A stretch of DNA of 64,000 nt, from assembly GCF_006861775.1 (NCBI RefSeq), contig NZ_VDGG01000014.1, positions 84,639 to 148,638 of the forward strand, given 5' to 3'. Below are positions 1 to 64,000 of this stretch, piece by piece (position 1 is the first letter of the stretch; every line of letters starts with the position of its first letter). A model generated the notes under the pieces. It saw only the letters and a program-made list of their open reading frames with translations, did no database searches and was not told the DNA's origin. The position numbers were made by a program, and so were the translations under genes. This DNA comes from Psychrobacillus soli (GTDB taxonomy: Bacteria; Bacillota; Bacilli; Bacillales_A; Planococcaceae).

Positions 1-90
1 CAGAAGGTTTTTGGAAGGCTATTTGTCATGCACAAAATAGTATAACATAAGATTAATAGTAATTTTAAAGAAAAATATTGACATCCTATT

Positions 91-110
91 AGCTGGTTTA
101 GTTGAATAAG
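91..110 (+). repeat. Right-end fragment of dispersed intergenic repeat
   Basis: The stretch GGTTTAGTTGAATAAG matches the right terminus of the intergenic repeat family found elsewhere in the window. No left end or middle is visible, so this is a remnant or a chance match. Nothing else is recognisable in the first 262 bases. Confidence 0.3.
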
Positions 111-262
111 AATTCTACGAAATCAACACACGTGCCCATATAAATTAAATGTAAGAAGTAGAACATGCCGAATAATTTGTCTGTCCTACTTCTTTATATT
201 TTCCCTCTAACATTTTATAGATATTTGATTCACATAAGTTCCAATATTTACATCGCCCTCTA

Positions 263-1129
263 TTATAAAGAAAACTCCATTCCTTCCTCTGCGATATGAA
301 AGCCCTTAAGCTCAATCTCATTTCTAATAGTATTATCAGCATCGATAGCGGGATTCGAGTGATTAAGATGAATGAAATAAATTTCAGTTCGTTCAACTAA
401 ATTTTGTAATCGATCCATTGTTTCTGTCATAAGCGGGTGAGGGATCTCCCGATAATCACGGCCAATCTTTTCAAGGTCTTTAGCGGAATGGAATGTGCCA
501 TCAAGTAAGCAAATGTCAGCTTCTTCGCACGCTCTGTAAATATCCATGTCCCATTGTTCCCATCGATCGATATCCGGGATGTAAAGAACTTTCCTTTTCG
601 TTCCTTCAATCCAATAAGCAAATGTCTCTGAAAATTCATTTCTATGAGGGACATTAACAGGTGTAACTGTGGCATGAGGCGAAACCGCAATTGCTTGTCC
701 ATCACTAATTTCTTGCACGTCAATATTGCGAAGTTTTGTTAGTTGGCTCCAAGGTGCTTGTTCTTCTAACATTTTCTTCATTTTCGTGCCTGCCATGACA
801 GGCACCTTGTTTGCACCAATTGCTTCTCTTCCTAAAAACAATAATCCGGGGTAATGGCCTAAATGAGCATGAGTCAAAAATATGCTAGCCATTAGTTGAC
901 CTTGCATCTTGTGTTTGATTTGTACTCTTGCCATCTGCTCTTTTAAATCTGGTGTTGCGTCAATCAAATGCCAAGTCTTCTCTTGGGGTAGTACAATTGC
1001 TAAAGAAGCCGCAGAGCGTCTAAACTCCGGATTGCTGATTGCCTCAGCACAGTTTTTACAAAAACAATTCGGATGCGGAAGGCCTGCGTCTTGTGCTGTT
1101 CCTAACACATGTAAAATTATTTCGTTCAT
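263..1129 (-). CDS. PqqB-like metallo-beta-lactamase-fold hydrolase
   Basis: This 288-residue protein has the metallo-beta-lactamase fold and resembles PqqB/PhnP-type members. A cysteine cluster NCFCKNC lies at residues 21-27. The metal motif THAHLGH starts at residue 86; families of this fold usually have Asp where this protein has the second-last Gly. Further candidate ligands are in NVPHRNE, YIPDIDRW and FIHLNHSNP. Its ATG overlaps the stop codon of the antiporter gene by four bases (ATGA), so the two are translationally coupled. No other PQQ genes are present, so cofactor synthesis is unlikely. The fold is fairly certain and the substrate is unknown. Confidence 0.8.
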   Translation of the reverse strand: MNEIILHVLGTAQDAGLPHPNCFCKNCAEAISNPEFRRSAASLAIVLPQEKTWHLIDATPDLKEQMARVQIKHKMQGQLMASIFLTHAHLGHYPGLLFLGREAIGANKVPVMAGTKMKKMLEEQAPWSQLTKLRNIDVQEISDGQAIAVSPHATVTPVNVPHRNEFSETFAYWIEGTKRKVLYIPDIDRWEQWDMDIYRACEEADICLLDGTFHSAKDLEKIGRDYREIPHPLMTETMDRLQNLVERTEIYFIHLNHSNPAIDADNTIRNEIELKGFHIAEEGMEFSL

Positions 1130-2544
1130 AATGATATTTCTCCTTTAGTATTTATTTCATTTTTATCATTATATTTTTTCTTGGTAATAGTCCAGCCAGT
1201 GAAACCGAAAATGATATTGATGAGCGGGACGAGAAATGCTAAGAAAGCAAATGGGATGAATTCACCTGGGCTGACACTAAGAATATCTGCTGCAAAAATG
1301 ACCGGGACACTCCATGGAACTAAGTTAATTCCTACTGTGCCCGCTGCTTCAACGCATCTCGAAAGATTTTTTGTGTCAATCCCCATCTCTTTATACGTTT
1401 TAACAAATGTCCTTGCTGGTAAAATAATCGCTAAAAATTGGGCGCCACTTGCAAATGCAACGACAAAAGTAGAAAAGATTGTCGAGCTTATCAATGTTCC
1501 ACTTGAGCGTACATTCTCCATCATTCTTCTCGTTAACACTTCAAAAGAGCCAGTTTCTTCTAAAATTCCCCCAAGGGATGTCGCGAGGATTAACAGTCCA
1601 ATTGTGGCTAGCATGGACATGAGACCACCACGATTAAGCAGTGAATCCACTGAAGCCACACCCGAGTCCACTGAAAATCCACTCGTCATTACTTGAACAA
1701 TCGAGGAAACTGTAACCCCTTGAACAAGCACTGCAAGTACCGCACCTAAAAACCCTACAATTGCTAACGCTGGAATAGCAGGTACACGTTTCATCATTAA
1801 TAAGATCGTGAAAACTGGCATGAGTAACAGCAGTGGGTGCATTACAAAGACGCTTTCCAGTCCTTTGATAATCAAATCAATTTCACTCGTATCAGCAGTA
1901 TTGAGTGATAGGACAGAATTACCTAGAAACCAATACAGAATAATTGAAATGACAAATGCAGGAATCGTGTCCCAGAGCATATGCTTAATATGACTAAACA
2001 AATCTGTTTCTGCCATGGCAGGAGCGATGTTTGTCGTATCAGACAAAGGTGATAATTTATCACCAAAATAGGCCCCTGAAATGACGGCACCTGCAACAAG
2101 CCCTGGAGAAAAACCAAGTCCTTCCCCAATCGCCATAAAAGCAAGCCCAACAGTCGCAATTGAAGTGAACGAACTTCCTAATGTAATTGATACAATTCCA
2201 GTTATTAGAGCAACAAGCGGCACAAACAGTGACGGTTTTATAATCGATAGACCATAGTAAATCATCGTTGGGATAACGCCACTTGCAATCCAAGTTCCAA
2301 CAATGATTCCGATAATCAGTAAAATAAAAACGGCGGGCAATGCACGGGATACCCCATTGACCATCATTTTTTCTACTTCACGCCAACTCCAACCAGAAAT
2401 CATAGCAATGACAGCGGCAACGATGACTCCAATCATTAAGGGAATATGCATTCCAGCCTTCCAAAATAATATCGATGAAGCGGCCGAGATGATTAATGTA
2501 AGTATGGGGATAATTGACATTACAAAAGATAGTTCCTTTTTCAT
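1126..2544 (-). CDS. nhaC: NhaC-family Na+/H+ antiporter (possible amino-acid transporter)
   Basis: A 472-residue polytopic membrane protein of the NhaC antiporter family. It has about eleven to twelve hydrophobic segments and the family-typical block GDKLSPLSDTTNIAP near residue 180. A good ribosome site (AAGGAG) lies nine bases before the ATG. The gene is preceded by a T-box leader, so its expression responds to an uncharged tRNA. This argues for amino-acid uptake rather than pH homeostasis; I recall NhaC-like YheL proteins under tyrosine T-boxes in other Bacillales. The PqqB-like hydrolase gene follows in the same transcript. Confidence 0.85.
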   Translation of the reverse strand: MKKELSFVMSIIPILTLIISAASSILFWKAGMHIPLMIGVIVAAVIAMISGWSWREVEKMMVNGVSRALPAVFILLIIGIIVGTWIASGVIPTMIYYGLSIIKPSLFVPLVALITGIVSITLGSSFTSIATVGLAFMAIGEGLGFSPGLVAGAVISGAYFGDKLSPLSDTTNIAPAMAETDLFSHIKHMLWDTIPAFVISIILYWFLGNSVLSLNTADTSEIDLIIKGLESVFVMHPLLLLMPVFTILLMMKRVPAIPALAIVGFLGAVLAVLVQGVTVSSIVQVMTSGFSVDSGVASVDSLLNRGGLMSMLATIGLLILATSLGGILEETGSFEVLTRRMMENVRSSGTLISSTIFSTFVVAFASGAQFLAIILPARTFVKTYKEMGIDTKNLSRCVEAAGTVGINLVPWSVPVIFAADILSVSPGEFIPFAFLAFLVPLINIIFGFTGWTITKKKYNDKNEINTKGEISL

Positions 2545-2684
2545 TTATTGTATCTCCTTAAAGTTGGATTTGTCCTAATTCAAATATGGGTGGTGTGATT
2601 TGCACATCATTGTTAGTAGTTGGTTACATTCTTTCAACAATCTTACTTAAGTGACTGGTGAATAAGGTTAGGTAAAAATGAATA

Positions 2685-2895
2685 CAAAAAAACCCCTACC
2701 ATCCCTTGTAAAGGGACGAAGGAGTTCTCCGCGTTACCACCCTAATTGATGATCCGTTTTTGGACGGGTCATCCACTTCATTAGTAGTTTGAGAATAACT
2801 GAAGGCGTACTTCATACATATTGCTGCCTGAATTTTCACCACGCATTCAGTCTCTTTTTGCTGCTCACAATATGATTACTAGACCATCTCTCAAA
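2685..2895 (-). promoter_or_regulatory. T-box leader of the nhaC operon
   Basis: Read on the minus strand, the leader has a Stem I with AGTA and GAA elements around an internal loop, the T-box word GGGTGGTAACGCGG (tRNA-acceptor pairing TGGT), and a terminator hairpin built from GTCCCTT and AAGGGA followed by seven T. The loop reads GAAGTACGCC. The specifier is either TAC (Tyr, followed by a purine) or GTA (Val, directly after GAA). I favour Tyr because of the transporter type, but the loop geometry does not settle it. Confidence 0.88.
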
Positions 2896-2945
2896 TATAT
2901 TTAATTTTTTTACTATTATCTTTTGCGCAAAAGTTAGTGGTTTGA

Positions 2946-2973
2946 ATTATATCATGTTCAGATTTGAAGTCAA
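2946..2973 (-). promoter_or_regulatory. Promoter of the T-box/nhaC transcript
   Basis: On the minus strand TTGACT and TATAAT are separated by 16 bases and lie about 50 bases upstream of T-box Stem I. This is close to the vegetative sigma-A consensus. Confidence 0.7.
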
Positions 2974-3087
2974 GTGTTAGAATTGAAAAAATGGGTCATT
3001 TAAGTGTTTAAAACCATTAATATGATTAATAGATAAAGGTTTTTATGGATGTGAAATAATAAGGCTCGTGTTGATATCGATTAATTT

Positions 3088-3180
3088 TTTCAATTAACGA
3101 GTGCGTTATTGAAAGATCGTTGAGCTTCTATATGGCTCTTTTTACTTGTTAAACTAAGGCAGTAGGTTGATTGTAGAAGA
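3088..3180 (+). repeat. Dispersed intergenic repeat, degenerate copy
   Basis: The left end reads TTCAATTAACGAGTGCG and the right end reads ACTAAGGCAGTAGGTTGAT, with a T-rich hairpin segment between. Both ends match the family but carry several changes. Confidence 0.5.
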
Positions 3181-3190
3181 ATTGATTCCA

Positions 3191-3220
3191 GAAGATCGCC
3201 ATAAGAGTCGATCTTTTTTT
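3191..3220 (+). terminator. Terminator-like hairpin
   Basis: AAGATCG and CGATCTT form a stem around a ten-base loop followed by a run of T. No intact gene lies directly upstream on the plus strand, so it may belong to the adjacent repeat or a lost gene. Confidence 0.35.
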
Positions 3221-3408
3221 GTCACTGTTTCAAATAAAAGAGTTACTATTTGAAGCACGTTGGAACCTAATTTAATGTGATAATATTTTATGAATTGGAA
3301 AAGCAGAAAAAAACATTACCGTGAAACCAATAAAAAGTGGTACATATGATCTGATATATTGGTACCATTTACAGGAAGGAATGGTTGGAAAAGTAACAGT
3401 TAAATAAC

Positions 3409-3437
3409 AAGCAGGGCCAATCGGGCCTTGCTTTTTT
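3409..3437 (+). terminator. Orphan intrinsic terminator
   Basis: GCAGGGCC and GGGCCTTGC form an eight-base-pair stem followed by TTTTTT. No open frame precedes it. The stretch from the T-box promoter to the deacetylase gene holds only repeat and terminator remnants. Confidence 0.5.
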
Positions 3438-3713
3438 AATAGGCAAAGGTAACTTATGTATTATTACCCAGACATCATCATAACAGCTAACTTTCTTCCA
3501 CAAACGAATGTTCCCTTAAAAAGGGAAATGCTCACTTTTTGTAAAGTAAAGAGGTAGGTGAGAAAAAAATTTTTTTCCATATTCACTAGTGTTAATAGTA
3601 CTAAAGAAATGAAGTGAATAGGTAGATGGAATCGATGTTGGAGAAATCATAATAGTCCTATGTTTTTGAGGAACAATAAATTGAAAAGTAATAAAAATGA
3701 AATGAGGAGTTTT

Positions 3714-4448
3714 ATGAAAAAGGTTGCAATGTTTTTCCTATGTCTTCTTATATTAATTCTTCCATCACAAGTTTTTGCGCAACGTAAAGTACCTATTTTA
3801 ATATATCATTCGATAGACGAATTTGAAGAGCATGGTTCTAAGGAGTTATATGTAACACCGAAGAATTTCGAGAAACAAATGATTTATCTAAGAGACCATG
3901 GCTACACATTATTAACTTTTGATCGATGGCAAGACATTTATAAAGTAAACAAACCCATTTTCATTACCTTTGATGATGGGTACAAAAACAATCTGAATGC
4001 ATTTGATATCTTTCAAAAACTGAAAAACGACCGTTTTAAACCTACTGGTACTATTTTTGTTATTTCTGACTTTATCGGTCGCTCCAACCGATTATCGGAA
4101 TCGGATTTAAAAATGATGGTTGAGTCGGGGATCATCTCAATTCAGTCTCATACTGCTACACATCCTGATTTGACGAAAATAAATAATTTTGAATATGAAC
4201 TGAAAGGGTCTAAAGATAAAATTCAAAAAATAACGGGCAAACCAGTTAATGCTCTTGCGTATCCATACGGAAATTTTAGTAACAAGGTCGTTGCAGAAAC
4301 GAAGAAATACTATTTGTTTGGACTTACGACAACTCCTGAACTATTTTCTGAGAAGGGAATAAAAGATGAATTCTATCTTTTACCACGGATCTATATCAAG
4401 TATTCAACTACTCTTGATGACTTTGCAAAGATTGTTGACGGAGAATGA
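3714..4448 (+). CDS. Secreted polysaccharide deacetylase (NodB-type)
   Basis: A carbohydrate esterase family 4 protein. I chose the ATG at 3714, four bases after GAGGAG, because it gives a clean signal peptide (MKKVAMFFLCLLILILPS, then VFAQ); an upstream in-frame start would bury it. The mature enzyme has the NodB motifs TFDDGY (metal and catalytic Asp), SHTATHP (two metal His) and AYPYGNF. The family removes acetyl groups from peptidoglycan or N-acetylglucosamine polymers outside the membrane. It stands alone between repeat-rich spacers. The exact substrate cannot be read from the sequence. Confidence 0.88.
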   Translation: MKKVAMFFLCLLILILPSQVFAQRKVPILIYHSIDEFEEHGSKELYVTPKNFEKQMIYLRDHGYTLLTFDRWQDIYKVNKPIFITFDDGYKNNLNAFDIFQKLKNDRFKPTGTIFVISDFIGRSNRLSESDLKMMVESGIISIQSHTATHPDLTKINNFEYELKGSKDKIQKITGKPVNALAYPYGNFSNKVVAETKKYYLFGLTTTPELFSEKGIKDEFYLLPRIYIKYSTTLDDFAKIVDGE

Positions 4449-4514
4449 AGGCGATTACTATACCAGTTAATTGTTTTTTTCTTTTGGAGCCAAGGGAAAT
4501 TGGTTATTAGTGTT

Positions 4515-4583
4515 TGTAAGAACATGGGGTTGCCATAGGTAACTCTTTTTCTTATTGAACTAACGCAGCAAAGTTTTTGAAGG
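4515..4583 (+). repeat. Dispersed intergenic repeat, type C (left end missing)
   Basis: GGGGTTGCCATAGGTAACTC forms the type-C hairpin, followed by TTTTTCTTATTGAACTAACG and the right end CAGCAAAGTTTTTGAAGG. It abuts the 3' end of the permease remnant, which may have been truncated there. Confidence 0.7.
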
Positions 4584-4597
4584 ATAGGAAACAATTG

Positions 4598-4903
4598 TTA
4601 AAAATGGTACTCTCTTGCTAGGAATAATGAGATAAGGTCGTAATTGTTTAAAAATTTGATAGTGACTTTTAGTTTTAGTAGCATCCTTGTGTATATCGCT
4701 ACCAACAAAATACCTGATGTACAGGCAATAAGAATCAAATGTAGAAAACTGCTGTTGCCCATAGAAGGCAACAGTTCCAAGCGATAAGAAAAGATATTGA
4801 TGAGAATGAGACCAAACCAAAATGTTGGGAAAGAAGTACCAACAAACTCCAAAAATCGGCTCGAATGATCCGGAATCCGATTGCAGAAAAAAGCGGCAAG
4901 CAT
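4598..4903 (-). pseudogene. Remnant of an oligopeptide/nickel-type ABC permease
   Basis: About 100 codons resemble the middle of DppB/NikB-type permeases: a GTSFPTFWFGLILI segment, the PSMGNSS loop, and an HLILIACTSGILLVAIYTRM transmembrane stretch. Both the N-terminal part and the C-terminal EAA loop are absent, and no partner genes (second permease, ATPases, binding protein) are nearby. The 3' side runs into a dispersed repeat. I infer a decayed gene and expect no function. Confidence 0.7.
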
Positions 4904-5134
4904 CCAATCTACGATACGCTTCTCATCTTATTCAAGGGTCGTATGTACTGACAAAGTAGCTGAATTTTTCATATTTCTAACAATTAGCGATATTTCAGCT
5001 AATTGATTGATATCTCCGTAATAGCATACGATTCAATCGTAGAGGTAAAATCAGTCATATATCTACCTTTCATAAGTTCTGAAATAATTCTGCGAAGCTA
5101 TAAAATAATATTAAGAATATTCGTAAAATTTGTA

Positions 5135-5163
5135 TTGACATGTAATAACCTCGTAATTATAAT
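5135..5163 (+). promoter_or_regulatory. Consensus sigma-A promoter upstream of the carnitine locus
   Basis: A perfect TTGACA and a perfect TATAAT are separated by exactly 17 bases. The first gene starts 334 bases downstream, leaving an unusually long leader. Confidence 0.75.
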
Positions 5164-5171
5164 TACATTAA

Positions 5172-5185
5172 ATAAAGCGTTTACA
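5172..5185 (+). promoter_or_regulatory. Candidate CcpA (cre) site
   Basis: ATAAAGCGTTTACA matches the right half and core of the cre consensus, with mismatches at the first two positions. It lies just after the -10 box, where CcpA binding represses catabolic operons. It is a prediction from sequence only. Confidence 0.4.
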
Positions 5186-5496
5186 TTTTAAAAATTGAAT
5201 ATAACAAATAGAGGTGCGTTAAAAGGGTAGTCCGTGAGGATGAAGGTTTTTATCGCCGATAGTTGGATTCCAACTAGGTGGATGTGAGTAGAGTTACATT
5301 CACTGTCATATTTTATATATGGAGAGCTATTTATTTCATTTAGGTTTTGCCTAGATTTGAAATATAGCCTCCTTTTTTGTTCTTGGGAGTTGTTAGAACC
5401 TTTAACAACATTTGCTGTATTTAATCTATGCAAAGTCTTTTTGGCGCGCAATGGAGTTTGCATAGAATAGATAAAATTAGGTTCAGGGGGTAATTT
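5186..5496 (+). other. Long untranslated leader of the carnitine operon
   Basis: About 310 bases lie between the candidate cre site and the first start codon. A small inverted repeat (AGTTGG, three-base loop, CCAACT) is visible near 5258-5272. I see no known riboswitch consensus and no terminator with a T-run. A second weaker promoter nearer the gene cannot be excluded. Confidence 0.35.
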
Positions 5497-6831
5497 ATGT
5501 TAACTGCAGTAGATCTCTCAAGAAAGCGTAAGTTTTTAATTCTCATCATCTTAATGATGGCAGGAGCATCAATCTATTCATTACCTTATTTTAGATTTTC
5601 TTATTACACACCATTGCAAGAGGCATTGGGATTAGTAGGAAATAATCTTGCTTATGGAAATCTAGCATCTGTTTACGGGATTGTAAATTTAATTTGTTAT
5701 TTACCAGGTGGATGGATTGCTGATAAGTTTTCTACCAGAAAATTATTGACCTTCTCCATGGTATCTACTGGTATATTGGGACTTATTTTTGCAACCTTTC
5801 CGCCATATCCTGTCACTTTAGCAATACATGCTTTATGGGGGCTCACAACCGTTTTAACTTTCTGGTCGGTTTATATTAAAGCGGTCAACGTAATGAGTAC
5901 TTCAGAAGAACAAGGGGAAATGTTTGGTTGGTTAGAAGGTGGTAGAGGGGTTATAGGAATCATCTTTACTATTGGTGGTTTGTGGTTGTATCAATTATTA
6001 GGTGCTGCATCAAGTGATTTAGCACTTGTTATACAAATTATTAGTGCTTTTTGTATTTTGACTGGTGTATTAATGTTCTTTATGTTACCAGATATAGCTT
6101 CCGAAGATAATGATGTCGGAAAAGTTACAGCGATGCAAATTATTACCGTATTAAAAGTACCAACAACATGGATATTGGCTGGTATCATCTTCACAACTTA
6201 TATTTTCGCAGCAGGTACAAGTTATCTAACTCCATATCTAGAGTTTGCATTTGGTCTTACCGCTGCAATGGCTGGAACTGTTTCCGCGATTCGAGGGGAG
6301 GCTGCGAAAATCATATCAGGCCCTCTTTTTGGGAGTATTTCCAAAAAACAAGGAAAATCGACTGGAATTATGAAAGTTGCTTTTGTTTCTTTAGTGCTAC
6401 TTTCCATTCTCTTAATGATCATTCCTAGTAATCCAACTTTCTTATTCTTAATGATTTTTATCGTTATAGCATTAGGATTCTTTGCTTTCGGATTACGAGG
6501 TGTGTACTGGGCAGTAGTAGACGAACTGGAGACACCAAAATATATGGTCGGTACAGTTGTGGGAGTGGCTTCTATTATTGGTTTCATACCAGATGCATTT
6601 ATCTATACGTTGTTTGGAGGAATTATGGATGCAAACCCGGGATTACCAGGTTTTCGAATGATATTTATAATTTTCATAGGCGTTGCTGTCGCTGGAGCAA
6701 TAATAGCCTTTATTGCGGATAGAATGATTGTGAAAATTCAAAAGAAAGATAAAACAGAAACCAATAATGTGGCATCTATGGATGTTACTAATATCCAAAA
6801 CCAAATAGTAGGAGGTCAAATTAATGAATAA
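5497..6831 (+). CDS. MFS transporter of the carnitine locus
   Basis: A 444-residue major facilitator with twelve hydrophobic segments, the loop 2-3 motif GGWIADKFSTRK near residue 72 and a short hydrophilic tail. AGGGGG precedes the ATG. It is the first gene of the operon and its end overlaps the next gene by eight bases. The substrate is unknown. Since glycine betaine and acetoacetate are the expected products of carnitine breakdown, export or exchange of one of them is a reasonable guess from context only; uptake of a related quaternary amine or hydroxy acid is the alternative. Confidence 0.85.
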   Translation: MLTAVDLSRKRKFLILIILMMAGASIYSLPYFRFSYYTPLQEALGLVGNNLAYGNLASVYGIVNLICYLPGGWIADKFSTRKLLTFSMVSTGILGLIFATFPPYPVTLAIHALWGLTTVLTFWSVYIKAVNVMSTSEEQGEMFGWLEGGRGVIGIIFTIGGLWLYQLLGAASSDLALVIQIISAFCILTGVLMFFMLPDIASEDNDVGKVTAMQIITVLKVPTTWILAGIIFTTYIFAAGTSYLTPYLEFAFGLTAAMAGTVSAIRGEAAKIISGPLFGSISKKQGKSTGIMKVAFVSLVLLSILLMIIPSNPTFLFLMIFIVIALGFFAFGLRGVYWAVVDELETPKYMVGTVVGVASIIGFIPDAFIYTLFGGIMDANPGLPGFRMIFIIFIGVAVAGAIIAFIADRMIVKIQKKDKTETNNVASMDVTNIQNQIVGGQINE

Positions 6832-7711
6832 TGATGTTATTATCACATGCGCTTTAACAGGATCAGGTGATTCTGCTCATAAGAGTGAATTCGTACCTGT
6901 TACACCACAGCAAATTGCTGATTCTGCTGTGAAGGCGGCAAAAGCAGGAGCTGCAATAGTTCATGTTCACGTAAGAGATCCAAAAACCAAGAACTATAGT
7001 AAAGAATTAAGTTTATATGAAGAAACAGCAAGATTAATTCGTGATAGTGGTGTAGATATGATTCTTAACATCACTGCAGGTATGGGAGCTGACTTTGTAC
7101 CAGACCCAGAGAACCCATCTGTAGGTGGACCTGGTACCGATATGATTACGCCAGCAGAAAGAATTGCACATATTGTAAAAATAAAACCTGAAATTACAAC
7201 ATTAGATTGTGGGTCAATGAACTACGCTACAACATCGTATATTGCGACGATGGATATGTTACGTGAAACTGCTAGAGGGTTATTAGAAGCACAGGTGAAA
7301 CCAGAAATTGAAGTATTTGAGTTAGGACATATTTGGCAAGCAAAACAACTTATGAAAGAAGGTCTTATTGAGGATTACCCTACCTTCCAATTATGCATGG
7401 GCGTGCCATATGGTGCAGAAGCGACACAACAAAATATGATTGCTATGTTACATGCATTACCACCAAACGTAAATTGGAGTTCCTTTTCAATAGGACGTAA
7501 TCAAATGCCTTGGGTGGCCCAATCTGTACTAATGGGTGGGAATGTTCGTGTGGGCTTAGAAGATAATATTTATCTAGGAAAAGGCCATCTTGCTACAAAT
7601 GAGGAACTTGTAGAAAATGCGAAAGAAATCGTTGAACGTATGGGTGCACGTATCCTTTCACCGAAAGAAGCAAGAGAAAAATTAAAAATACAAGCTAAAC
7701 AATATATTTGA
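6824..7711 (+). CDS. Beta-keto acid cleavage enzyme (DUF849), probable dehydrocarnitine cleavage
   Basis: A 295-residue BKACE-family protein. Members transfer a C2 unit: 3-ketoacid plus acetyl-CoA gives acetoacetate plus a CoA ester. It shows the N-terminal IITCALTGSGD, the zinc-binding AIVHVHVRDPKT near residue 45, TAGMGADF, the GPGTDMITP loop and GGNVRVGLEDN near the C-terminus. It resembles the dehydrocarnitine enzyme of pseudomonad carnitine clusters. Lying directly upstream of L-carnitine dehydrogenase, it should turn 3-dehydrocarnitine and acetyl-CoA into betainyl-CoA and acetoacetate. A strong AGGAGGT site precedes the start, inside the end of the MFS gene. Confidence 0.9.
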   Translation: MNNDVIITCALTGSGDSAHKSEFVPVTPQQIADSAVKAAKAGAAIVHVHVRDPKTKNYSKELSLYEETARLIRDSGVDMILNITAGMGADFVPDPENPSVGGPGTDMITPAERIAHIVKIKPEITTLDCGSMNYATTSYIATMDMLRETARGLLEAQVKPEIEVFELGHIWQAKQLMKEGLIEDYPTFQLCMGVPYGAEATQQNMIAMLHALPPNVNWSSFSIGRNQMPWVAQSVLMGGNVRVGLEDNIYLGKGHLATNEELVENAKEIVERMGARILSPKEAREKLKIQAKQYI

Positions 7712-7729
7712 TAAAGGAGATAATACGTC

Positions 7730-8734
7730 ATGAAAGCTGAAGAAATCAAAAATGTCGCAATTATTGGTGCAGGAGTAATTGGTGCAGGTTGGGCCGCAAG
7801 ATGCTTACATCGAGGATTTAATGTTTATGTTTCAGATCCAGCACCGAATGCGAAAGAAGTTTTAGATGAAGTAATTACAAATGCTGAATCTGCCCTACAA
7901 AAAATTATTTCTGTCCCTGAACATAAAAAAGGGAAACTATATTTCATGAATAGTATTAAAGAAGCAGTTGAAAATGCGGATTATATACAAGAAAGTGCAC
8001 CTGAAGTTGAAAAAATTAAAATTAGTATTTTAAATGAAATTGATAAATATAGTAAGCCAGATGCAATTATTGGAACAAGTACTTCTGGTCTATTACCAAC
8101 CCGTTTACAATCAGAAATGATGTATCCAGAACGTTTAGTAGTAGCTCATCCATTTAATCCTGTGTATATTTTGCCGTTAGTTGAAATTTGTGGTGGTGAA
8201 AAAACAGCAGAAGAAACTAAAGAAGAAGCTGAAAAATTCTATCGCTTAATTGGAATGCATCCTTTACTTGTTCGTAAAGAAATAGATGGCTTTATTGCGG
8301 ATAGATTATTGGAAGCACTTTGGCGTGAAATTCTTCATCTTATCAATGATGGAATCGCAACTACGGGTGAAATTGACGATGCTATTTCCTACGGAGCTGG
8401 GTTGCGTTGGGCAATAATGGGGACAAACATGACATATTATTTAGCCGGCGGTAAACGAGGTATGAGACACTTTATGGAGCAATTCGGACCAACATTAAAA
8501 CTACCATGGGCTCATATTGAAGCTCCTGAATTAACCAATAAATTAATCGACGAAATGGTGGAAGGAACAGCTGAACAAGCAGAAGGAAAAGATTTACGTG
8601 AATGGGAAGCTTTACGAGATAACTGCTTAGTCGACATCATGGAAGCGTTAGCCAAAAATGATCATGGTGCCGGTAAAGTCTTAAAAGAAGACCGTGAGAC
8701 TCAAGCAGAAAGATTAACTTTAGAATATAAATAA
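7730..8734 (+). CDS. lcdH: L-carnitine dehydrogenase
   Basis: A 334-residue 3-hydroxyacyl-CoA dehydrogenase-fold enzyme that oxidises L-carnitine to 3-dehydrocarnitine with NAD+. The Rossmann motif GAGVIGAGWAAR is at residues 14-25. The block STSGLLPTRLQSEMMYPER followed by AHPFNPVY is diagnostic of L-carnitine dehydrogenases rather than of fatty-acid FadB-type enzymes, as are EALWREILHLI and GMRHFMEQFGP further on. It follows the BKACE gene by 18 bases with AAAGGAG as ribosome site. It is the best identified gene of the locus and defines the pathway. Confidence 0.92.
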   Translation: MKAEEIKNVAIIGAGVIGAGWAARCLHRGFNVYVSDPAPNAKEVLDEVITNAESALQKIISVPEHKKGKLYFMNSIKEAVENADYIQESAPEVEKIKISILNEIDKYSKPDAIIGTSTSGLLPTRLQSEMMYPERLVVAHPFNPVYILPLVEICGGEKTAEETKEEAEKFYRLIGMHPLLVRKEIDGFIADRLLEALWREILHLINDGIATTGEIDDAISYGAGLRWAIMGTNMTYYLAGGKRGMRHFMEQFGPTLKLPWAHIEAPELTNKLIDEMVEGTAEQAEGKDLREWEALRDNCLVDIMEALAKNDHGAGKVLKEDRETQAERLTLEYK

Positions 8735-8751
8735 GATAGTTGGAGGTTACT

Positions 8752-10797
8752 ATGGACCTACAGTCGTTACTAAATCCGCAAAGTGTTGCGTTGATTGGTG
8801 CTTCAAATAAGCCTGGATCTTTAGGTTTTGAAATGATGGAAATGATAGCGGAAGGTACTTTTACTGGTAAAGTATATCCTATAAATCCTAAATATGATGA
8901 AATATTAGGGATGAAATGCTTTCCAGATTTAGAATCAATTGGCCACCAAGTTGATTTGGTTGTACTAAGTGTTGCAGCCAAGCGAGTCTTAGCTCAAGTG
9001 GAAAATATCATTGAAAATAAAGCAAAATCAATAGTTATCTTCGCGAACTGTGTATTAGAAGAAGATTTAGAATTAGAAGAGAAAGTTGTCAAAAAATGTA
9101 GGGAAGCAAATATACCTGTAATGGGTCATAATGCGATGGGTTTTTATAATAATGACATTGGTTTACGGATTTGTGGTTTTAGAGCACCTGACGCGAACAT
9201 TAAAGGAAATATTGCTTTGATTTCACAATCCGGATCTGTGTTCAGTACAATCGGTCATAATGAACCACAGTTAAAGTTCAATCTGCAAGTTGCAACCGGG
9301 ACTGGTCATATTACGAGCTTAGAAGATTATATGAAGTATGCATTAGAACAATCTTCTACAAAAGTAATAGCAGTCTATATGGAATCTGTTAGAAAACCGG
9401 AAGAGTTTATCGAAGCATTAATAATGTCGGTAACTAAAAAAATTCCCGTTGTAATAATGAAAGTTGGAAAATCAGAATTAGGAGCAGAATTTGCTAAATC
9501 CCATACTGGTGGATTAGCTGGTAATGATGATGTCTTTCAAGCAGTTTTTGATCACTATGGCGTCATTCGTGTAGATAGTTTACAAGAATTTGCGAATACA
9601 TTAAGTCTCTTTAGCTATTTTCCTGAAATTCCAGCTGGGGGGCTGGTAGCCGTTGTGGATTCGGGTGGGGAACGAAACTTATTAGCCGATGATGCAGAAT
9701 ACGCTGAATTAGACTTTGCCACGTTATCTGATAACACTATGTCAGAATTGTCTCAAATTCAAGAATATGGACAACTTGCTGCAAACCCATTAGATCCTTG
9801 GGGAACGGGTATCGATTTCGAGCGTATTTTTACTGACTCATTAACGATTATGTTAATGGATGATAATGCAGCAATTGGTATTATTTCACAAGATTTGCGT
9901 GATGGTTATTATCTTTCGAATGGTTGTATAGATGCTCTTCGTAAAAGTCATGAAAACACCAAAAAACCTGTAGCCTTTTTAACAAATTTCAGTGGAACAA
10001 GAAGAGGTGAAGCGACTAAGCTAGTCAATAATATTCCTGCGCCGCTTTTAGTAGGAACGAAAGAAGGATTGTTAGCAATCAAACATTATCTTTATTATCG
10101 TGATTTCACCTTCTCTGAAGGAAATATTCAAGAGATGGATGACAAGTCAAATGAGATAATTGTAAAAGGAACATTAAGTGAAATCGATTCACTTTTTCTT
10201 CTGGAAAAATTCGGATTAGTTATTAATAAACCATACGCAGTAGAAAGCCTAGCAGACATTGAGGTAATACAACATGAGTTAGATTATCCAGTTGTATTAA
10301 AGACAGCCGAAGATGGAATATTGCACAAGTCAAATGTAGGGGGAGTTGTGCTAAATTTACAAAATAATGAGGAATTAAAAGATGCTTATGAAAAACTGTC
10401 AAATAAATTAGGTTGTAGAGCTATTATTGCACCTATGGTTACTTTTGAGTCTGAATTCATATTAGGAATGAAACAAGATGCGAACTTTGGACCAATGGTT
10501 GTTGTCGGGGCAGGAGGTATATTAACTGAACTAATTAATGATAAATTCGTTATTCTACCAAATGCGAGTAGGACAGAGATTGAAAGAAATATTAAAGCTT
10601 TAAAAAGTTATCCACTCCTTACCGGTTTTAGAGGTAAAGAACTTGTTCCAATCGATACTTTTATCGATACTATCCAAAAATTTTGCCACATGGTTGAAAC
10701 ACTTTCAGCACAATTAGGTGAAGTGGATATTAATCCTGTTGGAGTAAAAGGTGATAAGATTATAGCTTTAGATGCACTAATTATCGGCAATGAGTAA
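8752..10797 (+). CDS. ADP-forming acyl-CoA synthetase (acetate-CoA ligase family)
   Basis: A 681-residue single-chain NDP-forming acyl-CoA synthetase: an N-terminal CoA-binding domain (SVALIGASNKPGSLG), succinyl-CoA-ligase-like domains (ISQSGSVFS, then KSHTGGLAG with the likely phospho-His), and a C-terminal ATP-grasp domain (YPVVLKTAEDGILHKS, VVGAGGILTEL). I prefer the ATG at 8752 after GGAGG to a TTG twelve bases earlier. Family enzymes interconvert acyl-CoA, ADP and phosphate with acid, CoA and ATP. In known aerobic carnitine pathways a thioesterase releases betaine from betainyl-CoA. Here this enzyme occupies that slot, so an ATP-conserving step is inferred. Confidence 0.9.
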   Translation: MDLQSLLNPQSVALIGASNKPGSLGFEMMEMIAEGTFTGKVYPINPKYDEILGMKCFPDLESIGHQVDLVVLSVAAKRVLAQVENIIENKAKSIVIFANCVLEEDLELEEKVVKKCREANIPVMGHNAMGFYNNDIGLRICGFRAPDANIKGNIALISQSGSVFSTIGHNEPQLKFNLQVATGTGHITSLEDYMKYALEQSSTKVIAVYMESVRKPEEFIEALIMSVTKKIPVVIMKVGKSELGAEFAKSHTGGLAGNDDVFQAVFDHYGVIRVDSLQEFANTLSLFSYFPEIPAGGLVAVVDSGGERNLLADDAEYAELDFATLSDNTMSELSQIQEYGQLAANPLDPWGTGIDFERIFTDSLTIMLMDDNAAIGIISQDLRDGYYLSNGCIDALRKSHENTKKPVAFLTNFSGTRRGEATKLVNNIPAPLLVGTKEGLLAIKHYLYYRDFTFSEGNIQEMDDKSNEIIVKGTLSEIDSLFLLEKFGLVINKPYAVESLADIEVIQHELDYPVVLKTAEDGILHKSNVGGVVLNLQNNEELKDAYEKLSNKLGCRAIIAPMVTFESEFILGMKQDANFGPMVVVGAGGILTELINDKFVILPNASRTEIERNIKALKSYPLLTGFRGKELVPIDTFIDTIQKFCHMVETLSAQLGEVDINPVGVKGDKIIALDALIIGNE

Positions 10798-10805
10798 TAT
10801 ATGAG

Positions 10806-10846
10806 AGTTAAAAGGTTAATCGTTTCCTTCGATCAACCTTTTAACT
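10806..10846. terminator. Large inverted repeat between the enzyme genes and the BCCT gene
   Basis: Arms AGTTAAAAGGTT and AACCTTTTAACT are perfectly complementary around a 17-base centre. There is no T-run on the plus strand, so it may be a weak terminator, an RNA processing site or an operator that lowers expression of the downstream transporter genes. Confidence 0.5.
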
Positions 10847-10911
10847 AATAACTATTATTCTTTCAAAATACTTTATTTCTGAACATATAGATATTTAATT
10901 AGGAGATGATA

Positions 10912-12462
10912 ATGATGGACAGCAAGAGTAGCGTTAAAAAACAGAAGATTTTCACTCCTATTTTTCTTCTTTCCGCTTTAATTACAGGTGTCTTTTCTGT
11001 TTTTTCATTAATTAGCCCCGATACATTGTCCAATAATATGACTTTTATTCAGTCACTTTTTGCAACGCAGTATGGATGGGTAGCCATGATAATTCCAGTA
11101 TTTTGTATGATGCTATTAGTTGTTTTAGGTATATCTAGATATGGGAATATCGTCATTGGCGGTGAAAATGCAAAGGCTGAATATAGCATATTTTCATGGA
11201 TATCTATGTTATTTACAGCTTCAATTGGAATTGGAATCATCTATTTTGGTGTAAATGAACCTATCTATGCGTATATTTTATCACCTGCTAGTACACAAGC
11301 TCCGAGTGTTATGGAAGCTGCCAGAGAAGCAATGGGAACAGCGCTTTATCATTGGGGGGTATCTGTGTGGGCTATTTTTAGTGTTGCGGGTTTAGTAATG
11401 GCCTATTTTGTTTCGAAACATAAAATTCGCTATTTACCAGGGGATGTAATTGAAAAAAGTTTTGGTAAAAGAAAATGGGTACCTATTACGAAGAGTTTCA
11501 TGAATATTCTAGCCGTTGTATGTTCAGCTATGACAATTGCAGCTACACTTGGTTTAGGTAGTGTACAAATAACAACTGGAATGAATCAAGTGATTAATAT
11601 TGATAATTCTTATAGCACAATTCTTCCGTATCTTGTACTAATCCTCTTACTTATTGTATGTTTATTTGCTTCAACAACAAAGACAGTGGGAAAGGGGATG
11701 GATATAATTGGAAGGTGGAACGTTTATCTTGCAATATTTATGTTAGCCTTTGCAATGTTCTTTGGACCTACACGTTATATCCTGAACCAAGTTGTACAAT
11801 TACTAGGAACATTTATAGATCAATTGATTCCTAGAAATTTTGATATGTTTTTATTTAGTTTAGATCCTACTTATTCAACAACATGGGATGTCGCTAATAA
11901 CATGTGGTGGATTTCTTGGACACCTTTTATGGGTGTATTCATTGCATCTATTTCAAAAGGAAGAACTATCCGTCAATTTGCTTTCACGACTATGACAATA
12001 CCAGTCATATTTATGCTGTTATGGCATGCAGCATTTGGAGGAGTAGCACTTTTGGATAAAGTTTTGGGAACTGGAAAAATTGCTCAATTCGCTTTAGAAA
12101 ATCCAGATATGACCTTCTTTGCTATTTTACAGACAATGCCCTGGCCTAAGTTAACTGCCATTGCAACGATTATATTGTTAATTATGTTTATTTCAACTAC
12201 AGTGACAAGTGCAGCTTTATCTTTAGCGAGAATGACAGATATAGAAGGAAAAGAAGCAGCTCCTGTTAGAAGTGCAGTGTGGGTTATACTCATGACCGTT
12301 ATCGCTTTAACTGGTATTTTTGCTACTACATTAGGTGGTAATGAAGCGTTAAATTCGATAAAATCTTTAGCTACGACGCTATCATATCCGTATCTATTTT
12401 TCTTCATATTAATGATAACCGGATTTATTAAACAATTAATGAAAGATAAACCACCAGTGTAA
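10912..12462 (+). CDS. BCCT-family carnitine/betaine transporter
   Basis: A betaine/carnitine/choline transporter of about 516 residues with twelve membrane segments. AGGAG six bases upstream favours the ATG at 10912. The glycine stretch of TM3 reads TASIGIGIIYFG (Ser where BetP has the first Gly of GMGIG), and the Trp-rich TM8 region reads MWWISWTPFMGVF with ISKGRTIRQF after it. The family uses Na+ or exchange to move trimethylammonium compounds. The neighbours predict carnitine or short-chain acylcarnitine as substrate. The C-terminal tail is short, without the long osmosensory extension of BetP-type carriers, which fits a nutritional role. Confidence 0.9.
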   Translation: MMDSKSSVKKQKIFTPIFLLSALITGVFSVFSLISPDTLSNNMTFIQSLFATQYGWVAMIIPVFCMMLLVVLGISRYGNIVIGGENAKAEYSIFSWISMLFTASIGIGIIYFGVNEPIYAYILSPASTQAPSVMEAAREAMGTALYHWGVSVWAIFSVAGLVMAYFVSKHKIRYLPGDVIEKSFGKRKWVPITKSFMNILAVVCSAMTIAATLGLGSVQITTGMNQVINIDNSYSTILPYLVLILLLIVCLFASTTKTVGKGMDIIGRWNVYLAIFMLAFAMFFGPTRYILNQVVQLLGTFIDQLIPRNFDMFLFSLDPTYSTTWDVANNMWWISWTPFMGVFIASISKGRTIRQFAFTTMTIPVIFMLLWHAAFGGVALLDKVLGTGKIAQFALENPDMTFFAILQTMPWPKLTAIATIILLIMFISTTVTSAALSLARMTDIEGKEAAPVRSAVWVILMTVIALTGIFATTLGGNEALNSIKSLATTLSYPYLFFFILMITGFIKQLMKDKPPV

Positions 12463-12500
12463 TTGTCACGGTGTTCACCGTAAGGAAGGAATGATAATAG

Positions 12501-12656
12501 ATGGATATGTATTATTTGACTGGTTGGGAACTTATTACTGAAAAAGTCCTTCAAATTGGAATGTTAGTATTTCTTATCTGGAACGTAAAGTTACTTTTTT
12601 TAGAAAAAAAAGATTATGTAGATGGAGATGATGACCATGGAAATGAACAAATTTGA
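12501..12656 (+). CDS. Small single-span membrane protein beside the BCCT gene
   Basis: A 51-codon frame with a good ribosome site (AAGGAAGG) starts 38 bases after the transporter stop. The peptide has an N-terminal amphipathic part, one hydrophobic helix (QIGMLVFLIWNVKLLF, residues 18-33) and an acidic tail (DGDDDHGNE). It overlaps the start of the esterase gene by 20 bases in another frame. Position and topology suggest an accessory subunit of the BCCT carrier or a coupling peptide for the next gene. I do not recognise a family. Confidence 0.55.
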   Translation: MDMYYLTGWELITEKVLQIGMLVFLIWNVKLLFLEKKDYVDGDDDHGNEQI

Positions 12657-13614
12657 TGCTTTAAAAATGATGACTCCTGAAATGATTGCAACTTTAAAAA
12701 AGCAAAATGAACTTGTCGAAGACGCATTTTCAACAAATGTAACCTATGAAAAAATGCGTGAAAACTATAATAATGAAAGAAAATTTTGGAATGAAGGTGG
12801 TCCAGAACCTAAAAAAAGCGTTGATTTAGAGTTAGAAGGACCTTATGGAACTATTGGTATTCGTATACATTATCCACAAAAAAGAACCGGAAAAGGTTCA
12901 ATTGTATATATACATGGTGGAGGGTTTGTAGTAGGAAATCTTGATACCCATAGTAGGATTATGCGCATCTTAATGGAAGAAACAGAGTCGGTTGTAATTG
13001 GAATTGACTATCATTTAGCACCCGAATATAAATACCCTACACAAGTAGAAGAATGTGCCTTTTTAGTTGAATGGTTACGGAGTAATGCGGAAGAATATGA
13101 TCTTGATAAGAATGATATTTCTCTTGCAGGTGATTCAGGTGGAGCCAATTTATCTTTAGCAACTGCTTTGTATTTAAGGGATAAAAAAGATGATGTTACG
13201 TATTTACGTAGTTTACTTCTATATTATGGAGCTTTTGGATTAACTGATTCAAGATCAAGGCGCATATTTGGTGGTGATTATGATGGATTGGGTCGTGAAG
13301 ATTTAAAGGCCTATTCAAAAATGTATATAGAAGATGATAATGTAGATTTACGTTATTTTGATTGCTTTTCAAATGATTTAACTAAAGGGGTACCTCCTTG
13401 CTATATTGCTTATGGAGATTTAGATCCACTTCAAGATGATAGTATATTATTATATGACATATTGACATATAATAATGGAAAAGCAGAATTAGAAGAATTT
13501 AAAGGTGTTATTCATGCTTTCTTACATCATTCTCGTATTCTTCCTGAAGCAAAAGAGGCAATTAAAAATGGTGCAAATTTCTACAAGTCATTAATACATG
13601 TAGGGAAATTTTAG
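12637..13614 (+). CDS. HSL-type alpha/beta hydrolase (possible acylcarnitine esterase)
   Basis: A 325-residue carboxylesterase of the hormone-sensitive-lipase family. It has the oxyanion motif HGGGF, the nucleophile elbow GDSGGAN, a catalytic Asp in GDLDPLQDD and a catalytic His in GVIHAFLHH. Several in-frame ATGs exist; I chose 12637, nine bases after GGAG. It follows the BCCT transporter and small membrane peptide and ends the locus before a strong terminator. By context it may split imported short-chain acylcarnitines into carnitine and a fatty acid. This is inference; the family is broad. Confidence 0.85.
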   Translation: MEMNKFDALKMMTPEMIATLKKQNELVEDAFSTNVTYEKMRENYNNERKFWNEGGPEPKKSVDLELEGPYGTIGIRIHYPQKRTGKGSIVYIHGGGFVVGNLDTHSRIMRILMEETESVVIGIDYHLAPEYKYPTQVEECAFLVEWLRSNAEEYDLDKNDISLAGDSGGANLSLATALYLRDKKDDVTYLRSLLLYYGAFGLTDSRSRRIFGGDYDGLGREDLKAYSKMYIEDDNVDLRYFDCFSNDLTKGVPPCYIAYGDLDPLQDDSILLYDILTYNNGKAELEEFKGVIHAFLHHSRILPEAKEAIKNGANFYKSLIHVGKF

Positions 13615-13750
13615 AATCAAGTCTTCTTCTAGACTTTTCTTTCTAATACCGGTATAGAGGCATTTCTATGATATATTGAAAAGGTTTTTCATTAGTGGAT
13701 AGGTCTCAACATTAGTTGATTAATTTTTGCTAACTACTTTGATTAATAAT

Positions 13751-13784
13751 GGTGGTAAGGGTTTATACCTTATCACCGTTTTTA
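13751..13784 (+). terminator. Terminator of the carnitine locus
   Basis: GGTGGTAAGG and CCTTATCACC pair around a seven-base loop and are followed by GTTTTT. It closes the transporter-esterase transcript. Confidence 0.75.
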
Positions 13785-13919
13785 TGTTAATTTTTGTATA
13801 TTTTACATTGTAGGGAAGCTGCATAATATTAGTAAATCAAGAGGGCTGATGCCTAAAGCGCAGCAGAAAGCTCCAATTTTATCCATCGTTAAAGGCAAGA
13901 AGGATAAAACCTATCTGGA

Positions 13920-14160
13920 GTCAGAGACCTTGGCACGTCACACATGGATATGATACGGCAACTCGGGAGACTCTACCGGTCTTTTCTTATAGAATAGCAT
14001 GGTGTACAAATGATAATAAGCAAGGAAACCAAATGCCGTTGTGGGTAGTCGGATAGCAGAATGAGCGAAATCTGATCGAAAGAGATTAGCTATATTTTGT
14101 TAATGATAACTAGGAGGAGCCGTATACGTGAATAGCGTAAGCCCGGTTCTGCGTTGAAAA
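13920..14160 (+). mobile_element. Group II intron remnant without reverse transcriptase
   Basis: At 14117-14151 the sequence has the look of intron domain V: GAGCCG at the 5' side, CGGTTC at the 3' side and a GTGAATAGC tip. Upstream, phrases such as CTCGGGAGACTCTACCGGTC and ACCAAATGCCGTTGTGGGTA resemble the region that follows the reverse-transcriptase frame in bacterial group II introns. No reverse-transcriptase frame remains. The domain V stem carries mismatches, so splicing is unlikely. Confidence 0.6.
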
Positions 14161-14332
14161 AATGACGTTGAAACTTACGGGAATTGGTATTTTTAAAACG
14201 ATTACTTCCAAGTTTTAGTTAGATTAAAGTATAGACTCGGGACATATCAGAGTGATAACCTCATTTTGATGCGTTAAGATGAACTGTATGATAAATAATT
14301 GTCAAGGCTATTTTGTACCAAGGTTTATAATT

Positions 14333-14378
14333 CGTTCTTCAGTAAACGGGTGCTTTACCTCAAGAAGGCTAAAGTAAC
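14333..14378 (+). repeat. Dispersed intergenic repeat, type B left half
   Basis: TTCAGTAAACGGGTGCTTTA followed by CCTCAAGAAGGCTAAAGTA matches the type-B left end and hairpin. The right end is not recognisable; the GNAT remnant follows. Confidence 0.55.
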
Positions 14379-14439
14379 TTAATCAAACTGGTTTAAATCA
14401 GTAAATTAAGTATGATAAAGCGCGCTTTATTAGGGCTTT

Positions 14440-14565
14440 GATCATTTAAGACAAGATGGATACTCTGAAGATCGTCTTAGTGCGTATACTGGGAATCACG
14501 TTATTAAAATTTACGAAAAGATGGGCTTTAACATAAGAACAGTTTCTATGAGCTTGCAATTATAA
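14440..14565 (+). pseudogene. C-terminal remnant of a GNAT acetyltransferase
   Basis: A 41-codon stretch reads as the end of a GNAT enzyme: DHLRQDGYSEDRLSAYTGN, then HVIKIYEKMGFNIRTVSM, the usual strand-helix-strand with the N/YEKMGF motif. A TAG stop lies nine bases upstream in frame and there is no start codon, so only the tail of the gene has survived. Confidence 0.65.
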
Positions 14566-14769
14566 GCTTGGTTTTTTTCACGAATGATTTGTTGGCCCAA
14601 GAAGGATTGATGCTCTTTTTGTTGAAGTTATTGTACTAAAGGTAAAAGTGTCATACTTCAAAGGATATTGGAATAATACATTACTAGAATACATTATAAA
14701 AACAGGAAGAAAAGAGGTGATAGTACGTTAGAAAAACTTAGAAAAATTACTTTAAAAACTGCTGTCTAT

Positions 14770-15150
14770 ATGGGGATTATTTTTTACTCTTTGACTATCT
14801 TAATCCATCTTCTTATTATTATCGAAATTATTCCATTCACATGGGTTAATGGTGGACGGTCTGAATCCTTCGCTATTCAGTTACCAATATCTATTATCAA
14901 TACTGTTATTTCTATTATTGGAGGAGTTTTTACGCTGTTTGTCAGCAAAAATATACTAAATAAATACCAAAGAGGAATAACCAGAATATGTTGGTTTTTT
15001 GTTATACTTTGGTCAGTTGGGTTTATACAACAATTGCTTGGCACACCTTTTGAAAAAATGGTTTGTTCGTTTATATTGTTCCTTGGAGTCATCTCGAACT
15101 TACGTATGGCCATTGAAAAAAAACGAGTAACGATTAAATTAACAAGTTAG
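14770..15150 (+). CDS. Small four-span membrane protein
   Basis: A 126-residue hydrophobic protein with about four membrane helices and a basic tail; no family recognised. The first ATG (14770) lacks a ribosome site and begins inside the first helix. A good site (AAGAGGTG) lies at 14711-14718, followed in the same frame by ACG (14725) and TTAGAAAAACTTAG, which would add a 15-residue polar N-terminus. The original start may therefore have been an ATG mutated to ACG, leaving the gene poorly translated. A type-A repeat follows the stop. Confidence 0.55.
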   Translation: MGIIFYSLTILIHLLIIIEIIPFTWVNGGRSESFAIQLPISIINTVISIIGGVFTLFVSKNILNKYQRGITRICWFFVILWSVGFIQQLLGTPFEKMVCSFILFLGVISNLRMAIEKKRVTIKLTS

Positions 15151-15161
15151 TGAAAAAATGA

Positions 15162-15260
15162 ACTTAAAGCAAAGTGTGCTTTAGTTAAACAAGACCATCA
15201 TATCGATGGTTTATTTTTTTATCCGAAACATCAAGTAAATCTCAGAACTCCATTGTGAAT
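15162..15260 (+). repeat. Dispersed intergenic repeat, type A
   Basis: GTGCTTTAGTTAAACAAG, then the hairpin GACCATC/GATGGT with a T-run, then ACATCAAGTAAATCTCAG and CCATTGTGAA. The right terminus is missing. Confidence 0.75.
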
Positions 15261-15368
15261 TGTTTGGTTGTGTATCAAAAAAATGGAATTTTTGGACCCA
15301 GTTGATAGTAAAAAATATAAAGATGTCATTTACTGATTAATAAGATTAAAACAATTTCTAGCTAACAA

Positions 15369-15406
15369 TAAAAAAACTATTTACTGACTAGATAAATAGT
15401 TTTTTG
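15369..15406. terminator. Bidirectional terminator
   Basis: AAAACTATTTA and TAAATAGTTTT form a stem flanked by A and T runs. It can end the minus-strand gene at 15422 and plus-strand reading from the left. Confidence 0.7.
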
Positions 15407-15421
15407 TTATGGTGTCTAAGT

Positions 15422-15898
15422 TTAAATCCAATTTATGTATTTGAGACCATAAACAGAGCCAACTGTCATAAGAATTGACCAAATGACTAAACTGATTCCC
15501 ATCCAAGTGATTACTCTAGTTCTAGATGAACCAAGCAAAAGGGCAGTTAAAGCAGCTAAATCTGTTCCAAGTAACGAGGGTGAAAGCAAAGAAAACACTG
15601 GAAGACCATACTTTTCCCAAAAATGTCTCGCTCTAGTTTCTCTTTTTGAAGGCCCTGATTTTCCCTTTTTGTCTCTTCTTTTGTTACGCCATTCAGAAAT
15701 TTGTCTAAAAAATATTGCAAAGACTAAAACCATAATAAAATTTCCTGAAAAAGCAATAATCCCAACGGCTACAGGTGACATCTCCAACACAACACCTACT
15801 GGAATAATATAAAAAACATCCAGTAGTGGTAATAATGATATTAAAAATAAAGCGATGTATTGCCAAATTCCATCTGCTTGTTGAACCCATTCAACCAT
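15422..15898 (-). CDS. Small multi-drug export family protein
   Basis: A 158-residue membrane protein matching the small multidrug export family (PF06695 type). Hydrophobic segments lie at about 15-35, 40-65 and 125-155. A re-entrant-looking loop with FWEKYGLPVFSLLSPSLLG and a basic linker (WRNKRRDKKGK) sits in the middle. The name of the family is historical and transport has not been shown for most members. It stands alone, reads leftwards and ends in the shared terminator. Confidence 0.75.
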   Translation of the reverse strand: MVEWVQQADGIWQYIALFLISLLPLLDVFYIIPVGVVLEMSPVAVGIIAFSGNFIMVLVFAIFFRQISEWRNKRRDKKGKSGPSKRETRARHFWEKYGLPVFSLLSPSLLGTDLAALTALLLGSSRTRVITWMGISLVIWSILMTVGSVYGLKYINWI

Positions 15899-16044
15899 CT
15901 GAACACCCCCTTGTAAAATAACAAAAACTTCTCTCTCTTTACCTATTATACAATAGTAATCAAAAACCGTTTAATTTTCTTATATTATTCAAAAAAACAA
16001 AGTTAAAGTCGATGAGAGTATCAAAATATATGAGCATTGGAACA

Positions 16045-16066
16045 GTTTCTTGTTCAACTAACCGGT
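16045..16066 (+). repeat. Left-end fragment of dispersed repeat
   Basis: TTGTTCAACTAACCGGT matches the left terminus. The 500-base spacer from 15899 to 16401 holds this fragment and another at 16320, with nothing else I can identify. Confidence 0.45.
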
Positions 16067-16319
16067 AGAAAACATGAATTCAAAAATCACTTTTTCCATT
16101 TCTGAATGACAGGATTCACGAAGGTGTTCGATCTCCCGTTCTGTTGGAATGATCCAGAGATATATACTAAAACATCACCAATGACATATATTAAATCAGC
16201 GTGTACTCCTATAAATCCATTGTGAAACTGAATGTATAATAGATATGTCCACACATCTATAATAAATCCACACGAATAGTTATAATCTATATTAAATCTA
16301 TATTAATAATGGGCAAGTT

Positions 16320-16366
16320 TGTGAAATATTTCACTTAAACTAATGGGGCAAGTTAGTTCAATTAGA
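16320..16366 (+). repeat. Right half of dispersed repeat, type A
   Basis: TGTGAAATATTTCACTTAAA followed by CTAATGGGGCAAGTTAGTTCA is a good match to the type-A right half. The middle hairpin is missing. Confidence 0.7.
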
Positions 16367-16401
16367 ATAAAGGAAAAATCAATGTGTAAGGATTGTGAAA
16401 A

Positions 16402-16914
16402 TTGAAAATCGCATTTTTTGATAGAGATGGCACTATAATTGAAGATTATTAAGACCATGAATGGACTAGAATAGAGCATCCAGTATTTATAGATGGATCA
16501 ATTAGCACATTAAAAGAAGTCATAAAGAAAGGTTATAAAATTATAATTATTACCAACCAATACATTATTAATGAAGGTTACATTACGGTTGAACAGTACC
16601 AGGATATAAATAATCAAATGAAAAAAGAGTTAACTCGTCAAGGTGTTGAACTTCTTGATGTCTTTTATTGTCCGCATAGTAAAGACGAGGGGTGTACTTG
16701 TATGAAGCCTAAAATTGGAATGATTAAGCAGGTAATTCATAAATATCCTGAAATTAATTTGGAAGAGTCCTTTATGATTGGTGACTCAGCAGTTGATGTA
16801 GAATTAGCAATAAATATAGGCATTAAAGGTTTTGGAATCAGAGTAGGTTCTAATTACAAGGAAGAAAATATATATCAATTGAACAGTGTAATAGATTTAC
16901 CACTTTATATTTAA
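16402..16914 (+). pseudogene. HAD-IIIA phosphatase (HisB-N/GmhB-like) with a nonsense codon
   Basis: The frame from a TTG at 16402 encodes a D,D-heptose-bisphosphatase/histidinol-phosphatase-like HAD enzyme. It shows FFDRDGTIIEDY (motif I), IIITNQ (motif II), the zinc-loop-like CPHSKDEGCTCMKP and FMIGDSAVDVELA (motif IV). A TAA at 16450-16452 interrupts codon 17, just after motif I, while the rest of the frame is open and well conserved. A restart at the ATG of 16618 would lack both catalytic Asp residues. This is a recent inactivation or a sequencing error. Confidence 0.75.
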
Positions 16915-16962
16915 TATTGGTTTATAGCTCTTTTGTTATAAGAATTTTCAGTCAGTTACCTA

Positions 16963-17057
16963 TTCTTCTTCAACTAATAGGTGCTGAAGTTAAACAAGTG
17001 GCTGCCTGTAAGGGAAGCCCTTTCTTATTGAATTAACGCGGAGTGTTAGTTGAAGAA
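16963..17057 (+). repeat. Dispersed intergenic repeat, type C, complete
   Basis: This copy shows the termini best: TTCTTCAACTAA at the left and TTAGTTGAAGAA at the right are a perfect 12-bp inverted repeat. Between them lie GTGGCTGCCTGTAAGGGAAG, CCCTTTCTTATTGAATTAAC and GCGGAGTG. Confidence 0.85.
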
Positions 17058-17160
17058 TCATTTCCAAAACAATCAATCTCTTTTGAATATTACAATAGTA
17101 TCCCTTGGGCAATATAGTATGATTAATTTATCAACTATTTTTTTGAGAGGTGGACTAGAA

Positions 17161-17436
17161 ATGAAACATAAAAATATTTGGGTATTTGGTTCAATTTTGT
17201 TGTTTGGTTTCATTGGTGCGTTCGGTTTTATGCCAAAGATATCTGGTATTAGTAACGTTGTAAGCTACACAATGACAGGACTTGCACATTGGGGTCAAGT
17301 AGATTCTTCTCTTTTTAAGGTAGATAACGATAACTATGATTTAAGAGTTAGTGGTAAATTATTTATGTATGGAATTACCTTTTCAGAAATTTTAAGTGTT
17401 TATTATACATTTAATAAAAAAGGATTTATTCAATAA
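17161..17436 (+). CDS. Small membrane-anchored protein of unknown function
   Basis: A 91-residue protein begins at the ATG at 17161, after GAGAGGTGG; an upstream in-frame start would extend into the repeat. It has one N-terminal hydrophobic helix (residues 6-25) and a polar domain with GLAHWGQVDSS and VDNDNYDLRVSGK. I do not recognise the family. The lipoprotein gene follows after 36 bases, so the two may be co-transcribed. Confidence 0.55.
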   Translation: MKHKNIWVFGSILLFGFIGAFGFMPKISGISNVVSYTMTGLAHWGQVDSSLFKVDNDNYDLRVSGKLFMYGITFSEILSVYYTFNKKGFIQ

Positions 17437-17472
17437 TTTAATTGTAAGTTTTGCAAAGGGAGCAGGAAAAAT

Positions 17473-18042
17473 ATGACTCGACTAATATTGTTCTTATTAG
17501 GTGTTTCTTTGGTAATAACAGGTTGTACTCCAGATAATTCAGTTTCTGAACAAGAGGGTGTTTTAATAAAAGCCGAAGAAAATAACCAAGCCACACCGAT
17601 TATAGATAGGCAATATGATTTTACATACCTTGAAGAATTACCAAGTGACAAATTGGATAGCTATAACGATTATCTACTTAATGGAAGTATCAATAGTTTG
17701 AGCGATTTTACTCCCGAAGAAATGATTTTAATTTATATGAATTTAATTTTGGAACACAAAATCGATAGACTTTATGCTCTAACTTATAATGGCGGTCAAC
17801 TTCCTTCTGTTGAATTATTCAATGACGAATATATGAAATACTTGTCTTCTAATTTGGAAGAAGCTTATTTGATGTATAGATTTTATGATGCAATCTCAAT
17901 AAATGAACAATCAAGTACGGAAGATGTAATCATTGTTCAGTTAGAGATCATTTTCGGTAGCAAGAGATATATTAAAACATATCCTTTAAAACAGGAAGAT
18001 GGCATTTGGAAGGTAGCCATTTATCAGTCATTAAAACAGTAG
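17473..18042 (+). CDS. Lipoprotein of unknown function
   Basis: A 189-residue predicted lipoprotein. The signal peptide ends in the lipobox VITGC with the cysteine at residue 18, followed by an acidic linker and a soluble domain. The second half (YMNLILEHKIDRLYALTYN and the final DGIWKVAIYQSL) recalls NTF2-like folds found in secreted Bacillus proteins, but that is only a resemblance. Ribosome site AAGGGAGCAGG. Probably the second gene of a two-gene unit with the small membrane protein. Confidence 0.7.
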   Translation: MTRLILFLLGVSLVITGCTPDNSVSEQEGVLIKAEENNQATPIIDRQYDFTYLEELPSDKLDSYNDYLLNGSINSLSDFTPEEMILIYMNLILEHKIDRLYALTYNGGQLPSVELFNDEYMKYLSSNLEEAYLMYRFYDAISINEQSSTEDVIIVQLEIIFGSKRYIKTYPLKQEDGIWKVAIYQSLKQ

Positions 18043-18187
18043 TTGCGCAACAGTATTTGGCGTCTTATTCAGCTCCCATGAGTGCTACTCGTAAAGAGTG
18101 CGACAGTCTGTGACGCACCGTGGTCGTAAGAGTCAGACTAACGGTTTAGCTTAGTCAAAATAGGGATACCAAAATTGAGGTGGGGGA

Positions 18188-18544
18188 ATGAGAAGAACAA
18201 AGAGGATTATTAAAATTACTCTATTGGTTATTCTTATTGGGTTAGTAATTGTACCGTTAGTATCAGTACAAGTAAATAAATATATCTACAAAAATAGGGT
18301 AACTACTTACCTGATTGAAGATAAGGGCTATAAAGAAGAGGATATTGAATCTATTGAGGGCAAATGGGGATTTAAGCTTCCAGCATACTATACAGTTGTA
18401 ACCTTCAAAAATGAACCACATGTTGAGTATACCTATTTTGCTCATGACAAGGATGTATTTCAATTTAATTACAACATCATTGACGAGGGAAAGAAAGAAG
18501 GCATTAAAGAAGAAGACCTAAAGAATTTTAATCCACGTTATTAA
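18188..18544 (+). CDS. DUF3139-like membrane-anchored protein
   Basis: A 118-residue protein with an N-terminal hydrophobic helix (residues 8-30) and a small outer domain. The spacing and words YLIEDKGYKEEDIESIEGKW and YYTVVTFKNEPHVEYTY fit the DUF3139 family of Firmicutes, whose function is unknown. The start follows GAGGTGGGGGA closely. The spacer upstream (18043-18187) is relatively GC-rich and resembles no gene I know. Confidence 0.7.
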   Translation: MRRTKRIIKITLLVILIGLVIVPLVSVQVNKYIYKNRVTTYLIEDKGYKEEDIESIEGKWGFKLPAYYTVVTFKNEPHVEYTYFAHDKDVFQFNYNIIDEGKKEGIKEEDLKNFNPRY

Positions 18545-18547
18545 ACA

Positions 18548-18566
18548 AACCCAGCCAATAGTTTGT
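18548..18566. repeat. Short duplicate of the IS110-remnant end
   Basis: CCAGCCAATAGTTTGTC occurs here and again at about 19228, where it is the tail of an IS110-type remnant. It is probably a scar of the same element. Confidence 0.4.
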
Positions 18567-18769
18567 CAATAGAAATTAATGAAAACTATAAAAAGTTCAT
18601 GCTATACTAAATTTATGCATGCCAAATAACTTTCAAATTACTTTGTTTGGAAAGGTTCATGCTCTTTGTATATATTTTGAACTTGGCCAGATATTGGAAA
18701 TCTGATTTGCTTTTTAAAAGTGCATAAATCCAACTTTATAGGTAAGTATGAAAAGGAGAGATATATATA

Positions 18770-19168
18770 ATGGAGAAGTTAGCATCATTTTTAATGTTTC
18801 AAAATGACAATGCAGAAGAAGCGATGAATTATTACACATCCCTCATTGAAGATTCTCAAATTACAAGTATTGTTCGATACGGACCTAATGAATCTGGGAA
18901 AGAAGGGACTGTAATGCAGGCTACTTTTACTTTAAAAGGGCAAGAATTTATGTGTATTGACAGTCATGTGAATCATCAATTTTCTTTCACTCCTTCATTC
19001 TCCATCTTTGTGACTTGTGAAAGTGAAGAGGAACTTGACAATCTTTATCATAAACTCAACGAAGGTGGACAAGCACTCATGCCTTTAGGTGATTATGGTT
19101 TCAGTAAAAAGTTCGGTTGGCTAAATGACCGCTTCGGAGTTTCGTGGCAACTAAATCTTCCAAAATAA
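18770..19168 (+). CDS. PhnB-like VOC-fold protein
   Basis: A 132-residue protein of the vicinal-oxygen-chelate superfamily, PhnB/YjdN type (often labelled 3-demethylubiquinone methyltransferase-like). Markers are ASFLMFQNDNAEEAMNYYTS at the start, FMCIDSHVNHQFSFTPSFS in the middle and GWLNDRFGVSWQLN at the end. Such proteins are usually stand-alone in Firmicutes and their activity is unknown. Ribosome site AAAGGAGAG. No neighbours suggest a pathway. Confidence 0.8.
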   Translation: MEKLASFLMFQNDNAEEAMNYYTSLIEDSQITSIVRYGPNESGKEGTVMQATFTLKGQEFMCIDSHVNHQFSFTPSFSIFVTCESEEELDNLYHKLNEGGQALMPLGDYGFSKKFGWLNDRFGVSWQLNLPK

Positions 19169-19227
19169 TATGAAGAACTTAGTATTGTTTTCCTAATCAC
19201 AAAATAAAAATTTAATTTCTACAACTA

Positions 19228-19332
19228 ACCAGCCAATAGTTTGTCCATATTTGTTGCTGCGACTTTCTCGCCGATACCGTGCATTGATTGGGGAATCTTA
19301 TATTTTTCTATACTTTTCGCTAAAGCATCTAT
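19228..19332 (-). pseudogene. IS110-family transposase remnant
   Basis: On the minus strand about 35 codons read IDALAKSIEKYKIPQSMHG and then IGEKVAATNMDKLLAG. The GIGEKVAAT helix-hairpin-helix is typical of the C-terminal domain of IS110-family transposases. No start and no catalytic domain remain. Confidence 0.55.
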
Positions 19333-19408
19333 TCTTCTTCAAGGTTGGATAGATGTTTTTTATATTCAAGAAGCATTTTAATATAAGTTACGCAATAGGA
19401 GGCAAAAA

Positions 19409-19750
19409 ATGAGGTTTACTGAATACCAAAGTCTAATGAATGATACAAAATGGGAAGAAATTTGGTTAGCCATGACTTATATACCAGAACTTATCTGTTG
19501 GCGAACAAAGGATATGGAGACAAATTATACTTGTGATTGGGATGCAGAATGGTTCAATCATTTCAAAATAGACGGAGATAAGGATAGCTATAAAACAATT
19601 GAATGGTTGGAATTTAAATTTGAAAATGAAGAAGTAAAAAATAGATTGTTAAAAATCCTAAAAGAGATACACGTTCCAGGTGAGGTATTAGTTAATACTA
19701 TCAAGATTTATGGTTATGTAAAGAAAGGGACTTCCATTGATTATATTTAA
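19409..19750 (+). CDS. DUF6678-like small cytoplasmic protein
   Basis: A 113-residue soluble protein rich in Trp. The pattern NDTKWEEIWLAM, CWRTKDMETNY, DWDAEWFNHF and the ending IHVPGEVLVNTIKIYGYVK resembles DUF6678 proteins; I am moderately sure of this. Ribosome site AGGAGGC is seven bases upstream. Some proteins of this size and type are immunity-like orphans, but nothing here proves that. Confidence 0.65.
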   Translation: MRFTEYQSLMNDTKWEEIWLAMTYIPELICWRTKDMETNYTCDWDAEWFNHFKIDGDKDSYKTIEWLEFKFENEEVKNRLLKILKEIHVPGEVLVNTIKIYGYVKKGTSIDYI

Positions 19751-19754
19751 AGAA

Positions 19755-19790
19755 TCTTCTTCAACTAACAGCGCAGTTTAGTTTAATAAG
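19755..19790 (+). repeat. Minimal dispersed repeat (two ends, no middle)
   Basis: TCTTCTTCAACTAACAG is joined directly to CGCAGTTTAGTTTAATAAG, so left and right termini are fused with the middle deleted. The following 150 bases up to 19930 hold no recognisable gene. Confidence 0.7.
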
Positions 19791-19958
19791 AGGAAAACCG
19801 CAGTTCCATATTTAACCTCGAAGTTTCAGATGAACAACGGCGCTTCATGTTATGTCCTTGCAACCTATGGGGGTCATCCATTTCCGTTTGCCATTTCTGC
19901 GGATGAGCAGCCAGTAACGTGGGGGAGATTTTAACAAGTGAACGGGGGAAATATTGAT

Positions 19959-20435
19959 ATGGAATCCAAAAAAACAGTAGCGATAATAGCTATCGTTATA
20001 TTATCTATTGTTGTTTTAATAAACCTATTAAAGAAAGATTTATGGGATGTTAACTCAGAATTATTGAAAGAAGAAGTTTTATCCATTGGACAATCCGTTC
20101 AAACTGTAAATTTATCAAATGTAACCCCGTTTAAATGGGATGTAGCATACTCCTTTGACCCATATACATTAAAAGATACAATATATGAAACAGTTGGTTA
20201 TAAATGGGGTGATATTAGAGAGACGGTTAATGAAGGAATGTATCAAGTAGTTTTTTTAAAGGATGGAAAAGTAGTTTGTTATTTGTATGGATACCCTGAA
20301 AATAATGGATACGGAATATCTTTCACAAGTGAAAATAATAAGGAAGTAACCTCAGCTTCTGTCCTTAGTGTCGAGAATGATTTATCCTTTGAAGTAATAA
20401 GAAGTGATGAAATCATTTATTTAAGGAATCATTAA
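19959..20435 (+). CDS. Membrane-anchored protein of unknown function
   Basis: A protein of 158 residues from the ATG at 19959, eight bases after GGGGGAA; a GTG 21 bases upstream is less likely. It has an N-terminal hydrophobic anchor (residues 7-25) and an outer domain containing PFKWDVAYSFDPYTLKDTI and YQVVFLKDGKVVCYLYGYPE. It resembles uncharacterised exported Bacillus proteins. A type-A repeat follows directly. Confidence 0.65.
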   Translation: MESKKTVAIIAIVILSIVVLINLLKKDLWDVNSELLKEEVLSIGQSVQTVNLSNVTPFKWDVAYSFDPYTLKDTIYETVGYKWGDIRETVNEGMYQVVFLKDGKVVCYLYGYPENNGYGISFTSENNKEVTSASVLSVENDLSFEVIRSDEIIYLRNH

Positions 20436-20442
20436 GTTAATA

Positions 20443-20566
20443 CATCTTCAACTAGCGGGTGCTTTAGTTAAACATGATCATCATTTCGATGGTCTTTTTT
20501 TCTGTCCATCGGCAATCCATTGTGAAATGTTACACTTAAACTAACGGTGCAGGTTAGTTTAAAAAG
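20443..20566 (+). repeat. Dispersed intergenic repeat, type A
   Basis: Left end CTTCAACTAGCGGGTGCTTT, hairpin with GATGGTC and a T-run, a shortened middle (TGTCCATCGGCAATCCATTG), then GTTACACTTAAACTAACGG and the right end GCAGGTTAGTTTAAA. Confidence 0.85.
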
Positions 20567-20631
20567 AAATGATAGAATATGTATTTAAATTTTACGTTTG
20601 GCGTGATTAAAATGGATAGTAAGCTACATAA

Positions 20632-20665
20632 GAAAAACGCTGAACGGTTTTGTTCAGCGCAATTT
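20632..20665 (-). terminator. Terminator of the ktrAB operon
   Basis: On the minus strand GCGCTGAAC and GTTCAGCG pair around AAAACC and are followed by TTTTTCTT, immediately after the ktrB stop. Confidence 0.75.
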
Positions 20666-21994
20666 TCACCCCGTATGAACTTGGTCATTTGGAAATTTAT
20701 ATTTTTCCTTTTTCGGTTTAAGAAGTAAAAAGAATAAAGTTAATGGACCAATACGTCCAATGAACATTACGATGCACAGGACTACTTTCCCGACATTGCT
20801 CAAATCGGCTGTAATTCCGGTTGAGAGCCCGACAGTACCAAATGAGGAAACGACTTCAAAGGCAAGAGGCAATAGCGGGATATTTTCTGTTATTGTAAGC
20901 ATGGAAATAAAAAAGAAGTTAATGAACATACTGACAGTTACTATGGCAAGCGACCGGATGATGATTTCTGTTTTAATAGACCTATTAAAGAGGTGTGGCT
21001 CCTGTATTCCTCGTATAAAAGAGATGGTCGATAGCAGTACGACCATAAATGTCGTAAGTTTAATACCAGATGCAGTGGAAGCACTTCCGCCACCGATGAA
21101 CATTAACAACATTGTGAACAATAAGGATGTGTCTTCCATTTCCCCAGTGGCAATGGTATTAAATCCAGCTGTACGTGGTGCAACGGCTTGGAAATATGAA
21201 GCTAGAAATTTATCAAATAGCGAAAAGTTCCCTATTGTACTTGGGTTATTATATTCCAATACAAAGATGATGATAGTCGCGATACTATTTAGCAAAACGG
21301 TTCCTACTATCATCATTTTTGTATGAAGCGACCACTTATTGAAAGAATTCTTTTGGAGAATTTCCATAACTACAACAAACCCAAGTCCACCGATAATGAA
21401 CAATAACGATAAGATAATATTAACGATTGGGTCTCCTGCAAATTGAATTAGGTTATCCGGGAATAAAGCGAATCCTGCGTTGTTGAAAGCCGATACGACA
21501 TGGAAGATGCTATAGTAGATTCCCTTAGCCCAGCCGAAATCAGGTATCCAGTGCATGGACATTATGACTATGGCTACACCCTCTATCGAAAAAACAAAAA
21601 TACAAATCCGTTGTACTAGCTTCACCATACCTCCTATGGACGACTGACTGAAGGATTCCTGTATATAAATCCGATTCTTCAATCCGATTTTTCTCCCCAG
21701 TAATACAAGAATGACAACAGCGAAAGTCATCAATCCAATCCCACCACATTGGATAAGTACCAACATGACGATTTCTCCAAATAAGGTCAGGGTGGATTCT
21801 ACATCAAAGACGCTTAACCCCGTAACCGTTGTCCCTGATGTTGCACTAAAAAAGGCGTCAATCCACGAAATTGGTTTTTCTGTTGCAATCGGGAGCTTTA
21901 GTAATAAAGTACCGAGGATAATTAAGAACAGAAAACTTCCAGAAATGACTGCCAAAGGTGATAGATTGCGAAATCTAGGCTTTATTGTGTGCAT
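20666..21994 (-). CDS. ktrB: Ktr/Trk potassium channel subunit (KtrB/KtrD)
   Basis: A 442-residue TrkH/KtrB-type potassium channel. It has four pore repeats whose filter loops read TSGTTVTGLSV, SAFNNAGFALF, RTAGFNTIATG and FGTVGLSTG, and a regulatory TM8-like GGGSASTASG segment. I chose the ATG at 21994, eight bases after GAGGAAG; a GTG nine bases earlier would sit on the ribosome site. It couples K+ uptake to Na+ and works with the RCK subunit encoded upstream. Expression is under the c-di-AMP riboswitch. Confidence 0.92.
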   Translation of the reverse strand: MHTIKPRFRNLSPLAVISGSFLFLIILGTLLLKLPIATEKPISWIDAFFSATSGTTVTGLSVFDVESTLTLFGEIVMLVLIQCGGIGLMTFAVVILVLLGRKIGLKNRIYIQESFSQSSIGGMVKLVQRICIFVFSIEGVAIVIMSMHWIPDFGWAKGIYYSIFHVVSAFNNAGFALFPDNLIQFAGDPIVNIILSLLFIIGGLGFVVVMEILQKNSFNKWSLHTKMMIVGTVLLNSIATIIIFVLEYNNPSTIGNFSLFDKFLASYFQAVAPRTAGFNTIATGEMEDTSLLFTMLLMFIGGGSASTASGIKLTTFMVVLLSTISFIRGIQEPHLFNRSIKTEIIIRSLAIVTVSMFINFFFISMLTITENIPLLPLAFEVVSSFGTVGLSTGITADLSNVGKVVLCIVMFIGRIGPLTLFFLLLKPKKEKYKFPNDQVHTG

Positions 21995-22022
21995 AATACT
22001 CACTTCCTCATATGAAAGCTAC

Positions 22023-22688
22023 CTACAGCGCCTTCTCTTCAAATCGCTTTAAATCTATATTGTGTCCCATTGCCACTAATATATCGCCTTCGTAAATCAT
22101 ATCAGTTGGTAATGGTGAAACATTTATTTTATCATTTCTCTTGATTGCTAAAATGGTGATGCCGAATTTTGCGCGAATATCCAAATCGAGTAATGTCTGA
22201 TTGTGGATTCGCTGTGTGGCACTCAATTCCACTACACTGTACTCCTCGGATAAATTAATATAATCCAACAATCTATCAGACGACATGGTTTGGGCAATCC
22301 GAATACCCATTTCCAGTTCCGGGTGAACGACACGGTCGGCTCCGATTTTCTCTAATACCTTTTGATGATACATATTTTGAGCTTTCACCCACACTTTATT
22401 AATACCTAATTCCTTTAAATTGAGCGTGGTTAGCACACTATCTTGTATATTCTCACCGATTGCGACAATGACATGGTCAAAATTCCGTATACCGATTGAT
22501 TTTAGGAATGTTTCTTCGGTAGAGTTCCCTTGAATGGCATGGGTTGAGTATTGAATGAAGTTCTCCACCCTATTCATATCAATATCGATTGCTAATACTT
22601 CATGACCAAGAGTAAACAATTCCCGACAGACGCTCCCACCAAACCGACCTAATCCAATGACTGCAAATTGCTTATTTTGTTTTGTCAT
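22023..22688 (-). CDS. ktrA: Ktr regulatory RCK subunit (KtrA/KtrC)
   Basis: A 221-residue cytoplasmic RCK protein: an N-terminal Rossmann domain with GLGRFGGSVCREL (nucleotide loop, residues 10-22) and DIDMNRVENF, and a C-terminal RCK_C/TrkA-C lobe (residues 135-220) that in homologues binds c-di-AMP. The ATG at 22688 follows AGGAGTG. It forms the octameric ring that gates KtrB. It precedes ktrB by 28 bases. Whether it is the orthologue of KtrA or KtrC cannot be told from sequence alone; the operon layout with a c-di-AMP riboswitch matches ktrAB. Confidence 0.92.
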   Translation of the reverse strand: MTKQNKQFAVIGLGRFGGSVCRELFTLGHEVLAIDIDMNRVENFIQYSTHAIQGNSTEETFLKSIGIRNFDHVIVAIGENIQDSVLTTLNLKELGINKVWVKAQNMYHQKVLEKIGADRVVHPELEMGIRIAQTMSSDRLLDYINLSEEYSVVELSATQRIHNQTLLDLDIRAKFGITILAIKRNDKINVSPLPTDMIYEGDILVAMGHNIDLKRFEEKAL

Positions 22689-22738
22689 TCTATTCACTCC
22701 TACCAATCTGACAACCATTTAATTCCCTATTAACAGAA

Positions 22739-22800
22739 CGACAAAAAGCCCATCAGGAATAGGGTAACCTTTGGACACCATTTTAAACATATGTTGATTT
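22739..22800 (-). terminator. Expression platform downstream of the c-di-AMP aptamer
   Basis: On the minus strand, GGTTACCCTATTCCTGATGG is followed by GCTTTTTGTC. A CCC/GGG-based stem ending in a T-run would serve as the regulated terminator before ktrA. The stem is short and I rate it low. Confidence 0.4.
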
Positions 22801-22804
22801 AACC

Positions 22805-22950
22805 TCCCTCTCTCTTAACGCTTACGGGGTTAGCTGTCGGATTCGGGCTAAAAGAGTAGCCCTACCTACAATATAGGATTCACCCCTTGTGATTTTAACA
22901 ACCACGGATAATGGTTTCCCCACTCCAAAAGGATTCAGCGATTTTCGAAA
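22805..22950 (-). promoter_or_regulatory. c-di-AMP (ydaO/yuaA-type) riboswitch
   Basis: The minus strand carries the hallmark blocks in order: TCGCTGAATCC, GGGGTGAATCC, GGTAGGGCTAC, GCCCGAATCCGACAGCTAAC and CCCGTAAGCGTTAAGAGAG. It lies directly upstream of ktrA. The class turns off potassium uptake when c-di-AMP is high. Confidence 0.92.
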
Positions 22951-23068
22951 TATAAAATACAGAATTATACTACTCTCGTTCCTCGAATATGTAAATAGTA
23001 TATTATAGAGGTAATATCAAAAATAACTCCAAATTAAGCCTTACAATGACGTAGTATTTATTAAGAAT

Positions 23069-23127
23069 GTGAAAATCTTCACTTAAACTAACGGGTGCTT
23101 TACTTCAAGAAGGGGTAAAGCATTTTC
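23069..23127 (+). repeat. Chimeric dispersed repeat (type A right half into type B left half)
   Basis: TGTGAAAATCTTCACTTAAA and CTAACGGG come from a type-A right half, but the sequence then continues as a type-B left half (TGCTTTACTTCAAGAAGGGG, TAAAGC). Two copies appear joined at the shared AACTAACGGG. Confidence 0.7.
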
Positions 23128-23211
23128 GAGTCAAAAAAATCATTTTATTTAAAATGTCTTTTCTATTAAAGTTTCATGTAGCAGATTATCTATAGAGGAG
23201 CGAATTAGCTA

Positions 23212-23391
23212 GTGAAAAAATACAATGAACTCTCTTATAAAGAAAAGAATTTTAGAACCATAGTAGCAGCAATACTACTTTCATTTACTATATTTATACC
23301 CAACTACCCCCTTTGGTTTTATATACCATTGATGTGTATTATGGTATTAGATATAGTTTATAACTATTTAAAACATAGGAGTAGTCAATAA
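23212..23391 (+). CDS. Small two-span membrane protein
   Basis: A 59-codon frame starts with GTG, eleven bases after GAGGAG. The peptide has a polar start (KKYNELSYKEKNFR) and two hydrophobic helices separated by NYPLW. It resembles the small orphan membrane proteins common in Bacillus genomes. Nothing else supports a function. Confidence 0.5.
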   Translation: MKKYNELSYKEKNFRTIVAAILLSFTIFIPNYPLWFYIPLMCIMVLDIVYNYLKHRSSQ

Positions 23392-23393
23392 AA

Positions 23394-23626
23394 TGAGGGT
23401 ATTTGGAAATCGTTTAAGAAAAGTTAGATTATCTAAAGGTTATACACCACTTACTGTCCGTTTATTTTAAACTTTAATGATTTGTATGGGAATAGTTGCC
23501 TACATCGAGATTCTCCAATCATCAATTTGTCACTTTATATGTTACCTTGGGTATTATTCCTTTTATATCGTTTATTGCGAATAATAAATAATACACTGGT
23601 CAATATTGGTTCTGGAATATTTAAGT
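23394..23626 (+). pseudogene. Degenerate remnant of a membrane protein
   Basis: A short frame from 23394 stops after 25 codons. A second frame reads INLSLYMLPWVLFLLYRLL and IINNTLVNIGSGIFK with no start codon. This looks like a gene broken by frameshifts, but the parent is not recognisable. Confidence 0.3.
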
Positions 23627-23646
23627 AAAGTAGTAACGTAAAATGT

Positions 23647-23789
23647 TTCTTCTTCAACTAACGGGTGCTTTAGTTAAACAAGACCATCAATTCGATGGTC
23701 TATTTTTGTGTCCAAATCATCATGTAGATTTCAGCGATCCATTATGAAAAGTTACACTTAAACTAATGCAGCAATTTAGTAGAACAAGC
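23647..23789 (+). repeat. Dispersed intergenic repeat, type A, complete
   Basis: Left end TCTTCTTCAACTAACGGG, hairpin GACCATC/GATGGTC with a T-run, middle CATGTAGATTTCAGCGATCC, then TTACACTTAAACTAATGC and the right end AATTTAGTAGAACAAG. Confidence 0.88.
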
Positions 23790-23979
23790 ACAGATAAGCT
23801 AAAGTAATTAATTCAGGGAAAAATCTTTAGAAAACAACTCCTTGATAAAAATGCATAAAATTGTTGGCTAACCGATAGATTTTTTATCTTTCGGTTATTT
23901 TAATTTACTTTGATAGGTTTGTTAATTTACATACGTATTAATGGATAGGTACCGAATAACAAATAAAGGAGGGTTTGAA

Positions 23980-24516
23980 TTGAGGGTTACTGGTGAAAAT
24001 GTTGTACGACAAATTAAATTGAAAAATGAAGAAGCTTTGCCCTTTCTTATTAAAACGTACAGTGGTCTGCTCAATGCCATTATTAGAAAATATCTGAATG
24101 GGAATCACCAAGATATGGAGGAATGTTTAGCAGATGTGCTAGTTTCTATCTGGTTCCATATAGACTCATATGATTCTTCCAAAAATGAATTTAAGCAATG
24201 GATTGCCGCGATCACCAAATATCGTGCAATTGATTATATTCGTAAATCTGAAAAGTTAAAGGAGCATGTTAGTAATGTTGACTTTGATGAACGTATGTCT
24301 AGTCAAGTGAGTTCAAAACAAAACGTGCTTGATTTATCTAGTTTGTTTAATGAACTTAATGATACCGAACGAAAAATATTTGAGAAATATTATGTTGAAG
24401 GGGTTCCATCTAAAGAAATTGCATCTGAGTTTCAAGCAAAGGATTCTTGGGTGCATAACAAACTTTCTATGGGTAGAAAAAAATTGAAAACCATTTTATT
24501 GAAAGATGAGGTGTAA
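23980..24516 (+). CDS. ECF-type RNA polymerase sigma factor
   Basis: A sigma-70 family factor of 178 residues when started at the TTG at 23980, six bases after AAAGGAGGG; the ATG at 23941 has no ribosome site. Region 2 (LLNAIIRKYL...MEECLADVLVSIW, then IDYIRKSEKL) and region 4 (LNDTERKIFEKYYVEG, VPSKEIASEFQAKDSWVHNK) are both present. It overlaps the next gene at its stop, as ECF factors do with their anti-sigma partners. The partner is frameshifted, so this sigma factor may be unrestrained or without a sensor. Confidence 0.85.
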   Translation: MRVTGENVVRQIKLKNEEALPFLIKTYSGLLNAIIRKYLNGNHQDMEECLADVLVSIWFHIDSYDSSKNEFKQWIAAITKYRAIDYIRKSEKLKEHVSNVDFDERMSSQVSSKQNVLDLSSLFNELNDTERKIFEKYYVEGVPSKEIASEFQAKDSWVHNKLSMGRKKLKTILLKDEV

Positions 24517-24521
24517 TGGAT

Positions 24522-25516
24522 ATGTCATTATTTAAGGACTTAAATGATGTGAAGTTAGATTTAAGTGAATTTGATGAACTGCCACTTTCAGAGTATGAAC
24601 AAAAACGTATATTAAAGGATGTCCGTAACAAAATTCATCCAAAAAAACAAATGAAAAAAAGATTAGGGTTAAGTGTTGCAATAATTGCGGCATTTATGCT
24701 TAGTTAACATTGACAATTGATAAAGGAATAATTGCAAACATGCCATTTGTTGGGGAACCTATTGAGAAATATATAAATCAAAATGAAAATCTCAATTATT
24801 CATCTTATAAGACAGAGATTGGTGAAACAGCAGAAAATTCACTTGGAAAATTAACATTAAATGAAGTTATGTTAGACGACCAAAGAATCATATTAAGCTC
24901 TACGTTTGAGCCAACAGATGGTGTAAAGTTTGATTATCAAACCTTTGTTAAACCAACTGTCAAAGTTAATGGACAAGAGTATACGGTAACGACTGGTGGT
25001 CAATCCATTGAATTAAACGACTCGATGTTTACGATTTATAACGATGTTGATTTAAGTGAAGTGGTTACAACAGAAGAAGTAAATATTGAAATTAGTTACG
25101 ATAGATGGAGGTATCATCTCAATGATGAAGAGGTTATTCAACAACCATGGACATTCGATGTGCAGGTGTCGCAAGCAAAGTTACTTGAAGATAAAAAGGT
25201 TTTCGAGATGAATGAAACCATCACTTTAAATAATGGAGAAATAGTTACCATTGAAAAAGTAGTGACAACACCTATGTCCACAACGGTTTATTACGATTTA
25301 TCACAAAGTAAAAGTGAAAGTATCTACTTTGATATTCGATCGGAAGACGGAGTCCAAAGTGAGTATAAGTACCCTGTGACGGCATTTGTTTCTAATGATT
25401 TAGGAGATGTATCGGTTATACGCTATGACGGATTAACTCTTGGGGATTCAAACCATTTCTTGGAAGCTCGTAATGCCAATCATGAATTATTGAGTAGCCC
25501 AATTCCAATTAATTAG
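24522..25516 (+). pseudogene. Frameshifted DUF4179-type anti-sigma factor
   Basis: The first frame encodes the cytoplasmic part and start of the membrane helix (MSLFKDLNDVKLDLSEFDEL to GLSVAIIAAFMLS), then meets TAA at 24705. The rest of the protein (DKGIIANMPFVGEPIEKYI, DUF4179/DUF5643-like beta domains) continues in another frame. Restoring a single base near 24704 would give a continuous AAFMLSLTLTIDKG helix. I chose the ATG at 24522, eight bases after GAGGTG. This is a one-base deletion, a phase-variable site or a sequencing error. Confidence 0.8.
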
Positions 25517-25559
25517 TATGATGAACAAACAGGTGGATTTTGATGAAGCTTTAATAATG

Positions 25560-25648
25560 GAACGTAACGGTTGCTTTAATTAAACAAGTGGTTGCCTGTA
25601 AAGGTAGCTTTTTCTTATTGAACTAACGCGGCAGGATAGTTAAAGGAC
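25560..25648 (+). repeat. Dispersed intergenic repeat, type C
   Basis: GAACGTAACGGTTGCTTTAA, then GTGGTTGCCTGTAAAGGTAG with a T-run, then CTTATTGAACTAACGCGGC and the right end AGGATAGTTAAAG. Confidence 0.8.
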
Positions 25649-25686
25649 ATTTAGGGTACGTTACTTTTAAAAAGGAGGTAACCTAA

Positions 25687-26238
25687 ATGAAAAATCCATT
25701 CTTAATTAGTTTGTATACGTTTATATTTTTGTTCAGTCTTTCCATGTTTTTAGGAAATCCTGTTTATTCACAAACTACACTTTCAGATAAAATGGAATAT
25801 TTATATCCTGCAAATAAGGAAAAAAATTTTGATGAAACTGTAGATGAATTTTACCAGGCATTGAGAGACGTAAAGTATCCTGGCCATCAGGAGCTTTATC
25901 AAAGATATATGCAGAAGCCAAAGTCACAACAAAGACATTTGGATACTGTTCTTTATAAAGAAATGCCTGATGCATCTATAAACATTAGGGAAAAGTTACT
26001 GTTTAATGAGATAGAAGGATTAAATTATATAATTTCTGATGGAAATATTCTTCGTCCCTACCCTGATATAGATATTAACTACCATCAGACTGTTAGCCCT
26101 GATAGACAAGTTTACTTTTTTTATTCCTTTAAAGACACAGAAAAAGAATTTAGAGGTAGATATGCAATTTATGATATTAAAACAAAAGAAATGGTAGCGG
26201 GTGGAGGTACTTATATGCCAAAGTCTCCAACTCACTAG
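25687..26238 (+). CDS. Secreted protein of unknown function
   Basis: A 183-residue protein with a clear signal peptide (MKNPFLISLYTFIFLFSLSM, cleavage probably after VYS near residue 28). The mature part is rich in Tyr and charged residues (YQALRDVKYPGHQELYQRYM; DINYHQTVSPDRQVYFFYSF) and ends with MVAGGGTYMPKSPTH. I do not recognise a family. A strong AAAGGAGG site precedes the ATG, only 38 bases after a type-C repeat. Confidence 0.6.
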   Translation: MKNPFLISLYTFIFLFSLSMFLGNPVYSQTTLSDKMEYLYPANKEKNFDETVDEFYQALRDVKYPGHQELYQRYMQKPKSQQRHLDTVLYKEMPDASINIREKLLFNEIEGLNYIISDGNILRPYPDIDINYHQTVSPDRQVYFFYSFKDTEKEFRGRYAIYDIKTKEMVAGGGTYMPKSPTH

Positions 26239-26294
26239 GAACACTTACGATAAAGAAGGATAAATTTGGGGGAAATAGCAAAAAGGTATTGTTC

Positions 26295-26328
26295 GTCTTG
26301 TTCAATTAACGGGTGCTTTACTTCAAGA
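26295..26328 (+). repeat. Left half of a split dispersed repeat, type B
   Basis: GTCTTGTTCAATTAACGGG followed by TGCTTTACTTCAAGAATG. The matching right half lies 265 bases downstream, with an open frame between them. Confidence 0.75.
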
Positions 26329-26609
26329 ATGAAAATAATGCAATTCAAACCAATGCACAGTTTGTAGAGGTTCAATCGATTAAAAATGACCTATATCATG
26401 ACTTAACGGTACGATTCATCAGTCTTTACGTTCATGAAGCCGTCAATAGCCACTATCAAACAGCAGATTCTTTAATACAAAATTTAAATACTGCACCATC
26501 ATTAATGCGTATTGGGGAAGTAAAAAGGGCTGGTGAATTACGAGAATTAGACCTTGAAGTAGGACTTCGTTCAGCTTTAACTTTTTATCAGCTTTTTCTT
26601 ATTGAATGA
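26313..26609 (+). CDS. Open frame lying inside a split dispersed repeat
   Basis: A 98-codon frame, NAQFVEVQSIKNDLYHDLTV and LNTAPSLMRIGEVKRAGEL in part, is soluble and helix-rich. Its first and last codons are made of repeat sequence, so the present ends are artificial. It looks like a gene fragment held between two half-repeats. I do not recognise the parent, and no ribosome site is evident. Confidence 0.4.
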   Translation: MLYFKNENNAIQTNAQFVEVQSIKNDLYHDLTVRFISLYVHEAVNSHYQTADSLIQNLNTAPSLMRIGEVKRAGELRELDLEVGLRSALTFYQLFLIE

Positions 26610-26632
26610 ACGCAGCAAGTTAGCTGAACAAA
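26593..26632 (+). repeat. Right half of a split dispersed repeat
   Basis: TTTTTCTTATTGAATGAACG followed by CAGCAAGTTAGCTGAACAA is the standard right half of types B and C. Confidence 0.75.
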
Positions 26633-26801
26633 TTTAATGATTTAAAGTTATAGAGCATTTCTTTGAATGAGGAATGCTTTTTATTTTTGCTTAAAACAAA
26701 ATATACAATAAAAATGTTATTCAAATTAATAAAAATTTATTGTAAAACGATAACATGTGTATTAAAATCAAAATAGGAATAATTAAGTGAGGTGTTTTTT
26801 T

Positions 26802-27284
26802 ATGGAAAAAGTAACAACATTGTTTTTAAAAATAGCTGTTATTCTTTTAGGAGTACCAATTCTTGCTCTGTGCATTTTTTTGGTGCCTGAGATGGGGGAA
26901 CTTGCAGCAAAATTGCTTCCAGAGTTTACTTTTATTAAATATCTTGTTTTCATCGCTTTTGATGCATCAGCGATACCTTTTTACTTTGCTTTGTATCAGG
27001 CTTTCAAACTCTTACGCTATATTGACAAAAATAAAGCTTTTTCTGATTTATCTGTAAAAGCTTTAAAGAAAATCAAATACTGTGCCATCACAATCAGTAT
27101 TTTGCATGTGCTAGTTTGGCCGCTCTTCTATATCTTTGCGGAAGTAGACGACGCACCAGGAGTGATCTTTGTCGGATTGGTTGTTCCTTTTGCTTCGATG
27201 GTTATCGCAGTCTTTGCGGCTGTTCTCCAAAAACTTTTACAAGAAGCAATTAATATTAAATCAGAAAATGATTTAACGGTCTGA
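26802..27284 (+). CDS. DUF2975 membrane protein
   Basis: A 160-residue four-helix membrane protein of the DUF2975 family. The start is the ATG at 26802 after GAGGTG. It contains FYFALYQAFKLLRYIDKNKA and FSDLSVKALKKIKYCAI in the first cytoplasmic region, which is characteristic. DUF2975 genes are usually followed, as here after eleven bases, by a small Cro/CI-type regulator, and the pair is thought to act together. The third gene of the unit is a large membrane protein. Confidence 0.8.
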   Translation: MEKVTTLFLKIAVILLGVPILALCIFLVPEMGELAAKLLPEFTFIKYLVFIAFDASAIPFYFALYQAFKLLRYIDKNKAFSDLSVKALKKIKYCAITISILHVLVWPLFYIFAEVDDAPGVIFVGLVVPFASMVIAVFAAVLQKLLQEAINIKSENDLTV

Positions 27285-27295
27285 GGTGAATAACA

Positions 27296-27511
27296 ATGGC
27301 AATTATAATCAATATTGATGTGATGTTAGCAAAAAGGAAAATGAGCGTTACAGAACTTTCGGAAAAGGTTGGAATAACAATGGCGAACCTTTCTATATTG
27401 AAAAATGGAAAGGCAAAAGCGATTCGATTATCCACTTTAGAGGCAATATGTAAGGCTTTAGAATGTCAGCCTGGAGATATTTTAGAATATAAAAGTGACG
27501 AAGACAGTTAA
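27296..27511 (+). CDS. Cro/CI-type helix-turn-helix regulator (YozG-like)
   Basis: A 71-residue DNA-binding protein with the compact XRE domain: INIDVMLAKRKMSVTELSEK, VGITMANLSILKNGKAKAI (recognition helix) and LEAICKALECQPGDILEY. This is the YozG-type regulator that accompanies DUF2975 genes. It probably autoregulates the three-gene unit. GAGGTG lies eight bases before the ATG. Confidence 0.9.
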   Translation: MAIIINIDVMLAKRKMSVTELSEKVGITMANLSILKNGKAKAIRLSTLEAICKALECQPGDILEYKSDEDS

Positions 27512-27559
27512 ACATTTTGGAGGAAACTTAATATAACAATTATTAGGGGAGGTATAACT

Positions 27560-28807
27560 ATGGACATTAACAATTTGATTATTGAAAATATTGATCATCC
27601 TCAAGAGTTGGAGAGAATGTATAGAAAAGACCCGAAAGCTTTTAAAAAGTCATTCTCATACGCATGGGAACAAAATCCTGATTCTCAGGTTCTTGGTGTT
27701 TGGTATGAAAGATTGCATTTCAAGGAGACGGCAAATACAGAAAAATCTTCCTTGCTTCAAAAAGGTTTCTTGTTCATGGGTATCTTAGCCATTCTGGCCG
27801 GGATAAGCACCAGGATCATTTTCCATTTTGTCGAACAGGAAGTAATTGCGCCAATTAACCTGGCTTTTGGTATAATTCCCTTTATTGCTGCCTATTTTGT
27901 TTACAATAATACTCCGAAAAAAAGTGTTATTTATTCTCTTGCAGCTTTGTTTCTAATTTCCGGAATTTATCTTAATATGCTGCCATTAAATTATAAAGAC
28001 AGTATTATCCTTGCTTATTTACACCTTCCCATATTTTTATGGATATTGGTAGGGCTTGCATTTACAGGAAATGAATATTCAAAAGGCAGTACAAGATTAG
28101 CCTATATTAAATTTAATTTGGAATATTGTATTCTCTACGCCAGCATGGCGGTTAGCGGAATGGTACTAGCAGCATTAACTATGCAGTTATTTAGCTTTGT
28201 TGGCTTGGATATAGAAGACTTCTACTTTAGTAATGTCGTTTTATTTGGTGCTGCCGCTCTCGCTATTGTGGCTGCATACCTGGTATCAATGAATCTTAAA
28301 CTTGCTAAGAATATTACACCATATATAGCTAAAATCTTTAGTCCTCTTGTCCTAGTCACATTGTTGGTCTATCTTATAACGGTTATATGGGTCGGAAAAA
28401 ATCCGTTCTTGGACCGCAATTTCCTGATAGCCTTCAACGGAATCCTCCTTGGTGTATTGGCCGTTACCATATTTTCCATTATCGAGAGCGACTCAGACGA
28501 GAAAAAGAACATTTCAGATTATATAAATTTTGCCTTAATTGTTCTTGCGCTTATCATTGACAGTGTGGCTTTGTCAGCCATCGTGTTCAGACTTTCTTCT
28601 TATGGGATTACGCCTAATAGACTTGCTGTTTTAGGAGTAAACATACTTATCTGGGCAAATCTAATTTGGATTATGCTCTCCTATATTCGTTTTCTACAAA
28701 ATAAGTCCGGACCTTCAACTATCCAAGATGCAGTTACTAAGTATTTGCCGGTCTACGGACTTTGGGCAGCTTTCGTTATATTTACTTTTCCTCTAATTTT
28801 TAATTAG
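27560..28807 (+). CDS. Polytopic membrane protein, DUF4153-like
   Basis: A 415-residue protein with a cytoplasmic N-terminal segment of about 75 residues (PQELERMYRKDPKAFKKSF, then FSYAWEQNPDSQ) and around eleven membrane helices. It resembles DUF4153-type proteins, though not with certainty. A GGGGAGG site precedes it. It lies 48 bases after the regulator gene and probably forms one transcript with it. The function is unknown. Confidence 0.7.
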   Translation: MDINNLIIENIDHPQELERMYRKDPKAFKKSFSYAWEQNPDSQVLGVWYERLHFKETANTEKSSLLQKGFLFMGILAILAGISTRIIFHFVEQEVIAPINLAFGIIPFIAAYFVYNNTPKKSVIYSLAALFLISGIYLNMLPLNYKDSIILAYLHLPIFLWILVGLAFTGNEYSKGSTRLAYIKFNLEYCILYASMAVSGMVLAALTMQLFSFVGLDIEDFYFSNVVLFGAAALAIVAAYLVSMNLKLAKNITPYIAKIFSPLVLVTLLVYLITVIWVGKNPFLDRNFLIAFNGILLGVLAVTIFSIIESDSDEKKNISDYINFALIVLALIIDSVALSAIVFRLSSYGITPNRLAVLGVNILIWANLIWIMLSYIRFLQNKSGPSTIQDAVTKYLPVYGLWAAFVIFTFPLIFN

Positions 28808-28979
28808 AAAGGCTCTGTTAAAGTAACGAAAAGCTAATCGTCTTAGCGTATAAAATCCTTAGAGCCGATATTATGCAGCTTTTTATACAGAGTTGCATAG
28901 TTTTGGCTTATTTTCAGTATTAAAGATAAAAAAGTATATTCAAAAAAGCCTGACGATTATGTTGAACTTGTTATATTTG

Positions 28980-29342
28980 TTACAAATTTTCAAATTGGAG
29001 GTATTCTAAAATATTTCCGAAGGGGTCTCTAAGACTAATAAATTTACCTGGAGGATAATTAGTTGGTTCATCTATAATAAAATTCACTTCTTTCTCTTTT
29101 AGGTATTTGACTTTTTCATAAATATCTTCAGTTCGCAATCCTAATACAACTCCTGAAAGATCTTGATTATAAGTTGCATTATCGTTCTCCTCTAAAACAA
29201 GTGGTAACTCTCCGTGTACAAGTGATACAATTTTTGGACCATAGTGTTTGTTTAATTCAAAACCTAAAGTATTAGTATAAAACTCGATTGCTTTGTTTAA
29301 ATTTGGCACGTAAATACTAATAACACAGACTTGATTTATCAT
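28980..29342 (-). CDS. VOC/glyoxalase-fold protein
   Basis: A 120-residue vicinal-oxygen-chelate protein with two beta-alpha-beta-beta-beta halves: ISIYVPNLNKAIEFYTNTLG at the start and FISLRDPFGNILEYLQ at the end. The latter is typical of glyoxalase/bleomycin-resistance proteins. The candidate metal ligands are not all the canonical His/Glu set, so it may not be a glyoxalase. It stands alone, reads leftwards and has AGGAGG before the ATG. Confidence 0.82.
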   Translation of the reverse strand: MINQVCVISIYVPNLNKAIEFYTNTLGFELNKHYGPKIVSLVHGELPLVLEENDNATYNQDLSGVVLGLRTEDIYEKVKYLKEKEVNFIIDEPTNYPPGKFISLRDPFGNILEYLQFENL

Positions 29343-29569
29343 ATTAATCCTCCTGTTTTAGGTATTATTACATATATTCTACACTCTTTAACAATTATCC
29401 TTTTTTACTTTAGTTCAATAAGAAGTGATATTTTTGGCTTTTAAGAGACAGCCTCTATTGTTTGTAATTCCATTTAATTTAATTGAATTCGCAGTATTCT
29501 CAAATAATTTAAAAATTTTTGAACGAAATGAAAAATTGCCACGTCTAATGAAGGAAGGAGGCGAAAAGG

Positions 29570-30070
29570 ATGGAATTTGAAATCGAACAGCGTGCTATTC
29601 GTGGGGATCATCAAGCGATACTTTCACTTATTGAAAAGGATGAAGATATTTTATATCGCATGGCTTTTACATATATGAAAAATGAGCAAGACGCTTTAGA
29701 CGTGATGCAGGAGCTGATTTACAAGGCACTTAAAAAAATGCATACCGTTCAACAGCATGAATATGCCAGAACATGGCTCGTGCGCGTCTTAATCAATTGT
29801 TGTAAAGACTATTTACGGAAACGCCAACCAACTGTTCCAATTGAGGAACATCACCTATTTGAATGGGTCATCTATTCAGATATGGAGAGATTATTGGAGA
29901 ATTTAACCTTGTCGGAGCAGCAACTCGTCTATATGAAATATTTTCAGCAACTAAAAAACAAAGAAATTGCTGAGCTAAATCAAATTCCGGAGGGTACTGT
30001 TAAGTCTAAGCTTCATTACATATTAAAGAAGCTTAGAAACTTCGCTAGAGCAAAGGAGGACTGGCTATGA
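29570..30070 (+). CDS. ECF sigma factor with linked anti-sigma gene
   Basis: A 166-residue ECF sigma factor: region 2 (LYRMAFTYMKNEQDALDVMQ, then ARTWLVRVLINCCKDYLRK) and region 4 (LTLSEQQLVYMKYFQQ, KNKEIAELNQIPEGTVKSKL). It resembles SigV/SigX-type factors. A strong AAGGAGGCG site is used. Its stop overlaps the start of the DUF4179 protein gene by four bases, the standard arrangement with an anti-sigma partner. The promoter is probably self-activated, but I could not assign a confident -35/-10 pair. Confidence 0.88.
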   Translation: MEFEIEQRAIRGDHQAILSLIEKDEDILYRMAFTYMKNEQDALDVMQELIYKALKKMHTVQQHEYARTWLVRVLINCCKDYLRKRQPTVPIEEHHLFEWVIYSDMERLLENLTLSEQQLVYMKYFQQLKNKEIAELNQIPEGTVKSKLHYILKKLRNFARAKEDWL

Positions 30071-31326
30071 GTAAACTACCTATTGACGTGCCAAAGAAGA
30101 AACTTCAACAAGTTCGAATGGATATGTATCGTAAAGTTCAGCGAGAAAAAAGAACAAAGAAGCGCATTGTTTCGGTTGCAATCGTCTCTTTGTTTTGTCT
30201 AAGCCTTTTATTTTCCATTCGCGTTTCTCCTACGATTGCTAGCCATGTTGCAAAAATACCTGGCTTTGAAGCACTTGTAACAGCGGTTTCCATCGATAAA
30301 GGAATACAAGATATTGTGGACAATGAATACTATGAAGAGATCAATGCGATGCAGTCTAAAAATGGTCTTTCGATTACATTGCAAGGCGTGATTGCAGATC
30401 ATACGGGATTTGTACTCTTCTATGACGCCGATTCCTCCTTTGATATTTCGAAATTATACTTGGAGGATGTTCAATTGTTTCAAGGGGACGATGAAATGGA
30501 ATGCGGCTGTACATTTCTCGCGAATGCAGATCATCAAACACATATCTCATCTTTAGTAGAATATAATTTTTCAGAGCCAATAGCTTATACTTCGAAGGAT
30601 TTTAAAGCTGTTTTTCATTTTAATGATAAAGATAAGGGAAACATTGAATTTACAATACCGTTTACACTACAAAAAGAAATTGCACAGGAAAAAATTATTA
30701 CGGCGAATCGTACTGTAAATGTCGATGGTCAGAAATTTACGATTACACAAATTCGCCGTTCTCCATTAAAAATGGCACTCGACATTGAAATAGACGAAGA
30801 AAATACGATGCAAATTTTATCGCTAGATGATATTGGGGTCGTGATGCAAAGTGGAGAGCGAAGAGAAAGCATTAAAAATGGCATATCAAAAAGCGGAAAT
30901 ATCCGAGACGGCAAATTTACTCTATATTTGCAAAGTGATTATTTCCATGACCCGGATTCACTCTCGATTATTATTGGAGCTGTTCAAGCTGTTCCAAAGG
31001 GAGAAGATTTTATCGAAGTTGATTTTGGTAGAAACGAAGTACTTACAAAGCCCGATTATTTCGATTGGGACATTTCCGTAACGCATCAAAGTGTATCAGT
31101 TGCTGTAAATAAAGGGGATAATCAAGGTAGACTTTTAATGCTACATGAGGCTGTAAAAGAAGATGGTACGACTTTAGAACATACAAGTAGCAAGGTTTCA
31201 CGAGATGAGCAGTACGTAGTTGAGACGACGCAATTTCAAAATTATGATGGCAAAGCAAAAATATATTTAAACTATTACTCCAATCCTATTGGAAAAAATA
31301 TTGAACTGATGATTCCAGTGCAATAA
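30067..31326 (+). CDS. DUF4179 membrane-anchored anti-sigma factor
   Basis: A 419-residue single-pass protein: a basic cytoplasmic N-terminus (VPKKKLQQVRMDMYRKVQRE), a membrane helix at about 37-55 and a large outer domain of DUF4179 plus DUF5643-like beta structure. It should hold the preceding sigma factor at the membrane until a surface signal arrives. It is the intact counterpart of the frameshifted gene at 24522, showing the same order of domains. It ends in a strong terminator. Confidence 0.85.
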   Translation: MSKLPIDVPKKKLQQVRMDMYRKVQREKRTKKRIVSVAIVSLFCLSLLFSIRVSPTIASHVAKIPGFEALVTAVSIDKGIQDIVDNEYYEEINAMQSKNGLSITLQGVIADHTGFVLFYDADSSFDISKLYLEDVQLFQGDDEMECGCTFLANADHQTHISSLVEYNFSEPIAYTSKDFKAVFHFNDKDKGNIEFTIPFTLQKEIAQEKIITANRTVNVDGQKFTITQIRRSPLKMALDIEIDEENTMQILSLDDIGVVMQSGERRESIKNGISKSGNIRDGKFTLYLQSDYFHDPDSLSIIIGAVQAVPKGEDFIEVDFGRNEVLTKPDYFDWDISVTHQSVSVAVNKGDNQGRLLMLHEAVKEDGTTLEHTSSKVSRDEQYVVETTQFQNYDGKAKIYLNYYSNPIGKNIELMIPVQ

Positions 31327-31329
31327 AGT

Positions 31330-31373
31330 ACAGATGTTTAAAAAGGTCCTCCTTTTTGAACATCTGTTTTTAT
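31330..31373 (+). terminator. Terminator of the sigma/anti-sigma operon
   Basis: ACAGATGTT and AACATCTGT pair, with an inner AAAAAGG/CCTTTTT stem, followed by TTTTTA. Confidence 0.85.
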
Positions 31374-31479
31374 ATTTCAGAGCAAGCATTAAGTATATTT
31401 ATTTAGAATAAAGATAATAAATGGAAATCCAAAGAAGTGAAAATGACTTGGGTTAGTTAATTATGATTGTGCTATCGAG

Positions 31480-31533
31480 TGATTAAGTAAATGATCTTGG
31501 GCTGTCATAGGTCACTCATTTTCTTAATAAATA
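31480..31533 (+). repeat. Degenerate dispersed repeat, type C
   Basis: GGGCTGTCATAGGTCACTC followed by ATTTTCTTAATAAA parallels the type-C hairpin and the CTTATTGAA junction. Neither terminus is clear. Confidence 0.4.
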
Positions 31534-31565
31534 AAATAAACAGGGAATTCTCCCTGCTTATTCTG
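31534..31565 (-). terminator. Terminator of the cysteine hydrolase gene
   Basis: On the minus strand GCAGGGAGAATTCCCTGTTT is followed by ATTTTATTT. The stem is AGCAGGGA/TCCCTGTT. Confidence 0.6.
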
Positions 31566-31621
31566 TCACAAAAGTTCATGTATTTTGTTGTTTTCTTGCA
31601 TCAAGATATTAAGTGTTACCT

Positions 31622-32185
31622 TTAATTTTCCCGATAAGAGTCATGAGTTGGACGAAACACGTCTTCCCCTGAATTTCTAACTATTGAAAAGTGTTCAACA
31701 TTATAATGCCCATGAAGCGTTTCATTATGGTGCTTTATTATTTGTTCTGCACTTAAAAAATCACTGTCTGTTGTTGAATGGGCATCACCGACTAAAGTCA
31801 CGTCAAAACCATTAATCGTTGCTGTTCTGACTGCACTATCAATACAATGCTGTGTTTTACAACCCATCATAACAATATGTTCAATCTCTTGTGATCTCAA
31901 ATGATCTAGAAGCTCTGTTCCATGGAAGGAATTCGTTGCAGTTTTATCAAAAAACTTAGTATCAGCAGGTACATTAATGTCATCGTGAACCTGAAAACCT
32001 TTCCCTTTACCTTCAGCAACATCTAAATCTCTAACAAATACAACTGGAACATCTGATTTCCTTGCTTTTTCGATCAGTAAATTAATATTCCTAATAAGTT
32101 GCACTTTATTAAAAACAGCACTTTCTACTTGATTCCCATCAATTAATTCTTGTTGAGCATCAATGATTAATAATGTTTGATTCAA
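31622..32185 (-). CDS. Isochorismatase-family cysteine hydrolase
   Basis: A 187-residue cysteine hydrolase. The start is a TTG at 32185 (LNQTLLIIDAQ) behind GAGAGGGGAA; the upstream ATG would include the ribosome site in the coding frame. Catalytic Asp is in LLIIDAQQEL and the nucleophile Cys in MMGCKTQHCIDSAVRTA. VRDLDVAEGKG probably belongs to the substrate loop. The family hydrolyses amides or ethers (nicotinamidase- and isochorismatase-like). The leader carries a short peptide ORF and a hairpin that sequesters the ribosome site, so the gene is probably inducible. Confidence 0.85.
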   Translation of the reverse strand: MNQTLLIIDAQQELIDGNQVESAVFNKVQLIRNINLLIEKARKSDVPVVFVRDLDVAEGKGKGFQVHDDINVPADTKFFDKTATNSFHGTELLDHLRSQEIEHIVMMGCKTQHCIDSAVRTATINGFDVTLVGDAHSTTDSDFLSAEQIIKHHNETLHGHYNVEHFSIVRNSGEDVFRPTHDSYREN

Positions 32186-32189
32186 ATAA

Positions 32190-32215
32190 TTTTCCCCTCT
32201 CAAAATGCGGGAAAA
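32190..32215 (-). promoter_or_regulatory. Shine-Dalgarno-sequestering hairpin before the cysteine hydrolase
   Basis: On the minus strand TTTTCCC pairs with GGGAAAA, and the 3' arm contains the GAGAGGGG ribosome site. TGTTTAGCGTTT immediately before it is identical in the leader at 39313. The arrangement matches translational attenuators. Confidence 0.65.
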
Positions 32216-32230
32216 CGCTAAACAGTTTGA

Positions 32231-32287
32231 TTAGTTAGTCGTAATCCCTTTATTAATTTTCAAGTAACCATTTCTTTTGTTTGTCAT
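32231..32287 (-). CDS. Leader peptide, copy 1
   Basis: An 18-codon frame (MTNKRNGYLKINKGITTN) has a strong GGAGGT site seven bases upstream and ends 45 bases before the hydrolase start. The first five residues MTNKR and the downstream hairpin match the leader peptide at 39246. I infer a regulatory leader, as in inducible antibiotic-resistance genes; the peptide itself need have no function. Confidence 0.6.
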   Translation of the reverse strand: MTNKRNGYLKINKGITTN

Positions 32288-32393
32288 AATATCTACCTCC
32301 AATCAAATATTGTCTAAATTAATTGAATTATTAGACCGTTAAATTATATCATATTTACTTTAATAACAGTCAATACAAAATAGAATAATTATA

Positions 32394-32488
32394 GCTTTAG
32401 TTCTATTTTTACGTCTAAAACATCAAGTAGATTTCGGCGATTCGTTGTGAAATATCTCACTTAAACTTAAGGGAGTTTAGTGAAAGAG
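32394..32488 (+). repeat. Dispersed intergenic repeat, type A lacking the hairpin
   Basis: GCTTTAGTTCTATTTTTACG has lost the hairpin stems. It continues with ACATCAAGTAGATTTCGGCG, TTGTGAAATATCTCAC and the right end GGGAGTTTAGTGAAAG. Confidence 0.75.
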
Positions 32489-32540
32489 TATCTTTCATCT
32501 TCTGAGTATTAGTAGTAAAATGAATATGAACTGGAAAATT

Positions 32541-32640
32541 GTAACTAGGGTTCCGCTATCTAGGTAGGTCAGTGACCAAGGGCTACATCTTTTACAATAT
32601 GTAAAAGGCACCTATTGACATAAAAGGTCCGAGGGGAAAG
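32541..32640 (+). promoter_or_regulatory. ykkC-family riboswitch aptamer (subtype 2-like) before a NUDIX gene
   Basis: The strand reads AACTAGGGTTCCGC, a small stem, then CCAAGGGCTACA, a TTTTAC/GTAAAA hairpin, GGCACC and GACATAAAAGGTC followed by CGAGGGG. These blocks follow the ykkC order CTAGGGTTCCGC, GGTCCAAG, ACACC, GGG-ATAGAAG-CCC. Guanidine-type features are not evident. A NUDIX gene downstream points to the nucleoside-diphosphate class. Family assignment is fairly good; the ligand is inference. Confidence 0.72.
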
Positions 32641-32693
32641 GTTCAGCGTATTTCTTATGCGTTGAAATCTTTCTCTTCGGTCCTTTTTTTATT
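32620..32693 (+). terminator. Riboswitch-controlled terminator
   Basis: AAAGGTCCGAGGGGAAAG pairs with CTTTCTCTTCGGTCCTTT (with bulges), capped by TTCAGCGTA/TATGCGTTGAA, and is followed by seven T. Its 5' arm overlaps the 3' part of the aptamer, so ligand binding can switch it. Confidence 0.8.
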
Positions 32694-32713
32694 ATTTTAT
32701 GGAGGGTTATTGT

Positions 32714-33154
32714 ATGAAAAAAATTGATGATTTAAAAGCTGGGATTGCAGTCATTATTTTGAATGAGGAAAAACAAGTTTTGTTACAGAAAAGGTCAGAT
32801 GTAGGACTATGGGGCATTCCTTCAGGACATATAGAAATAGGGGAAACAGTTTCTGAAGCAGCTATCAGAGAAGTAAAAGAAGAAACTAATTTAGATATAA
32901 GAATTAAAAAGCTTATTGGTGTGTACTCTGAGCCTAATTCACAGGTGTTTGCTTATCCAAATGGTAAAGTAGTACATTTTATAACAACCTGTTTTCTTGC
33001 TGAAATTACTGGTGGAGAACTACGATGTAATTCCTCTGAGTCACTAGAAATTAAGTTTTTTGAACAACAGAACCTACCGCAAGACCTATTGAAAATGCAT
33101 CCTTTATGGTTAAACGATGCACTTGCTAATAGAGAATTAGCGTTTATTCGTTAG
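32714..33154 (+). CDS. NUDIX hydrolase
   Basis: A 146-residue NUDIX enzyme; the ATG at 32714 follows GGAGGG by seven bases. The NUDIX box is complete: GHIEIGETVSEAAIREVKEE followed by TNL, with the catalytic REVKEE. The N-terminus (AGIAVIILNEEKQVLLQKRS) and GLWGIPSG are typical of the MutT/ADP-ribose-type group. The substrate cannot be read from the box. Riboswitch control suggests nucleotide or nucleoside-diphosphate turnover. Confidence 0.88.
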   Translation: MKKIDDLKAGIAVIILNEEKQVLLQKRSDVGLWGIPSGHIEIGETVSEAAIREVKEETNLDIRIKKLIGVYSEPNSQVFAYPNGKVVHFITTCFLAEITGGELRCNSSESLEIKFFEQQNLPQDLLKMHPLWLNDALANRELAFIR

Positions 33155-33249
33155 TGAAATTCTTATTGAAGTAACGGGCAGCCATCCATGTAGCATCTTC
33201 ATCATATAGTTGACTTTGGTTATGAAGAATCAGTAAATGGATAGGAACA

Positions 33250-33498
33250 AGGTTTTAATTTCGCTAAAGAAAATAATGCTCAGTGGAATATAAATGTAAT
33301 TTCAATTCTTCCTTTAAAAGAAGATGAAACTATGGCTATTTTATCAGCTACTTTAATTATTCAAGGTAAGAGTTTAGGAACAGCAAATTTATTCTTTCAA
33401 ACGTTCAAAAAAAATAGCATTAATGATTGGGAATTAATAAGAAGTTATATAGAAGCAGGAATTCCGTATATTAGTACAAACAGCGTGCTGTTCAACTA
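33250..33498 (+). pseudogene. Gene fragment between repeat termini
   Basis: An open stretch without a start codon, preceded by TAG, encodes about 82 residues: QGFNFAKENNAQWNINVISI, AILSATLIIQGKSLGTANLF and INDWELIRSYIEAGIPYIST. It is flanked by CTTATTGAAGTAACGGGCAG on the left (33163) and a minimal repeat on the right, whose bases supply the last codons (VLFN, then stop). The parent gene is not recognised. Confidence 0.45.
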
Positions 33499-33517
33499 AC
33501 ACTGCAGGTTAGTTCAT
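33489..33517 (+). repeat. Minimal dispersed repeat (two ends, no middle)
   Basis: TGTTCAACTAAC is joined to ACTGCAGGTTAGTTCATTA, with left and right termini directly fused as at 19755. Confidence 0.7.
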
Positions 33518-33669
33518 TAATTAATAGTTATAGCGATAATTTTTTCTAGAAACTAAATAACCTCCTACTTGTAGATTACAGGTAATATGTGGTAAAATAT
33601 ATTAATTTGTGTATTTGGCGATGAATCAAATTGCCTGACATCTTAAATTTTAGAGGGGGAATCGTTTCG

Positions 33670-34401
33670 ATGGAGTTTAAAGGATCTAGCGTTTACGATC
33701 AAACGGATTTTTTAAAAAATTACATGACTAGAAGAAACAGAAACGATAGTCCAAATAATGCCATTGAAGGACCGATTATCTATGAATTAATTGGGAGCTT
33801 TCAAGATAGTAGTATCTTAGATTTAGGGTGTGGTGATGCATCTTTTGGAAAAGAGCTTTTACATTTAGGAGCAAAAAACTACACAGGAGTAGAAGGATCG
33901 GAACAAATGGTAGAAGTTGCACGCTCTAACATACTTGAACAAAATGGGACAATACATCTTGAAACTATGGAATCTTATGATTATCCAAAAGAGGTATTTG
34001 ATCTTGTAACATCTCGATTTGCAATCCATTATGTTGCAGACATTAACCGCCTGTTTAAAGATGTTCATAAAACACTTAAAGAAGGTGGAAGATTTACTTT
34101 TAGTATCCAGCATCCACTGACAACTTCGTCATTTGCTAGTAAGCAATCTGGGGATAAACGTGGTAATTGGATTGTCGATGACTACTTCCATGAGGGGGAA
34201 AGAAAAGAGCCTTGGATTGACCAAATAGTGGTTAAGTATCATCGAACAATCGAACATTATTTTAAAGCACTTAAACAAGCTGGCTTTTCAATTCTAGATT
34301 TACGTGAAGGTACACCCAAGCGTGAACATTTTAGTAGTGAAGATGAATTTGTTAGAAGACAACGAATTCCAATTGTACTGGCTTTTTCTTGTGTGAAGTA
34401 A
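33670..34401 (+). CDS. Class I SAM-dependent methyltransferase
   Basis: A methyltransferase of 243 residues from the ATG at 33670 (GAGGGGG upstream). The SAM-binding motif is SILDLGCGDASFGKEL, followed by YTGVEGSEQMVEVARSN (acidic ribose-binding loop) and FDLVTSRFAIHYVADI (motif IV). The C-terminal half with YFHEGERKEPWIDQIVVKYH and HRTIEHYFKALKQAGFSILD matches small-molecule methyltransferases of the YcgJ/UbiE-like group. The substrate is unknown; it stands alone. Confidence 0.85.
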   Translation: MEFKGSSVYDQTDFLKNYMTRRNRNDSPNNAIEGPIIYELIGSFQDSSILDLGCGDASFGKELLHLGAKNYTGVEGSEQMVEVARSNILEQNGTIHLETMESYDYPKEVFDLVTSRFAIHYVADINRLFKDVHKTLKEGGRFTFSIQHPLTTSSFASKQSGDKRGNWIVDDYFHEGERKEPWIDQIVVKYHRTIEHYFKALKQAGFSILDLREGTPKREHFSSEDEFVRRQRIPIVLAFSCVK

Positions 34402-34549
34402 AATAAACATCCTAATATTGAATGTTGAACTCCCATGAAAATTAAAAAAGTTATGTAAAATGAGTGATGTAAGTTTATGCTTACTATGTAATAATTATAT
34501 TGTAGGAATGTAAATTTCCAATTTATACGAAGTGAAAGTGGGGATCATA

Positions 34550-34990
34550 ATGGCAACGGGAACACATACAGTAGAAATTCCAGTAGATGTACAAGCAGTT
34601 TGGGATTATGTCAGTGATCTTGAAAAATGGGCAACGACGGTACCGGCCTATAAAGAACATGAAATCATCAATGACACGCAATCTTTTTGGACATTTGAAG
34701 GTAGTGTGAAAGGTATTAAAAAAACAATAAAAGCACAGGTAGATATTACCGAATGGAATGAACCTTCCAATATTACGTTTGAACTAAAAGGTTTAACAGA
34801 TAATTTTACAGGAAGCGGTCACTTTACAGCAGAAGAAGTTAATGGTAAAACTACAATGACTTGTACGGTGGAAGTTCATGCAGGCGGATTATCTGGCGCG
34901 ATGTCAACACCTATTATTAAATGGGCTGTTCCAAAAGTAGCATCTCGTTTAACGGAATCTATCGCACGTAAAATTGCAGTATTCTCCTAG
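34550..34990 (+). CDS. SRPBCC/CoxG-like START-fold protein
   Basis: A 146-residue SRPBCC protein started at the ATG at 34550 behind GTGGGGA. The N-terminal strand-helix (EIPVDVQAVWDYVSDLEKWA) and FWTFEGSVKGIKKTIKAQVD are typical of CoxG-like ligand-binding folds, as is the terminal helix ASRLTESIARKI. Such proteins bind hydrophobic ligands or lipids at the membrane; the role here is unknown. No operon partner is evident. Confidence 0.78.
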   Translation: MATGTHTVEIPVDVQAVWDYVSDLEKWATTVPAYKEHEIINDTQSFWTFEGSVKGIKKTIKAQVDITEWNEPSNITFELKGLTDNFTGSGHFTAEEVNGKTTMTCTVEVHAGGLSGAMSTPIIKWAVPKVASRLTESIARKIAVFS

Positions 34991-35154
34991 TTTCTAAAGA
35001 TTGGAAGTCGCTTCGTTTTGGAGATACTTCTTCTGAAGTAAAGATTGTAACATTCTGATGTTATGACGAAGAGTTTTACTAGAAGGTTTATATTTAACGG
35101 AAAAAGGGGCTGTTTAAATGAAGAAGCCACTGAAAAGTCCAGATAGTTTAACTT

Positions 35155-35199
35155 AGCGAGGTATTCGACGATTTAATCGTCGAATACCTCGCTTTTTTT
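35155..35199 (+). terminator. Very long perfect terminator hairpin
   Basis: AGCGAGGTATTCGACGAT and ATCGTCGAATACCTCGCT pair perfectly around a short loop, with seven T after. It lies between the SRPBCC gene and the IS1182-like remnant and may belong to either. Confidence 0.8.
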
Positions 35200-35239
35200 C
35201 ATTTATTATAGTTTTATTAAATGCAGGTGTTGTCCCAAA

Positions 35240-35823
35240 ATGATTTCTAACCAAGAAACGTTCAAGTTAAGTCCTTTCATGGCAATTTACGATATTGTCA
35301 TCCCAAAAGATAATATGCTTTGTTAAATAATTGAGCTAGTCGATTTTACATTCATATTAGAAGAATTGAAAACAAAATACTGTTTAGACTATGGACGTAA
35401 TGCGATTCCTTCGATTCGTATGTTTAAGTATTTATTGTTAAAGTCCATTTTTGATGTATCAGATGTAGATCTAGTGGAACGTTCAAAATTTGATATGTCA
35501 TTTAAATATTTCTTAGATATGGCACCAGAAGATCCAGTTATCGATCCAAGTTCACTCACAAAATTCCGCAGGCTTCGTCTTAAAGACGTAAGCTTATTAG
35601 ACTTGCTTATTGGGAAAATCGTTGAAATCGCACTTGAAATAGTACACAGACAGGTATGGAAATTAATACGGTAATTGATGACGCAGCATACTCTGAAAAG
35701 GCAAATATTAATTACACAAAAGAATCATCTGCGGGTCTTTTTGGCATGGAAATACAAGGTGCCACAGCAATGTTCGCGGTCAATCCTAAGCGAATACTCA
35801 CATTGTTAAGAGAAAAAGAATAG
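35240..35823 (+). pseudogene. IS1182-family transposase remnant
   Basis: The frame from 35240 begins MISNQETFKLSPFMAIYDIV, meets a TAA at about 35324, then continues as the DUF772-type N-terminal domain (DYGRNAIPSIRMFKYLLLKS, SSLTKFRRLRLKDV). A large internal part with the DDE residues is missing. The C-terminal end reappears in another frame (SSAGLFGMEIQGATAMFAVN, PKRILTLLREKE). The element is immobile. I could not fix its terminal inverted repeats. Confidence 0.7.
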
Positions 35824-35836
35824 AAAAGATCAAAGA

Positions 35837-35885
35837 AACAGGCAACTTCATGTTCAAAATCGAACAAGAAGTTGCCTGTTTTTGT
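35837..35885 (+). terminator. Terminator after the transposase remnant
   Basis: AACAGGCAACTTC and GAAGTTGCCTGTT pair, with an inner GTTC/GAAC stem, followed by TTTTG. Confidence 0.8.
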
Positions 35886-36019
35886 TTGAAAAAACGATAC
35901 GAATTTAAAAACGTAAGTTTTTCAGTGCCCTCTTGCACTGAGAAGGTTCTTTTTTGGCATTGATTTGTATAATTTGTATAGATAAAGGTAACAATAAACT
36001 TTAAAAGTACTTTCCGTTT

Positions 36020-36047
36020 ACTTTCAGTTTGTTGACAAACTGAAAGT
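36020..36047. promoter_or_regulatory. Palindromic operator of the toxin-antitoxin operon
   Basis: ACTTTCAGTTTGT and ACAAACTGAAAGT form a perfect 13-bp inverted repeat with a two-base centre. It covers the -35 box of the promoter, so bound antitoxin would block RNA polymerase. Confidence 0.75.
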
Positions 36048-36060
36048 TCGACGATATGAT
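36032..36060 (+). promoter_or_regulatory. Promoter of the toxin-antitoxin operon
   Basis: TTGACA and TATGAT are separated by exactly 17 bases. The transcript would start about 15 bases before the chosen ATG, giving a very short leader. Confidence 0.8.
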
Positions 36061-36082
36061 GGAGGTGAGAGGTGAGATGATT

Positions 36083-36733
36083 ATGCGTCCTACAGTAATT
36101 GAAAGAGAGATTTTAACTGGATCTGCTGCTCACGATTATACGAAAAAGATGGTAGAGACAGACCTAATAGTTACAGCTACATTGGTTAAGCACTTATTAT
36201 TTACAGTAAAAGGTGCTGAGCAGTATCGAAACGAATGGAATGAAGATAACTTATCTAATAGGGAGAAGCTTGTTGAATATTTTAATCAGTTATTGGTACA
36301 CATTTCAACGGAATCTATACTAGAAAGTATAGTAACATACTCAACAAGTGAAGTTGCTAAGTTTATTGGTGTATCACAACAAACGATTAATGCTTGGATA
36401 CGTGATGGGAAAATTAAAGGTGTTGAAAAGGATGGAAATAAGTGGTCTAAAATACCTGAAGAAGCTGAAGTTATTTTATCGAACGGAAAACGATTTACAA
36501 TTGCTACTTTAAAAGCTAATTGGGAAGTCGAAAACGAAGAACCTGAAGTAGATGAAATAACTTATCTAGAGCACTCAATAAAAGAATTAGAAGAAAAATA
36601 CGATGGTAAAACTTTCGAGGAAGTTTTTGGCGATAAAACTATTTTGGAATTAACGGAAGAAGACACAGATGCTTCGGTTTGGTTGTCGTATAAAGTGAGG
36701 TTGGAAAGTGCCAAAAAAGCTAGGAATAACTAA
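36083..36733 (+). CDS. Antitoxin with excisionase/MerR-like DNA-binding domain
   Basis: A protein of 216 residues from the ATG at 36083, eight bases after GAGGTG; earlier ATGs lie in or before the ribosome site. An N-terminal helical domain (AAHDYTKKMVETDLIVTATL) is followed by a MerR/Xis-type helix-turn-helix at about 86-118 (TSEVAKFIGVSQQTINAWIR, then DGKIKG). The acidic C-terminal part (EVENEEPEVDEITYLEHSIK) probably neutralises the toxin. It overlaps the toxin gene by 26 bases and should autorepress through the palindrome upstream. Confidence 0.75.
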   Translation: MRPTVIEREILTGSAAHDYTKKMVETDLIVTATLVKHLLFTVKGAEQYRNEWNEDNLSNREKLVEYFNQLLVHISTESILESIVTYSTSEVAKFIGVSQQTINAWIRDGKIKGVEKDGNKWSKIPEEAEVILSNGKRFTIATLKANWEVENEEPEVDEITYLEHSIKELEEKYDGKTFEEVFGDKTILELTEEDTDASVWLSYKVRLESAKKARNN

Positions 36734-37154
36734 AACAACCTTTAGCAACCTTGAAGTACGTTATGAACAAATTTATAGCGTATCATTTTCTGAAACACCG
36801 CAAGGACAATTAGGTCATAAAAAGGGTAGAGAAGTACTAGCAAAGATTAAATTTTTTGATGATGCTTGTTATCTACAATGTAGAGAAATCTTCGATAAAA
36901 ATAATTTGGTGGAATATTATTATGATTGGTATGCCGGCAACGGTACCATACTTCAAAAATTTCACGCTCATTATCATCCGAATGATACACCCGAGGAAGT
37001 AAAAAAGTTTGATCCTTGGCATTGGCATGTGCCTATAGATGAAAAAGAGAAAGATGGTCAACGAGTACCAGGCAAGGAAGGCTACACAATTGACGATGTA
37101 CTTGAAGAACATGTGCTACCACACATACTTCGATTGAAACGCTCTAAAAAGTAG
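36708..37154 (+). CDS. TumE/DUF6516-like toxin
   Basis: A 148-residue basic protein, starting with GTG after GAGGTTGG. The core (LAKIKFFDDACYLQCREIFD, EYYYDWYAGNGTILQKFHAH, FDPWHWHVPIDEKE, DVLEEHVLPHILR) has the layout of the TumE family: a small beta sheet with YxYxW and HxHxP-like motifs. Family members are toxins paired with a DNA-binding antitoxin. The YYYDWY and HWHVP residues are candidates for the active site. The overlap with the antitoxin gene supports a toxin-antitoxin unit. The target is unknown. Confidence 0.72.
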   Translation: MPKKLGITKTTFSNLEVRYEQIYSVSFSETPQGQLGHKKGREVLAKIKFFDDACYLQCREIFDKNNLVEYYYDWYAGNGTILQKFHAHYHPNDTPEEVKKFDPWHWHVPIDEKEKDGQRVPGKEGYTIDDVLEEHVLPHILRLKRSKK

Positions 37155-37191
37155 AAAGTTGGTTAAGGAACAAAACCAACTTTCTTTTTTT
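37153..37191 (+). terminator. Terminator of the toxin-antitoxin operon
   Basis: AGAAAGTTGGTT and AACCAACTTTCT pair around nine bases, followed by TTTTTT. Confidence 0.85.
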
Positions 37192-37307
37192 ATTATTCTT
37201 GTATATTTCACCTCTAGGTGTGTATGGTAACCGTATTATTATCTAATCTTTGCTATTTATGATAATTATGTTACAAAAACTTAAGTAATAGATTCCCTAT
37301 AACAGAT

Positions 37308-37399
37308 TTATTTAACTAATGGTGCCTTTAATGGAAACACATATAGTTGCTAAGACGGCTTTTTTTTCTTGTTCGACTAAGAGCAATTGAGTTCAATAT
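37308..37399 (+). repeat. Degenerate dispersed repeat
   Basis: TTTAACTAATGGTGCCTTTA at the left, a hairpin-like centre with GCTAAGACGGC and a T-run, then CTTGTTCGACTAAGAGC and TTGAGTTCAA at the right. Confidence 0.5.
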
Positions 37400-37494
37400 G
37401 AAATAATCGAAAGAATTTTTTTGAGATTAAATCATTTATAAATATAGACACCAAAATCCAGTATTGTATCTTCAGGGGAATTGGTGTCTATTTA

Positions 37495-38078
37495 CTAGTG
37501 CTTGTCCACATAATATTTGAGTATTTCTAATCCTCTTTGTAAGTCATCTAATGTGTTAGTGGAGGAAAGTGCTATACGTAGATAATGATACTTTGTCGTG
37601 CGTCCACTCATAAAACGAACTGAATGGAAAACACGTATTCCCTCGTTTTTTAAATCTGTTTCGATTTGTGACGTGTTCAAATGCGTTTGGATCGGTAGCC
37701 AGCGATAAAAACTAAGTGGATGTTCACCCACTTTTTTTTCTGGAAAATAATTCGTATAGATCTCATTCGCCATTTGTGCGAGTTGTTGCTTTTGATTAGC
37801 AATTTTAGATGCAACCCCGGACAGTATCAATTCAGTAATCACTTCTGCGTCGAGCGAAGAAGTTTTGACATTGTTCGTATATATGGACTGTAAAATCTTA
37901 TGATGAAAGGCGTCGCTATACACCATATAGGCTACACGTAGACCTGAGCAAATGGACTTTGAGGTTCCACAAATATATACTGTTTGTTCTGGTAACAAGT
38001 TAAATATTGGCTGCTTATAATCCTCTATTAACCCTGCTGTTAAAAAGGCGTGGATATCATCCTCTATCAAGATTAACT
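37495..38078 (-). pseudogene. Truncated MocR-type aminotransferase domain
   Basis: About 190 codons of the C-terminal fold-type I aminotransferase part of a MocR (GntR-family) regulator remain: [13 protein letters not shown] (PLP-binding Asp region), YICGTSKSICSGLRVAYMVY (the Schiff-base Lys is in TSKS) and FHSVRFMSGRTTKYHYLRIA. The GntR DNA-binding domain and the first half of the aminotransferase fold are gone. The break falls where an opposite-strand azlD fragment begins, so one deletion probably removed the 5' ends of two divergent genes. Confidence 0.75.
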
Positions 38079-38261
38079 GATGTTGGTCTCTTAGTTATCT
38101 ATTGTTTGAAAGATGTCACGCTTTTAACTGGCTCCCATGGTTTTCCTGAGTTGATCGGAGTAGCAGTTGTGACTGGATTACATCTTTGGAAGCGCAATAT
38201 GTTGTTATCGATAGCTGCTGGGACAATTGTTTATATGTTACTTGTACAATTCATTTTTTAA
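38076..38261 (+). pseudogene. C-terminal fragment of an AzlD-type amino-acid exporter subunit
   Basis: The last 60 or so codons of AzlD remain: [39 protein letters not shown] and [18 protein letters not shown]. AzlD works with AzlC to export branched-chain amino acids, and azlCD often lies divergently beside a MocR regulator. Here azlC and the N-terminal half of azlD are missing. Confidence 0.75.
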
Positions 38262-38289
38262 ATTAATTCAAACAAAGGGGATATGAAAA

Positions 38290-38745
38290 ATGAAGAAAAA
38301 AATAGATGAATTACACATTCATGAAACACATTACGAGGCAATTTTACAACAAGTAAAAAATGATCCTTATGCTCTTTCTTTAGGTATTCAGTTGACCTAA
38401 TTCAAAGCTGGTTTTGCGGAGGCAAAATTAGAAGTACAAAATCATATGGTCAATGCATATGGCACGGTGCACGGTGCCGTTATTTATGCTTTAGCAGATT
38501 TTGCTTTTTCGGTAGCCTGTAATGCATATGGAAAGACCTCTTTAGCGGTAAATACAACTATACAATTTATGGAATCAGCTAAACCTGGGGACAAGTTATT
38601 AGCCCATGCAACAGAGGTTAAACGTAATTATCGTACAGGATTCTATCGTATTGAGGTTTATCATGAAGAAAATTTGATTGCAACTATGGAAGCTATGTCT
38701 TACCGTAAGGACCATTATTTCATTGAACTTGCTGAAATAAATTAA
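38290..38745 (+). pseudogene. PaaI-family hotdog thioesterase with a nonsense codon
   Basis: The frame starting at ATG 38290 (AAAGGGGA upstream) reads KIDELHIHETHYEAILQQVK, then LGIQLT, then TAA at 38398, and continues as a normal PaaI-type thioesterase: MVNAYGTVHGAVIYALADFA (catalytic loop), VNTTIQFMESAKPGDKLLA and HATEVKRNYRTGFYRIEVYH. A single change from GAA to TAA would explain it (family usage has E-F there). The remaining ORF starting within the catalytic loop is unlikely to fold alone. Confidence 0.8.
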
Positions 38746-38798
38746 ATAACAGGTACTTAGCAAAACTAGGCTTGATCAAAGATTATTTTTTAAAATGA

Positions 38799-38940
38799 TC
38801 CTTATTGAACTAATGGATGCTTTAGTTAAACAAGGCCATCATTTCGATGGTCTATTTTTATGTCCAGAACATCAAGTAGTTTTTGGCGAGCCAGTGTGAA
38901 ATGTTACACTAAAACTAATGAAGCAGGTTAGCTGAATAAG
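38799..38940 (+). repeat. Dispersed intergenic repeat, type A, complete
   Basis: TTGAACTAATGGATGCTTTA, hairpin GGCCATC/GATGGTC with T-run, ACATCAAGTAGTTTTTGGCG, TGTTACACTAAAACTAATG and the right end GCAGGTTAGCTGAATAAG. Confidence 0.88.
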
Positions 38941-39000
38941 AAAGATAACATATAACTAAATATTTTCTAACAGAAAAATCATTAAGGGTGTGATAAATAT

Positions 39001-39150
39001 TTGTTAATTTTATATATAACTAGACATGGTGAGACTGTATGGAATACGCAAAAAAGAATGCAAGGTTGGAGTGATTCGGAACTAACAGAGAAGGGGATAA
39101 GTAACGCTGTATCTTTAGGAAGTTTCAATAAGAAAATAAAATTACTATAA
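39001..39150 (+). pseudogene. Truncated histidine phosphatase
   Basis: A 49-codon frame (TTG start, AAGGGTG upstream) encodes only the N-terminus of a phosphoglycerate-mutase-like phosphatase: LYITRHGETVWNTQKRMQGW and SDSELTEKGISNA. The catalytic RHG is present but the remaining 130 or so residues are lost. Confidence 0.75.
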
Positions 39151-39245
39151 GAAGGAATTAACTGGAGAAAAATAGTATAATTAATAAGTCTAAAAATTCA
39201 TTCAATATAATTTTTAGGTATTAGTTTTTAGAGGAGGCGTTCATT

Positions 39246-39293
39246 ATGACAAATAAAAGAATTTATGAATCACTACAAGGGGATAACGACTAA
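39246..39293 (+). CDS. Leader peptide, copy 2
   Basis: A 15-codon frame (MTNKRIYESLQGDND) with GAGGAGG upstream ends 47 bases before the acetyltransferase start. Its first five residues, the upstream GTCTAA-AATTCA stretch and the downstream TGTTTAGCGTTT hairpin match the leader of the cysteine hydrolase at 32231. Confidence 0.6.
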   Translation: MTNKRIYESLQGDND

Positions 39294-39312
39294 TTAACAA
39301 AGTTGTTTAGCG

Positions 39313-39337
39313 TTTCCCCGAATTTTGAAAGGGGAAA
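39313..39337 (+). promoter_or_regulatory. Shine-Dalgarno-sequestering hairpin before the GNAT gene
   Basis: TTTCCCC pairs with GGGGAAA. The 3' arm carries the AAAGGGG ribosome site of the next gene. Ribosome stalling in the leader peptide could open it. Confidence 0.65.
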
Positions 39338-39340
39338 ATG

Positions 39341-39796
39341 ATGAGTACAGAAAATGTGAGAATCGTAGAATTAAATGCAGAAAACTGGTACGACTGTTGT
39401 AAACTAGAAGTATCGCCAGAACAAAAAGATTACCTAGAGCCCAATGCTGTTTCAATAGCTCAGTCAAAGTTTGAGCCTACATTAAAGCCATATGCTATTT
39501 ATGCTGAAGATAAAGTAGTTGGCTTTTTGATGTACAATTCAGTTCAAGAGGAACTTGATGGTTATTGGATATATAGAATAATGGTGGATAAGGAACTTCA
39601 AGGCAAGGGGATTGGTAAAGCCGCTACTAAGTTAATGATTTCAGAAATGGCTAAATTACCGAATGCAGAAAAAATTGTTGTAGGTTTTCATCCTAAAAAT
39701 TTTGGAGCCTATAATTTATACGCGAGTTTAGGATTTATTGATAAAGGTGATAGGTTCGGTAAGGAAATGGCAGTTATAAAAAATATTACCGAGTGA
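39341..39796 (+). CDS. GNAT acetyltransferase (polyamine-acetyltransferase-like)
   Basis: A 151-residue GNAT enzyme; of two adjacent ATGs I chose 39341, six bases after AAAGGGG. The acetyl-CoA motif is MVDKELQGKGIGKAATKLM (Q/RxxGxG) and the C-terminal strand is NFGAYNLYASLGFIDKG. The N-terminus (VRIVELNAENWYDCCKLEVS) and LYASLGF are like BltD/SpeG-type spermine/spermidine acetyltransferases, which is suggestive only. The leader-peptide attenuator upstream implies an inducible detoxification role. Confidence 0.82.
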   Translation: MSTENVRIVELNAENWYDCCKLEVSPEQKDYLEPNAVSIAQSKFEPTLKPYAIYAEDKVVGFLMYNSVQEELDGYWIYRIMVDKELQGKGIGKAATKLMISEMAKLPNAEKIVVGFHPKNFGAYNLYASLGFIDKGDRFGKEMAVIKNITE

Positions 39797-39816
39797 CAGA
39801 TCGATAGAATATATCC

Positions 39817-39850
39817 GCAAGAAAGGACCATTATTTGGTCCTTTCTTACT
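39817..39850 (+). terminator. Terminator of the GNAT gene
   Basis: AAGAAAGGACC and GGTCCTTTCTT pair around seven bases. Confidence 0.7.
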
Positions 39851-39925
39851 GTACGAACGGGTAATTTAGTTTTAAATCATGGGTTGCTTAGGTCAACTCT
39901 TTTTCTATTGAACTATAGCAGGAAC
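39850..39925 (+). repeat. Dispersed intergenic repeat, type C
   Basis: GTACGAACGGGTAATTTAGT, then GGGTTGCTTAGGTCAACTC with a T-run, then TTCTATTGAACTATAGCAGG. The right terminus is poor. Confidence 0.65.
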
Positions 39926-39969
39926 ATACAATTATAGTAAAAAGGATGGAATGATTATAATAGCGAAAA

Positions 39970-40206
39970 GTGAAAAAGAAATTCTATTACTGCATAGCGA
40001 CAAAAATTTTACAACATTATTTCAGTGTTAATTTTGGAACATCACTTGCTGAAAATTGGATAGCTAAACAAGGTGGGGCAGATCATTCAGCATACCTAAT
40101 TGTAATGGAAAGTTCTATAAATAATTTCTTGGCTGCAGGAAGTATCCTTTTTGGGATTGGCCTCGCCACTATTATTTTTACTTATTACAACATACTTAAT
40201 ATTTGA
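39970..40206 (+). CDS. Possible small membrane protein, start uncertain
   Basis: The frame ends in a convincing hydrophobic helix (INNFLAAGSILFGIGLATII) preceded by GTSLAENWIAKQGGADHSAY. The first 20 codons look out of frame with their surroundings, and the GTG start lacks a ribosome site. A competing frame starts at 39953 after AAGGATGG. It may be a frameshifted gene. No family is recognised. Confidence 0.35.
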   Translation: MKKKFYYCIATKILQHYFSVNFGTSLAENWIAKQGGADHSAYLIVMESSINNFLAAGSILFGIGLATIIFTYYNILNI

Positions 40207-40218
40207 GGAGAATGATGT

Positions 40219-40698
40219 ATGGATTTTAAATATGTAGAAATATCAGATGCTGCTGTAATTCATGACTTAATGATTAGAGCATTTATGGAGTATATGGATG
40301 CAGTGCCACCCTCGAGTGCTTTAGAGGAGACGGTTCAATCAATATCAGCCTCTTTAAAAGAAGGAGAACAAGGCTTCATTGGTTATGTAGATCATAGACC
40401 TGTAGGAATGGTTCGTTTTCTATTAAACGAAAAGGGTCTTTATTTTTTTAGATTATCAGTTATCCCAGAAAAACAGGGGCAAGGTATTGCGAAAAAAATA
40501 TTAAAATCATTAGAAGACTATGCGATTAATAATGGAATTCACACATTATTTTGTAAAGTTCGTATGACTGTACCTAAAAACATTCAATTATATAGTTCAA
40601 TAGGGTTTAACATTTATGAAGAGGAAGTAGTACATAAGCCGAACGGTATAAGCATAAAAGTTGTTTCAATGGAGAAAAAGTTATCGTTCATCGAGTAA
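40219..40698 (+). CDS. GNAT acetyltransferase
   Basis: A 159-residue GNAT protein: LMIRAFMEYMDAVPPSSALE at the start, acetyl-CoA motif LSVIPEKQGQGIAKKILKSL, and VPKNIQLYSSIGFNIYEEEV at the end. GAGGAG precedes the ATG. It is different in sequence from the other two GNAT genes in the window. The substrate is unknown. Confidence 0.85.
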   Translation: MDFKYVEISDAAVIHDLMIRAFMEYMDAVPPSSALEETVQSISASLKEGEQGFIGYVDHRPVGMVRFLLNEKGLYFFRLSVIPEKQGQGIAKKILKSLEDYAINNGIHTLFCKVRMTVPKNIQLYSSIGFNIYEEEVVHKPNGISIKVVSMEKKLSFIE

Positions 40699-40756
40699 TT
40701 GAGAGTTATTTTATTAAAACACTGAAGAGAAAGAGGTTGTCGAGGAAACAAAATCT

Positions 40757-41032
40757 ATGTTTAAAGATTCATTTGAATTAGTTATGGAAAACAATCTTGC
40801 TATTTTCAAGGGAAATAAGGAACTAGATCTTCTAAATTATTTATTATTTAACTATGTGGATAAAGAGGGGAAGTTAAAATGGTTCTCTATTTTTTTGAGT
40901 AAAAATACTAGCCCTATTTTTCATTCTGAACATTGGGGTAGGGAATTTTTTGCACCTAATGTAAATAAAAAAGATATAGCATTTATTAAATCGGTAACGC
41001 CAAATGAAACAAATTTCAATCAATATAAATAG
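40757..41032 (+). CDS. Hypothetical protein
   Basis: A 91-codon frame with no family I recognise: FKGNKELDLLNYLLFNYVDK, KLKWFSIFLSKNTSPIFHSE, WGREFFAPNVNKKDIAF. A weak site (GTCGAGGAAAC) precedes the ATG. It may be an orphan or a fragment; its stop lies just before a repeat remnant. Confidence 0.4.
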   Translation: MFKDSFELVMENNLAIFKGNKELDLLNYLLFNYVDKEGKLKWFSIFLSKNTSPIFHSEHWGREFFAPNVNKKDIAFIKSVTPNETNFNQYK

Positions 41033-41045
41033 CGGGATTATCACT

Positions 41046-41078
41046 ACGTTACGGAACGAACGGGGCAGGATTAATGAT
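41046..41078 (+). repeat. Dispersed repeat fragment
   Basis: GGAACGAACGGGGCAGGATTA resembles a fused left-right end pair, degenerate. Confidence 0.35.
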
Positions 41079-41242
41079 TTAAAAACAAAAAATATTGGAT
41101 AGCATTTAATAAGGTTTTTTAGAACTCCGTCAAATGATTTTGAATATTCACTCAATAATGATCTGTGACTTAGAACTATTTAATGAAATAAAATTTTAAG
41201 TAGCCGATATGATCTTATTAAAAAGTGAAAGGAGGTTCTAAC

Positions 41243-41539
41243 ATGGAGTTTATCATGGCAAATGCACCTGTTGTAATAGTGGGAGGGATTGTAGTATTTG
41301 TAATTCTAAGGCTGAAACATAAATATAACCAAGGGTACCTAGGTAAGAAAAAATCGAAAGGCGCTCAGTTTATATTAGATAGTTTAATACCAATGGGAAT
41401 GCTTTGTGGCTGTGCTATCGGTGTGATTTGGGGCATGTTTTTCCGAATCTCTCTACTATCTACAGTTAGTTTAGGAGCTGGAATAGGTTTTTTATTTGGA
41501 TATTTTGCTTATGAAATTTATAGTAAGAAAAATAAATAG
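41243..41539 (+). CDS. Small membrane protein
   Basis: A protein of 98 residues from the ATG at 41243 (AAAGGAGGT upstream). Hydrophobic helices are at about 6-22, 45-65 and 70-90, with a basic loop KHKYNQGYLGKKKSKGAQ between the first two. No family is recognised. The strong ribosome site supports expression. Confidence 0.6.
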   Translation: MEFIMANAPVVIVGGIVVFVILRLKHKYNQGYLGKKKSKGAQFILDSLIPMGMLCGCAIGVIWGMFFRISLLSTVSLGAGIGFLFGYFAYEIYSKKNK

Positions 41540-41566
41540 TTATTTTTCTGAAACGGGCGCCTATCA

Positions 41567-41649
41567 AATTAGAAGAAGATAATTGCTTCGTACTTGCAAT
41601 TTCAAATACGAAAGAACAAAAACTGGTTGTAATGGAATGGTTTCAATAG
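41567..41649 (+). pseudogene. Short C-terminal gene fragment
   Basis: About 27 codons (KLEEDNCFVLAISNTKEQKL, VVMEWFQ, stop) without a start lie between repeat scraps CTGAAACGGGCGCCTATC on the left and TTCAACTAACGGATGC on the right. Parent unknown. Confidence 0.35.
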
Positions 41650-41665
41650 TTAACCATAAAAATTT

Positions 41666-41692
41666 TATTCAACTAACGGATGCTTAGTTCAT
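41666..41692 (+). repeat. Dispersed repeat left-end fragment
   Basis: TTCAACTAACGGATGCTTAG followed by TTCA. It supplies the last codons of the minus-strand gene that starts to its right. Confidence 0.5.
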
Positions 41693-41887
41693 GAGCATTG
41701 AAAAAGCTGTACCAATAAGCGAACCTATAGTAATACAAACAAACAAAAAGAAAAAACTCATTGATTCCCAGCCGTTCAATGTGAAAAAAGCCACGACCGC
41801 GATTACAAATGATATTCCTATTAAAAGAACACTAGGTATCCAATACTTGGGGTAATTCTTTTTTCGAAGAATAGATGATGAAATCAT
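41684..41887 (-). CDS. YesK-like small membrane protein, possibly truncated
   Basis: A 67-codon frame with two hydrophobic helices (VLLIGISFVIAVVAFFTLNG, then WESMSFFFLFVCITIGSLIG) resembling YesK-type proteins. The reading frame stays open upstream through another helix (FVYITLASILIVMISSS) to an AGGGGGAGA site, but no standard start codon follows that site. The 3' end runs into a dispersed repeat. It may be a decaying gene. Confidence 0.45.
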   Translation of the reverse strand: MISSSILRKKNYPKYWIPSVLLIGISFVIAVVAFFTLNGWESMSFFFLFVCITIGSLIGTAFSMLMN

Positions 41888-42162
41888 AACTATGAGAATG
41901 GAAGCTAAAGTAATATAAACAAAAATATGTAAAAAGTTTCTCCCCCTTAAATATTATTTAGTAGTAAAATTACCTATTATTGGTTTATTTTATCTGAAAA
42001 TTCTAACAATATATAGGCAGGAATATCGAATTGGCTAACATGAGTGGAAAGAGGGCAACAGGTTATGGTTTTAAACCAAAAGAAGTGAGTAAACGTATTA
42101 AATATGAAAGGAATGATGGAAAATAAAAAAGGAAAGATAAATATAATTTGAGGGGGATTTAA

Positions 42163-42819
42163 ATGCAGAAAAAAGGAATTTTATTATTAGCAATATTAAG
42201 TATGATTGTTTTCTTAGCAGCTTGTATAGATAAAAGTTCAGTGGATAACAGTATAGAAATGGATGAAAAAGACGCTACGAAACAACTTATTGAAGATAAA
42301 GATACTCAAATAAAGAAATTAGAAGAGAAGAATGAGGAACTTCAAGATTCATTGCATAGTATTCAAACAGATTTGAACTACACGAAAGAGGAAGCAAATT
42401 ATTATAATCAATTGATTGATGAACTTTTAAATGATTATAGTGATGCTCAATTACTAGAGTTAGCAAAAAAGTTATGGAATTATGAGTTAGAAGTAAATGG
42501 ATCACCCGTTCCGAGAGACGGTATAATAGAAATACAGGAAAACACAATTGAAATTTCTTTGATAGAAACACAACCAGCTTATGTTGTTTTACCAGATGAT
42601 ATTTTTATACAAGGAAAAGTCAGTGGGAATTATTATGACCATTTAAAATTTAACGCTAATCCTTCTGAAACATATGGCACTGATGGAACAGTTGTTACGG
42701 GAGTACATCACAAATTTGTAGATGTGGAAAAAGGGGCCACTATTTCATTCTCTATTACAGAAGAGTTAAAGAAAAGTTTAGGGTTAGATACCGCAGAAAT
42801 TATGATTAAAAGCAGATAA
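42163..42819 (+). CDS. Lipoprotein with coiled-coil stalk
   Basis: A 218-residue lipoprotein: signal peptide with lipobox FLAAC (Cys at residue 21), then a charged coiled coil at about 40-85 (IKKLEEKNEELQDSLHSIQT), then a beta-rich globular domain (VNGSPVPRDGIIEIQENTIE, VVLPDDIFIQGKVSGNYYDH). The coiled coil probably holds the domain away from the membrane. Family unknown. GAGGGGG site upstream. A complete type-A repeat follows. Confidence 0.7.
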   Translation: MQKKGILLLAILSMIVFLAACIDKSSVDNSIEMDEKDATKQLIEDKDTQIKKLEEKNEELQDSLHSIQTDLNYTKEEANYYNQLIDELLNDYSDAQLLELAKKLWNYELEVNGSPVPRDGIIEIQENTIEISLIETQPAYVVLPDDIFIQGKVSGNYYDHLKFNANPSETYGTDGTVVTGVHHKFVDVEKGATISFSITEELKKSLGLDTAEIMIKSR

Positions 42820-42833
42820 ATAATTCATCAAAT

Positions 42834-42972
42834 TTTTTAAGCTAACGGGAGCTTTAGTTAAACAAGACTATCATTAGGATGATCTATTTATATGTCCAGA
42901 TCATCAAGTAGATTTCGGCGGTCCAGTGTGAAATGTTATACATAAACTACCTGGGCAGTTTAGTTGAAGGAT
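42834..42972 (+). repeat. Dispersed intergenic repeat, type A, complete
   Basis: TTTAAGCTAACGGGAGCTTT, hairpin GACTATC/GATGATC, ATCATCAAGTAGATTTCGGC, GTGTGAAATGTTATACATAA and the right end GGGCAGTTTAGTTGAAGG. Confidence 0.88.
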
Positions 42973-43032
42973 AAATGTTGTCTTAATAGATGGTATAATT
43001 TGAGAGGATTTTATAATTGGAGGAATTGAATT

Positions 43033-43473
43033 ATGGCGAATTCTACATTAGAAACTATATCTGAGTTAACAAATAGCAAACAGTGGTTAGAAGCTTTTCC
43101 TATTATGAAGCAATTAAGAACTGATTTAACAGAAGAAACATACATAGAGTTACTTCAAGATATGAGTAAAGATGGGTACAAGCTATACGCAATGTATGTT
43201 GAAGGTGAAATAGTTTCACTAGTTGGATTAAGTTGGAGAATTAACTTTTATAATAAGCGTCATATTTTTATTTATGATTTAGTTACTGATGTGTCTCAAC
43301 GGTCATTTGGTTACGGAGAGAAATTGTTAAAGTACATACATGATTGGGCTAGTGAAAGTGGGGCAGAGTATGTAGCTTTGGAGTCAGGTTTACAAAGAAG
43401 TGATGCACACCGTTTTTATCAGGATAAATTAGACTATGACAAATGGTGTTATTCCTTTAGAAAAACATTGTAA
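43033..43473 (+). CDS. GNAT acetyltransferase
   Basis: A 146-residue GNAT enzyme. Motif A reads LVTDVSQRSFGYGEKLLKYI (R-x-x-G-x-G with Ser/Phe variants), then GAEYVALESGLQRSDAHRFY and the end KLDYDKWCYSFRKTL. The N-terminus (SKQWLEAFPIMKQLRTDLTE) is characteristic of a common Firmicutes subgroup. GGAGGAATTG before the ATG. Substrate unknown; it stands alone between two repeats. Confidence 0.82.
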   Translation: MANSTLETISELTNSKQWLEAFPIMKQLRTDLTEETYIELLQDMSKDGYKLYAMYVEGEIVSLVGLSWRINFYNKRHIFIYDLVTDVSQRSFGYGEKLLKYIHDWASESGAEYVALESGLQRSDAHRFYQDKLDYDKWCYSFRKTL

Positions 43474-43501
43474 TAGGATTTTAAACTTTAATTATTATTT
43501 T

Positions 43502-43586
43502 TACTTAACTAGCGGGTGCTTTACTTCATGAAGGAGTAAAGCCCTTTTCTTTTTTGAGCTAACTGGACAGTTTAGTTGACGATGGA
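43502..43586 (+). repeat. Dispersed intergenic repeat, type B, complete
   Basis: ACTTAACTAGCGGGTGCTTT, hairpin GCTTTAC/GTAAAGC followed by CCTTTTC, TTTTTTGAGCTAACTGG and the right end ACAGTTTAGTTGACG. Confidence 0.85.
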
Positions 43587-43774
43587 AGGCTAAGAATAAA
43601 AATAAGCAAGAAGAAAGCATTTTGGACATACTTTATTAAAACACTACAGGAAGTAATTGAGTGTGGGATTAATAAAACTGATATATGGAAAATGATGTGC
43701 AAAAGAAAAAACCAAACTTTTTGAATATTCTTACGTAATATAAATACAAGTACTTTTCTTTTAGGAGGGATATT

Positions 43775-44215
43775 ATGAACATCATATTTATGGTGATTTT
43801 TATAGGTATTGCTATAACAGTCGTATTTAAAATAGCCCATTTACTATACTTATTATTCAAACTAGGTTTCAACTTTGAAGTAATCAATTTCCTATTCGTC
43901 TTTGGTTTCATGGCAACCTTTGCAACATTCATATTAGTCGGTACAAATTATAGTACAGTAAGTTTTATAATATCTTCACTCATCGGTGGTGCGATGCTAC
44001 CTTCATTATTCGATATCACAAAGATGAAGACGGCATCTCATTACGGGCAAAAGAGACCAACGAGCGTATCTGAAAACAACTACGCATGGAGCTACTATGG
44101 CAGTGGGAATGGGAATGGGAATGGGAATGGGAATGGGAATGGGGATTGCGGAAATGTAGGTTTTAGTAGTGATAGCGGAGGCGATTGTGGTGGTGGCGGG
44201 GGAGGTGGCGACTAA
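43775..44215 (+). CDS. Membrane protein with Gly-Asn repeat and Gly-rich tail
   Basis: A 146-residue protein: three hydrophobic helices in the first 90 residues, a linker, then a run of Gly-Asn pairs encoded by a GGGAAT hexanucleotide repeat (44105-44141), and a tail DCGGGGGGGD. TAGGAGGG precedes the ATG. Unit gains or losses would keep the frame, so the tail length may vary between strains. Gly-rich tails with Cys occur in several small Firmicutes membrane proteins; the function is unknown. Confidence 0.65.
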   Translation: MNIIFMVIFIGIAITVVFKIAHLLYLLFKLGFNFEVINFLFVFGFMATFATFILVGTNYSTVSFIISSLIGGAMLPSLFDITKMKTASHYGQKRPTSVSENNYAWSYYGSGNGNGNGNGNGNGDCGNVGFSSDSGGDCGGGGGGGD

Positions 44216-44227
44216 CCGCATAATAAC

Positions 44228-44274
44228 AAAAAAAGAATCCATACGAGTGGTCGTATTTATGGATTCTTCTTTTT
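44228..44274 (+). terminator. Terminator of the Gly-rich protein gene
   Basis: AAAGAATCCATA and TATGGATTCTT pair, with an inner CGA/TCG, followed by CTTTTTATTTTA. Confidence 0.8.
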
Positions 44275-44322
44275 ATTTTATTTAGGTTAATGGAAAAATG
44301 TATAGGATATTAACCTATTATC

Positions 44323-44361
44323 AGTTTTTCTTATTGAAAACGCCGCAGTTTAGTTTTGTTC
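44323..44361 (+). repeat. Right half of dispersed repeat
   Basis: TTTTTCTTATTGAAAACGCC followed by GCAGTTTAGTTTTG, directly joined to the next copy. Confidence 0.65.
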
Positions 44362-44434
44362 AACGAAAGGATGCTTTACTTAAAGGGGGGAAAGCCTGTT
44401 CTTAATTTAGCCAAAGGGCAGGACAGTTGAAGAT
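44358..44434 (+). repeat. Dispersed intergenic repeat, type B
   Basis: TTGTTCAACGAAAGGATGC, hairpin CTTTACTT..GGGGAAAGCC, then TTAATTTAGCCAAAGGGC and the right end AGGACAGTTGAAG. Tandem with the previous half-copy. It is the last copy before the core block. Confidence 0.75.
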
Positions 44435-44611
44435 AAAACTTCATTTATATAATTTTTTGAAGTCGATGTTCAGGATTCTCCATATTAAATATTCTATGAG
44501 GAATTTTTATATCTTGTTGTACATGAAATTTATAATATTATTATAAAAATGGAAGGTGATCTATAATATGAGTATTCAAGTGAATGGGAACGAGAAAATA
44601 GAATAATTGCT

Positions 44612-44890
44612 ATGGATGTTGTTGAAAACTTTGAAAATTACATAGAGTTACCTACTAAACATGAAGTCAATGAATATGAAATTATGGAAGACTTTTGCCT
44701 AGCAGTAAAAGATCAGCAAAAGAAGGATTCTTTATTATTAGAAATTAGTAGAAAGGGTGCTTTTAGAAGATTTAAGGATAAAATAGTAGAATTTGAAATC
44801 GCAGATCAATGGTATTTATATCGTCACGAGCGATTTAAACAAATTGCGATAAAATGGTGTCAGAATAATAACGTAAACTATATTGAATAG
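44612..44890 (+). pseudogene. C-terminal part of a UPF0158-family protein
   Basis: The 92 codons match the C-terminal half of UPF0158: NYIELPTKHEVNEYEIMEDF, KGAFRRFKDKIVEFEIADQW and RFKQIAIKWCQNNNVNY. In the same frame the family sequence continues upstream (SSEWERENRIIAMDVVE) until a TAA, so the N-terminal half is cut off and the start at 44612 is artificial. Confidence 0.7.
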
Positions 44891-45189
44891 TATTTTTCAA
44901 GTTTATACAAACAACCTACACTAGATCTTGAAATGAGCTACATTCAATTTTTTCCGAAGATAATTTACAACAGTTTTCTACTAATAGGAATACCGAGTCC
45001 TAGATTAAAACTCTCTTTGAATTATTGATGACCCAAATACCAAAAACGATTATTGATTAAATTTTAAGTATCTAATTCTTAATAGGTTGTTTCATAGACA
45101 GATTAGCGCTTTTGTAGAATGTATATATACGGTACCTTATTATATTGTATTTAGTATTAACAATTTTGTTTAACATAGCAAATATATAG

Positions 45190-45229
45190 AAAAAACAGCG
45201 GAAGCATGCGAGCTACCGCTGTTTTTTTA
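45190..45229. terminator. Bidirectional terminator
   Basis: AACAGCGG and CCGCTGTT pair, with flanking A and T runs. It ends prli42 on the minus strand. The 300 bases to its left (44891-45189) hold nothing recognisable. Confidence 0.75.
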
Positions 45230-45233
45230 TCCA

Positions 45234-45332
45234 TTATTGCAGGACGAAGCTTAATCCAAATAATAGGGAAGACATGACCATTACTAAAATCATTAAATAG
45301 ACAACAATTTTACGGAATTTTTGATTGCGCAT
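45234..45332 (-). CDS. prli42: Stressosome-associated miniprotein Prli42
   Basis: A 32-residue single-span protein, RNQKFRKIVVYLMILVMVMS followed by SLLFGLSFVLQ. The pattern of basic N-terminus, VVYLM, SSLLFG and a terminal Q fits Prli42, which tethers the stressosome protein RsbR to the membrane in Listeria and is conserved in Bacillales. AAAGGAGAG lies six bases before the ATG. It reads leftwards from the divergent mce operon and marks the start of the core block. Confidence 0.85.
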   Translation of the reverse strand: MRNQKFRKIVVYLMILVMVMSSLLFGLSFVLQ

Positions 45333-45459
45333 GAAATTCTCTCCTTTAGCATGTACTACTATTTTAACAAAAACGAAAAAAATCACAAGAGGTAGCCATT
45401 TATTTTTGAAATCTGTACAATAGAATAGAGAATAGTCAAACAGTAAGGGGTGTGCAACA

Positions 45460-45870
45460 ATGGAAAAGGTCGATCATATTGGGATTGCTGTGAAAAATAT
45501 AGAAGATTCCCTTCCATATTACACAGAAACACTAGGTTTGAAACTAATACATATTGAAGAAGTTCCTTCTGAAAAGGTGCGAGTTGCTTTTATCGATAGC
45601 GGTAATGTAAAACTGGAATTACTTCAGCCCATCGACGAAACTAGTGCGGTTCATTCTTTCATTGAGAAAAAAGGAGAAGGTATACATCATGTTGCCTTTG
45701 GAGTAACTAATATTCAACAACGTTTAAATGAGCTGAAAGAAAAAGGGGTAAGGCTCATTCAAGAAACGCCAAAACTTGGAGCGGGTGGTGCGCAGGTCGC
45801 ATTCATTCATCCAAAAGCATCTGGCGGGGTTTTATATGAGCTTTGTGATAAAACAGGGGGAGCGAAGTAA
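45460..45870 (+). CDS. mce: Methylmalonyl-CoA epimerase (YqjC-like)
   Basis: A 136-residue VOC-fold enzyme that epimerises (R)- and (S)-methylmalonyl-CoA. HIGIAVKNIEDSLPYYTETL at the start and GEGIHHVAFGVTNIQQRLNE in the second half give the metal ligands (His in each half), with VLYELCDK at the end carrying the Glu. It precedes the carboxyltransferase gene by four bases, as yqjC precedes yqjD in B. subtilis. AAGGGGTG before the ATG. Confidence 0.92.
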   Translation: MEKVDHIGIAVKNIEDSLPYYTETLGLKLIHIEEVPSEKVRVAFIDSGNVKLELLQPIDETSAVHSFIEKKGEGIHHVAFGVTNIQQRLNELKEKGVRLIQETPKLGAGGAQVAFIHPKASGGVLYELCDKTGGAK

Positions 45871-45874
45871 ACAA

Positions 45875-47422
45875 ATGGATATTTATGATAAAATCAATGA
45901 TTTATATGATCGCAAGCGCAAAATCGAATTAGGCGGCGGAGACAAACGTATCGAAAAGCAACATGAAAAAGGGAAGCTTACTGCTCGTGAACGAATTGAG
46001 TTACTTGTGGATAAAGGCTCATTTGTCGAGTTAAATCCATTTATCCAACATCGTACAGTTGACTTTGGGATGGATAAGCAAGAAGGACCTGGTGACGGGG
46101 TGGTCACAGGGTATGGGAAAGTGAATGGTCGACCAATTTATCTATTTTCACAAGATTTCACTGTATTTGGAGGAGCACTTGGAGAAATGCATGCGCTGAA
46201 AATAGCGAACGTGATGGATTTGGCTGCTAAAAATGGTGCGCCGTTTATTGGGCTAAACGATTCAGGTGGTGCTCGTATCCAAGAAGGGGTTGTGTCCTTG
46301 GATGGGTACGGACAAATTTTTTATCGTAATGCGATTTACTCCGGAGTTATTCCTCAAATCTCGGTGATTTTAGGACCTTGTGCTGGTGGAGCGGTGTATT
46401 CCCCTGCTATTACTGATTTCGTTTTCATGACGGATGAGACGAGTCAAATGTTTATCACTGGACCAAAAGTGATAGAAACAGTAACGGGTGAAAAGATTTC
46501 TGCGGAAGATTTAGGCGGATCAAAAGTACATAACACGATTAGTGGAAACGCCCATTTCCGTGGTAAAACAGAGGCGGAAGTACTGGAAAGTGTGCGTTTA
46601 CTTTTGAGTTATTTACCTCAAAACTTCGAGGAAAAACCTACAATTACGGATGTAGCAGCGGAAAATGATGATCGTCCAGATTTAGCGGATATCGTTCCAT
46701 TTGAAGCCGTTCGTCCGTACGATATCCGAAAAGTGATCGAGCAAGTAGTGGATACGGATTCTTTTTTAGAAGTGCAAAAAGAATTTGCTAAAAATATTGT
46801 CATCGGTTTAGCACGTATTAAAGGAGAAGTGGTTGGACTCGTTTGTAACCAGCCAAAAGTAATGGCAGGTGGATTGGATATCGACTCAAGTGATAAAGCT
46901 GCTCGCTTCATCCGTTTTTGTGACGCCTTTAATATTCCAATCATTACATTTGAAGATGTGACCGGCTTCTTCCCAGGTATTAAGCAAGAGCACGGCGGCA
47001 TTATTCGTCACGGGGCGAAAATTTTATTTGCTTATTCGGAAGCAACTGTTCCAAAAATGACTGTTATTTTACGTAAAGCATACGGCGGGGCTTATGTAGC
47101 ACTAAATTCCAAATCGATAGGTGCAGATGTAGTGTTTGCATGGCCAAATGCGGAAATTGCAGTAATGGGTCCACAAGGGGCTGCGAATATTATTTTTGCA
47201 CGTGAAATTGCAAATAGTGATGACCCTGAAAAAGTACGTGCAGAAAAAATTGAAGAATACCGTGAAAAATTTGCTAACCCGTACGTAGCGGCTTCGATGG
47301 GGATGGTCGACGATGTAATCGATCCTCGTGAAACACGTATTAAGTTAATACAAGCATTAGAAATGATGCGTAATAAAAAAGAAACAAGACCAAATAAAAA
47401 ACATGGAAATATTCCACTATAA
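45875..47422 (+). CDS. yqjD: Acyl-CoA carboxyltransferase subunit (MmdA/PccB-like, YqjD)
   Basis: A carboxyltransferase of 515 residues from the ATG at 45875 (GGGGGAG upstream). Both crotonase-fold halves are present: KGKLTARERIELLVDKGSF, PFIGLNDSGGARIQEGV, LGPCAGGAVYSP in the first, and PIITFEDVTGFFPG, YGGAYVALNSKSIGAD in the second. It is the beta subunit of propionyl-/methylmalonyl-CoA carboxylase or of a decarboxylase. No biotin carboxylase lies next to it, so biotin parts must be supplied elsewhere. With mce it handles propionyl-CoA. Confidence 0.92.
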   Translation: MDIYDKINDLYDRKRKIELGGGDKRIEKQHEKGKLTARERIELLVDKGSFVELNPFIQHRTVDFGMDKQEGPGDGVVTGYGKVNGRPIYLFSQDFTVFGGALGEMHALKIANVMDLAAKNGAPFIGLNDSGGARIQEGVVSLDGYGQIFYRNAIYSGVIPQISVILGPCAGGAVYSPAITDFVFMTDETSQMFITGPKVIETVTGEKISAEDLGGSKVHNTISGNAHFRGKTEAEVLESVRLLLSYLPQNFEEKPTITDVAAENDDRPDLADIVPFEAVRPYDIRKVIEQVVDTDSFLEVQKEFAKNIVIGLARIKGEVVGLVCNQPKVMAGGLDIDSSDKAARFIRFCDAFNIPIITFEDVTGFFPGIKQEHGGIIRHGAKILFAYSEATVPKMTVILRKAYGGAYVALNSKSIGADVVFAWPNAEIAVMGPQGAANIIFAREIANSDDPEKVRAEKIEEYREKFANPYVAASMGMVDDVIDPRETRIKLIQALEMMRNKKETRPNKKHGNIPL

Positions 47423-47437
47423 AGGAGTCTACACAAG

Positions 47438-48550
47438 ATGAACCGTTTAATAGAAGAATTTTTTGAATTAGTAAAAATAGATTCCGAAACGAAGCATGAA
47501 GAAGTAATCGCGCCGATTTTAAAGGATAAATTAGAGCAATTAGGTTTTTCTGTTATCGAAGACGATTCTGCTGAGCGAACTGGACATGGTGCAGGAAATT
47601 TAATCGCCACTTTAAAAGGCACGAAAGCAGATGTGGATGCAATTTATTTCACTGTTCATATGGATACAGTCGTTCCAGGTAAAGGAATCCAACCAATTCT
47701 AAAAGAAGACGGCTATATCTATTCGGACGGTACGACTATTTTAGGAGCGGATGATAAAGCAGGAATTGCTGCTTTATTTGAAGCCATTCGTCGTTTGAAT
47801 GAGCAGGAGGTACCACATGGTGATATCCAGGTCGTGATTACAGCTGGAGAAGAAAGTGGTTTAGTTGGAGCAAAAGAAATGGACTCTTCACTACTTACAG
47901 CCAAATACGGCTATGCCATTGATAGCGATGGTCCTGTTGGAGGTATCGTTACTGCGGCTCCGTTCCAGTCCAAACTATGGACAACGATTACTGGCAAAAC
48001 AGCCCATGCTGGAGTTGCACCTGAAAAAGGAATTTCTGCTATCACTTTAGCTTCTAAAGCAATTTCCGCGATGAAATTAGGTCGTATCGATGCAGAAACG
48101 ACTGCCAATATTGGTCGCTTTGAAGGTGGACAAGCAACAAATATTGTTTGCGATGAAGTGCATATTTTATCGGAAGCACGTTCTCTTAATCACGAAAAGT
48201 TAGAAGCACAAGTGGCGCATATGGTAGCTACTTTCGCAGATATAGCAGAAAAACTAGGAGGTACAGCTAAAACCGAAACGGAATTAATGTATCCTGGTTT
48301 CCATTTTGAAGATGATCACGAAGTAGTACAAGTAGCGAAAAAAGCAGTTGAAAAAATTGGTCGAACTGCCGATATAAAAAGAAGCGGCGGAGGCAGTGAT
48401 GCAAATGTCATTGCTGGATTTGGTATTCCAACGGTAATTTTATCTGTTGGCTATGAGGAAATTCATACGACAAATGAACGCATGCCAGTAGTAGAGCTAG
48501 AAAAATTAGCTGATTTACTTGTAGAGATTGTAAAAGTAGCAGCAGAATAA
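47438..48550 (+). CDS. yqjE: M20 peptidase, tripeptidase-T-like (YqjE)
   Basis: A 370-residue zinc exopeptidase of the PepT/M20B type. The motifs are FTVHMDTVVPGKG (first metal His/Asp), ILGADDKAGIAALFEAIRR (bridging Asp), VVITAGEESGLVGAKEM (catalytic Glu-Glu) and HILSEARSLNHEKLE. It follows yqjD by 15 bases in the B. subtilis order yqjC-yqjD-yqjE. It presumably trims short peptides in the cytoplasm; no link to the CoA genes other than position is known. Confidence 0.9.
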   Translation: MNRLIEEFFELVKIDSETKHEEVIAPILKDKLEQLGFSVIEDDSAERTGHGAGNLIATLKGTKADVDAIYFTVHMDTVVPGKGIQPILKEDGYIYSDGTTILGADDKAGIAALFEAIRRLNEQEVPHGDIQVVITAGEESGLVGAKEMDSSLLTAKYGYAIDSDGPVGGIVTAAPFQSKLWTTITGKTAHAGVAPEKGISAITLASKAISAMKLGRIDAETTANIGRFEGGQATNIVCDEVHILSEARSLNHEKLEAQVAHMVATFADIAEKLGGTAKTETELMYPGFHFEDDHEVVQVAKKAVEKIGRTADIKRSGGGSDANVIAGFGIPTVILSVGYEEIHTTNERMPVVELEKLADLLVEIVKVAAE

Positions 48551-48572
48551 TGTATACAGGAGGTGCTGTTTA

Positions 48573-49058
48573 TTGTCTAGTGAAAAAGTAGTTGTTTTTC
48601 AATGTGGAAACGAAGAATACGCAGTTCCCATTGAACATGTCGTATCGATTGAAAAATTAGAACAAGTAAATCCAATCCCACATTTACCGAATTATTTAAT
48701 CGGATTAATGAAGATTCGTGGAGAACTCGTTCCAATTATCGACTTCGAAGAAATCTTATATCATCGTAGTGGTGTAAATTATGAGAATGCTCGTGTCGTG
48801 ACGATGCATACACAAGATATGTCAGTTGGAATTCTAGTGAAGGAAGCGAAAGAAATTCTAGACATTCTAACGGATGATTTAAAGCAAATCGGTCTAGTAA
48901 ATTATACGAAAACGCAATATTTTACGGCGGTTGCAAATTTAGAAAATCGAATGATTACCATCGTCGATCCATCTATTTTAGTTCGTTCTTTAGAAGGAAT
49001 TAAAGATATTCAATCGTATTTGGAAAATGTGAAGAAAGAAGAACAAGGTAGCTATTAA
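48573..49058 (+). CDS. cheW: CheW-like chemotaxis coupling protein
   Basis: A 161-residue single CheW domain, with a TTG start behind AGGAGG. Typical strands are VFQCGNEEYAVPIEHVVSIE, INP-type loop VNPIPHLPNYLIGLMKIRGE, LVPIIDFEEIL and TMHTQDMSVGILVKEAKEIL. CheW links chemoreceptors to CheA. It is separated from any other chemotaxis gene in this window and lies 22 bases after yqjE, so it may be co-transcribed with that operon. Confidence 0.88.
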   Translation: MSSEKVVVFQCGNEEYAVPIEHVVSIEKLEQVNPIPHLPNYLIGLMKIRGELVPIIDFEEILYHRSGVNYENARVVTMHTQDMSVGILVKEAKEILDILTDDLKQIGLVNYTKTQYFTAVANLENRMITIVDPSILVRSLEGIKDIQSYLENVKKEEQGSY

Positions 49059-49094
49059 TAGCTACCTCTTTTTATATGAAAAAAGCGGAAAAGG

Positions 49095-49190
49095 GCAACT
49101 GATGGTGATGGGAAAGCAACCATTCAAACATCTAAAGCAACCAGCCAGTTGGCGAGAGCAATCAATCGTCCAACAAGAGCAACCAGATCC
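49095..49190 (+). repeat. 21-nt periodic GCAAC array, copy 1
   Basis: The word GCAAC or GCAAT recurs at 49095, 49116, 49137, 49158 and 49179, exactly 21 bases apart, with variable sequence between. The opposite-strand word GTTGC with the same period is found at 55748-55815. Confidence 0.75.
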
Positions 49191-49287
49191 CATTTAAATA
49201 AGCTCCTATTGGAAAAACATATCTCAGAATAGCTCAATTGTCGGTAAAATTGTTATTATGGAATAATACAAATTGGAGGTGAGGTAT

Positions 49288-50532
49288 GTGCAGCGTAAGG
49301 CGAGAATTATATTTCATCTAGATATGAATAGTTTCTATGCTTCTGTCGAACAAGCACATGATCCTTCATTGAAAGGAAAAGCGATTGCGGTTGCAGGGGA
49401 TCCGAAACAAAGACGTGGAATTTTAGTCACTTGTTCATACGAGGCTCGCGCTAAAGGTGTGTATACTACAATGTCTGTTTGGGAGGCAAAACGAAAGTGT
49501 CCCGAGCTGATTTTATTGCCACCGAATTTTGAACGGTATCGTGCTGCATCGAAAGCGATGTTTGATATATTACGTTCGTATACGCCGCTTGTGGAACCGG
49601 TGTCCATTGATGAAGGGTATATGGATGTGAGTGATGTAGAAATGGGACAAGATGCAGTTGCTTTTGCGGAATCCATTCAACAGCGAATCATTCGAGAACT
49701 AGATTTGCCAAGCTCGATCGGGATCGCTCCGAATAAGTTTTTGGCAAAAACTGCTTCGAATATGAAGAAACCGATGGGAATTACAGTTTTACGTAAAAGA
49801 GAAGTTGCGGAAAAGCTTTGGCCACTCCCTGTTATAGAAATGCACGGTGTTGGAGAAAGCACATCCAAAAAGTTTGAAGAATTCGGCATAAATACAATTG
49901 GAGACTTGGCAAATGCCGCTCCCGGTCTTTTAAAAGAAAAGCTTGGGAAAGTAGGAATACGACTTTCTGAGCGAGCAAATGGCATAGACAATCGGGGAGT
50001 GGATCCAGAATCAGTTTTCGATACGAAAAGTGTTGGAAACTCTACAACCCTTCCTTATGATGTAACGGATGTAGACGAAATTGAAAAAGTATTACGCTTA
50101 CTTTCGATAAAAGTAGCAGCTAGACTAGAGTCAAAAAATTTAGCAGGACGTTCGATCACGATTCATATTCGAGACGCCAATTGGAAAAATAAGACGAGAA
50201 GCAAAACAGTAACGAATCGATTATTTGAAGAAAAGGAGATTTTTCAACTTGCGACCACATTGTTCCATGCAACTTGGAAGGATGAACCGATCCGATTACT
50301 CGGCGTTACGGTAAACAACGTATACGATAAAGGAGAATCGGTGGAGCAGTTATCTATTTTTAACTTTGAAGAGCATGCAAAAGAAGAACCTATTTTAAAA
50401 CTTGTCGAACAGTTACAAACTAAGTTTGGAAAAGATACGATTAAACGGGGTATTAAAGTAAAAAAGAAACCTTCGTTAGAATCTAAAACGAGTTTTAGTA
50501 AGGATTTTTTGGATGATCATGAAAAAAAATAA
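49288..50532 (+). CDS. dinB: DNA polymerase IV (Y-family, YqjH)
   Basis: A Y-family translesion polymerase of 414 residues from the GTG at 49288, eight bases after GGAGG. Palm motifs are IFHLDMNSFYASVEQAHDP (first catalytic Asp) and PVSIDEGYMDVSDV (Asp-Glu pair), with a helix-hairpin-helix (MHGVGESTSKKFEEFGINTI) and little-finger domain after residue 245. VEQLSIFNF near residue 360 fits the sliding-clamp-binding consensus QLxLF. The position after yqjE matches yqjH of B. subtilis. It makes error-prone repair synthesis. Confidence 0.93.
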   Translation: MQRKARIIFHLDMNSFYASVEQAHDPSLKGKAIAVAGDPKQRRGILVTCSYEARAKGVYTTMSVWEAKRKCPELILLPPNFERYRAASKAMFDILRSYTPLVEPVSIDEGYMDVSDVEMGQDAVAFAESIQQRIIRELDLPSSIGIAPNKFLAKTASNMKKPMGITVLRKREVAEKLWPLPVIEMHGVGESTSKKFEEFGINTIGDLANAAPGLLKEKLGKVGIRLSERANGIDNRGVDPESVFDTKSVGNSTTLPYDVTDVDEIEKVLRLLSIKVAARLESKNLAGRSITIHIRDANWKNKTRSKTVTNRLFEEKEIFQLATTLFHATWKDEPIRLLGVTVNNVYDKGESVEQLSIFNFEEHAKEEPILKLVEQLQTKFGKDTIKRGIKVKKKPSLESKTSFSKDFLDDHEKK

Positions 50533-50553
50533 ACAAAATCATTTCGCTTTACA

Positions 50554-50568
50554 TACCTTACGAGGGTA
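50554..50568. promoter_or_regulatory. CsoR operator upstream of csoR
   Basis: TACCTTACGAGGGTA is a pseudo-palindrome of the CsoR type (TACC-n7-GGTA), 34 bases before the csoR start. It suggests copper-responsive autoregulation. Confidence 0.65.
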
Positions 50569-50601
50569 CTGTATTATAAAGGTGAATAGGAGGTTGGATA
50601 C

Positions 50602-50928
50602 TTGGACAATATTACAGAAGATAATACAGTTACAACTGACATGTCTTGTCGGAAAAGTCATCATCCTGAACATGTAAAAAAAGATTTAACAAATCGCTTA
50701 AACCGAATAGAAGGACAAATCCGTGGAATAAAAGGAATGGTAGATAAAGACGTCTATTGTGACGATATAATTACCCAACTATCCGCAACTCAATCCGCTT
50801 TAAACAGCGTAGCAAAAGTTCTTTTACAAGGACATTTAAAAGGCTGTGTAGTAGATAGATTAACAGAAGGCGACGATGAAGTACTAGACGAACTACTAGT
50901 TACCATTCAAAAATTAATGAGAAAATAA
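50602..50928 (+). CDS. csoR: Copper-sensing repressor CsoR
   Basis: A 108-residue all-helical repressor, with a TTG start and GGAGG upstream. The copper ligands are in place: Cys in DVYCDDIITQL, His and Cys in LLQGHLKGCVVDRL. HPEHVKKDLTNRLNRIEGQI is the DNA-facing start of the fold. Cu(I) binding releases it from the operators found before csoR and copA. It begins the csoR-copZ-copA locus. Confidence 0.94.
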   Translation: MDNITEDNTVTTDMSCRKSHHPEHVKKDLTNRLNRIEGQIRGIKGMVDKDVYCDDIITQLSATQSALNSVAKVLLQGHLKGCVVDRLTEGDDEVLDELLVTIQKLMRK

Positions 50929-50945
50929 AAGGAGTAGTGATACAG

Positions 50946-51152
50946 ATGGAAAATATAACATTGAGCGTACAAGGAATGTCCTGTGGTCATTGTGTGAATG
51001 CAGTTGAAAGTAGCGTTTTTCAATTAGACGGTGTAGAACAAGTAAAGGTAAACTTAGAATCAGGTAAAGTAGATGTTTCATTTGATAACGAAAAAGTTAC
51101 GCTTAGCGAGATTAAAGAAACAATTGATGAACAAGGATATGATGTGGAATAG
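50946..51152 (+). CDS. copZ: Copper chaperone CopZ
   Basis: A 68-residue HMA-domain chaperone from the ATG at 50946 (AAAAGGAG upstream). The Cu(I)-binding loop is GMSCGHCVNAVE, followed by the usual ferredoxin-like strand-helix pattern LDGVEQVKVNLESGKVDVSF. It delivers Cu(I) to the N-terminal HMA domains of CopA. It lies 17 bases after csoR and is probably transcribed with it. Confidence 0.94.
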   Translation: MENITLSVQGMSCGHCVNAVESSVFQLDGVEQVKVNLESGKVDVSFDNEKVTLSEIKETIDEQGYDVE

Positions 51153-51156
51153 TCGG

Positions 51157-51185
51157 GTAAGGGTGCTATTTTAGCACTCTCTTTC
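51157..51185 (+). terminator. Weak terminator after copZ
   Basis: AGGGTGCTA and TAGCACTCT pair around TTT, followed by a CTTTCTT tract. It may partly separate csoR-copZ from copA, which has its own operator. Confidence 0.5.
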
Positions 51186-51196
51186 TTACAAAATTA

Positions 51197-51215
51197 TATA
51201 CCCCCTAAAGGTATA
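51197..51215. promoter_or_regulatory. CsoR operator upstream of copA
   Basis: TATACCCCCTAAAGGTATA is a near-perfect palindrome of the CsoR type 21 bases before copA. Confidence 0.8.
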
Positions 51216-51235
51216 AGTGGAGAGGTGAAATTCAA

Positions 51236-53653
51236 ATGAGTAATGAAGTAAAAGAAACAAGTCTACAAATTACAGGAATGACTTGTGCTGCTTGTGCTAC
51301 AAGAATTGAAAAAGGGTTAAGTAAAATGGATGGTGTAGAAAAAGCGAATGTTAACTTGGCACTTGAAAAATCGTTAATTAAATACAATCCTGAAAAGTTG
51401 AGCGAGCAAGACCTTGAAGAGAAAATTCAAGCGCTTGGGTATGGGATTGCGAAGGAGAAAAGAGAATTTGCCATTACAGGAATGACTTGTGCTGCTTGTG
51501 CAACAAGAATTGAAAAAGGGTTAAATAAAATGGACGGCGTAACATTTGTAAATGTTAACCTGGCTCTTGAAAATGCAGCTGTTGAATATAATCCTTCCGA
51601 AACTTCCGTTGCGGATATTATTGGAAGAATAGAGAAGTTAGGGTACGGGGCGCTCCATAAGGATAATGAGAAAGATACGATGGATTACCGAGAGCAAGCA
51701 ATACAAAAGCAAAAAAGAAAATTTTTCATCGCTGCTCTTTTGTCACTTCCATTATTGTGGACGATGGTTGGTCATTTTTCCTTTACTTCCTTTATTTATA
51801 TGCCCGAAATACTGATGAACCCATGGGTACAAATGACGCTAGCAACGCCGGTTCAATTTATCATTGGTTGGCAGTTTTATGTGAGTGCTTATAAAGCGCT
51901 TCGAAATGGTAGTGCTAATATGGATGTCCTTGTCGTGATGGGCACATCCGCTGCGTATTTTTATAGTGTATATCAAGCCATCGTTACGATTGGTGCACAT
52001 CATACTGCACAATTGTATTTTGAAACTAGCTCCGTTTTAATTACTCTTATAATATTAGGAAAACTTTTTGAAGCAAAAGCAAAAGGTCGGTCCTCTGAAG
52101 CAATTAAAAAGCTTATGGGACTTCAAGCGAAGACGGCGTTGGTTGTTAGAAATGGTGCAGAAATAGAAATACCACTTGAAGAAGTAGTTACCGGGGATAC
52201 AATTTTAGTAAAACCAGGTGAAAAAATTCCTGTAGATGGACTAGTGCTCGAAGGAAACACGGCTGTAGATGAATCGATGCTAACAGGTGAAAGTATTCCA
52301 GTCGATAAGATGACTGGTGATTCTGTGTTTGGTTCAACGATCAACAAAAATGGTTTTCTGAAAATGGAAGCAACGAAAATCGGAAAAGACACCGCGCTTT
52401 CGCAAATTATTAAAGTGGTGGAAGATGCGCAAGGCTCTAAGGCACCGATTCAAAGACTTGCCGACAAAATCTCTGGTGTATTTGTGCCGATTGTCATAGG
52501 TATTGCCACTATCACTTTTTTAGTTTGGATTATTTGGGTACACCCTGGAGAAATTACTCCGGCATTAGAAGCTTTGATTGCTGTTCTTGTTATTGCTTGT
52601 CCTTGTGCTTTAGGACTTGCAACACCAACTTCTATAATGGCAGGATCTGGGCGTGCCGCAGAGTTTGGTATTTTGTTTAAAGGCGGCGAACATTTAGAAA
52701 CGACTCACCATATTGACACGGTCATTGTAGATAAAACTGGAACTGTTACAAACGGAAAACCCGTGTTGACGGATGTAATTGTATCCCAAGAGGGAAATGC
52801 GGAGGAATTCCTTTCACTAATAGGCGCTGCTGAAAAACAATCGGAACATCCACTTGCAGAAGCGATTGTTCAAGGAATTCAAGATAGAGGAATATCCCTT
52901 CGTGACGTACAACAATTCGAAGCAATCCCAGGTTATGGCGTTAAAACCATCGTTGACCATAAAGAAATTCTTGTTGGAACACGTAAGCTGATGTATCAAC
53001 ATAATATTGACATTTCTCCTATCCTATCAGTGATGGAAGGCTTAGAAGCGAATGGGAAAACAGCCATGCTCGCAAGTATAGATGGTGAATATGCGGGACT
53101 CATTGCAGTAGCAGATACAGTCAAAGAAACATCCAAAAAAGCAATTAAACGATTAAAAGAGATGAATATCGATGTCATTATGATGACAGGCGATAATGAA
53201 CGTACTGCTAAGGCAATCGGCAAGGAAGTTGGCATTGACCATGTGATTTCGGAGGTTCTTCCAGAAGGGAAAGCAGCCGAGGTCAAAAAGCTACAGGATT
53301 CTGGAAAGAAGGTGGCTATGGTCGGAGACGGGATTAATGACGCCCCTGCCCTTGCAGTTGCTGACATCGGTATGGCAATTGGAACAGGAACAGATGTTGC
53401 AATGGAAGCAGCCGATATTACGTTGATTCGTGGAGATTTGAATAGCATTGCAGATGCAATCATTATGAGCCACAAAACGATGCGAAATATTAAGCAAAAT
53501 CTGTTTTGGGCTTTTGCCTACAACACGCTAGGAATCCCAATTGCAGCTGTAGGCTTATTAGCTCCGTGGGTAGCAGGAGCCGCTATGGCATTTAGTTCTG
53601 TGTCGGTTGTATTGAATGCTTTACGATTACAAAGAGTAAAACTAGAGAAATGA
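51236..53653 (+). CDS. copA: Copper-exporting P1B-type ATPase CopA
   Basis: An 805-residue P1B ATPase. Two HMA domains each carry [15 protein letters not shown] (at about residues 13 and 81). The membrane part has the [10 protein letters not shown] transport site, preceded by [18 protein letters not shown]. Catalytic motifs are [10 protein letters not shown] (actuator TGE), [11 protein letters not shown] (phosphorylated Asp), SEHPLAEAI (nucleotide-binding His-Pro) and [12 protein letters not shown]. It pumps Cu(I) out of the cell. The gene has its own CsoR operator and a GAGAGGTG site. Confidence 0.96.
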
Positions 53654-53658
53654 TTTTG

Positions 53659-53692
53659 GAGACTTTGCCTACTTCGGTGGGCAAGTTTTTTC
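53659..53692 (+). terminator. Terminator of copA
   Basis: ACTTTGCC and GGGCAAGT pair around a short loop, followed by TTTTTT. Confidence 0.75.
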
Positions 53693-53772
53693 CACCATTT
53701 TCGTGAGTGCTTGTTATCAAATACAGAATATGAGTTAGTTAGTGGAGAAAGTAAAGATGGAGGGGGATTACG

Positions 53773-54357
53773 ATGAAAAAAGAATTAGTGATTGGGATAG
53801 TAAGTTTGTTCGCAGCATTTACGTTGACCGCTTGTGCAAATGATAAAAATGAAACGACTTCGAATGAAAATATGGATATGAATGCAAGCTCTGAAGAAAG
53901 CATGAACATCGATCATTCTAAGATGAATCATTCTAGTTCAGGGGAAGTTCCAGAAGGTTTGAAAGTGGCAGTAAATCCAACTTACCCAGTAGGAAGTCAA
54001 GCAATTATTGAAACGGATCATATGGAAGGGATGAAGGGGGCAGAAGCAACAATTGTGGGTGCTTACGATACGATAGTTTATACGATTTCCTATACTCCGA
54101 CTATAGGTGGAGAAAAAGTGACAAATCATAAATGGGTTATTCAAGAAGAGATTAAAGATGCTGATGATAAATCGTTAAAACCAGGATCAAAAGTTACGAT
54201 AGAAGCTAATCATATGAAAGGGATGCAAGGTGCAACTGCGGAAATAGATTCAGCTGAACAAACGACGGTTTATATGGTGGATTACACGCCAACGACTGGC
54301 GGAGAAAAAGTAACAAATCATAAATGGGTAACAGAAAGTGAATTGTCATCTAAATAG
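53773..54357 (+). CDS. ydhK: YdhK-family (DUF1541) lipoprotein
   Basis: A 194-residue lipoprotein: lipobox LTAC (Cys at residue 21), a Met/His-rich linker (MDMNASSEESMNIDHSKMNH) and two tandem DUF1541 repeats of about 60 residues, each with DHMEGMKGAEATIVGAYDT-like and PTxGGEKVTNHKWV words. The Met/His-rich linker and the place directly behind copA suggest binding of copper outside the membrane. GGAGGGGG precedes the ATG. No CsoR box is seen before it. Confidence 0.85.
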   Translation: MKKELVIGIVSLFAAFTLTACANDKNETTSNENMDMNASSEESMNIDHSKMNHSSSGEVPEGLKVAVNPTYPVGSQAIIETDHMEGMKGAEATIVGAYDTIVYTISYTPTIGGEKVTNHKWVIQEEIKDADDKSLKPGSKVTIEANHMKGMQGATAEIDSAEQTTVYMVDYTPTTGGEKVTNHKWVTESELSSK

Positions 54358-54384
54358 GTGTGTATAAAAAGCGTATATAATTTA

Positions 54385-54424
54385 AAATAGGTGCTGGCCT
54401 CATATGGACAGCACTTATTTTATT
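54385..54424 (+). terminator. Terminator of ydhK
   Basis: AAATAGGTGCTG and CAGCACTTATTT pair with an inner loop, followed by TATTG. Confidence 0.75.
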
Positions 54425-54585
54425 GGCATAGTTGTTTCCTGATGCTTTTCATACGGTAATCTATTGCAAGACATGTTCCGAGAAGGTAGTATAAAAGGAA
54501 TTAAAGTAAAAGAGAAAGTCTTATGAGAATTTAAAATGGATTTTCGAAAAGATTTTCTTGGATGATTACGAAAGTAGGTGAGAGG

Positions 54586-55533
54586 ATGCAACTATTATTT
54601 TTAGGTACTGGTGCGGGAATGCCTTCCAAACAGCGCAACACAACTGCCACTGTATTGAAATTACTCGATGAACGGGGAACATTTTGGATGTTTGACTGTG
54701 GAGAGGCAACACAACATCAAATTCTACATACAACATTGAAACCGCGAAAATTAGAGAAGCTGTTTATCACGCATCTTCATGGGGATCATATATACGGACT
54801 GCCTGGTTTGCTCGGCTCCCGTTCTTTTTTAGGTGGGGATGAAGCCCTAACGATTTATGGACCAGTTGGATTAAAAGCATGGATCGAATTGACGCTTGCT
54901 ACATCGAAAACACATATCAAATATAAACTGAACATTATCGAAATCGAAGAAGGCATTGTTTTTGAAGATGATCAGTTTATCGTCGAAGCAAAGTTGCTTG
55001 AACATGTTATCCCTTGTTTTGGGTATAAAGTGACGCAAAAAGCCCTTCCTCCAGAACTTCTGATAGCGAAGACGGATGCACTAGGAGTACCAAGAGGTCC
55101 ATTATTGAAGCAGTTAAAAGAAGGACAAGATGTAGAATTAGCTGATGGACGTATCGTAAGGAGCTCTGATGTAACAGGGGAACTAAAAGAAGGATTTCAA
55201 GTGACCATTCTAGGGGATACAAAATTTTGCGAGAACGCTATATTATTAAGTCAAAGTGCCGACATTGTCGTGCATGAAGGGACATTTGATCAAGACACGG
55301 CAGAACTTGCGGGTCTATACGGGCACTCAACCATCATGGATGCAGCAAATGTTTGTAAAGAAGCTGGGGCAAAGCACTTGATAGTCAATCATATAAGTGC
55401 AAGATTTATGCCATCTGATATAAAAGACATGATTGCTCAAGTCAAACATTATGAGTTTCCGATTTATGTTGCGGATGATTTTGCTGAATTTGATTGGGTA
55501 AATGGAGAGTTAAAGAAGGTTCCGAGGGAGTAG
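54586..55533 (+). CDS. rnz: Ribonuclease Z
   Basis: A 315-residue tRNA 3'-processing endonuclease. The ATG at 54586 (AGGTGAGAGG upstream) gives the family N-terminus MQLLFLGTGAGMPSKQRN. The zinc motif is FITHLHGDHIYGLPGLLGSR (HxHxDH), with further ligands in LEHVIPCFGY, ILGDTKFCEN and LIVNHISARF. It removes 3' trailers from tRNAs lacking an encoded CCA. Its place between dinB and proI matches the B. subtilis yqj region. The terminator begins within its last codons. Confidence 0.94.
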   Translation: MQLLFLGTGAGMPSKQRNTTATVLKLLDERGTFWMFDCGEATQHQILHTTLKPRKLEKLFITHLHGDHIYGLPGLLGSRSFLGGDEALTIYGPVGLKAWIELTLATSKTHIKYKLNIIEIEEGIVFEDDQFIVEAKLLEHVIPCFGYKVTQKALPPELLIAKTDALGVPRGPLLKQLKEGQDVELADGRIVRSSDVTGELKEGFQVTILGDTKFCENAILLSQSADIVVHEGTFDQDTAELAGLYGHSTIMDAANVCKEAGAKHLIVNHISARFMPSDIKDMIAQVKHYEFPIYVADDFAEFDWVNGELKKVPRE

Positions 55534-55560
55534 TATCACTCGGAATCTTTTTATTTTTTT
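55517..55560 (+). terminator. Terminator overlapping the rnz stop
   Basis: GTTCCGAG and CTCGGAAT pair around twelve bases that include the stop codon, followed by TTTTTATTTTTTT. Confidence 0.7.
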
Positions 55561-55697
55561 TCAAGTATGACTAAACTAAGCGTTGCAACTGGTCCGATAA
55601 TAAGTGATAAAAGGAACCAATTCAAACCACTTCCTTGTGCGATTCCTGCGTTTATAAGGGTAAGGGTACCCCAACCGACAAAATAAGAATTATCCAT
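55551..55697 (-). CDS. Small two-span membrane protein
   Basis: A 48-codon frame on the minus strand: DNSYFVGWGTLTLINAGIAQ, GSGLNWFLLSLIIGPVATLS, LVILEKK. It has two hydrophobic helices joined by a Gly/Ser turn and a lysine tail. GAAAGGCG lies upstream. It resembles small membrane proteins annotated without function in Planococcaceae, and it is convergent with rnz. Confidence 0.55.
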   Translation of the reverse strand: MDNSYFVGWGTLTLINAGIAQGSGLNWFLLSLIIGPVATLSLVILEKK

Positions 55698-55735
55698 TCG
55701 GTAGTACACGCCTTTCTAGGTGTTTAGTTGCTTAT

Positions 55736-55835
55736 GTGGGAGAAATGGTTGCTATCACAGATGAAATGGTTGCTCCAAGATCTCATTTGGTTGCTTTCCA
55801 ATGCCAATTGGTTTCCCTTAGCCAATTTCTCCCAC
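55736..55835 (+). repeat. 21-nt periodic GTTGC array inside an inverted repeat, copy 2
   Basis: GTTGC occurs at 55748, 55769 and 55790, with GTTTC at 55811, exactly 21 bases apart. The array is bounded by a perfect 11-bp inverted repeat, GTGGGAGAAAT and ATTTCTCCCAC, giving a 100-base unit. Confidence 0.8.
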
Positions 55836-55837
55836 TA

Positions 55838-56650
55838 TTATTCGTACTGCTTTCCAAGAACACGAGATTTGTTTTGAGCGGCATCAATGCATGCAAATAT
55901 TGCTTCGTCTACTTTATGATGTATTAACTGTTCAACGCCTGCTTCTGTTGTGCCGCCTGGACTTGTTACTTTTCTTCGCAGTTCAGATGGTTCCACGTCG
56001 CCTTTTTTCAGCATTTGTGCTGCACCTTCCATTGTTTGGATGAATAGTTGACGAGCATCGGCAGAAGTCAATCCATGCTGTACAGCAGCTGCTTCAAATT
56101 GTTCTGCAAAGTAGTATAAATAAGCAGGGCCGCTACCAGCAAGTGCCGTCACCACATGTAAATCTTCTTCGTCTACTACTTTCACTGAACCAATTGCCTC
56201 TAGTATATCAATAACTTCCAGTTTCGATTTCTCTGAAACAAGGTCATTCCAGCTAACAGCAGACGCACTTAATCCAACGGCTGCAGAAGTATTTGGCATA
56301 ACACGTGCAATAGGTCGAGTTCCTAAATGGGTAGAGATTGTTTGGATCGATACACCCGCAATAACGGAAATGATCATTGCTCCTTCATTTAAATAAGATG
56401 CAATTTCCCCAAATGCATCAATTGCATCTTTCGGTTTCATTGCTAGAACGATAATGTTTGCTTCTGTTATCGCCTTTTTTTCTTCGCACACGATCTGTAC
56501 GTTATACGTTTGTTTCAAATGCTCCAGTTGATCAATATCTGATTTATTGGTCACATGAATTTGCGCAGGAAGAACCTTCTCCTCTTTCGTCAAGCCATTG
56601 ATAATTGCCTCCGCCATTGCTCCAGCTCCGATAAAAACGATCTTCGACAT
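55838..56650 (-). CDS. proI: Pyrroline-5-carboxylate reductase
   Basis: A 270-residue enzyme that makes proline from pyrroline-5-carboxylate with NADPH. The ATG at 56650 (AAAAGGAGTGG upstream) gives KIVFIGAGAMAEAIINGL (Rossmann loop). The C-terminal signature is VVTALAGSGPAYLYYFAEQF and VTSPGGTTEAGVEQL, complete. It corresponds to proI (yqjO) of B. subtilis in the same neighbourhood. A proline-specific T-box controls it. The stop lies two bases from a periodic repeat array. Confidence 0.95.
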   Translation of the reverse strand: MSKIVFIGAGAMAEAIINGLTKEEKVLPAQIHVTNKSDIDQLEHLKQTYNVQIVCEEKKAITEANIIVLAMKPKDAIDAFGEIASYLNEGAMIISVIAGVSIQTISTHLGTRPIARVMPNTSAAVGLSASAVSWNDLVSEKSKLEVIDILEAIGSVKVVDEEDLHVVTALAGSGPAYLYYFAEQFEAAAVQHGLTSADARQLFIQTMEGAAQMLKKGDVEPSELRRKVTSPGGTTEAGVEQLIHHKVDEAIFACIDAAQNKSRVLGKQYE

Positions 56651-56674
56651 GTACAATCCACTCCTTTTGGTCAT

Positions 56675-56905
56675 ATAAAAAAGCGCTCCCGTCCCTATAA
56701 ATAAGGACGAAAACGCTTGTCTCCGCGGTACCACCTAAATTTGCCGAAAAATCGGCACAACTTACTCCTCCTTATCGCGGGAGGCACGACTATGTTTACA
56801 TAGTAGCTCCGAAGTAGGTTCGACATATGAGCGGGAGGTGAAACTTGCAGCGGGTCATTTCACTCTCTAGTACTCCATCATATATGTACTATTCTTCATC
56901 TTGGC
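56675..56905 (-). promoter_or_regulatory. Proline T-box leader of proI
   Basis: On the minus strand, Stem I carries AGTA and GAA-CCT-A in the specifier loop, so the specifier is CCT (Pro), matching the gene. The T-box AGGTGGTACCGCGG follows, then the terminator AAGCGTTTTCGTCC/GGGACGGGAGCGCTT with six T. Confidence 0.93.
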
Positions 56906-56927
56906 TTTTATTTTCTGAATTAAAGAA

Positions 56928-56956
56928 ATTATATGTTGCATTTTCAGAAAAGTCAA
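56928..56956 (-). promoter_or_regulatory. Promoter of proI
   Basis: TTGACT and TATAAT on the minus strand, separated by exactly 17 bases, some 25 bases before Stem I. Confidence 0.8.
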
Positions 56957-57031
56957 CGTCAATTTAGTGACGTCTTGTAAAAAAAGCGGTACAATGGAAT
57001 GAATAGCTATTCATAACAAAGGGGATTTTAC

Positions 57032-57976
57032 ATGATAATACATAAAATTAGCGTGCCGACTCCATTTGCAGTTGGGGATGTAAATTCATATTTAGTCAAA
57101 GGGGATGCACTTACATTAGTAGATGTAGGACCAAAAACGGAAGAAGCTCTGAAAGCACTTTTAGCTGGGATAAAAGAAGCGGGTTATGCACCAACAGATA
57201 TTGAACAAGTGCTATTAACCCATCATCATCCAGATCATTCTGGCTGGGTAGATGCTTTTGACAAGGCTACGATATTAGGCCATGCATATAACCAACCATG
57301 GTTAGAAAAAAATGAAGATTTTTTTCAGTATCACAATGAATTTTATATGCAAAGTTTGATAGAAGAGGGAGTACCAGAAAGCTATTTACACTGGGTAGAA
57401 AAGATGAAGAGACCACTTCAGCTTATCGGAAATCGACCAATCGATAAAATATTGAACGATGGTGACATGCTACCTGGACATCCTGAATTTACCGTACTAG
57501 AAACATTAGGTCATGCGCAAAGTCATCTATCATTTTGGGCAGAGAAAGAAAGAGTTTTAATCGGTGGAGATCTTATTTTGGAGAAAATTTCATCGAACCC
57601 ACTAATTGAACCACCGTTAAATAAAGGAAAACGCGCAAAATCAATGTTACAATATAATGCATCGCTTAAACGAATTCAAGAACTACCAGTAGAGAAAATA
57701 TATAGTGGACATGGCAACGAAGTGTTTAATGTATATGACCTTCTCACGACAAGACTGGAAAAACAAAAAGAACGAGCATTGAAAGTACTAGATATGATGA
57801 AAGACGGGGAAAAAACAATTTTTGAACTTACCCAAGCGCTTTTCCCAAAAGTTTATGAAAAAGAACTAGGATTAACGCTGTCCGAAACAATAGGGCAAGT
57901 CGATTATTTACTGGAAAACGGCTATATTATGGAACATCGTAATGAGAAAGGGATTTTGTTGTATGAGCAAGCTTAA
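57032..57976 (+). CDS. yqjP: Metallo-beta-lactamase-fold hydrolase YqjP
   Basis: A 314-residue MBL-fold protein. VNSYLVKGDALTLVDVGPKT starts the fold, the metal motif is LLTHHHPDHSGWV, further ligands are GHAQSHLSFW, IGGDLIL and IYSGHGN. A C-terminal winged-helix-like part (ALKVLDMMKDGEKTIFELTQ) is typical of the YqjP/LACTB2 group. It overlaps yqjQ by 14 bases, the same order as in B. subtilis. The substrate is unknown. Confidence 0.9.
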   Translation: MIIHKISVPTPFAVGDVNSYLVKGDALTLVDVGPKTEEALKALLAGIKEAGYAPTDIEQVLLTHHHPDHSGWVDAFDKATILGHAYNQPWLEKNEDFFQYHNEFYMQSLIEEGVPESYLHWVEKMKRPLQLIGNRPIDKILNDGDMLPGHPEFTVLETLGHAQSHLSFWAEKERVLIGGDLILEKISSNPLIEPPLNKGKRAKSMLQYNASLKRIQELPVEKIYSGHGNEVFNVYDLLTTRLEKQKERALKVLDMMKDGEKTIFELTQALFPKVYEKELGLTLSETIGQVDYLLENGYIMEHRNEKGILLYEQA

Positions 57977-58715
57977 GAAAATATGTATTACCGGCGCTAC
58001 AAGTGGCGTCGGGCTTTTGCTTGCCAAAAAACTTCAAGCACAAGGACATGAAGTATGGGCAACCGGAAGAAACCAACAAGTACTAGAAGAATTACATCTG
58101 CTAGGCATACATACAATACAAGCCAACTTAACTTTAGACTTATCGTTTGACGAGGTGTTTAAGGAAATGGGTACGCCGGACACGGTCATACTTTGTGCTG
58201 GTGTAGGAACTTTCGCATATATGACCGAGTTAGAAGAGAAAGAAATGGATCAAATGATGCAAGTAAATGTACTTGCACCGATGAAACTGACCAAATTTTT
58301 TGCAACGAAAATGAAAAAAAGAAGGACTGGGCATCTAATTTTCGTTGCTTCGCAAGCGGGGAAAGTTGCGACTCCAAAAGCGTCTGTCTATGCAGCTTCC
58401 AAACATGCGATTCTTGGATTTGCAAATGCGGTGCGCATGGAATTGAAAGAATTCGGCATTCACGTGACAACCATCAATCCGGGACCAATCGACACGCCAT
58501 TTTTAGATTTAGCTGACCAAACCGGTAGCTACAGGAATAAATTAAGCAAACATCTTTTGTCTCCTGAAAAAGTGGTCGAAGCTATCGTGAAAACAATCGA
58601 AAACCCAGTTAGAGATATAGATTTACCAGCGTATATGCGTATAACGAGCAAACTGTATGCAGTATTTCCTAAGACAGTAGAAACACTAGGAAAAGGTTTT
58701 TTTAATAAAAAGTAG
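57963..58715 (+). CDS. yqjQ: Short-chain dehydrogenase YqjQ
   Basis: A 250-residue classical SDR. The ATG at 57963 lies inside the end of yqjP with GAAAGGGA upstream. It shows CITGATSGVGLLLAKKL (NAD(P) loop), LCAGVGTF (NxAG variant with Cys), the catalytic FVASQAGKV Ser and YAASKHA (Tyr, Lys), and INPGPIDTPF. The Arg in ATGRN suggests NADPH. Translational coupling to yqjP implies a joint task, which is not known. Confidence 0.9.
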   Translation: MSKLKKICITGATSGVGLLLAKKLQAQGHEVWATGRNQQVLEELHLLGIHTIQANLTLDLSFDEVFKEMGTPDTVILCAGVGTFAYMTELEEKEMDQMMQVNVLAPMKLTKFFATKMKKRRTGHLIFVASQAGKVATPKASVYAASKHAILGFANAVRMELKEFGIHVTTINPGPIDTPFLDLADQTGSYRNKLSKHLLSPEKVVEAIVKTIENPVRDIDLPAYMRITSKLYAVFPKTVETLGKGFFNKK

Positions 58716-58808
58716 AAATTAATCATTTTATTAATAAGTACCTTCTTCCTTACATATAGTATAGATGGAGCTTAATGAACGAAACAACAATACTAGAAAG
58801 GGGATTTG

Positions 58809-60878
58809 GTGGATAAAACACCGGAAAATGATAAACGAAAAGTGGATGAAAATAGCAAGGATCGTCAATTAGAACAGTTTCGAGTGAATAATGACGGGAA
58901 AAAGATGACGACCAATCAAGGCCTAAAAGTGTCAAACGATGAAGAATCGCTAAAAGCTGGTGTCCGTGGACCAACGCTTATGGAGGATTTCCACTTCAGA
59001 GAAAAAATTACGCATTTCGATCATGAACGAATTCCAGAAAGGGTAGTGCATGCAAGGGGTTACGCTGCGCACGGGGAATTTGAATTGTATGAATCGATGA
59101 CGGAATACACAAGAGCTGGCTTTTTGCAAAAAGCCGGAACGAAGACACCTGTATTTACTAGATTTTCAAATGTAGTTGGAAGTTCAGGTTCTTCCGACAC
59201 GGTGCGGGACGTTCGCGGGTTCGCGGTGAAATTTTATACCGAAGAAGGCAATTATGACCTTGTTGGCAATAATATCCCTGTATTTTTTATCCAAGATGCG
59301 TTAAAGTTTCCGGATCTTATTCATGCAGTAAAACCAGAGCCGCATAATGAGATGCCACAAGCAGCCTCTGCGCATGATACTTTTTGGGATTTCGTCGCGA
59401 ACAATCAAGAATCAGCGCATATGATCATGTGGCATATGTCAGATCGCACTATCCCGAAGAACTTTCGTGTAATGGAAGGTTTTGGGGTCCATACTTTTCG
59501 ATTCGTTAATGCAGAAGGGGTAGCTAGGTTTGTGAAGTTTCATTGGAAGCCGCTACTCGGAGTCCACTCGCTCGTTTGGGATGAAGCCCAAAAGATTGCA
59601 GGGAAAGATCCTGATTTTCAACGCCGTGATTTATGGGAATCAATTGAAAATGGTGATTTTGCCGAATATGAACTTGGTGTGCAAATGATCAATGAAGCGG
59701 ATGAATTCATGTTTGACTTCGACATTTTAGATGCTACGAAAATATGGCCAGAAGAAATAGTGCCAGTTAAGATAATCGGCAAGCTGACATTAAACCGAAA
59801 TGTTGACAATGTTTTCGCAGAAACAGAGCAAGTGGCATTCCATCCGGGAAATCTAGTGCCTGGGATTGACTTCACGAATGATCCACTGTTGCAAGGTAGG
59901 TTATTTTCTTATATTGATACCCAATTATTACGACTTGGTGGACCAAACTTTACAGAAATCCCTATTAATCGTCCTATTTGTCCGTTCCATAATAATCAGC
60001 GTAATGGATTTAGTCGCCAGTCGATTAATGTCGGGCAAGTGAGCTATCACAAAAATTCTCTTGCAAACAATACACCTTCCACTAGTACTGCAAAAGAAGG
60101 TGGCTTTGTCCACTACGCACAAAAAGTGGAAGGGCGAGTTATACAGGCAAGAAGTGAGTCATTCAAAGATCATTTTTCACAAGCAAGACTTTTTTGGAAT
60201 AGTATGTCTCCTCCAGAAAAACAGCATATTATAAATGCATTCTCATTTGAAGTAGGGAAAGTTAATGATCGCAATGTTAGGCAGCAAGTAGTGGATATGT
60301 TCGCACATGTCGATTTTGAAATGGCGAGTATTATTGCGGACAATTTAGGCGTGAATAGACCAACTGGACAGCAATCTCAAGTAACTGCTTCTTCCCCTGC
60401 ACTGAGTCAAGCAAATACGAGAAGAGTCCCCCAAACATTGAAAGTTGCTGTGCTCATTGGCAATGGATTTGATGTGGATGAAGTGGAATCAGTAGTCAGA
60501 ACGCTCAGACGCTATGGTGTACAGTTTACGATTGTTGCGGAGAAATTTGGCATAATCAGGAGTAAAGATCGCTTTAAAGTTCGAGTGAATGAAACTTTCC
60601 TCACGACAGCTCCTGTACTATTCGACGCTTTATATGTAGTTGGAGGAACGGCTGAAAATCAAGGGAAATTCAATTCAGATTTAATTTATTTTATAGATGA
60701 AGCGTTCAAACATTACAAACCCATTGGTGTTGCAACAACAGGAGTGCCATTTTTCGATGCATCAAGTGCAAAGGCAGGACCTGGAATTGTGTTTGCTACT
60801 AACAACGCTGACTTCAGTAAGATGTTCGTCCAAGCGATTACACAACAACGATTTTGGGACAGAGATATTTATCAATAG
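58809..60878 (+). CDS. Large-subunit (clade 2) catalase
   Basis: A 689-residue monofunctional haem catalase; GTG at 58809 is five bases after AAGGGG, with a TTG codon just before. Catalytic His is in RVVHARGYAAHGEFE and Asn in LVGNNIPVFFIQDALKFPD. The haem-ligand Tyr lies in FSYIDTQLLRLGGPNF. The C-terminal 150 residues form the flavodoxin-like/DJ-1-like domain (KVAVLIGNGFDVDEVESVVR) typical of KatE/KatX. It removes hydrogen peroxide and may be spore-linked. I see no convincing PerR box. Confidence 0.93.
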   Translation: MDKTPENDKRKVDENSKDRQLEQFRVNNDGKKMTTNQGLKVSNDEESLKAGVRGPTLMEDFHFREKITHFDHERIPERVVHARGYAAHGEFELYESMTEYTRAGFLQKAGTKTPVFTRFSNVVGSSGSSDTVRDVRGFAVKFYTEEGNYDLVGNNIPVFFIQDALKFPDLIHAVKPEPHNEMPQAASAHDTFWDFVANNQESAHMIMWHMSDRTIPKNFRVMEGFGVHTFRFVNAEGVARFVKFHWKPLLGVHSLVWDEAQKIAGKDPDFQRRDLWESIENGDFAEYELGVQMINEADEFMFDFDILDATKIWPEEIVPVKIIGKLTLNRNVDNVFAETEQVAFHPGNLVPGIDFTNDPLLQGRLFSYIDTQLLRLGGPNFTEIPINRPICPFHNNQRNGFSRQSINVGQVSYHKNSLANNTPSTSTAKEGGFVHYAQKVEGRVIQARSESFKDHFSQARLFWNSMSPPEKQHIINAFSFEVGKVNDRNVRQQVVDMFAHVDFEMASIIADNLGVNRPTGQQSQVTASSPALSQANTRRVPQTLKVAVLIGNGFDVDEVESVVRTLRRYGVQFTIVAEKFGIIRSKDRFKVRVNETFLTTAPVLFDALYVVGGTAENQGKFNSDLIYFIDEAFKHYKPIGVATTGVPFFDASSAKAGPGIVFATNNADFSKMFVQAITQQRFWDRDIYQ

Positions 60879-60896
60879 ATATGATAGAATGTTATA

Positions 60897-60931
60897 AGTC
60901 GCCCCAGCAAGAAATACGGAGCGGCTTTTTG
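60897..60931 (+). terminator. Terminator of the catalase gene
   Basis: AGTCGC and GCGGCT pair around a long loop, followed by TTTTTGC. The stem is short. Confidence 0.45.
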
Positions 60932-61057
60932 CTATTTGTCTGTCATTTGACTAACTGTGATTGTAATTATATACTTACTTACGATAGGTAAGTTAGATGT
61001 TTTGTTGGATAAATTGACTTAAGACTAGTTAATGTTCCATAGCGGGAGGATTATGAA

Positions 61058-62140
61058 GTGAATTATAGCGTAGATGTATGTATTGTAGGAGCTGGACCAG
61101 GTGGGGCATTGCTTGCGTATTTGCTTGCGAAGAAAAATGTATCTGTTTTGCTACTTGAACAGCATCCGACTGTTGGAAAGGCGTTTCGTGGGGAGCATTT
61201 AAACGAAGAAGGCGAAGCGATTTTAAAACAATATGGTCTTTTGGAGAAAATAGAAAAATTAGGTTTACTTCGCATGGAAAAACTAGAGTATTGGCATGAC
61301 GGGAAACCATTTAAAACGATTTTACCAGATCCGCAAGTAGGACATTTAGGCATACATGTTCCACAAATAAACTTGTTAACGATATTGTTAGAAGCAGCAG
61401 AAGCATATCCATCTTATATTTCGATGATGAATACGAAAGTTGTCGAATTGTTAAAGGATGAATCGGGCCATTTTAATGGAGTTCGAGCGTTAAAAGATGG
61501 AGAAGAAATAGTCATTGCAAGTCAACTTATTATTGGAGCAGATGGTCGCTACTCCACCGTTCGAAAAAAGGCGGAAATTGATGTGACGATTCGAAAACAT
61601 GGGTTTGACCTACTTTGGGCAAGAATCCCTGCTCCGGATAATTGGGAACCTTCGATAAGAATGGCACTAATTGGTGATAAACAATTATCGCTATTCACTC
61701 AAGCAAAGGGCTTTATCCAAATTGGTTGGAATATTGAAGAGGGCTCATTTCCACAGTTACGCAAGCAACCATTTACTCCTTTTATTGACCAACTCATCGA
61801 CGCCTTCCCGGAATTAGAAGAAACGGTGCGAAACTCTATTCAATCGTGGAAAGATTTCGTGTTGTTAGATGTATTCAGTTCTACAAGTGAAAGCTGGGGG
61901 AAAAACGGTGTTGCATTAATCGGGGACGCTGTGCATACGATGACACCAACCGGAGCTTTTGGCCTAAACAGCTCTTTGAAAGATGCAGAATTTTTAGCAA
62001 CTCTTATTAATAAAAATTATATCTCTCAATTGGATAATATGGATTGTGCAAATCAAAGAAAAATAGAAGTAGAGAAGTTACAAGCGATTCAAATAGAGAA
62101 AGAGCAGACATTTGCTTCGAATTTTGTTGTCGTTGTTTAA
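61058..62140 (+). CDS. FAD-dependent monooxygenase (PHBH fold)
   Basis: A 360-residue flavoprotein, GTG start after GGGAGGA. FAD motifs are CIVGAGPGGALLAYLLAKKN (GxGxxG), the middle DG motif IIGADGRYSTVRKKAE and the ribityl-binding GVALIGDAVHTMTPTGAFGL. This layout fits p-hydroxybenzoate-hydroxylase-type enzymes that oxygenate aromatics or polyketides. The C-terminal region is shorter than in many members. The gene is alone, so the substrate cannot be inferred. Confidence 0.88.
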   Translation: MNYSVDVCIVGAGPGGALLAYLLAKKNVSVLLLEQHPTVGKAFRGEHLNEEGEAILKQYGLLEKIEKLGLLRMEKLEYWHDGKPFKTILPDPQVGHLGIHVPQINLLTILLEAAEAYPSYISMMNTKVVELLKDESGHFNGVRALKDGEEIVIASQLIIGADGRYSTVRKKAEIDVTIRKHGFDLLWARIPAPDNWEPSIRMALIGDKQLSLFTQAKGFIQIGWNIEEGSFPQLRKQPFTPFIDQLIDAFPELEETVRNSIQSWKDFVLLDVFSSTSESWGKNGVALIGDAVHTMTPTGAFGLNSSLKDAEFLATLINKNYISQLDNMDCANQRKIEVEKLQAIQIEKEQTFASNFVVVV

Positions 62141-62143
62141 AAA

Positions 62144-62210
62144 TATAACGCACCGCTATACTAACTATGGCTAAATTAATTAGCCGTTTGTATAGCGGTG
62201 CGTTATTTTA
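62144..62210. terminator. Large bidirectional terminator
   Basis: ATAACGCACCGCTATAC and GTATAGCGGTGCGTTAT pair, with an inner GGCTAA/TTAGCC stem. It serves the convergent flavoprotein and TolB-like genes. Confidence 0.85.
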
Positions 62211-63464
62211 TTTCTTTGGAAAAAAACTATAGACACCGATATTATTTATCCAAACTTTTGCGTCGCCGCCGTTCGGGTCCGCAATCCATAACTCGGCTGT
62301 ATTATCCGGTAACTCTTTTTGTCTGGACCACGTAATTTTATTAATAGGAGGTAGGTATATTGGATTGTAATCGCCTTTCTCTTTAGGAGGTGTAGTTATC
62401 CTAACTTGTTCGTTTCCAGAAAGCGGAACAAAGTATAAAGAAGGCTGTGGCCGTTTTTCAGGGTCATTGGACCATTCCGTTTCCGGTACCCTAGACACAA
62501 CAAACGAATCGTCATTCATCCATGAAAAACCCATGTCCACATACTTTTCAGGTGTCAGATCCAACGTAAGAAAAGAAGGAAGTTCGGTAACTTTTAAGTC
62601 TTTGTTTTTAAACCCATATACAATCCTTCCACCTCCAGCAATATAACCAAGGTAGTTTCTATTAAATGCCCATTTTGAATCAAATCCTAAAGCCATCTCA
62701 TCAATCACATTAAATTGTTTTCCATCCGCAGAAAGAACACAAAGCATATCGCTATCCATTGCCCAAGATGCAGTAGGTGATACTCTAAAGGATACCCATT
62801 GCCCATTTGGCGAATAATGAAATGAATTAGCGTTTATCGAAATGATTTTCACTTCTTCTGTACCTATCTCCTTTGGAATAACAAACAGCTTTTTCACATT
62901 TTTCGTCAAATCTTTATTGTCCATATAATTATCTGCTAAAGCGATTTTATATAGTACTGGATTTGTCCATCCATCTGGACGGAGATCAGCACCTGACGAA
63001 GCAATGAATCCTTTCCCACTTGGTTGCCATTCATAACTGTCGACACCTAATGCGATGTTATTAAATTCCTGTAAATTGGATACATTTAAGACGCCACCAT
63101 CCATGAAAGCAACAATATTCGCAGTAGGTGACCACTTAGGGCTATAGCCGTCATAAAAGATTTTTTTATGCGTTTTCGTTTGAATCGTATAAACCCATAA
63201 TTCATTGGAAGTATTTTTGGAATCGATTAAGTTACCGGGCACTTCCTTTTGATATAAAATCATTTTACCGTCAAATGACCACTCTGGAGGATAATTGTAC
63301 GTAGCTTTCTCGTTCATTATTTTCATTTCTTTGTTATTGGCTTTAATCCATAAATAGCCGTCTCTTTCAAATGCAACTTTTACACTTGAAGTGTCCGTTT
63401 CAGCTCTAATTATGGATGGAGAAAGTAAACAGAAGATAATAAGTAACTGAAGAATTTTTGCCAT
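62208..63464 (-). CDS. Secreted TolB/WD40-like beta-propeller protein
   Basis: A 418-residue exported protein from the ATG at 63464 (GAGGTGAC upstream), with signal peptide MAKILQLLIIFCLLSPSIIR then A. Repeated blade words appear: YPPEWSFDGKMILYQKEVPG, YSPKWSPTANIVAFMDGG, YEWQPSGKGFIASSG and HYSPNGQWVSFRV, as in TolB-type six-bladed propellers. It probably binds a ligand or protein at the cell surface. No enzymatic domain is attached. Confidence 0.85.
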   Translation of the reverse strand: MAKILQLLIIFCLLSPSIIRAETDTSSVKVAFERDGYLWIKANNKEMKIMNEKATYNYPPEWSFDGKMILYQKEVPGNLIDSKNTSNELWVYTIQTKTHKKIFYDGYSPKWSPTANIVAFMDGGVLNVSNLQEFNNIALGVDSYEWQPSGKGFIASSGADLRPDGWTNPVLYKIALADNYMDNKDLTKNVKKLFVIPKEIGTEEVKIISINANSFHYSPNGQWVSFRVSPTASWAMDSDMLCVLSADGKQFNVIDEMALGFDSKWAFNRNYLGYIAGGGRIVYGFKNKDLKVTELPSFLTLDLTPEKYVDMGFSWMNDDSFVVSRVPETEWSNDPEKRPQPSLYFVPLSGNEQVRITTPPKEKGDYNPIYLPPINKITWSRQKELPDNTAELWIADPNGGDAKVWINNIGVYSFFPKK

Positions 63465-63512
63465 ATTGTCACCTCTAGAATTAGGTTTCCCGGTCTTTAA
63501 ATACTTATCCAA

Positions 63513-63560
63513 AATTAAAACCGACTACGATCCATTTAAGGAAGGTAAATCGGTTTTGTT
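63513..63560 (-). terminator. Terminator of the Spo0E-like gene
   Basis: On the minus strand AAAACCGA and TCGGTTTT pair, followed by AATTTT. It separates the Spo0E-like gene from the TolB-like gene. Confidence 0.55.
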
Positions 63561-63567
63561 TGCTTGT

Positions 63568-63732
63568 TTATGAAGCGATCTTTTGATATCTATTTAGTAA
63601 TTGGTCTAGTTCTTGGCTGCACTCTACAACTGTCGGATGCGTAAATCCATAGTTTTTCGCTTTTCTGTACATAATTTTTCTTTTAATTGCAATTTGTAAC
63701 AACAACGTTTTTTCATCAAGTATTCTATACAC
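63568..63732 (-). CDS. Spo0E-family aspartyl-phosphate phosphatase
   Basis: A 54-residue protein starting with GTG behind TTTGGAGG on the minus strand. The sequence LLQIAIKRKIMYRKAKNYGF followed by PTVVECSQELDQLLNRYQ carries the family signature SQELD with the preceding helix. Spo0E-type phosphatases remove phosphate from Spo0A and delay sporulation. It indicates that the organism is, or descends from, a spore former. The rest of the window to 64000 shows no gene. Confidence 0.9.
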   Translation of the reverse strand: MYRILDEKTLLLQIAIKRKIMYRKAKNYGFTHPTVVECSQELDQLLNRYQKIAS

Positions 63733-64000
63733 GATCTTTCCTCCAAATAATATTTTATATACGCTACTAAATGGTTTTCAGAACCAACTTTTTCATTGTA
63801 GTACATTCAAAATGCAAATTTTGTCGTATGGTGAAAAATATGAAGAAGTTCATAAATTCGTCACAAAGTAGATGCATAATTAATAAAAAGACTAAAAGCC
63901 TATTGTATTTATTTAACTACCTAAGCTTCCAGGCTTAAGTTAATTTTGTTTACTTTTCAAGAAAATCGCTTAAAGTTAGTAGAATAAAGAAAGCTGAAAT

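Follow-up and report, generated by a model that had tools for sequence, protein, structure and literature searches.

A carnitine operon of Psychrobacillus soli with a predicted ATP-forming acyl-CoA synthetase and probable clostridial origin

Genes and control elements of the operon

The window analysed here is a 64,000-nucleotide stretch of the Psychrobacillus soli genome (assembly GCF_006861775.1, contig NZ_VDGG01000014.1, positions 84,639–148,638). Six complete, tightly spaced genes occupy its positions 5497–13614 on the plus strand, with control elements on either side:

5135–5163, plus strand: sigma-70-type promoter-like site, TTGACA-17-TATAAT, 12/12 matches
5201–5337, plus strand: lysine riboswitch aptamer, RF00168 (58.8 bits against a gathering score of 30, E 8e-13)
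5321–5378, plus strand: intrinsic terminator, then U6 (-21.6 kcal/mol for 5319–5390)
5497–6831, plus strand: MFS transporter (PF07690, 79.4 bits), overlapping the next gene by 8 bp
6824–7711, plus strand: beta-keto acid cleavage enzyme, BKACE (PF05853, 310.7 bits, cut-off 24.8)
7730–8734, plus strand: L-carnitine dehydrogenase, LCDH, without a fused thioesterase (NF005471, 418.2 bits, narrowly above the cut-off of 414)
8752–10797, plus strand: single-chain ADP-forming acyl-CoA synthetase, ACD (CoA_binding_2, Succ_CoA_lig and ATP-grasp_5 of Pfam)
10906–12462, plus strand: BCCT carrier (PF02028, 367.7 bits)
12622–13614, plus strand: HSL-type esterase (NF007547, 395.5 bits, cut-off 389)
13748–13780, plus strand: terminator-like hairpin past the end of the run, 13 pairs with a T-rich tail

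A first-pass annotation had named adjacent LCDH and BKACE genes, an ACD after them and a BCCT carrier and esterase downstream. Profile searches found every one of these genes complete and on the plus strand, and added the MFS transporter that the annotation had omitted.

By its profile the dehydrogenase is an L-carnitine dehydrogenase, predicted to carry out an NAD-dependent oxidation; its counterpart in the clostridial locus L169 scored 434.4 bits on the same model. BKACE is predicted to convert 3-dehydrocarnitine and acetyl-CoA to betainyl-CoA and acetoacetate. As the Kce of lysine fermentation it was rejected (NF052387, 235.8 bits against a cut-off of 382), and the BKACE of clostridial locus L018 also stayed below that value (240.9). 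The ACD begins with the ATG at 8752, preceded by GGAGG, after a gap of 17 bp behind LCDH. The BCCT protein probably carries carnitine or betaine; none of the NCBIfam substrate models reached its cut-off on it. The esterase is possibly an acylcarnitine esterase.

The promoter-like site was the sole perfect match between 4400 and 14900, in a scan that returned 47 sites overall against 45.5 in shuffled sequences. The aptamer has GUGA as its P2 loop and a short P3; E. coli lysC, used as a control, scored 99.5. Aptamer helix P1 has its 3′ strand (5327–5332) within the 5′ arm of the terminator, and this layout predicts an ON-type riboswitch at the head of the operon. The same arrangement of aptamer (6349–6535, 75.7 bits) and terminator (-19.3 kcal/mol) lies upstream of BKACE in L018. 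The lysine-class riboswitch at the head of a carnitine operon, present both in the window and in a single clostridium, is new in this analysis.

Thioesterase or synthetase beside carnitine dehydrogenase

Carnitine is catabolised in Pseudomonas and Sinorhizobium by LCDH, BKACE and a thioesterase. Among family relatives of the window genome, with LCDH 49–53% identical to that of the window, all 25 loci had a thioesterase beginning 5–87 bp past the LCDH match, and the flank examined showed no ACD match. The same held for the four clostridia with the other LCDH type (L249–L252), in which the thioesterase comes next after LCDH and no ACD was seen. All eight loci with an LCDH at least 66% identical to that of the window (the window itself, L018–L021, L169, L170 and G325, the last being L248/L171 with its ACD cut by contig ends) carried the ACD and no betainyl-CoA-type thioesterase in the flank examined. 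Thus, in two separate samples, thioesterase and ACD are mutually exclusive beside the two LCDH types. A cross-genome count of synthetases beside LCDH lacking a thioesterase had been proposed in the first-pass annotation.

For the clostridia the thioesterase search covered the loci, and for P. soli the whole genome. There, eight places match PF03061 (two also match PF13279; one of them lies in the window at 38458–38673). None of the eight falls into the clade of LCDH-linked thioesterases: the best hit to its profile reached 21.2 bits, compared with 188–213 bits in the 25 family relatives, which were the training set, and 164–182 bits in L249–L252, which were outside it. A direct search with one LCDH-linked thioesterase gave at best 15.8 bits (E 0.028). 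This bears out the earlier statement that the pathway's thioesterase is missing, but betainyl-CoA could be a substrate of some thioesterase outside that clade.

In 19 of 80 LCDH loci a thioesterase is accompanied by an ACD match near LCDH (17 of these matches are long, with 25–29% identity to the DddX query over most of their length, and 2 are partial); proximity of an ACD to LCDH alone therefore does not imply replacement of the thioesterase. Twelve of the 80 had neither gene in the flank examined, some flanks being short; a missing nearby thioesterase is therefore not rare.

Clostridial counterparts and betaine reductase

The order BKACE–LCDH–ACD recurs in seven clostridial genomes, which indicates that the neighbourhood in the window is not due to chance. 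Identities between the window and the clostridial copies are 68–76% for BKACE, 66–75% for LCDH and 55–63% for ACD. In trees, the LCDH, BKACE and ACD of the window each fall into one clade with six clostridial rows (SH-aLRT 99, 99 and 100, respectively). Among 297 genomes of Proteocatella's order, six have this ACD, and the same six have an LCDH at 67–75% identity. The tree groupings suggest that the module was transferred, and it probably entered the window genome from anaerobic Clostridia.

The ACD follows LCDH immediately in the window and in L021; in the other clostridial loci a transporter lies between them. In L169 a gene 42% identical to the window esterase additionally stands between the transporter (SSS) and ACD; the other six clostridial loci with this ACD have no match to that esterase in the flank examined. 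The clostridial loci have an SSS symporter in place of the MFS transporter of the window, to which they show no match.

Directly upstream of BKACE, four of the seven clostridial loci carry grdH. L170 and L248 run grdI-like, grdH, BKACE, LCDH, SSS, ACD; in L019 a grdH truncated at the contig start ends 36 bp ahead of BKACE, and in L020 only the last 42 residues of grdH are visible. No grdH lies beside the cluster in L018, L021 and L169. With its TGA read as selenocysteine, GrdH of L170 scored 824.6 on the betaine reductase model NF040795 (cut-off 775) and failed the sarcosine (585.5, cut-off 800) and glycine (522.4, cut-off 602) reductase models; SECIS_4 adjoins the TGA. The placement of grdH points to free betaine as the product of the module. 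The window genome itself has no match to PF07355, the betaine reductase family.

The predicted reaction and its alternatives

The three domains and both catalytic histidines, in the swinging loop (SHTGGLAG) and the ATP-grasp domain (LHKSNVGG), place the window ACD in the ADP-forming acyl-CoA synthetase superfamily. Its best solved match is DddX (7cm9), also by Foldseek (TM 0.85/0.83), at about 25–30% identity. It keeps the motif NPLDPWG, whose Trp matches DddX W391, a cation-pi residue according to docking and mutants rather than a bound structure (PMC8163506). This Trp is present in 7/7 clade members, 3/3 DddX-like rows and 2/2 plasmid relatives, and is Thr in 26/26 other family ACDs aligned; its conservation suits a cationic substrate. 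The protein is not a DddX: His292 and Trp391 are kept, Glu432 is missing, and without that base no elimination is expected. Our literature search found no assayed enzyme of this clade. ACDs are reversible, so the direction of the reaction rests on gene context, and we predict a betainyl-CoA synthetase working towards ATP.

Gene identities by profile, gene order, co-occurrence, trees and catalytic residues make it likely that the operon is a module of clostridial origin that converts carnitine to betaine and acetoacetate with an ATP-forming ACD; the substrate, direction and ATP yield of the ACD, and the use of betaine by the clostridial donors, are what we infer from them. Imported L-carnitine would be oxidised by LCDH with NAD+ to 3-dehydrocarnitine, which BKACE and acetyl-CoA would turn into betainyl-CoA and acetoacetate. 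Through a phosphohistidine, ACD would then convert betainyl-CoA, ADP and Pi to glycine betaine, CoA and ATP, a step that replaces the thioesterase hydrolysis of other pathway versions. The first-pass annotation had proposed this step, and the slot exchange, the grdH context and the CoA-transferase of L169 (below) support it; its "saving one ATP" would more aptly read as a gain of one. The clostridial kinship, the betaine reductase link, the kinship with DddX and the riboswitch had escaped it.

Could ACD instead spend ATP to turn a different trimethylammonium acid, namely gamma-butyrobetaine, crotonobetaine or carnitine itself, into its CoA thioester? PMC8364193 mentions a gamma-butyrobetaine:CoA ligase, BcoAB of S. 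meliloti, and in Alphaproteobacteria and Actinomycetota ACDs of another clade are found near LCDH, in loci with ORFs that resemble, by eye, acyl-CoA dehydrogenases and enoyl-CoA hydratases. However, the tree separates that clade from the one of the window, 17 of its 22 long-match loci have a thioesterase alongside, and inspection by eye of the window operon and of the clostridial runs covered showed no dehydrogenase or hydratase of this kind. We consider this use unlikely. A reversed pathway, in which ATP drives carnitine synthesis from betaine and acetoacetate, is very improbable: the steps are reversible in principle, and a ligase could drive synthesis where a thioesterase could not, but the grdH of the four clostridial loci would use up the betaine, and thioesterase versions with the same gene order can run only catabolically.

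Two further readings would leave betainyl-CoA without a known exit. Activation of the acetoacetate released by BKACE is more improbable still. Acetoacetate needs activation for use and ACDs handle small acids, but L169 has both subunits (A and B) of a 3-oxoacid CoA-transferase, a family-level match that might serve acetoacetate, right behind ACD; the window genome already holds two CoA-transferase pairs, and the conserved Trp fits a cation. Least probable of all is that ACD processes acids freed from acylcarnitines by the esterase: an esterase does sit in the operon and in L169, but the other six clostridial loci show no match to it in the flank examined.

For betainyl-CoA as the substrate, the consequences in several Clostridia would go further. 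Betaine reductase from the same run would convert betaine to trimethylamine and acetyl phosphate, giving overall carnitine + H2O -> trimethylamine + 2 acetate. The NADH from LCDH would balance betaine reductase, and of the 2 ATP one would come from ACD and one from acetyl phosphate, so that ACD would double the yield of a thioesterase version. We tentatively propose, as a possibility with somewhat less than even chances, that this is an undescribed redox-neutral clostridial carnitine fermentation with ACD as the first of two ATP steps, that its module moved to a host lacking betaine reductase, and that an ON riboswitch of the lysine class in two distant hosts senses lysine or a lysine-derived signal, e.g., trimethyllysine, as a cue for carnitine-rich animal matter.

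If so, carnitine breakdown has an energy-conserving form, ADP-forming synthetases gain betainyl-CoA as a new substrate, and certain anaerobes are genetically equipped to ferment carnitine to trimethylamine through betaine. According to PMC8437865, that route was proposed in a review and was not observed in one human-gut fermentation model; concrete operons and a cultured species should thus be useful for testing it. That a lysine-class riboswitch heads carnitine genes poses a regulatory puzzle that can be tested directly.

The operon shares adjacent LCDH and BKACE genes, and the predicted products glycine betaine and acetoacetate, with the LCDH–BKACE–thioesterase pathway of Pseudomonas and Sinorhizobium (PMC12482172). 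It differs in having an ADP-forming synthetase rather than a thioesterase, whether separate or fused (NF005716 describes LCDH with the fused domain), and its LCDH and BKACE belong to the clostridial clade. Archaeal ADP-forming acetyl-CoA and 4-hydroxybutyryl-CoA synthetases are reversible, and some make ATP from thioesters; the window ACD has their fold and catalytic histidines, but has Trp where solved ADP-forming synthetases have Thr, Ile or Val, and betainyl-CoA as its predicted substrate. With DddX, an ATP-dependent DMSP lyase of the same superfamily (PMC8163506), it shares the phosphohistidine, the cation-pi Trp, a nearby BCCT gene and, as predicted, an onium carboxylate handled as CoA thioester; its separate clade, the missing Glu432 and the predicted direction towards ATP set it apart. 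The betaine reductase GrdHI is known from amino-acid-fermenting clostridia; here its grdH adjoins carnitine genes in four of the seven clostridial loci, and the window genome has no PF07355 match. Finally, a lysine riboswitch with positive control fronts the kal/kce lysine-fermentation genes (PMC5584792). Although the downstream genes of the window are for carnitine and its BKACE falls short of the Kce model, it likewise has a lysine aptamer, predicted positive control and a BKACE/Kce-family gene downstream.

Carnitine operon and its leader RNA

Profile searches of the window (contig C8:84639-148638; genome of 4.23 Mb in 101 contigs) recovered all carnitine genes named in the first-pass annotation: L-carnitine dehydrogenase (LCDH), beta-keto acid cleavage enzyme (BKACE), ADP-forming acyl-CoA synthetase (ACD), BCCT carrier and esterase. 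The relevant features are:

5201-5337, +: lysine-class riboswitch aptamer (RF00168; 58.8 bits)
5201-5378, +: aptamer with a P1-competing terminator, also present at 6349-6560 of the Marinisporobacter locus L018, hence in two distant hosts
5497-13614, +: MFS, BKACE, LCDH, ACD, BCCT and esterase genes, in this order (profile matches)

Successive intergenic gaps measure -8, 18, 17, 108 and 159 bp. For the ACD, the most likely start codon is ATG 8752, preceded by GGAGG, rather than TTG 8740. LCDH narrowly exceeds the NF005471 cut-off (418.2 vs 414) and BKACE reaches that of PF05853. Identification of BKACE as the lysine-fermentation enzyme Kce was rejected (235.8 of the 382 needed). At the upstream edge of the operon, ORFs at 4560-4907 (-) look, by eye, like what remains of an ABC-type oligopeptide permease.

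The window aptamer lies 37 bp downstream of a perfect promoter-like site and 159 bp upstream of the MFS gene; its P2/P3 loops appear shortened. A second aptamer (6349-6535, 75.7 bits) is located ahead of BKACE in L018, with no intervening ORF of at least 90 aa. Because no MFS gene adjoins it there, the aptamer is associated with the carnitine genes and not with the transporter. No lysine aptamer reached the gathering score in the clostridial loci L021, L169, L170 and L248, and none was found in L019 or L172 (the contig of L020), where the operon start falls beyond the contig end. In both the window and L018, the 5′ arm of the terminator (-21.6 and -19.3 kcal/mol; z of about -6.5 and -6.4 vs single-base shuffles) includes the 3′ strand of helix P1, so aptamer folding should block termination, a predicted ON logic. 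Such logic is reported for kal/kce genes (PMC5584792).

Distribution of ACD and thioesterase genes

An LCDH search (E <= 1e-60) across the window's family hit 27 of the 261 genomes examined. Once the window's own genome and G137 (locus L150), a distant match at 42%, are set aside, 25 relatives are left, with LCDHs at 49-53% identity. All 25 loci have the order BKACE, LCDH, thioesterase, the last beginning 5-87 bp past the LCDH match (25/25), and no ACD was found in their flanks (regions of 17 kb, in one case 7.6 kb). The order sample for the ACD search consisted of the same 261 genomes: only the window's own has an ACD at >= 50% identity, and the remaining matches reach at most 34%. L150 (7748-9725), from the window's genus, holds a distant LCDH-like (41-42%) and BKACE-like (32%) pair with neither a thioesterase nor an ACD match beside it; this pair likely acts on a different substrate.

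The closest LCDHs outside the family are clostridial (66-75% identity): L018, L019 (Proteocatella sphenisci), L020 (Clostridia MAG) and L021 (Oscillospiraceae MAG). In all four, BKACE precedes LCDH and an ACD (55-63% identity) follows, with an SSS symporter between LCDH and ACD in three. Across 297 genomes of Proteocatella's order, LCDH (E <= 1e-50) occurs in 11 and ACD in 6, the latter being exactly the six with LCDH at 67-75% identity. Four others (L249-L252) have LCDHs 50-51% identical and a thioesterase, with no ACD in the flanks examined; the eleventh match shows 38% identity. In a class-wide sample of 391 genomes, only Proteocatella has the ACD. The survey of ACDs beside LCDH proposed in the first-pass annotation thus gave 8/8 loci with ACD for the window's LCDH type (window, L018-L021, L169, L170 and G325, whose ACD gene is divided between two contigs, L248 and L171); the flanks examined yielded no thioesterase.

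In a wider set of 80 LCDH loci, 40 have a thioesterase alone, 19 a thioesterase and an ACD match (two of these partial, 75 and 132 aa), 12 neither gene, and 9 an ACD without a downstream thioesterase. Four of the nine are clostridial; L022, L038 and L063 have a thioesterase upstream instead, and none was found in L057 and L061. On these counts, neither of the two genes is diagnostic by itself. The argument for a putative replacement of the thioesterase draws on the clade pattern and the betaine reductase operons. A separate ACD clade occurs in 22 LCDH loci, mostly of Alphaproteobacteria (L022, L038, L043, L044, L047, L050, L057, L061, L063, L071, L074, L075, L079-L082, L084-L087, L090, L092), in 17 of which a thioesterase adjoins or is fused to LCDH; its members are candidate gamma-butyrobetaine CoA ligases.

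The earlier remark that the locus lacks a thioesterase could be extended to the whole genome for the LCDH-linked type. A profile started from the thioesterases of three family relatives and refined by iteration across LCDH loci scored 188-213 bits on its 25 training relatives, 164-182 bits on L249-L252 (outside the training set) and at best 21.2 bits in the window genome; a direct search with one LCDH-linked thioesterase gave 15.8 bits (E 0.028). Because of these low scores, we consider the usual betainyl-CoA thioesterase absent from the assembled genome, although an unrelated thioesterase could conceivably serve. PF03061 matches at eight places in the genome, two of them also matching PF13279. 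A 4HBT-domain ORF at 38458-38673 of the window (57.6 bits) falls outside the betainyl-CoA thioesterase clade.

Origin of the module and betaine reductase operons

In trees of LCDH (55 rows), BKACE (52) and ACD (41), each window protein groups with six clostridial rows (SH-aLRT 99, 99 and 100), and the thioesterase-type LCDH and BKACE copies of the window's own family fall elsewhere. The simplest reading of these trees is transfer of the module from Clostridia to the window genome.

The betaine reductase gene grdH lies upstream of BKACE in 4/7 clostridial loci. L170 and L248 share the order grdI-like, grdH, BKACE, LCDH, SSS, ACD; in L019, grdH (truncated by the contig start) stops 36 bp ahead of BKACE, and the L020 contig opens with the final 42 GrdH residues, 88% identical to those of L019, also ahead of BKACE. 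No grdH match was found in the flanks examined of L018, L021 and L169. L170 GrdH (TGA read as Sec) exceeds the betaine reductase cut-off (824.6 vs 775) and missed both the sarcosine and glycine models; L248 GrdH is assigned solely from a 64% match. A SECIS_4 element follows the TGA in L019, L170 and L248. The top model for the grdI-like subunit is sarcosine GrdG, far under its cut-off (355.2 and 333.4 of 780). PF07355 was found in 4/4 clostridial genomes tested, and in neither the window genome nor the controls (0/14). Directly past the ACD, L169 carries two 3-oxoacid CoA-transferase subunits, and ahead of it a homologue of the window esterase (42% identical); two CoA-transferase pairs occur in the window genome outside the operon.

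If, as predicted, the ACD converts betainyl-CoA, ADP and Pi into betaine, CoA and ATP and betaine reductase then acts on the betaine, the net reaction, calculated by hand, would be carnitine (C7H15NO3) + H2O = trimethylamine (C3H9N) + 2 acetic acid (C2H4O2). LCDH would supply one NADH, betaine reductase would consume two electrons, and thiolase would regenerate the acetyl-CoA spent by BKACE and CoA-transferase. The route would yield one ATP via ACD and one via acetyl phosphate; its thioesterase version would yield only one. Since no betaine reductase was found in the window genome, its end products would be betaine, acetoacetate and one ATP.

Neighbouring elements and known systems

Ending about 4 kb before the window, C8:68022-80379 (L001, L015, L016) of the same genome includes a gene resembling DddX, the ATP-dependent DMSP lyase (1221.6 bits to 7cm9), some 23 kb before the carnitine ACD. 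Beside it lie BCCT, acrylyl-CoA reductase family, Fe-alcohol dehydrogenase, MMSDH and enoyl-CoA hydratase-type genes; this is likely a DMSP catabolic cluster. Between it and the window, two ORFs (L016 11987-13195, -) resemble, by eye, a broken IS110-type transposase. Within the window, a c-di-AMP riboswitch (22803-22950, -) lies upstream of Trk/Ktr potassium transport-like genes and a T-box leader (56700-56911, -) upstream of a proC-like gene, both by eye.

ACDs with the NPLDAWG motif were also seen at L161 7974-10088 (plasmid, Paracoccaceae strain La 6; 37% identical to the window's) and L162 7992-10025 (Ruegeria pomeroyi DSS-3 megaplasmid; 32%), near choline dehydrogenase and ABC transporter genes. 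They are possibly another onium-acid CoA ligase.

In the literature searched, which included few subscription papers, we found neither an ADP-forming enzyme for betainyl-CoA nor a lysine riboswitch on a carnitine operon. Overall, we rate the operon as a variant of the known LCDH/BKACE pathway.
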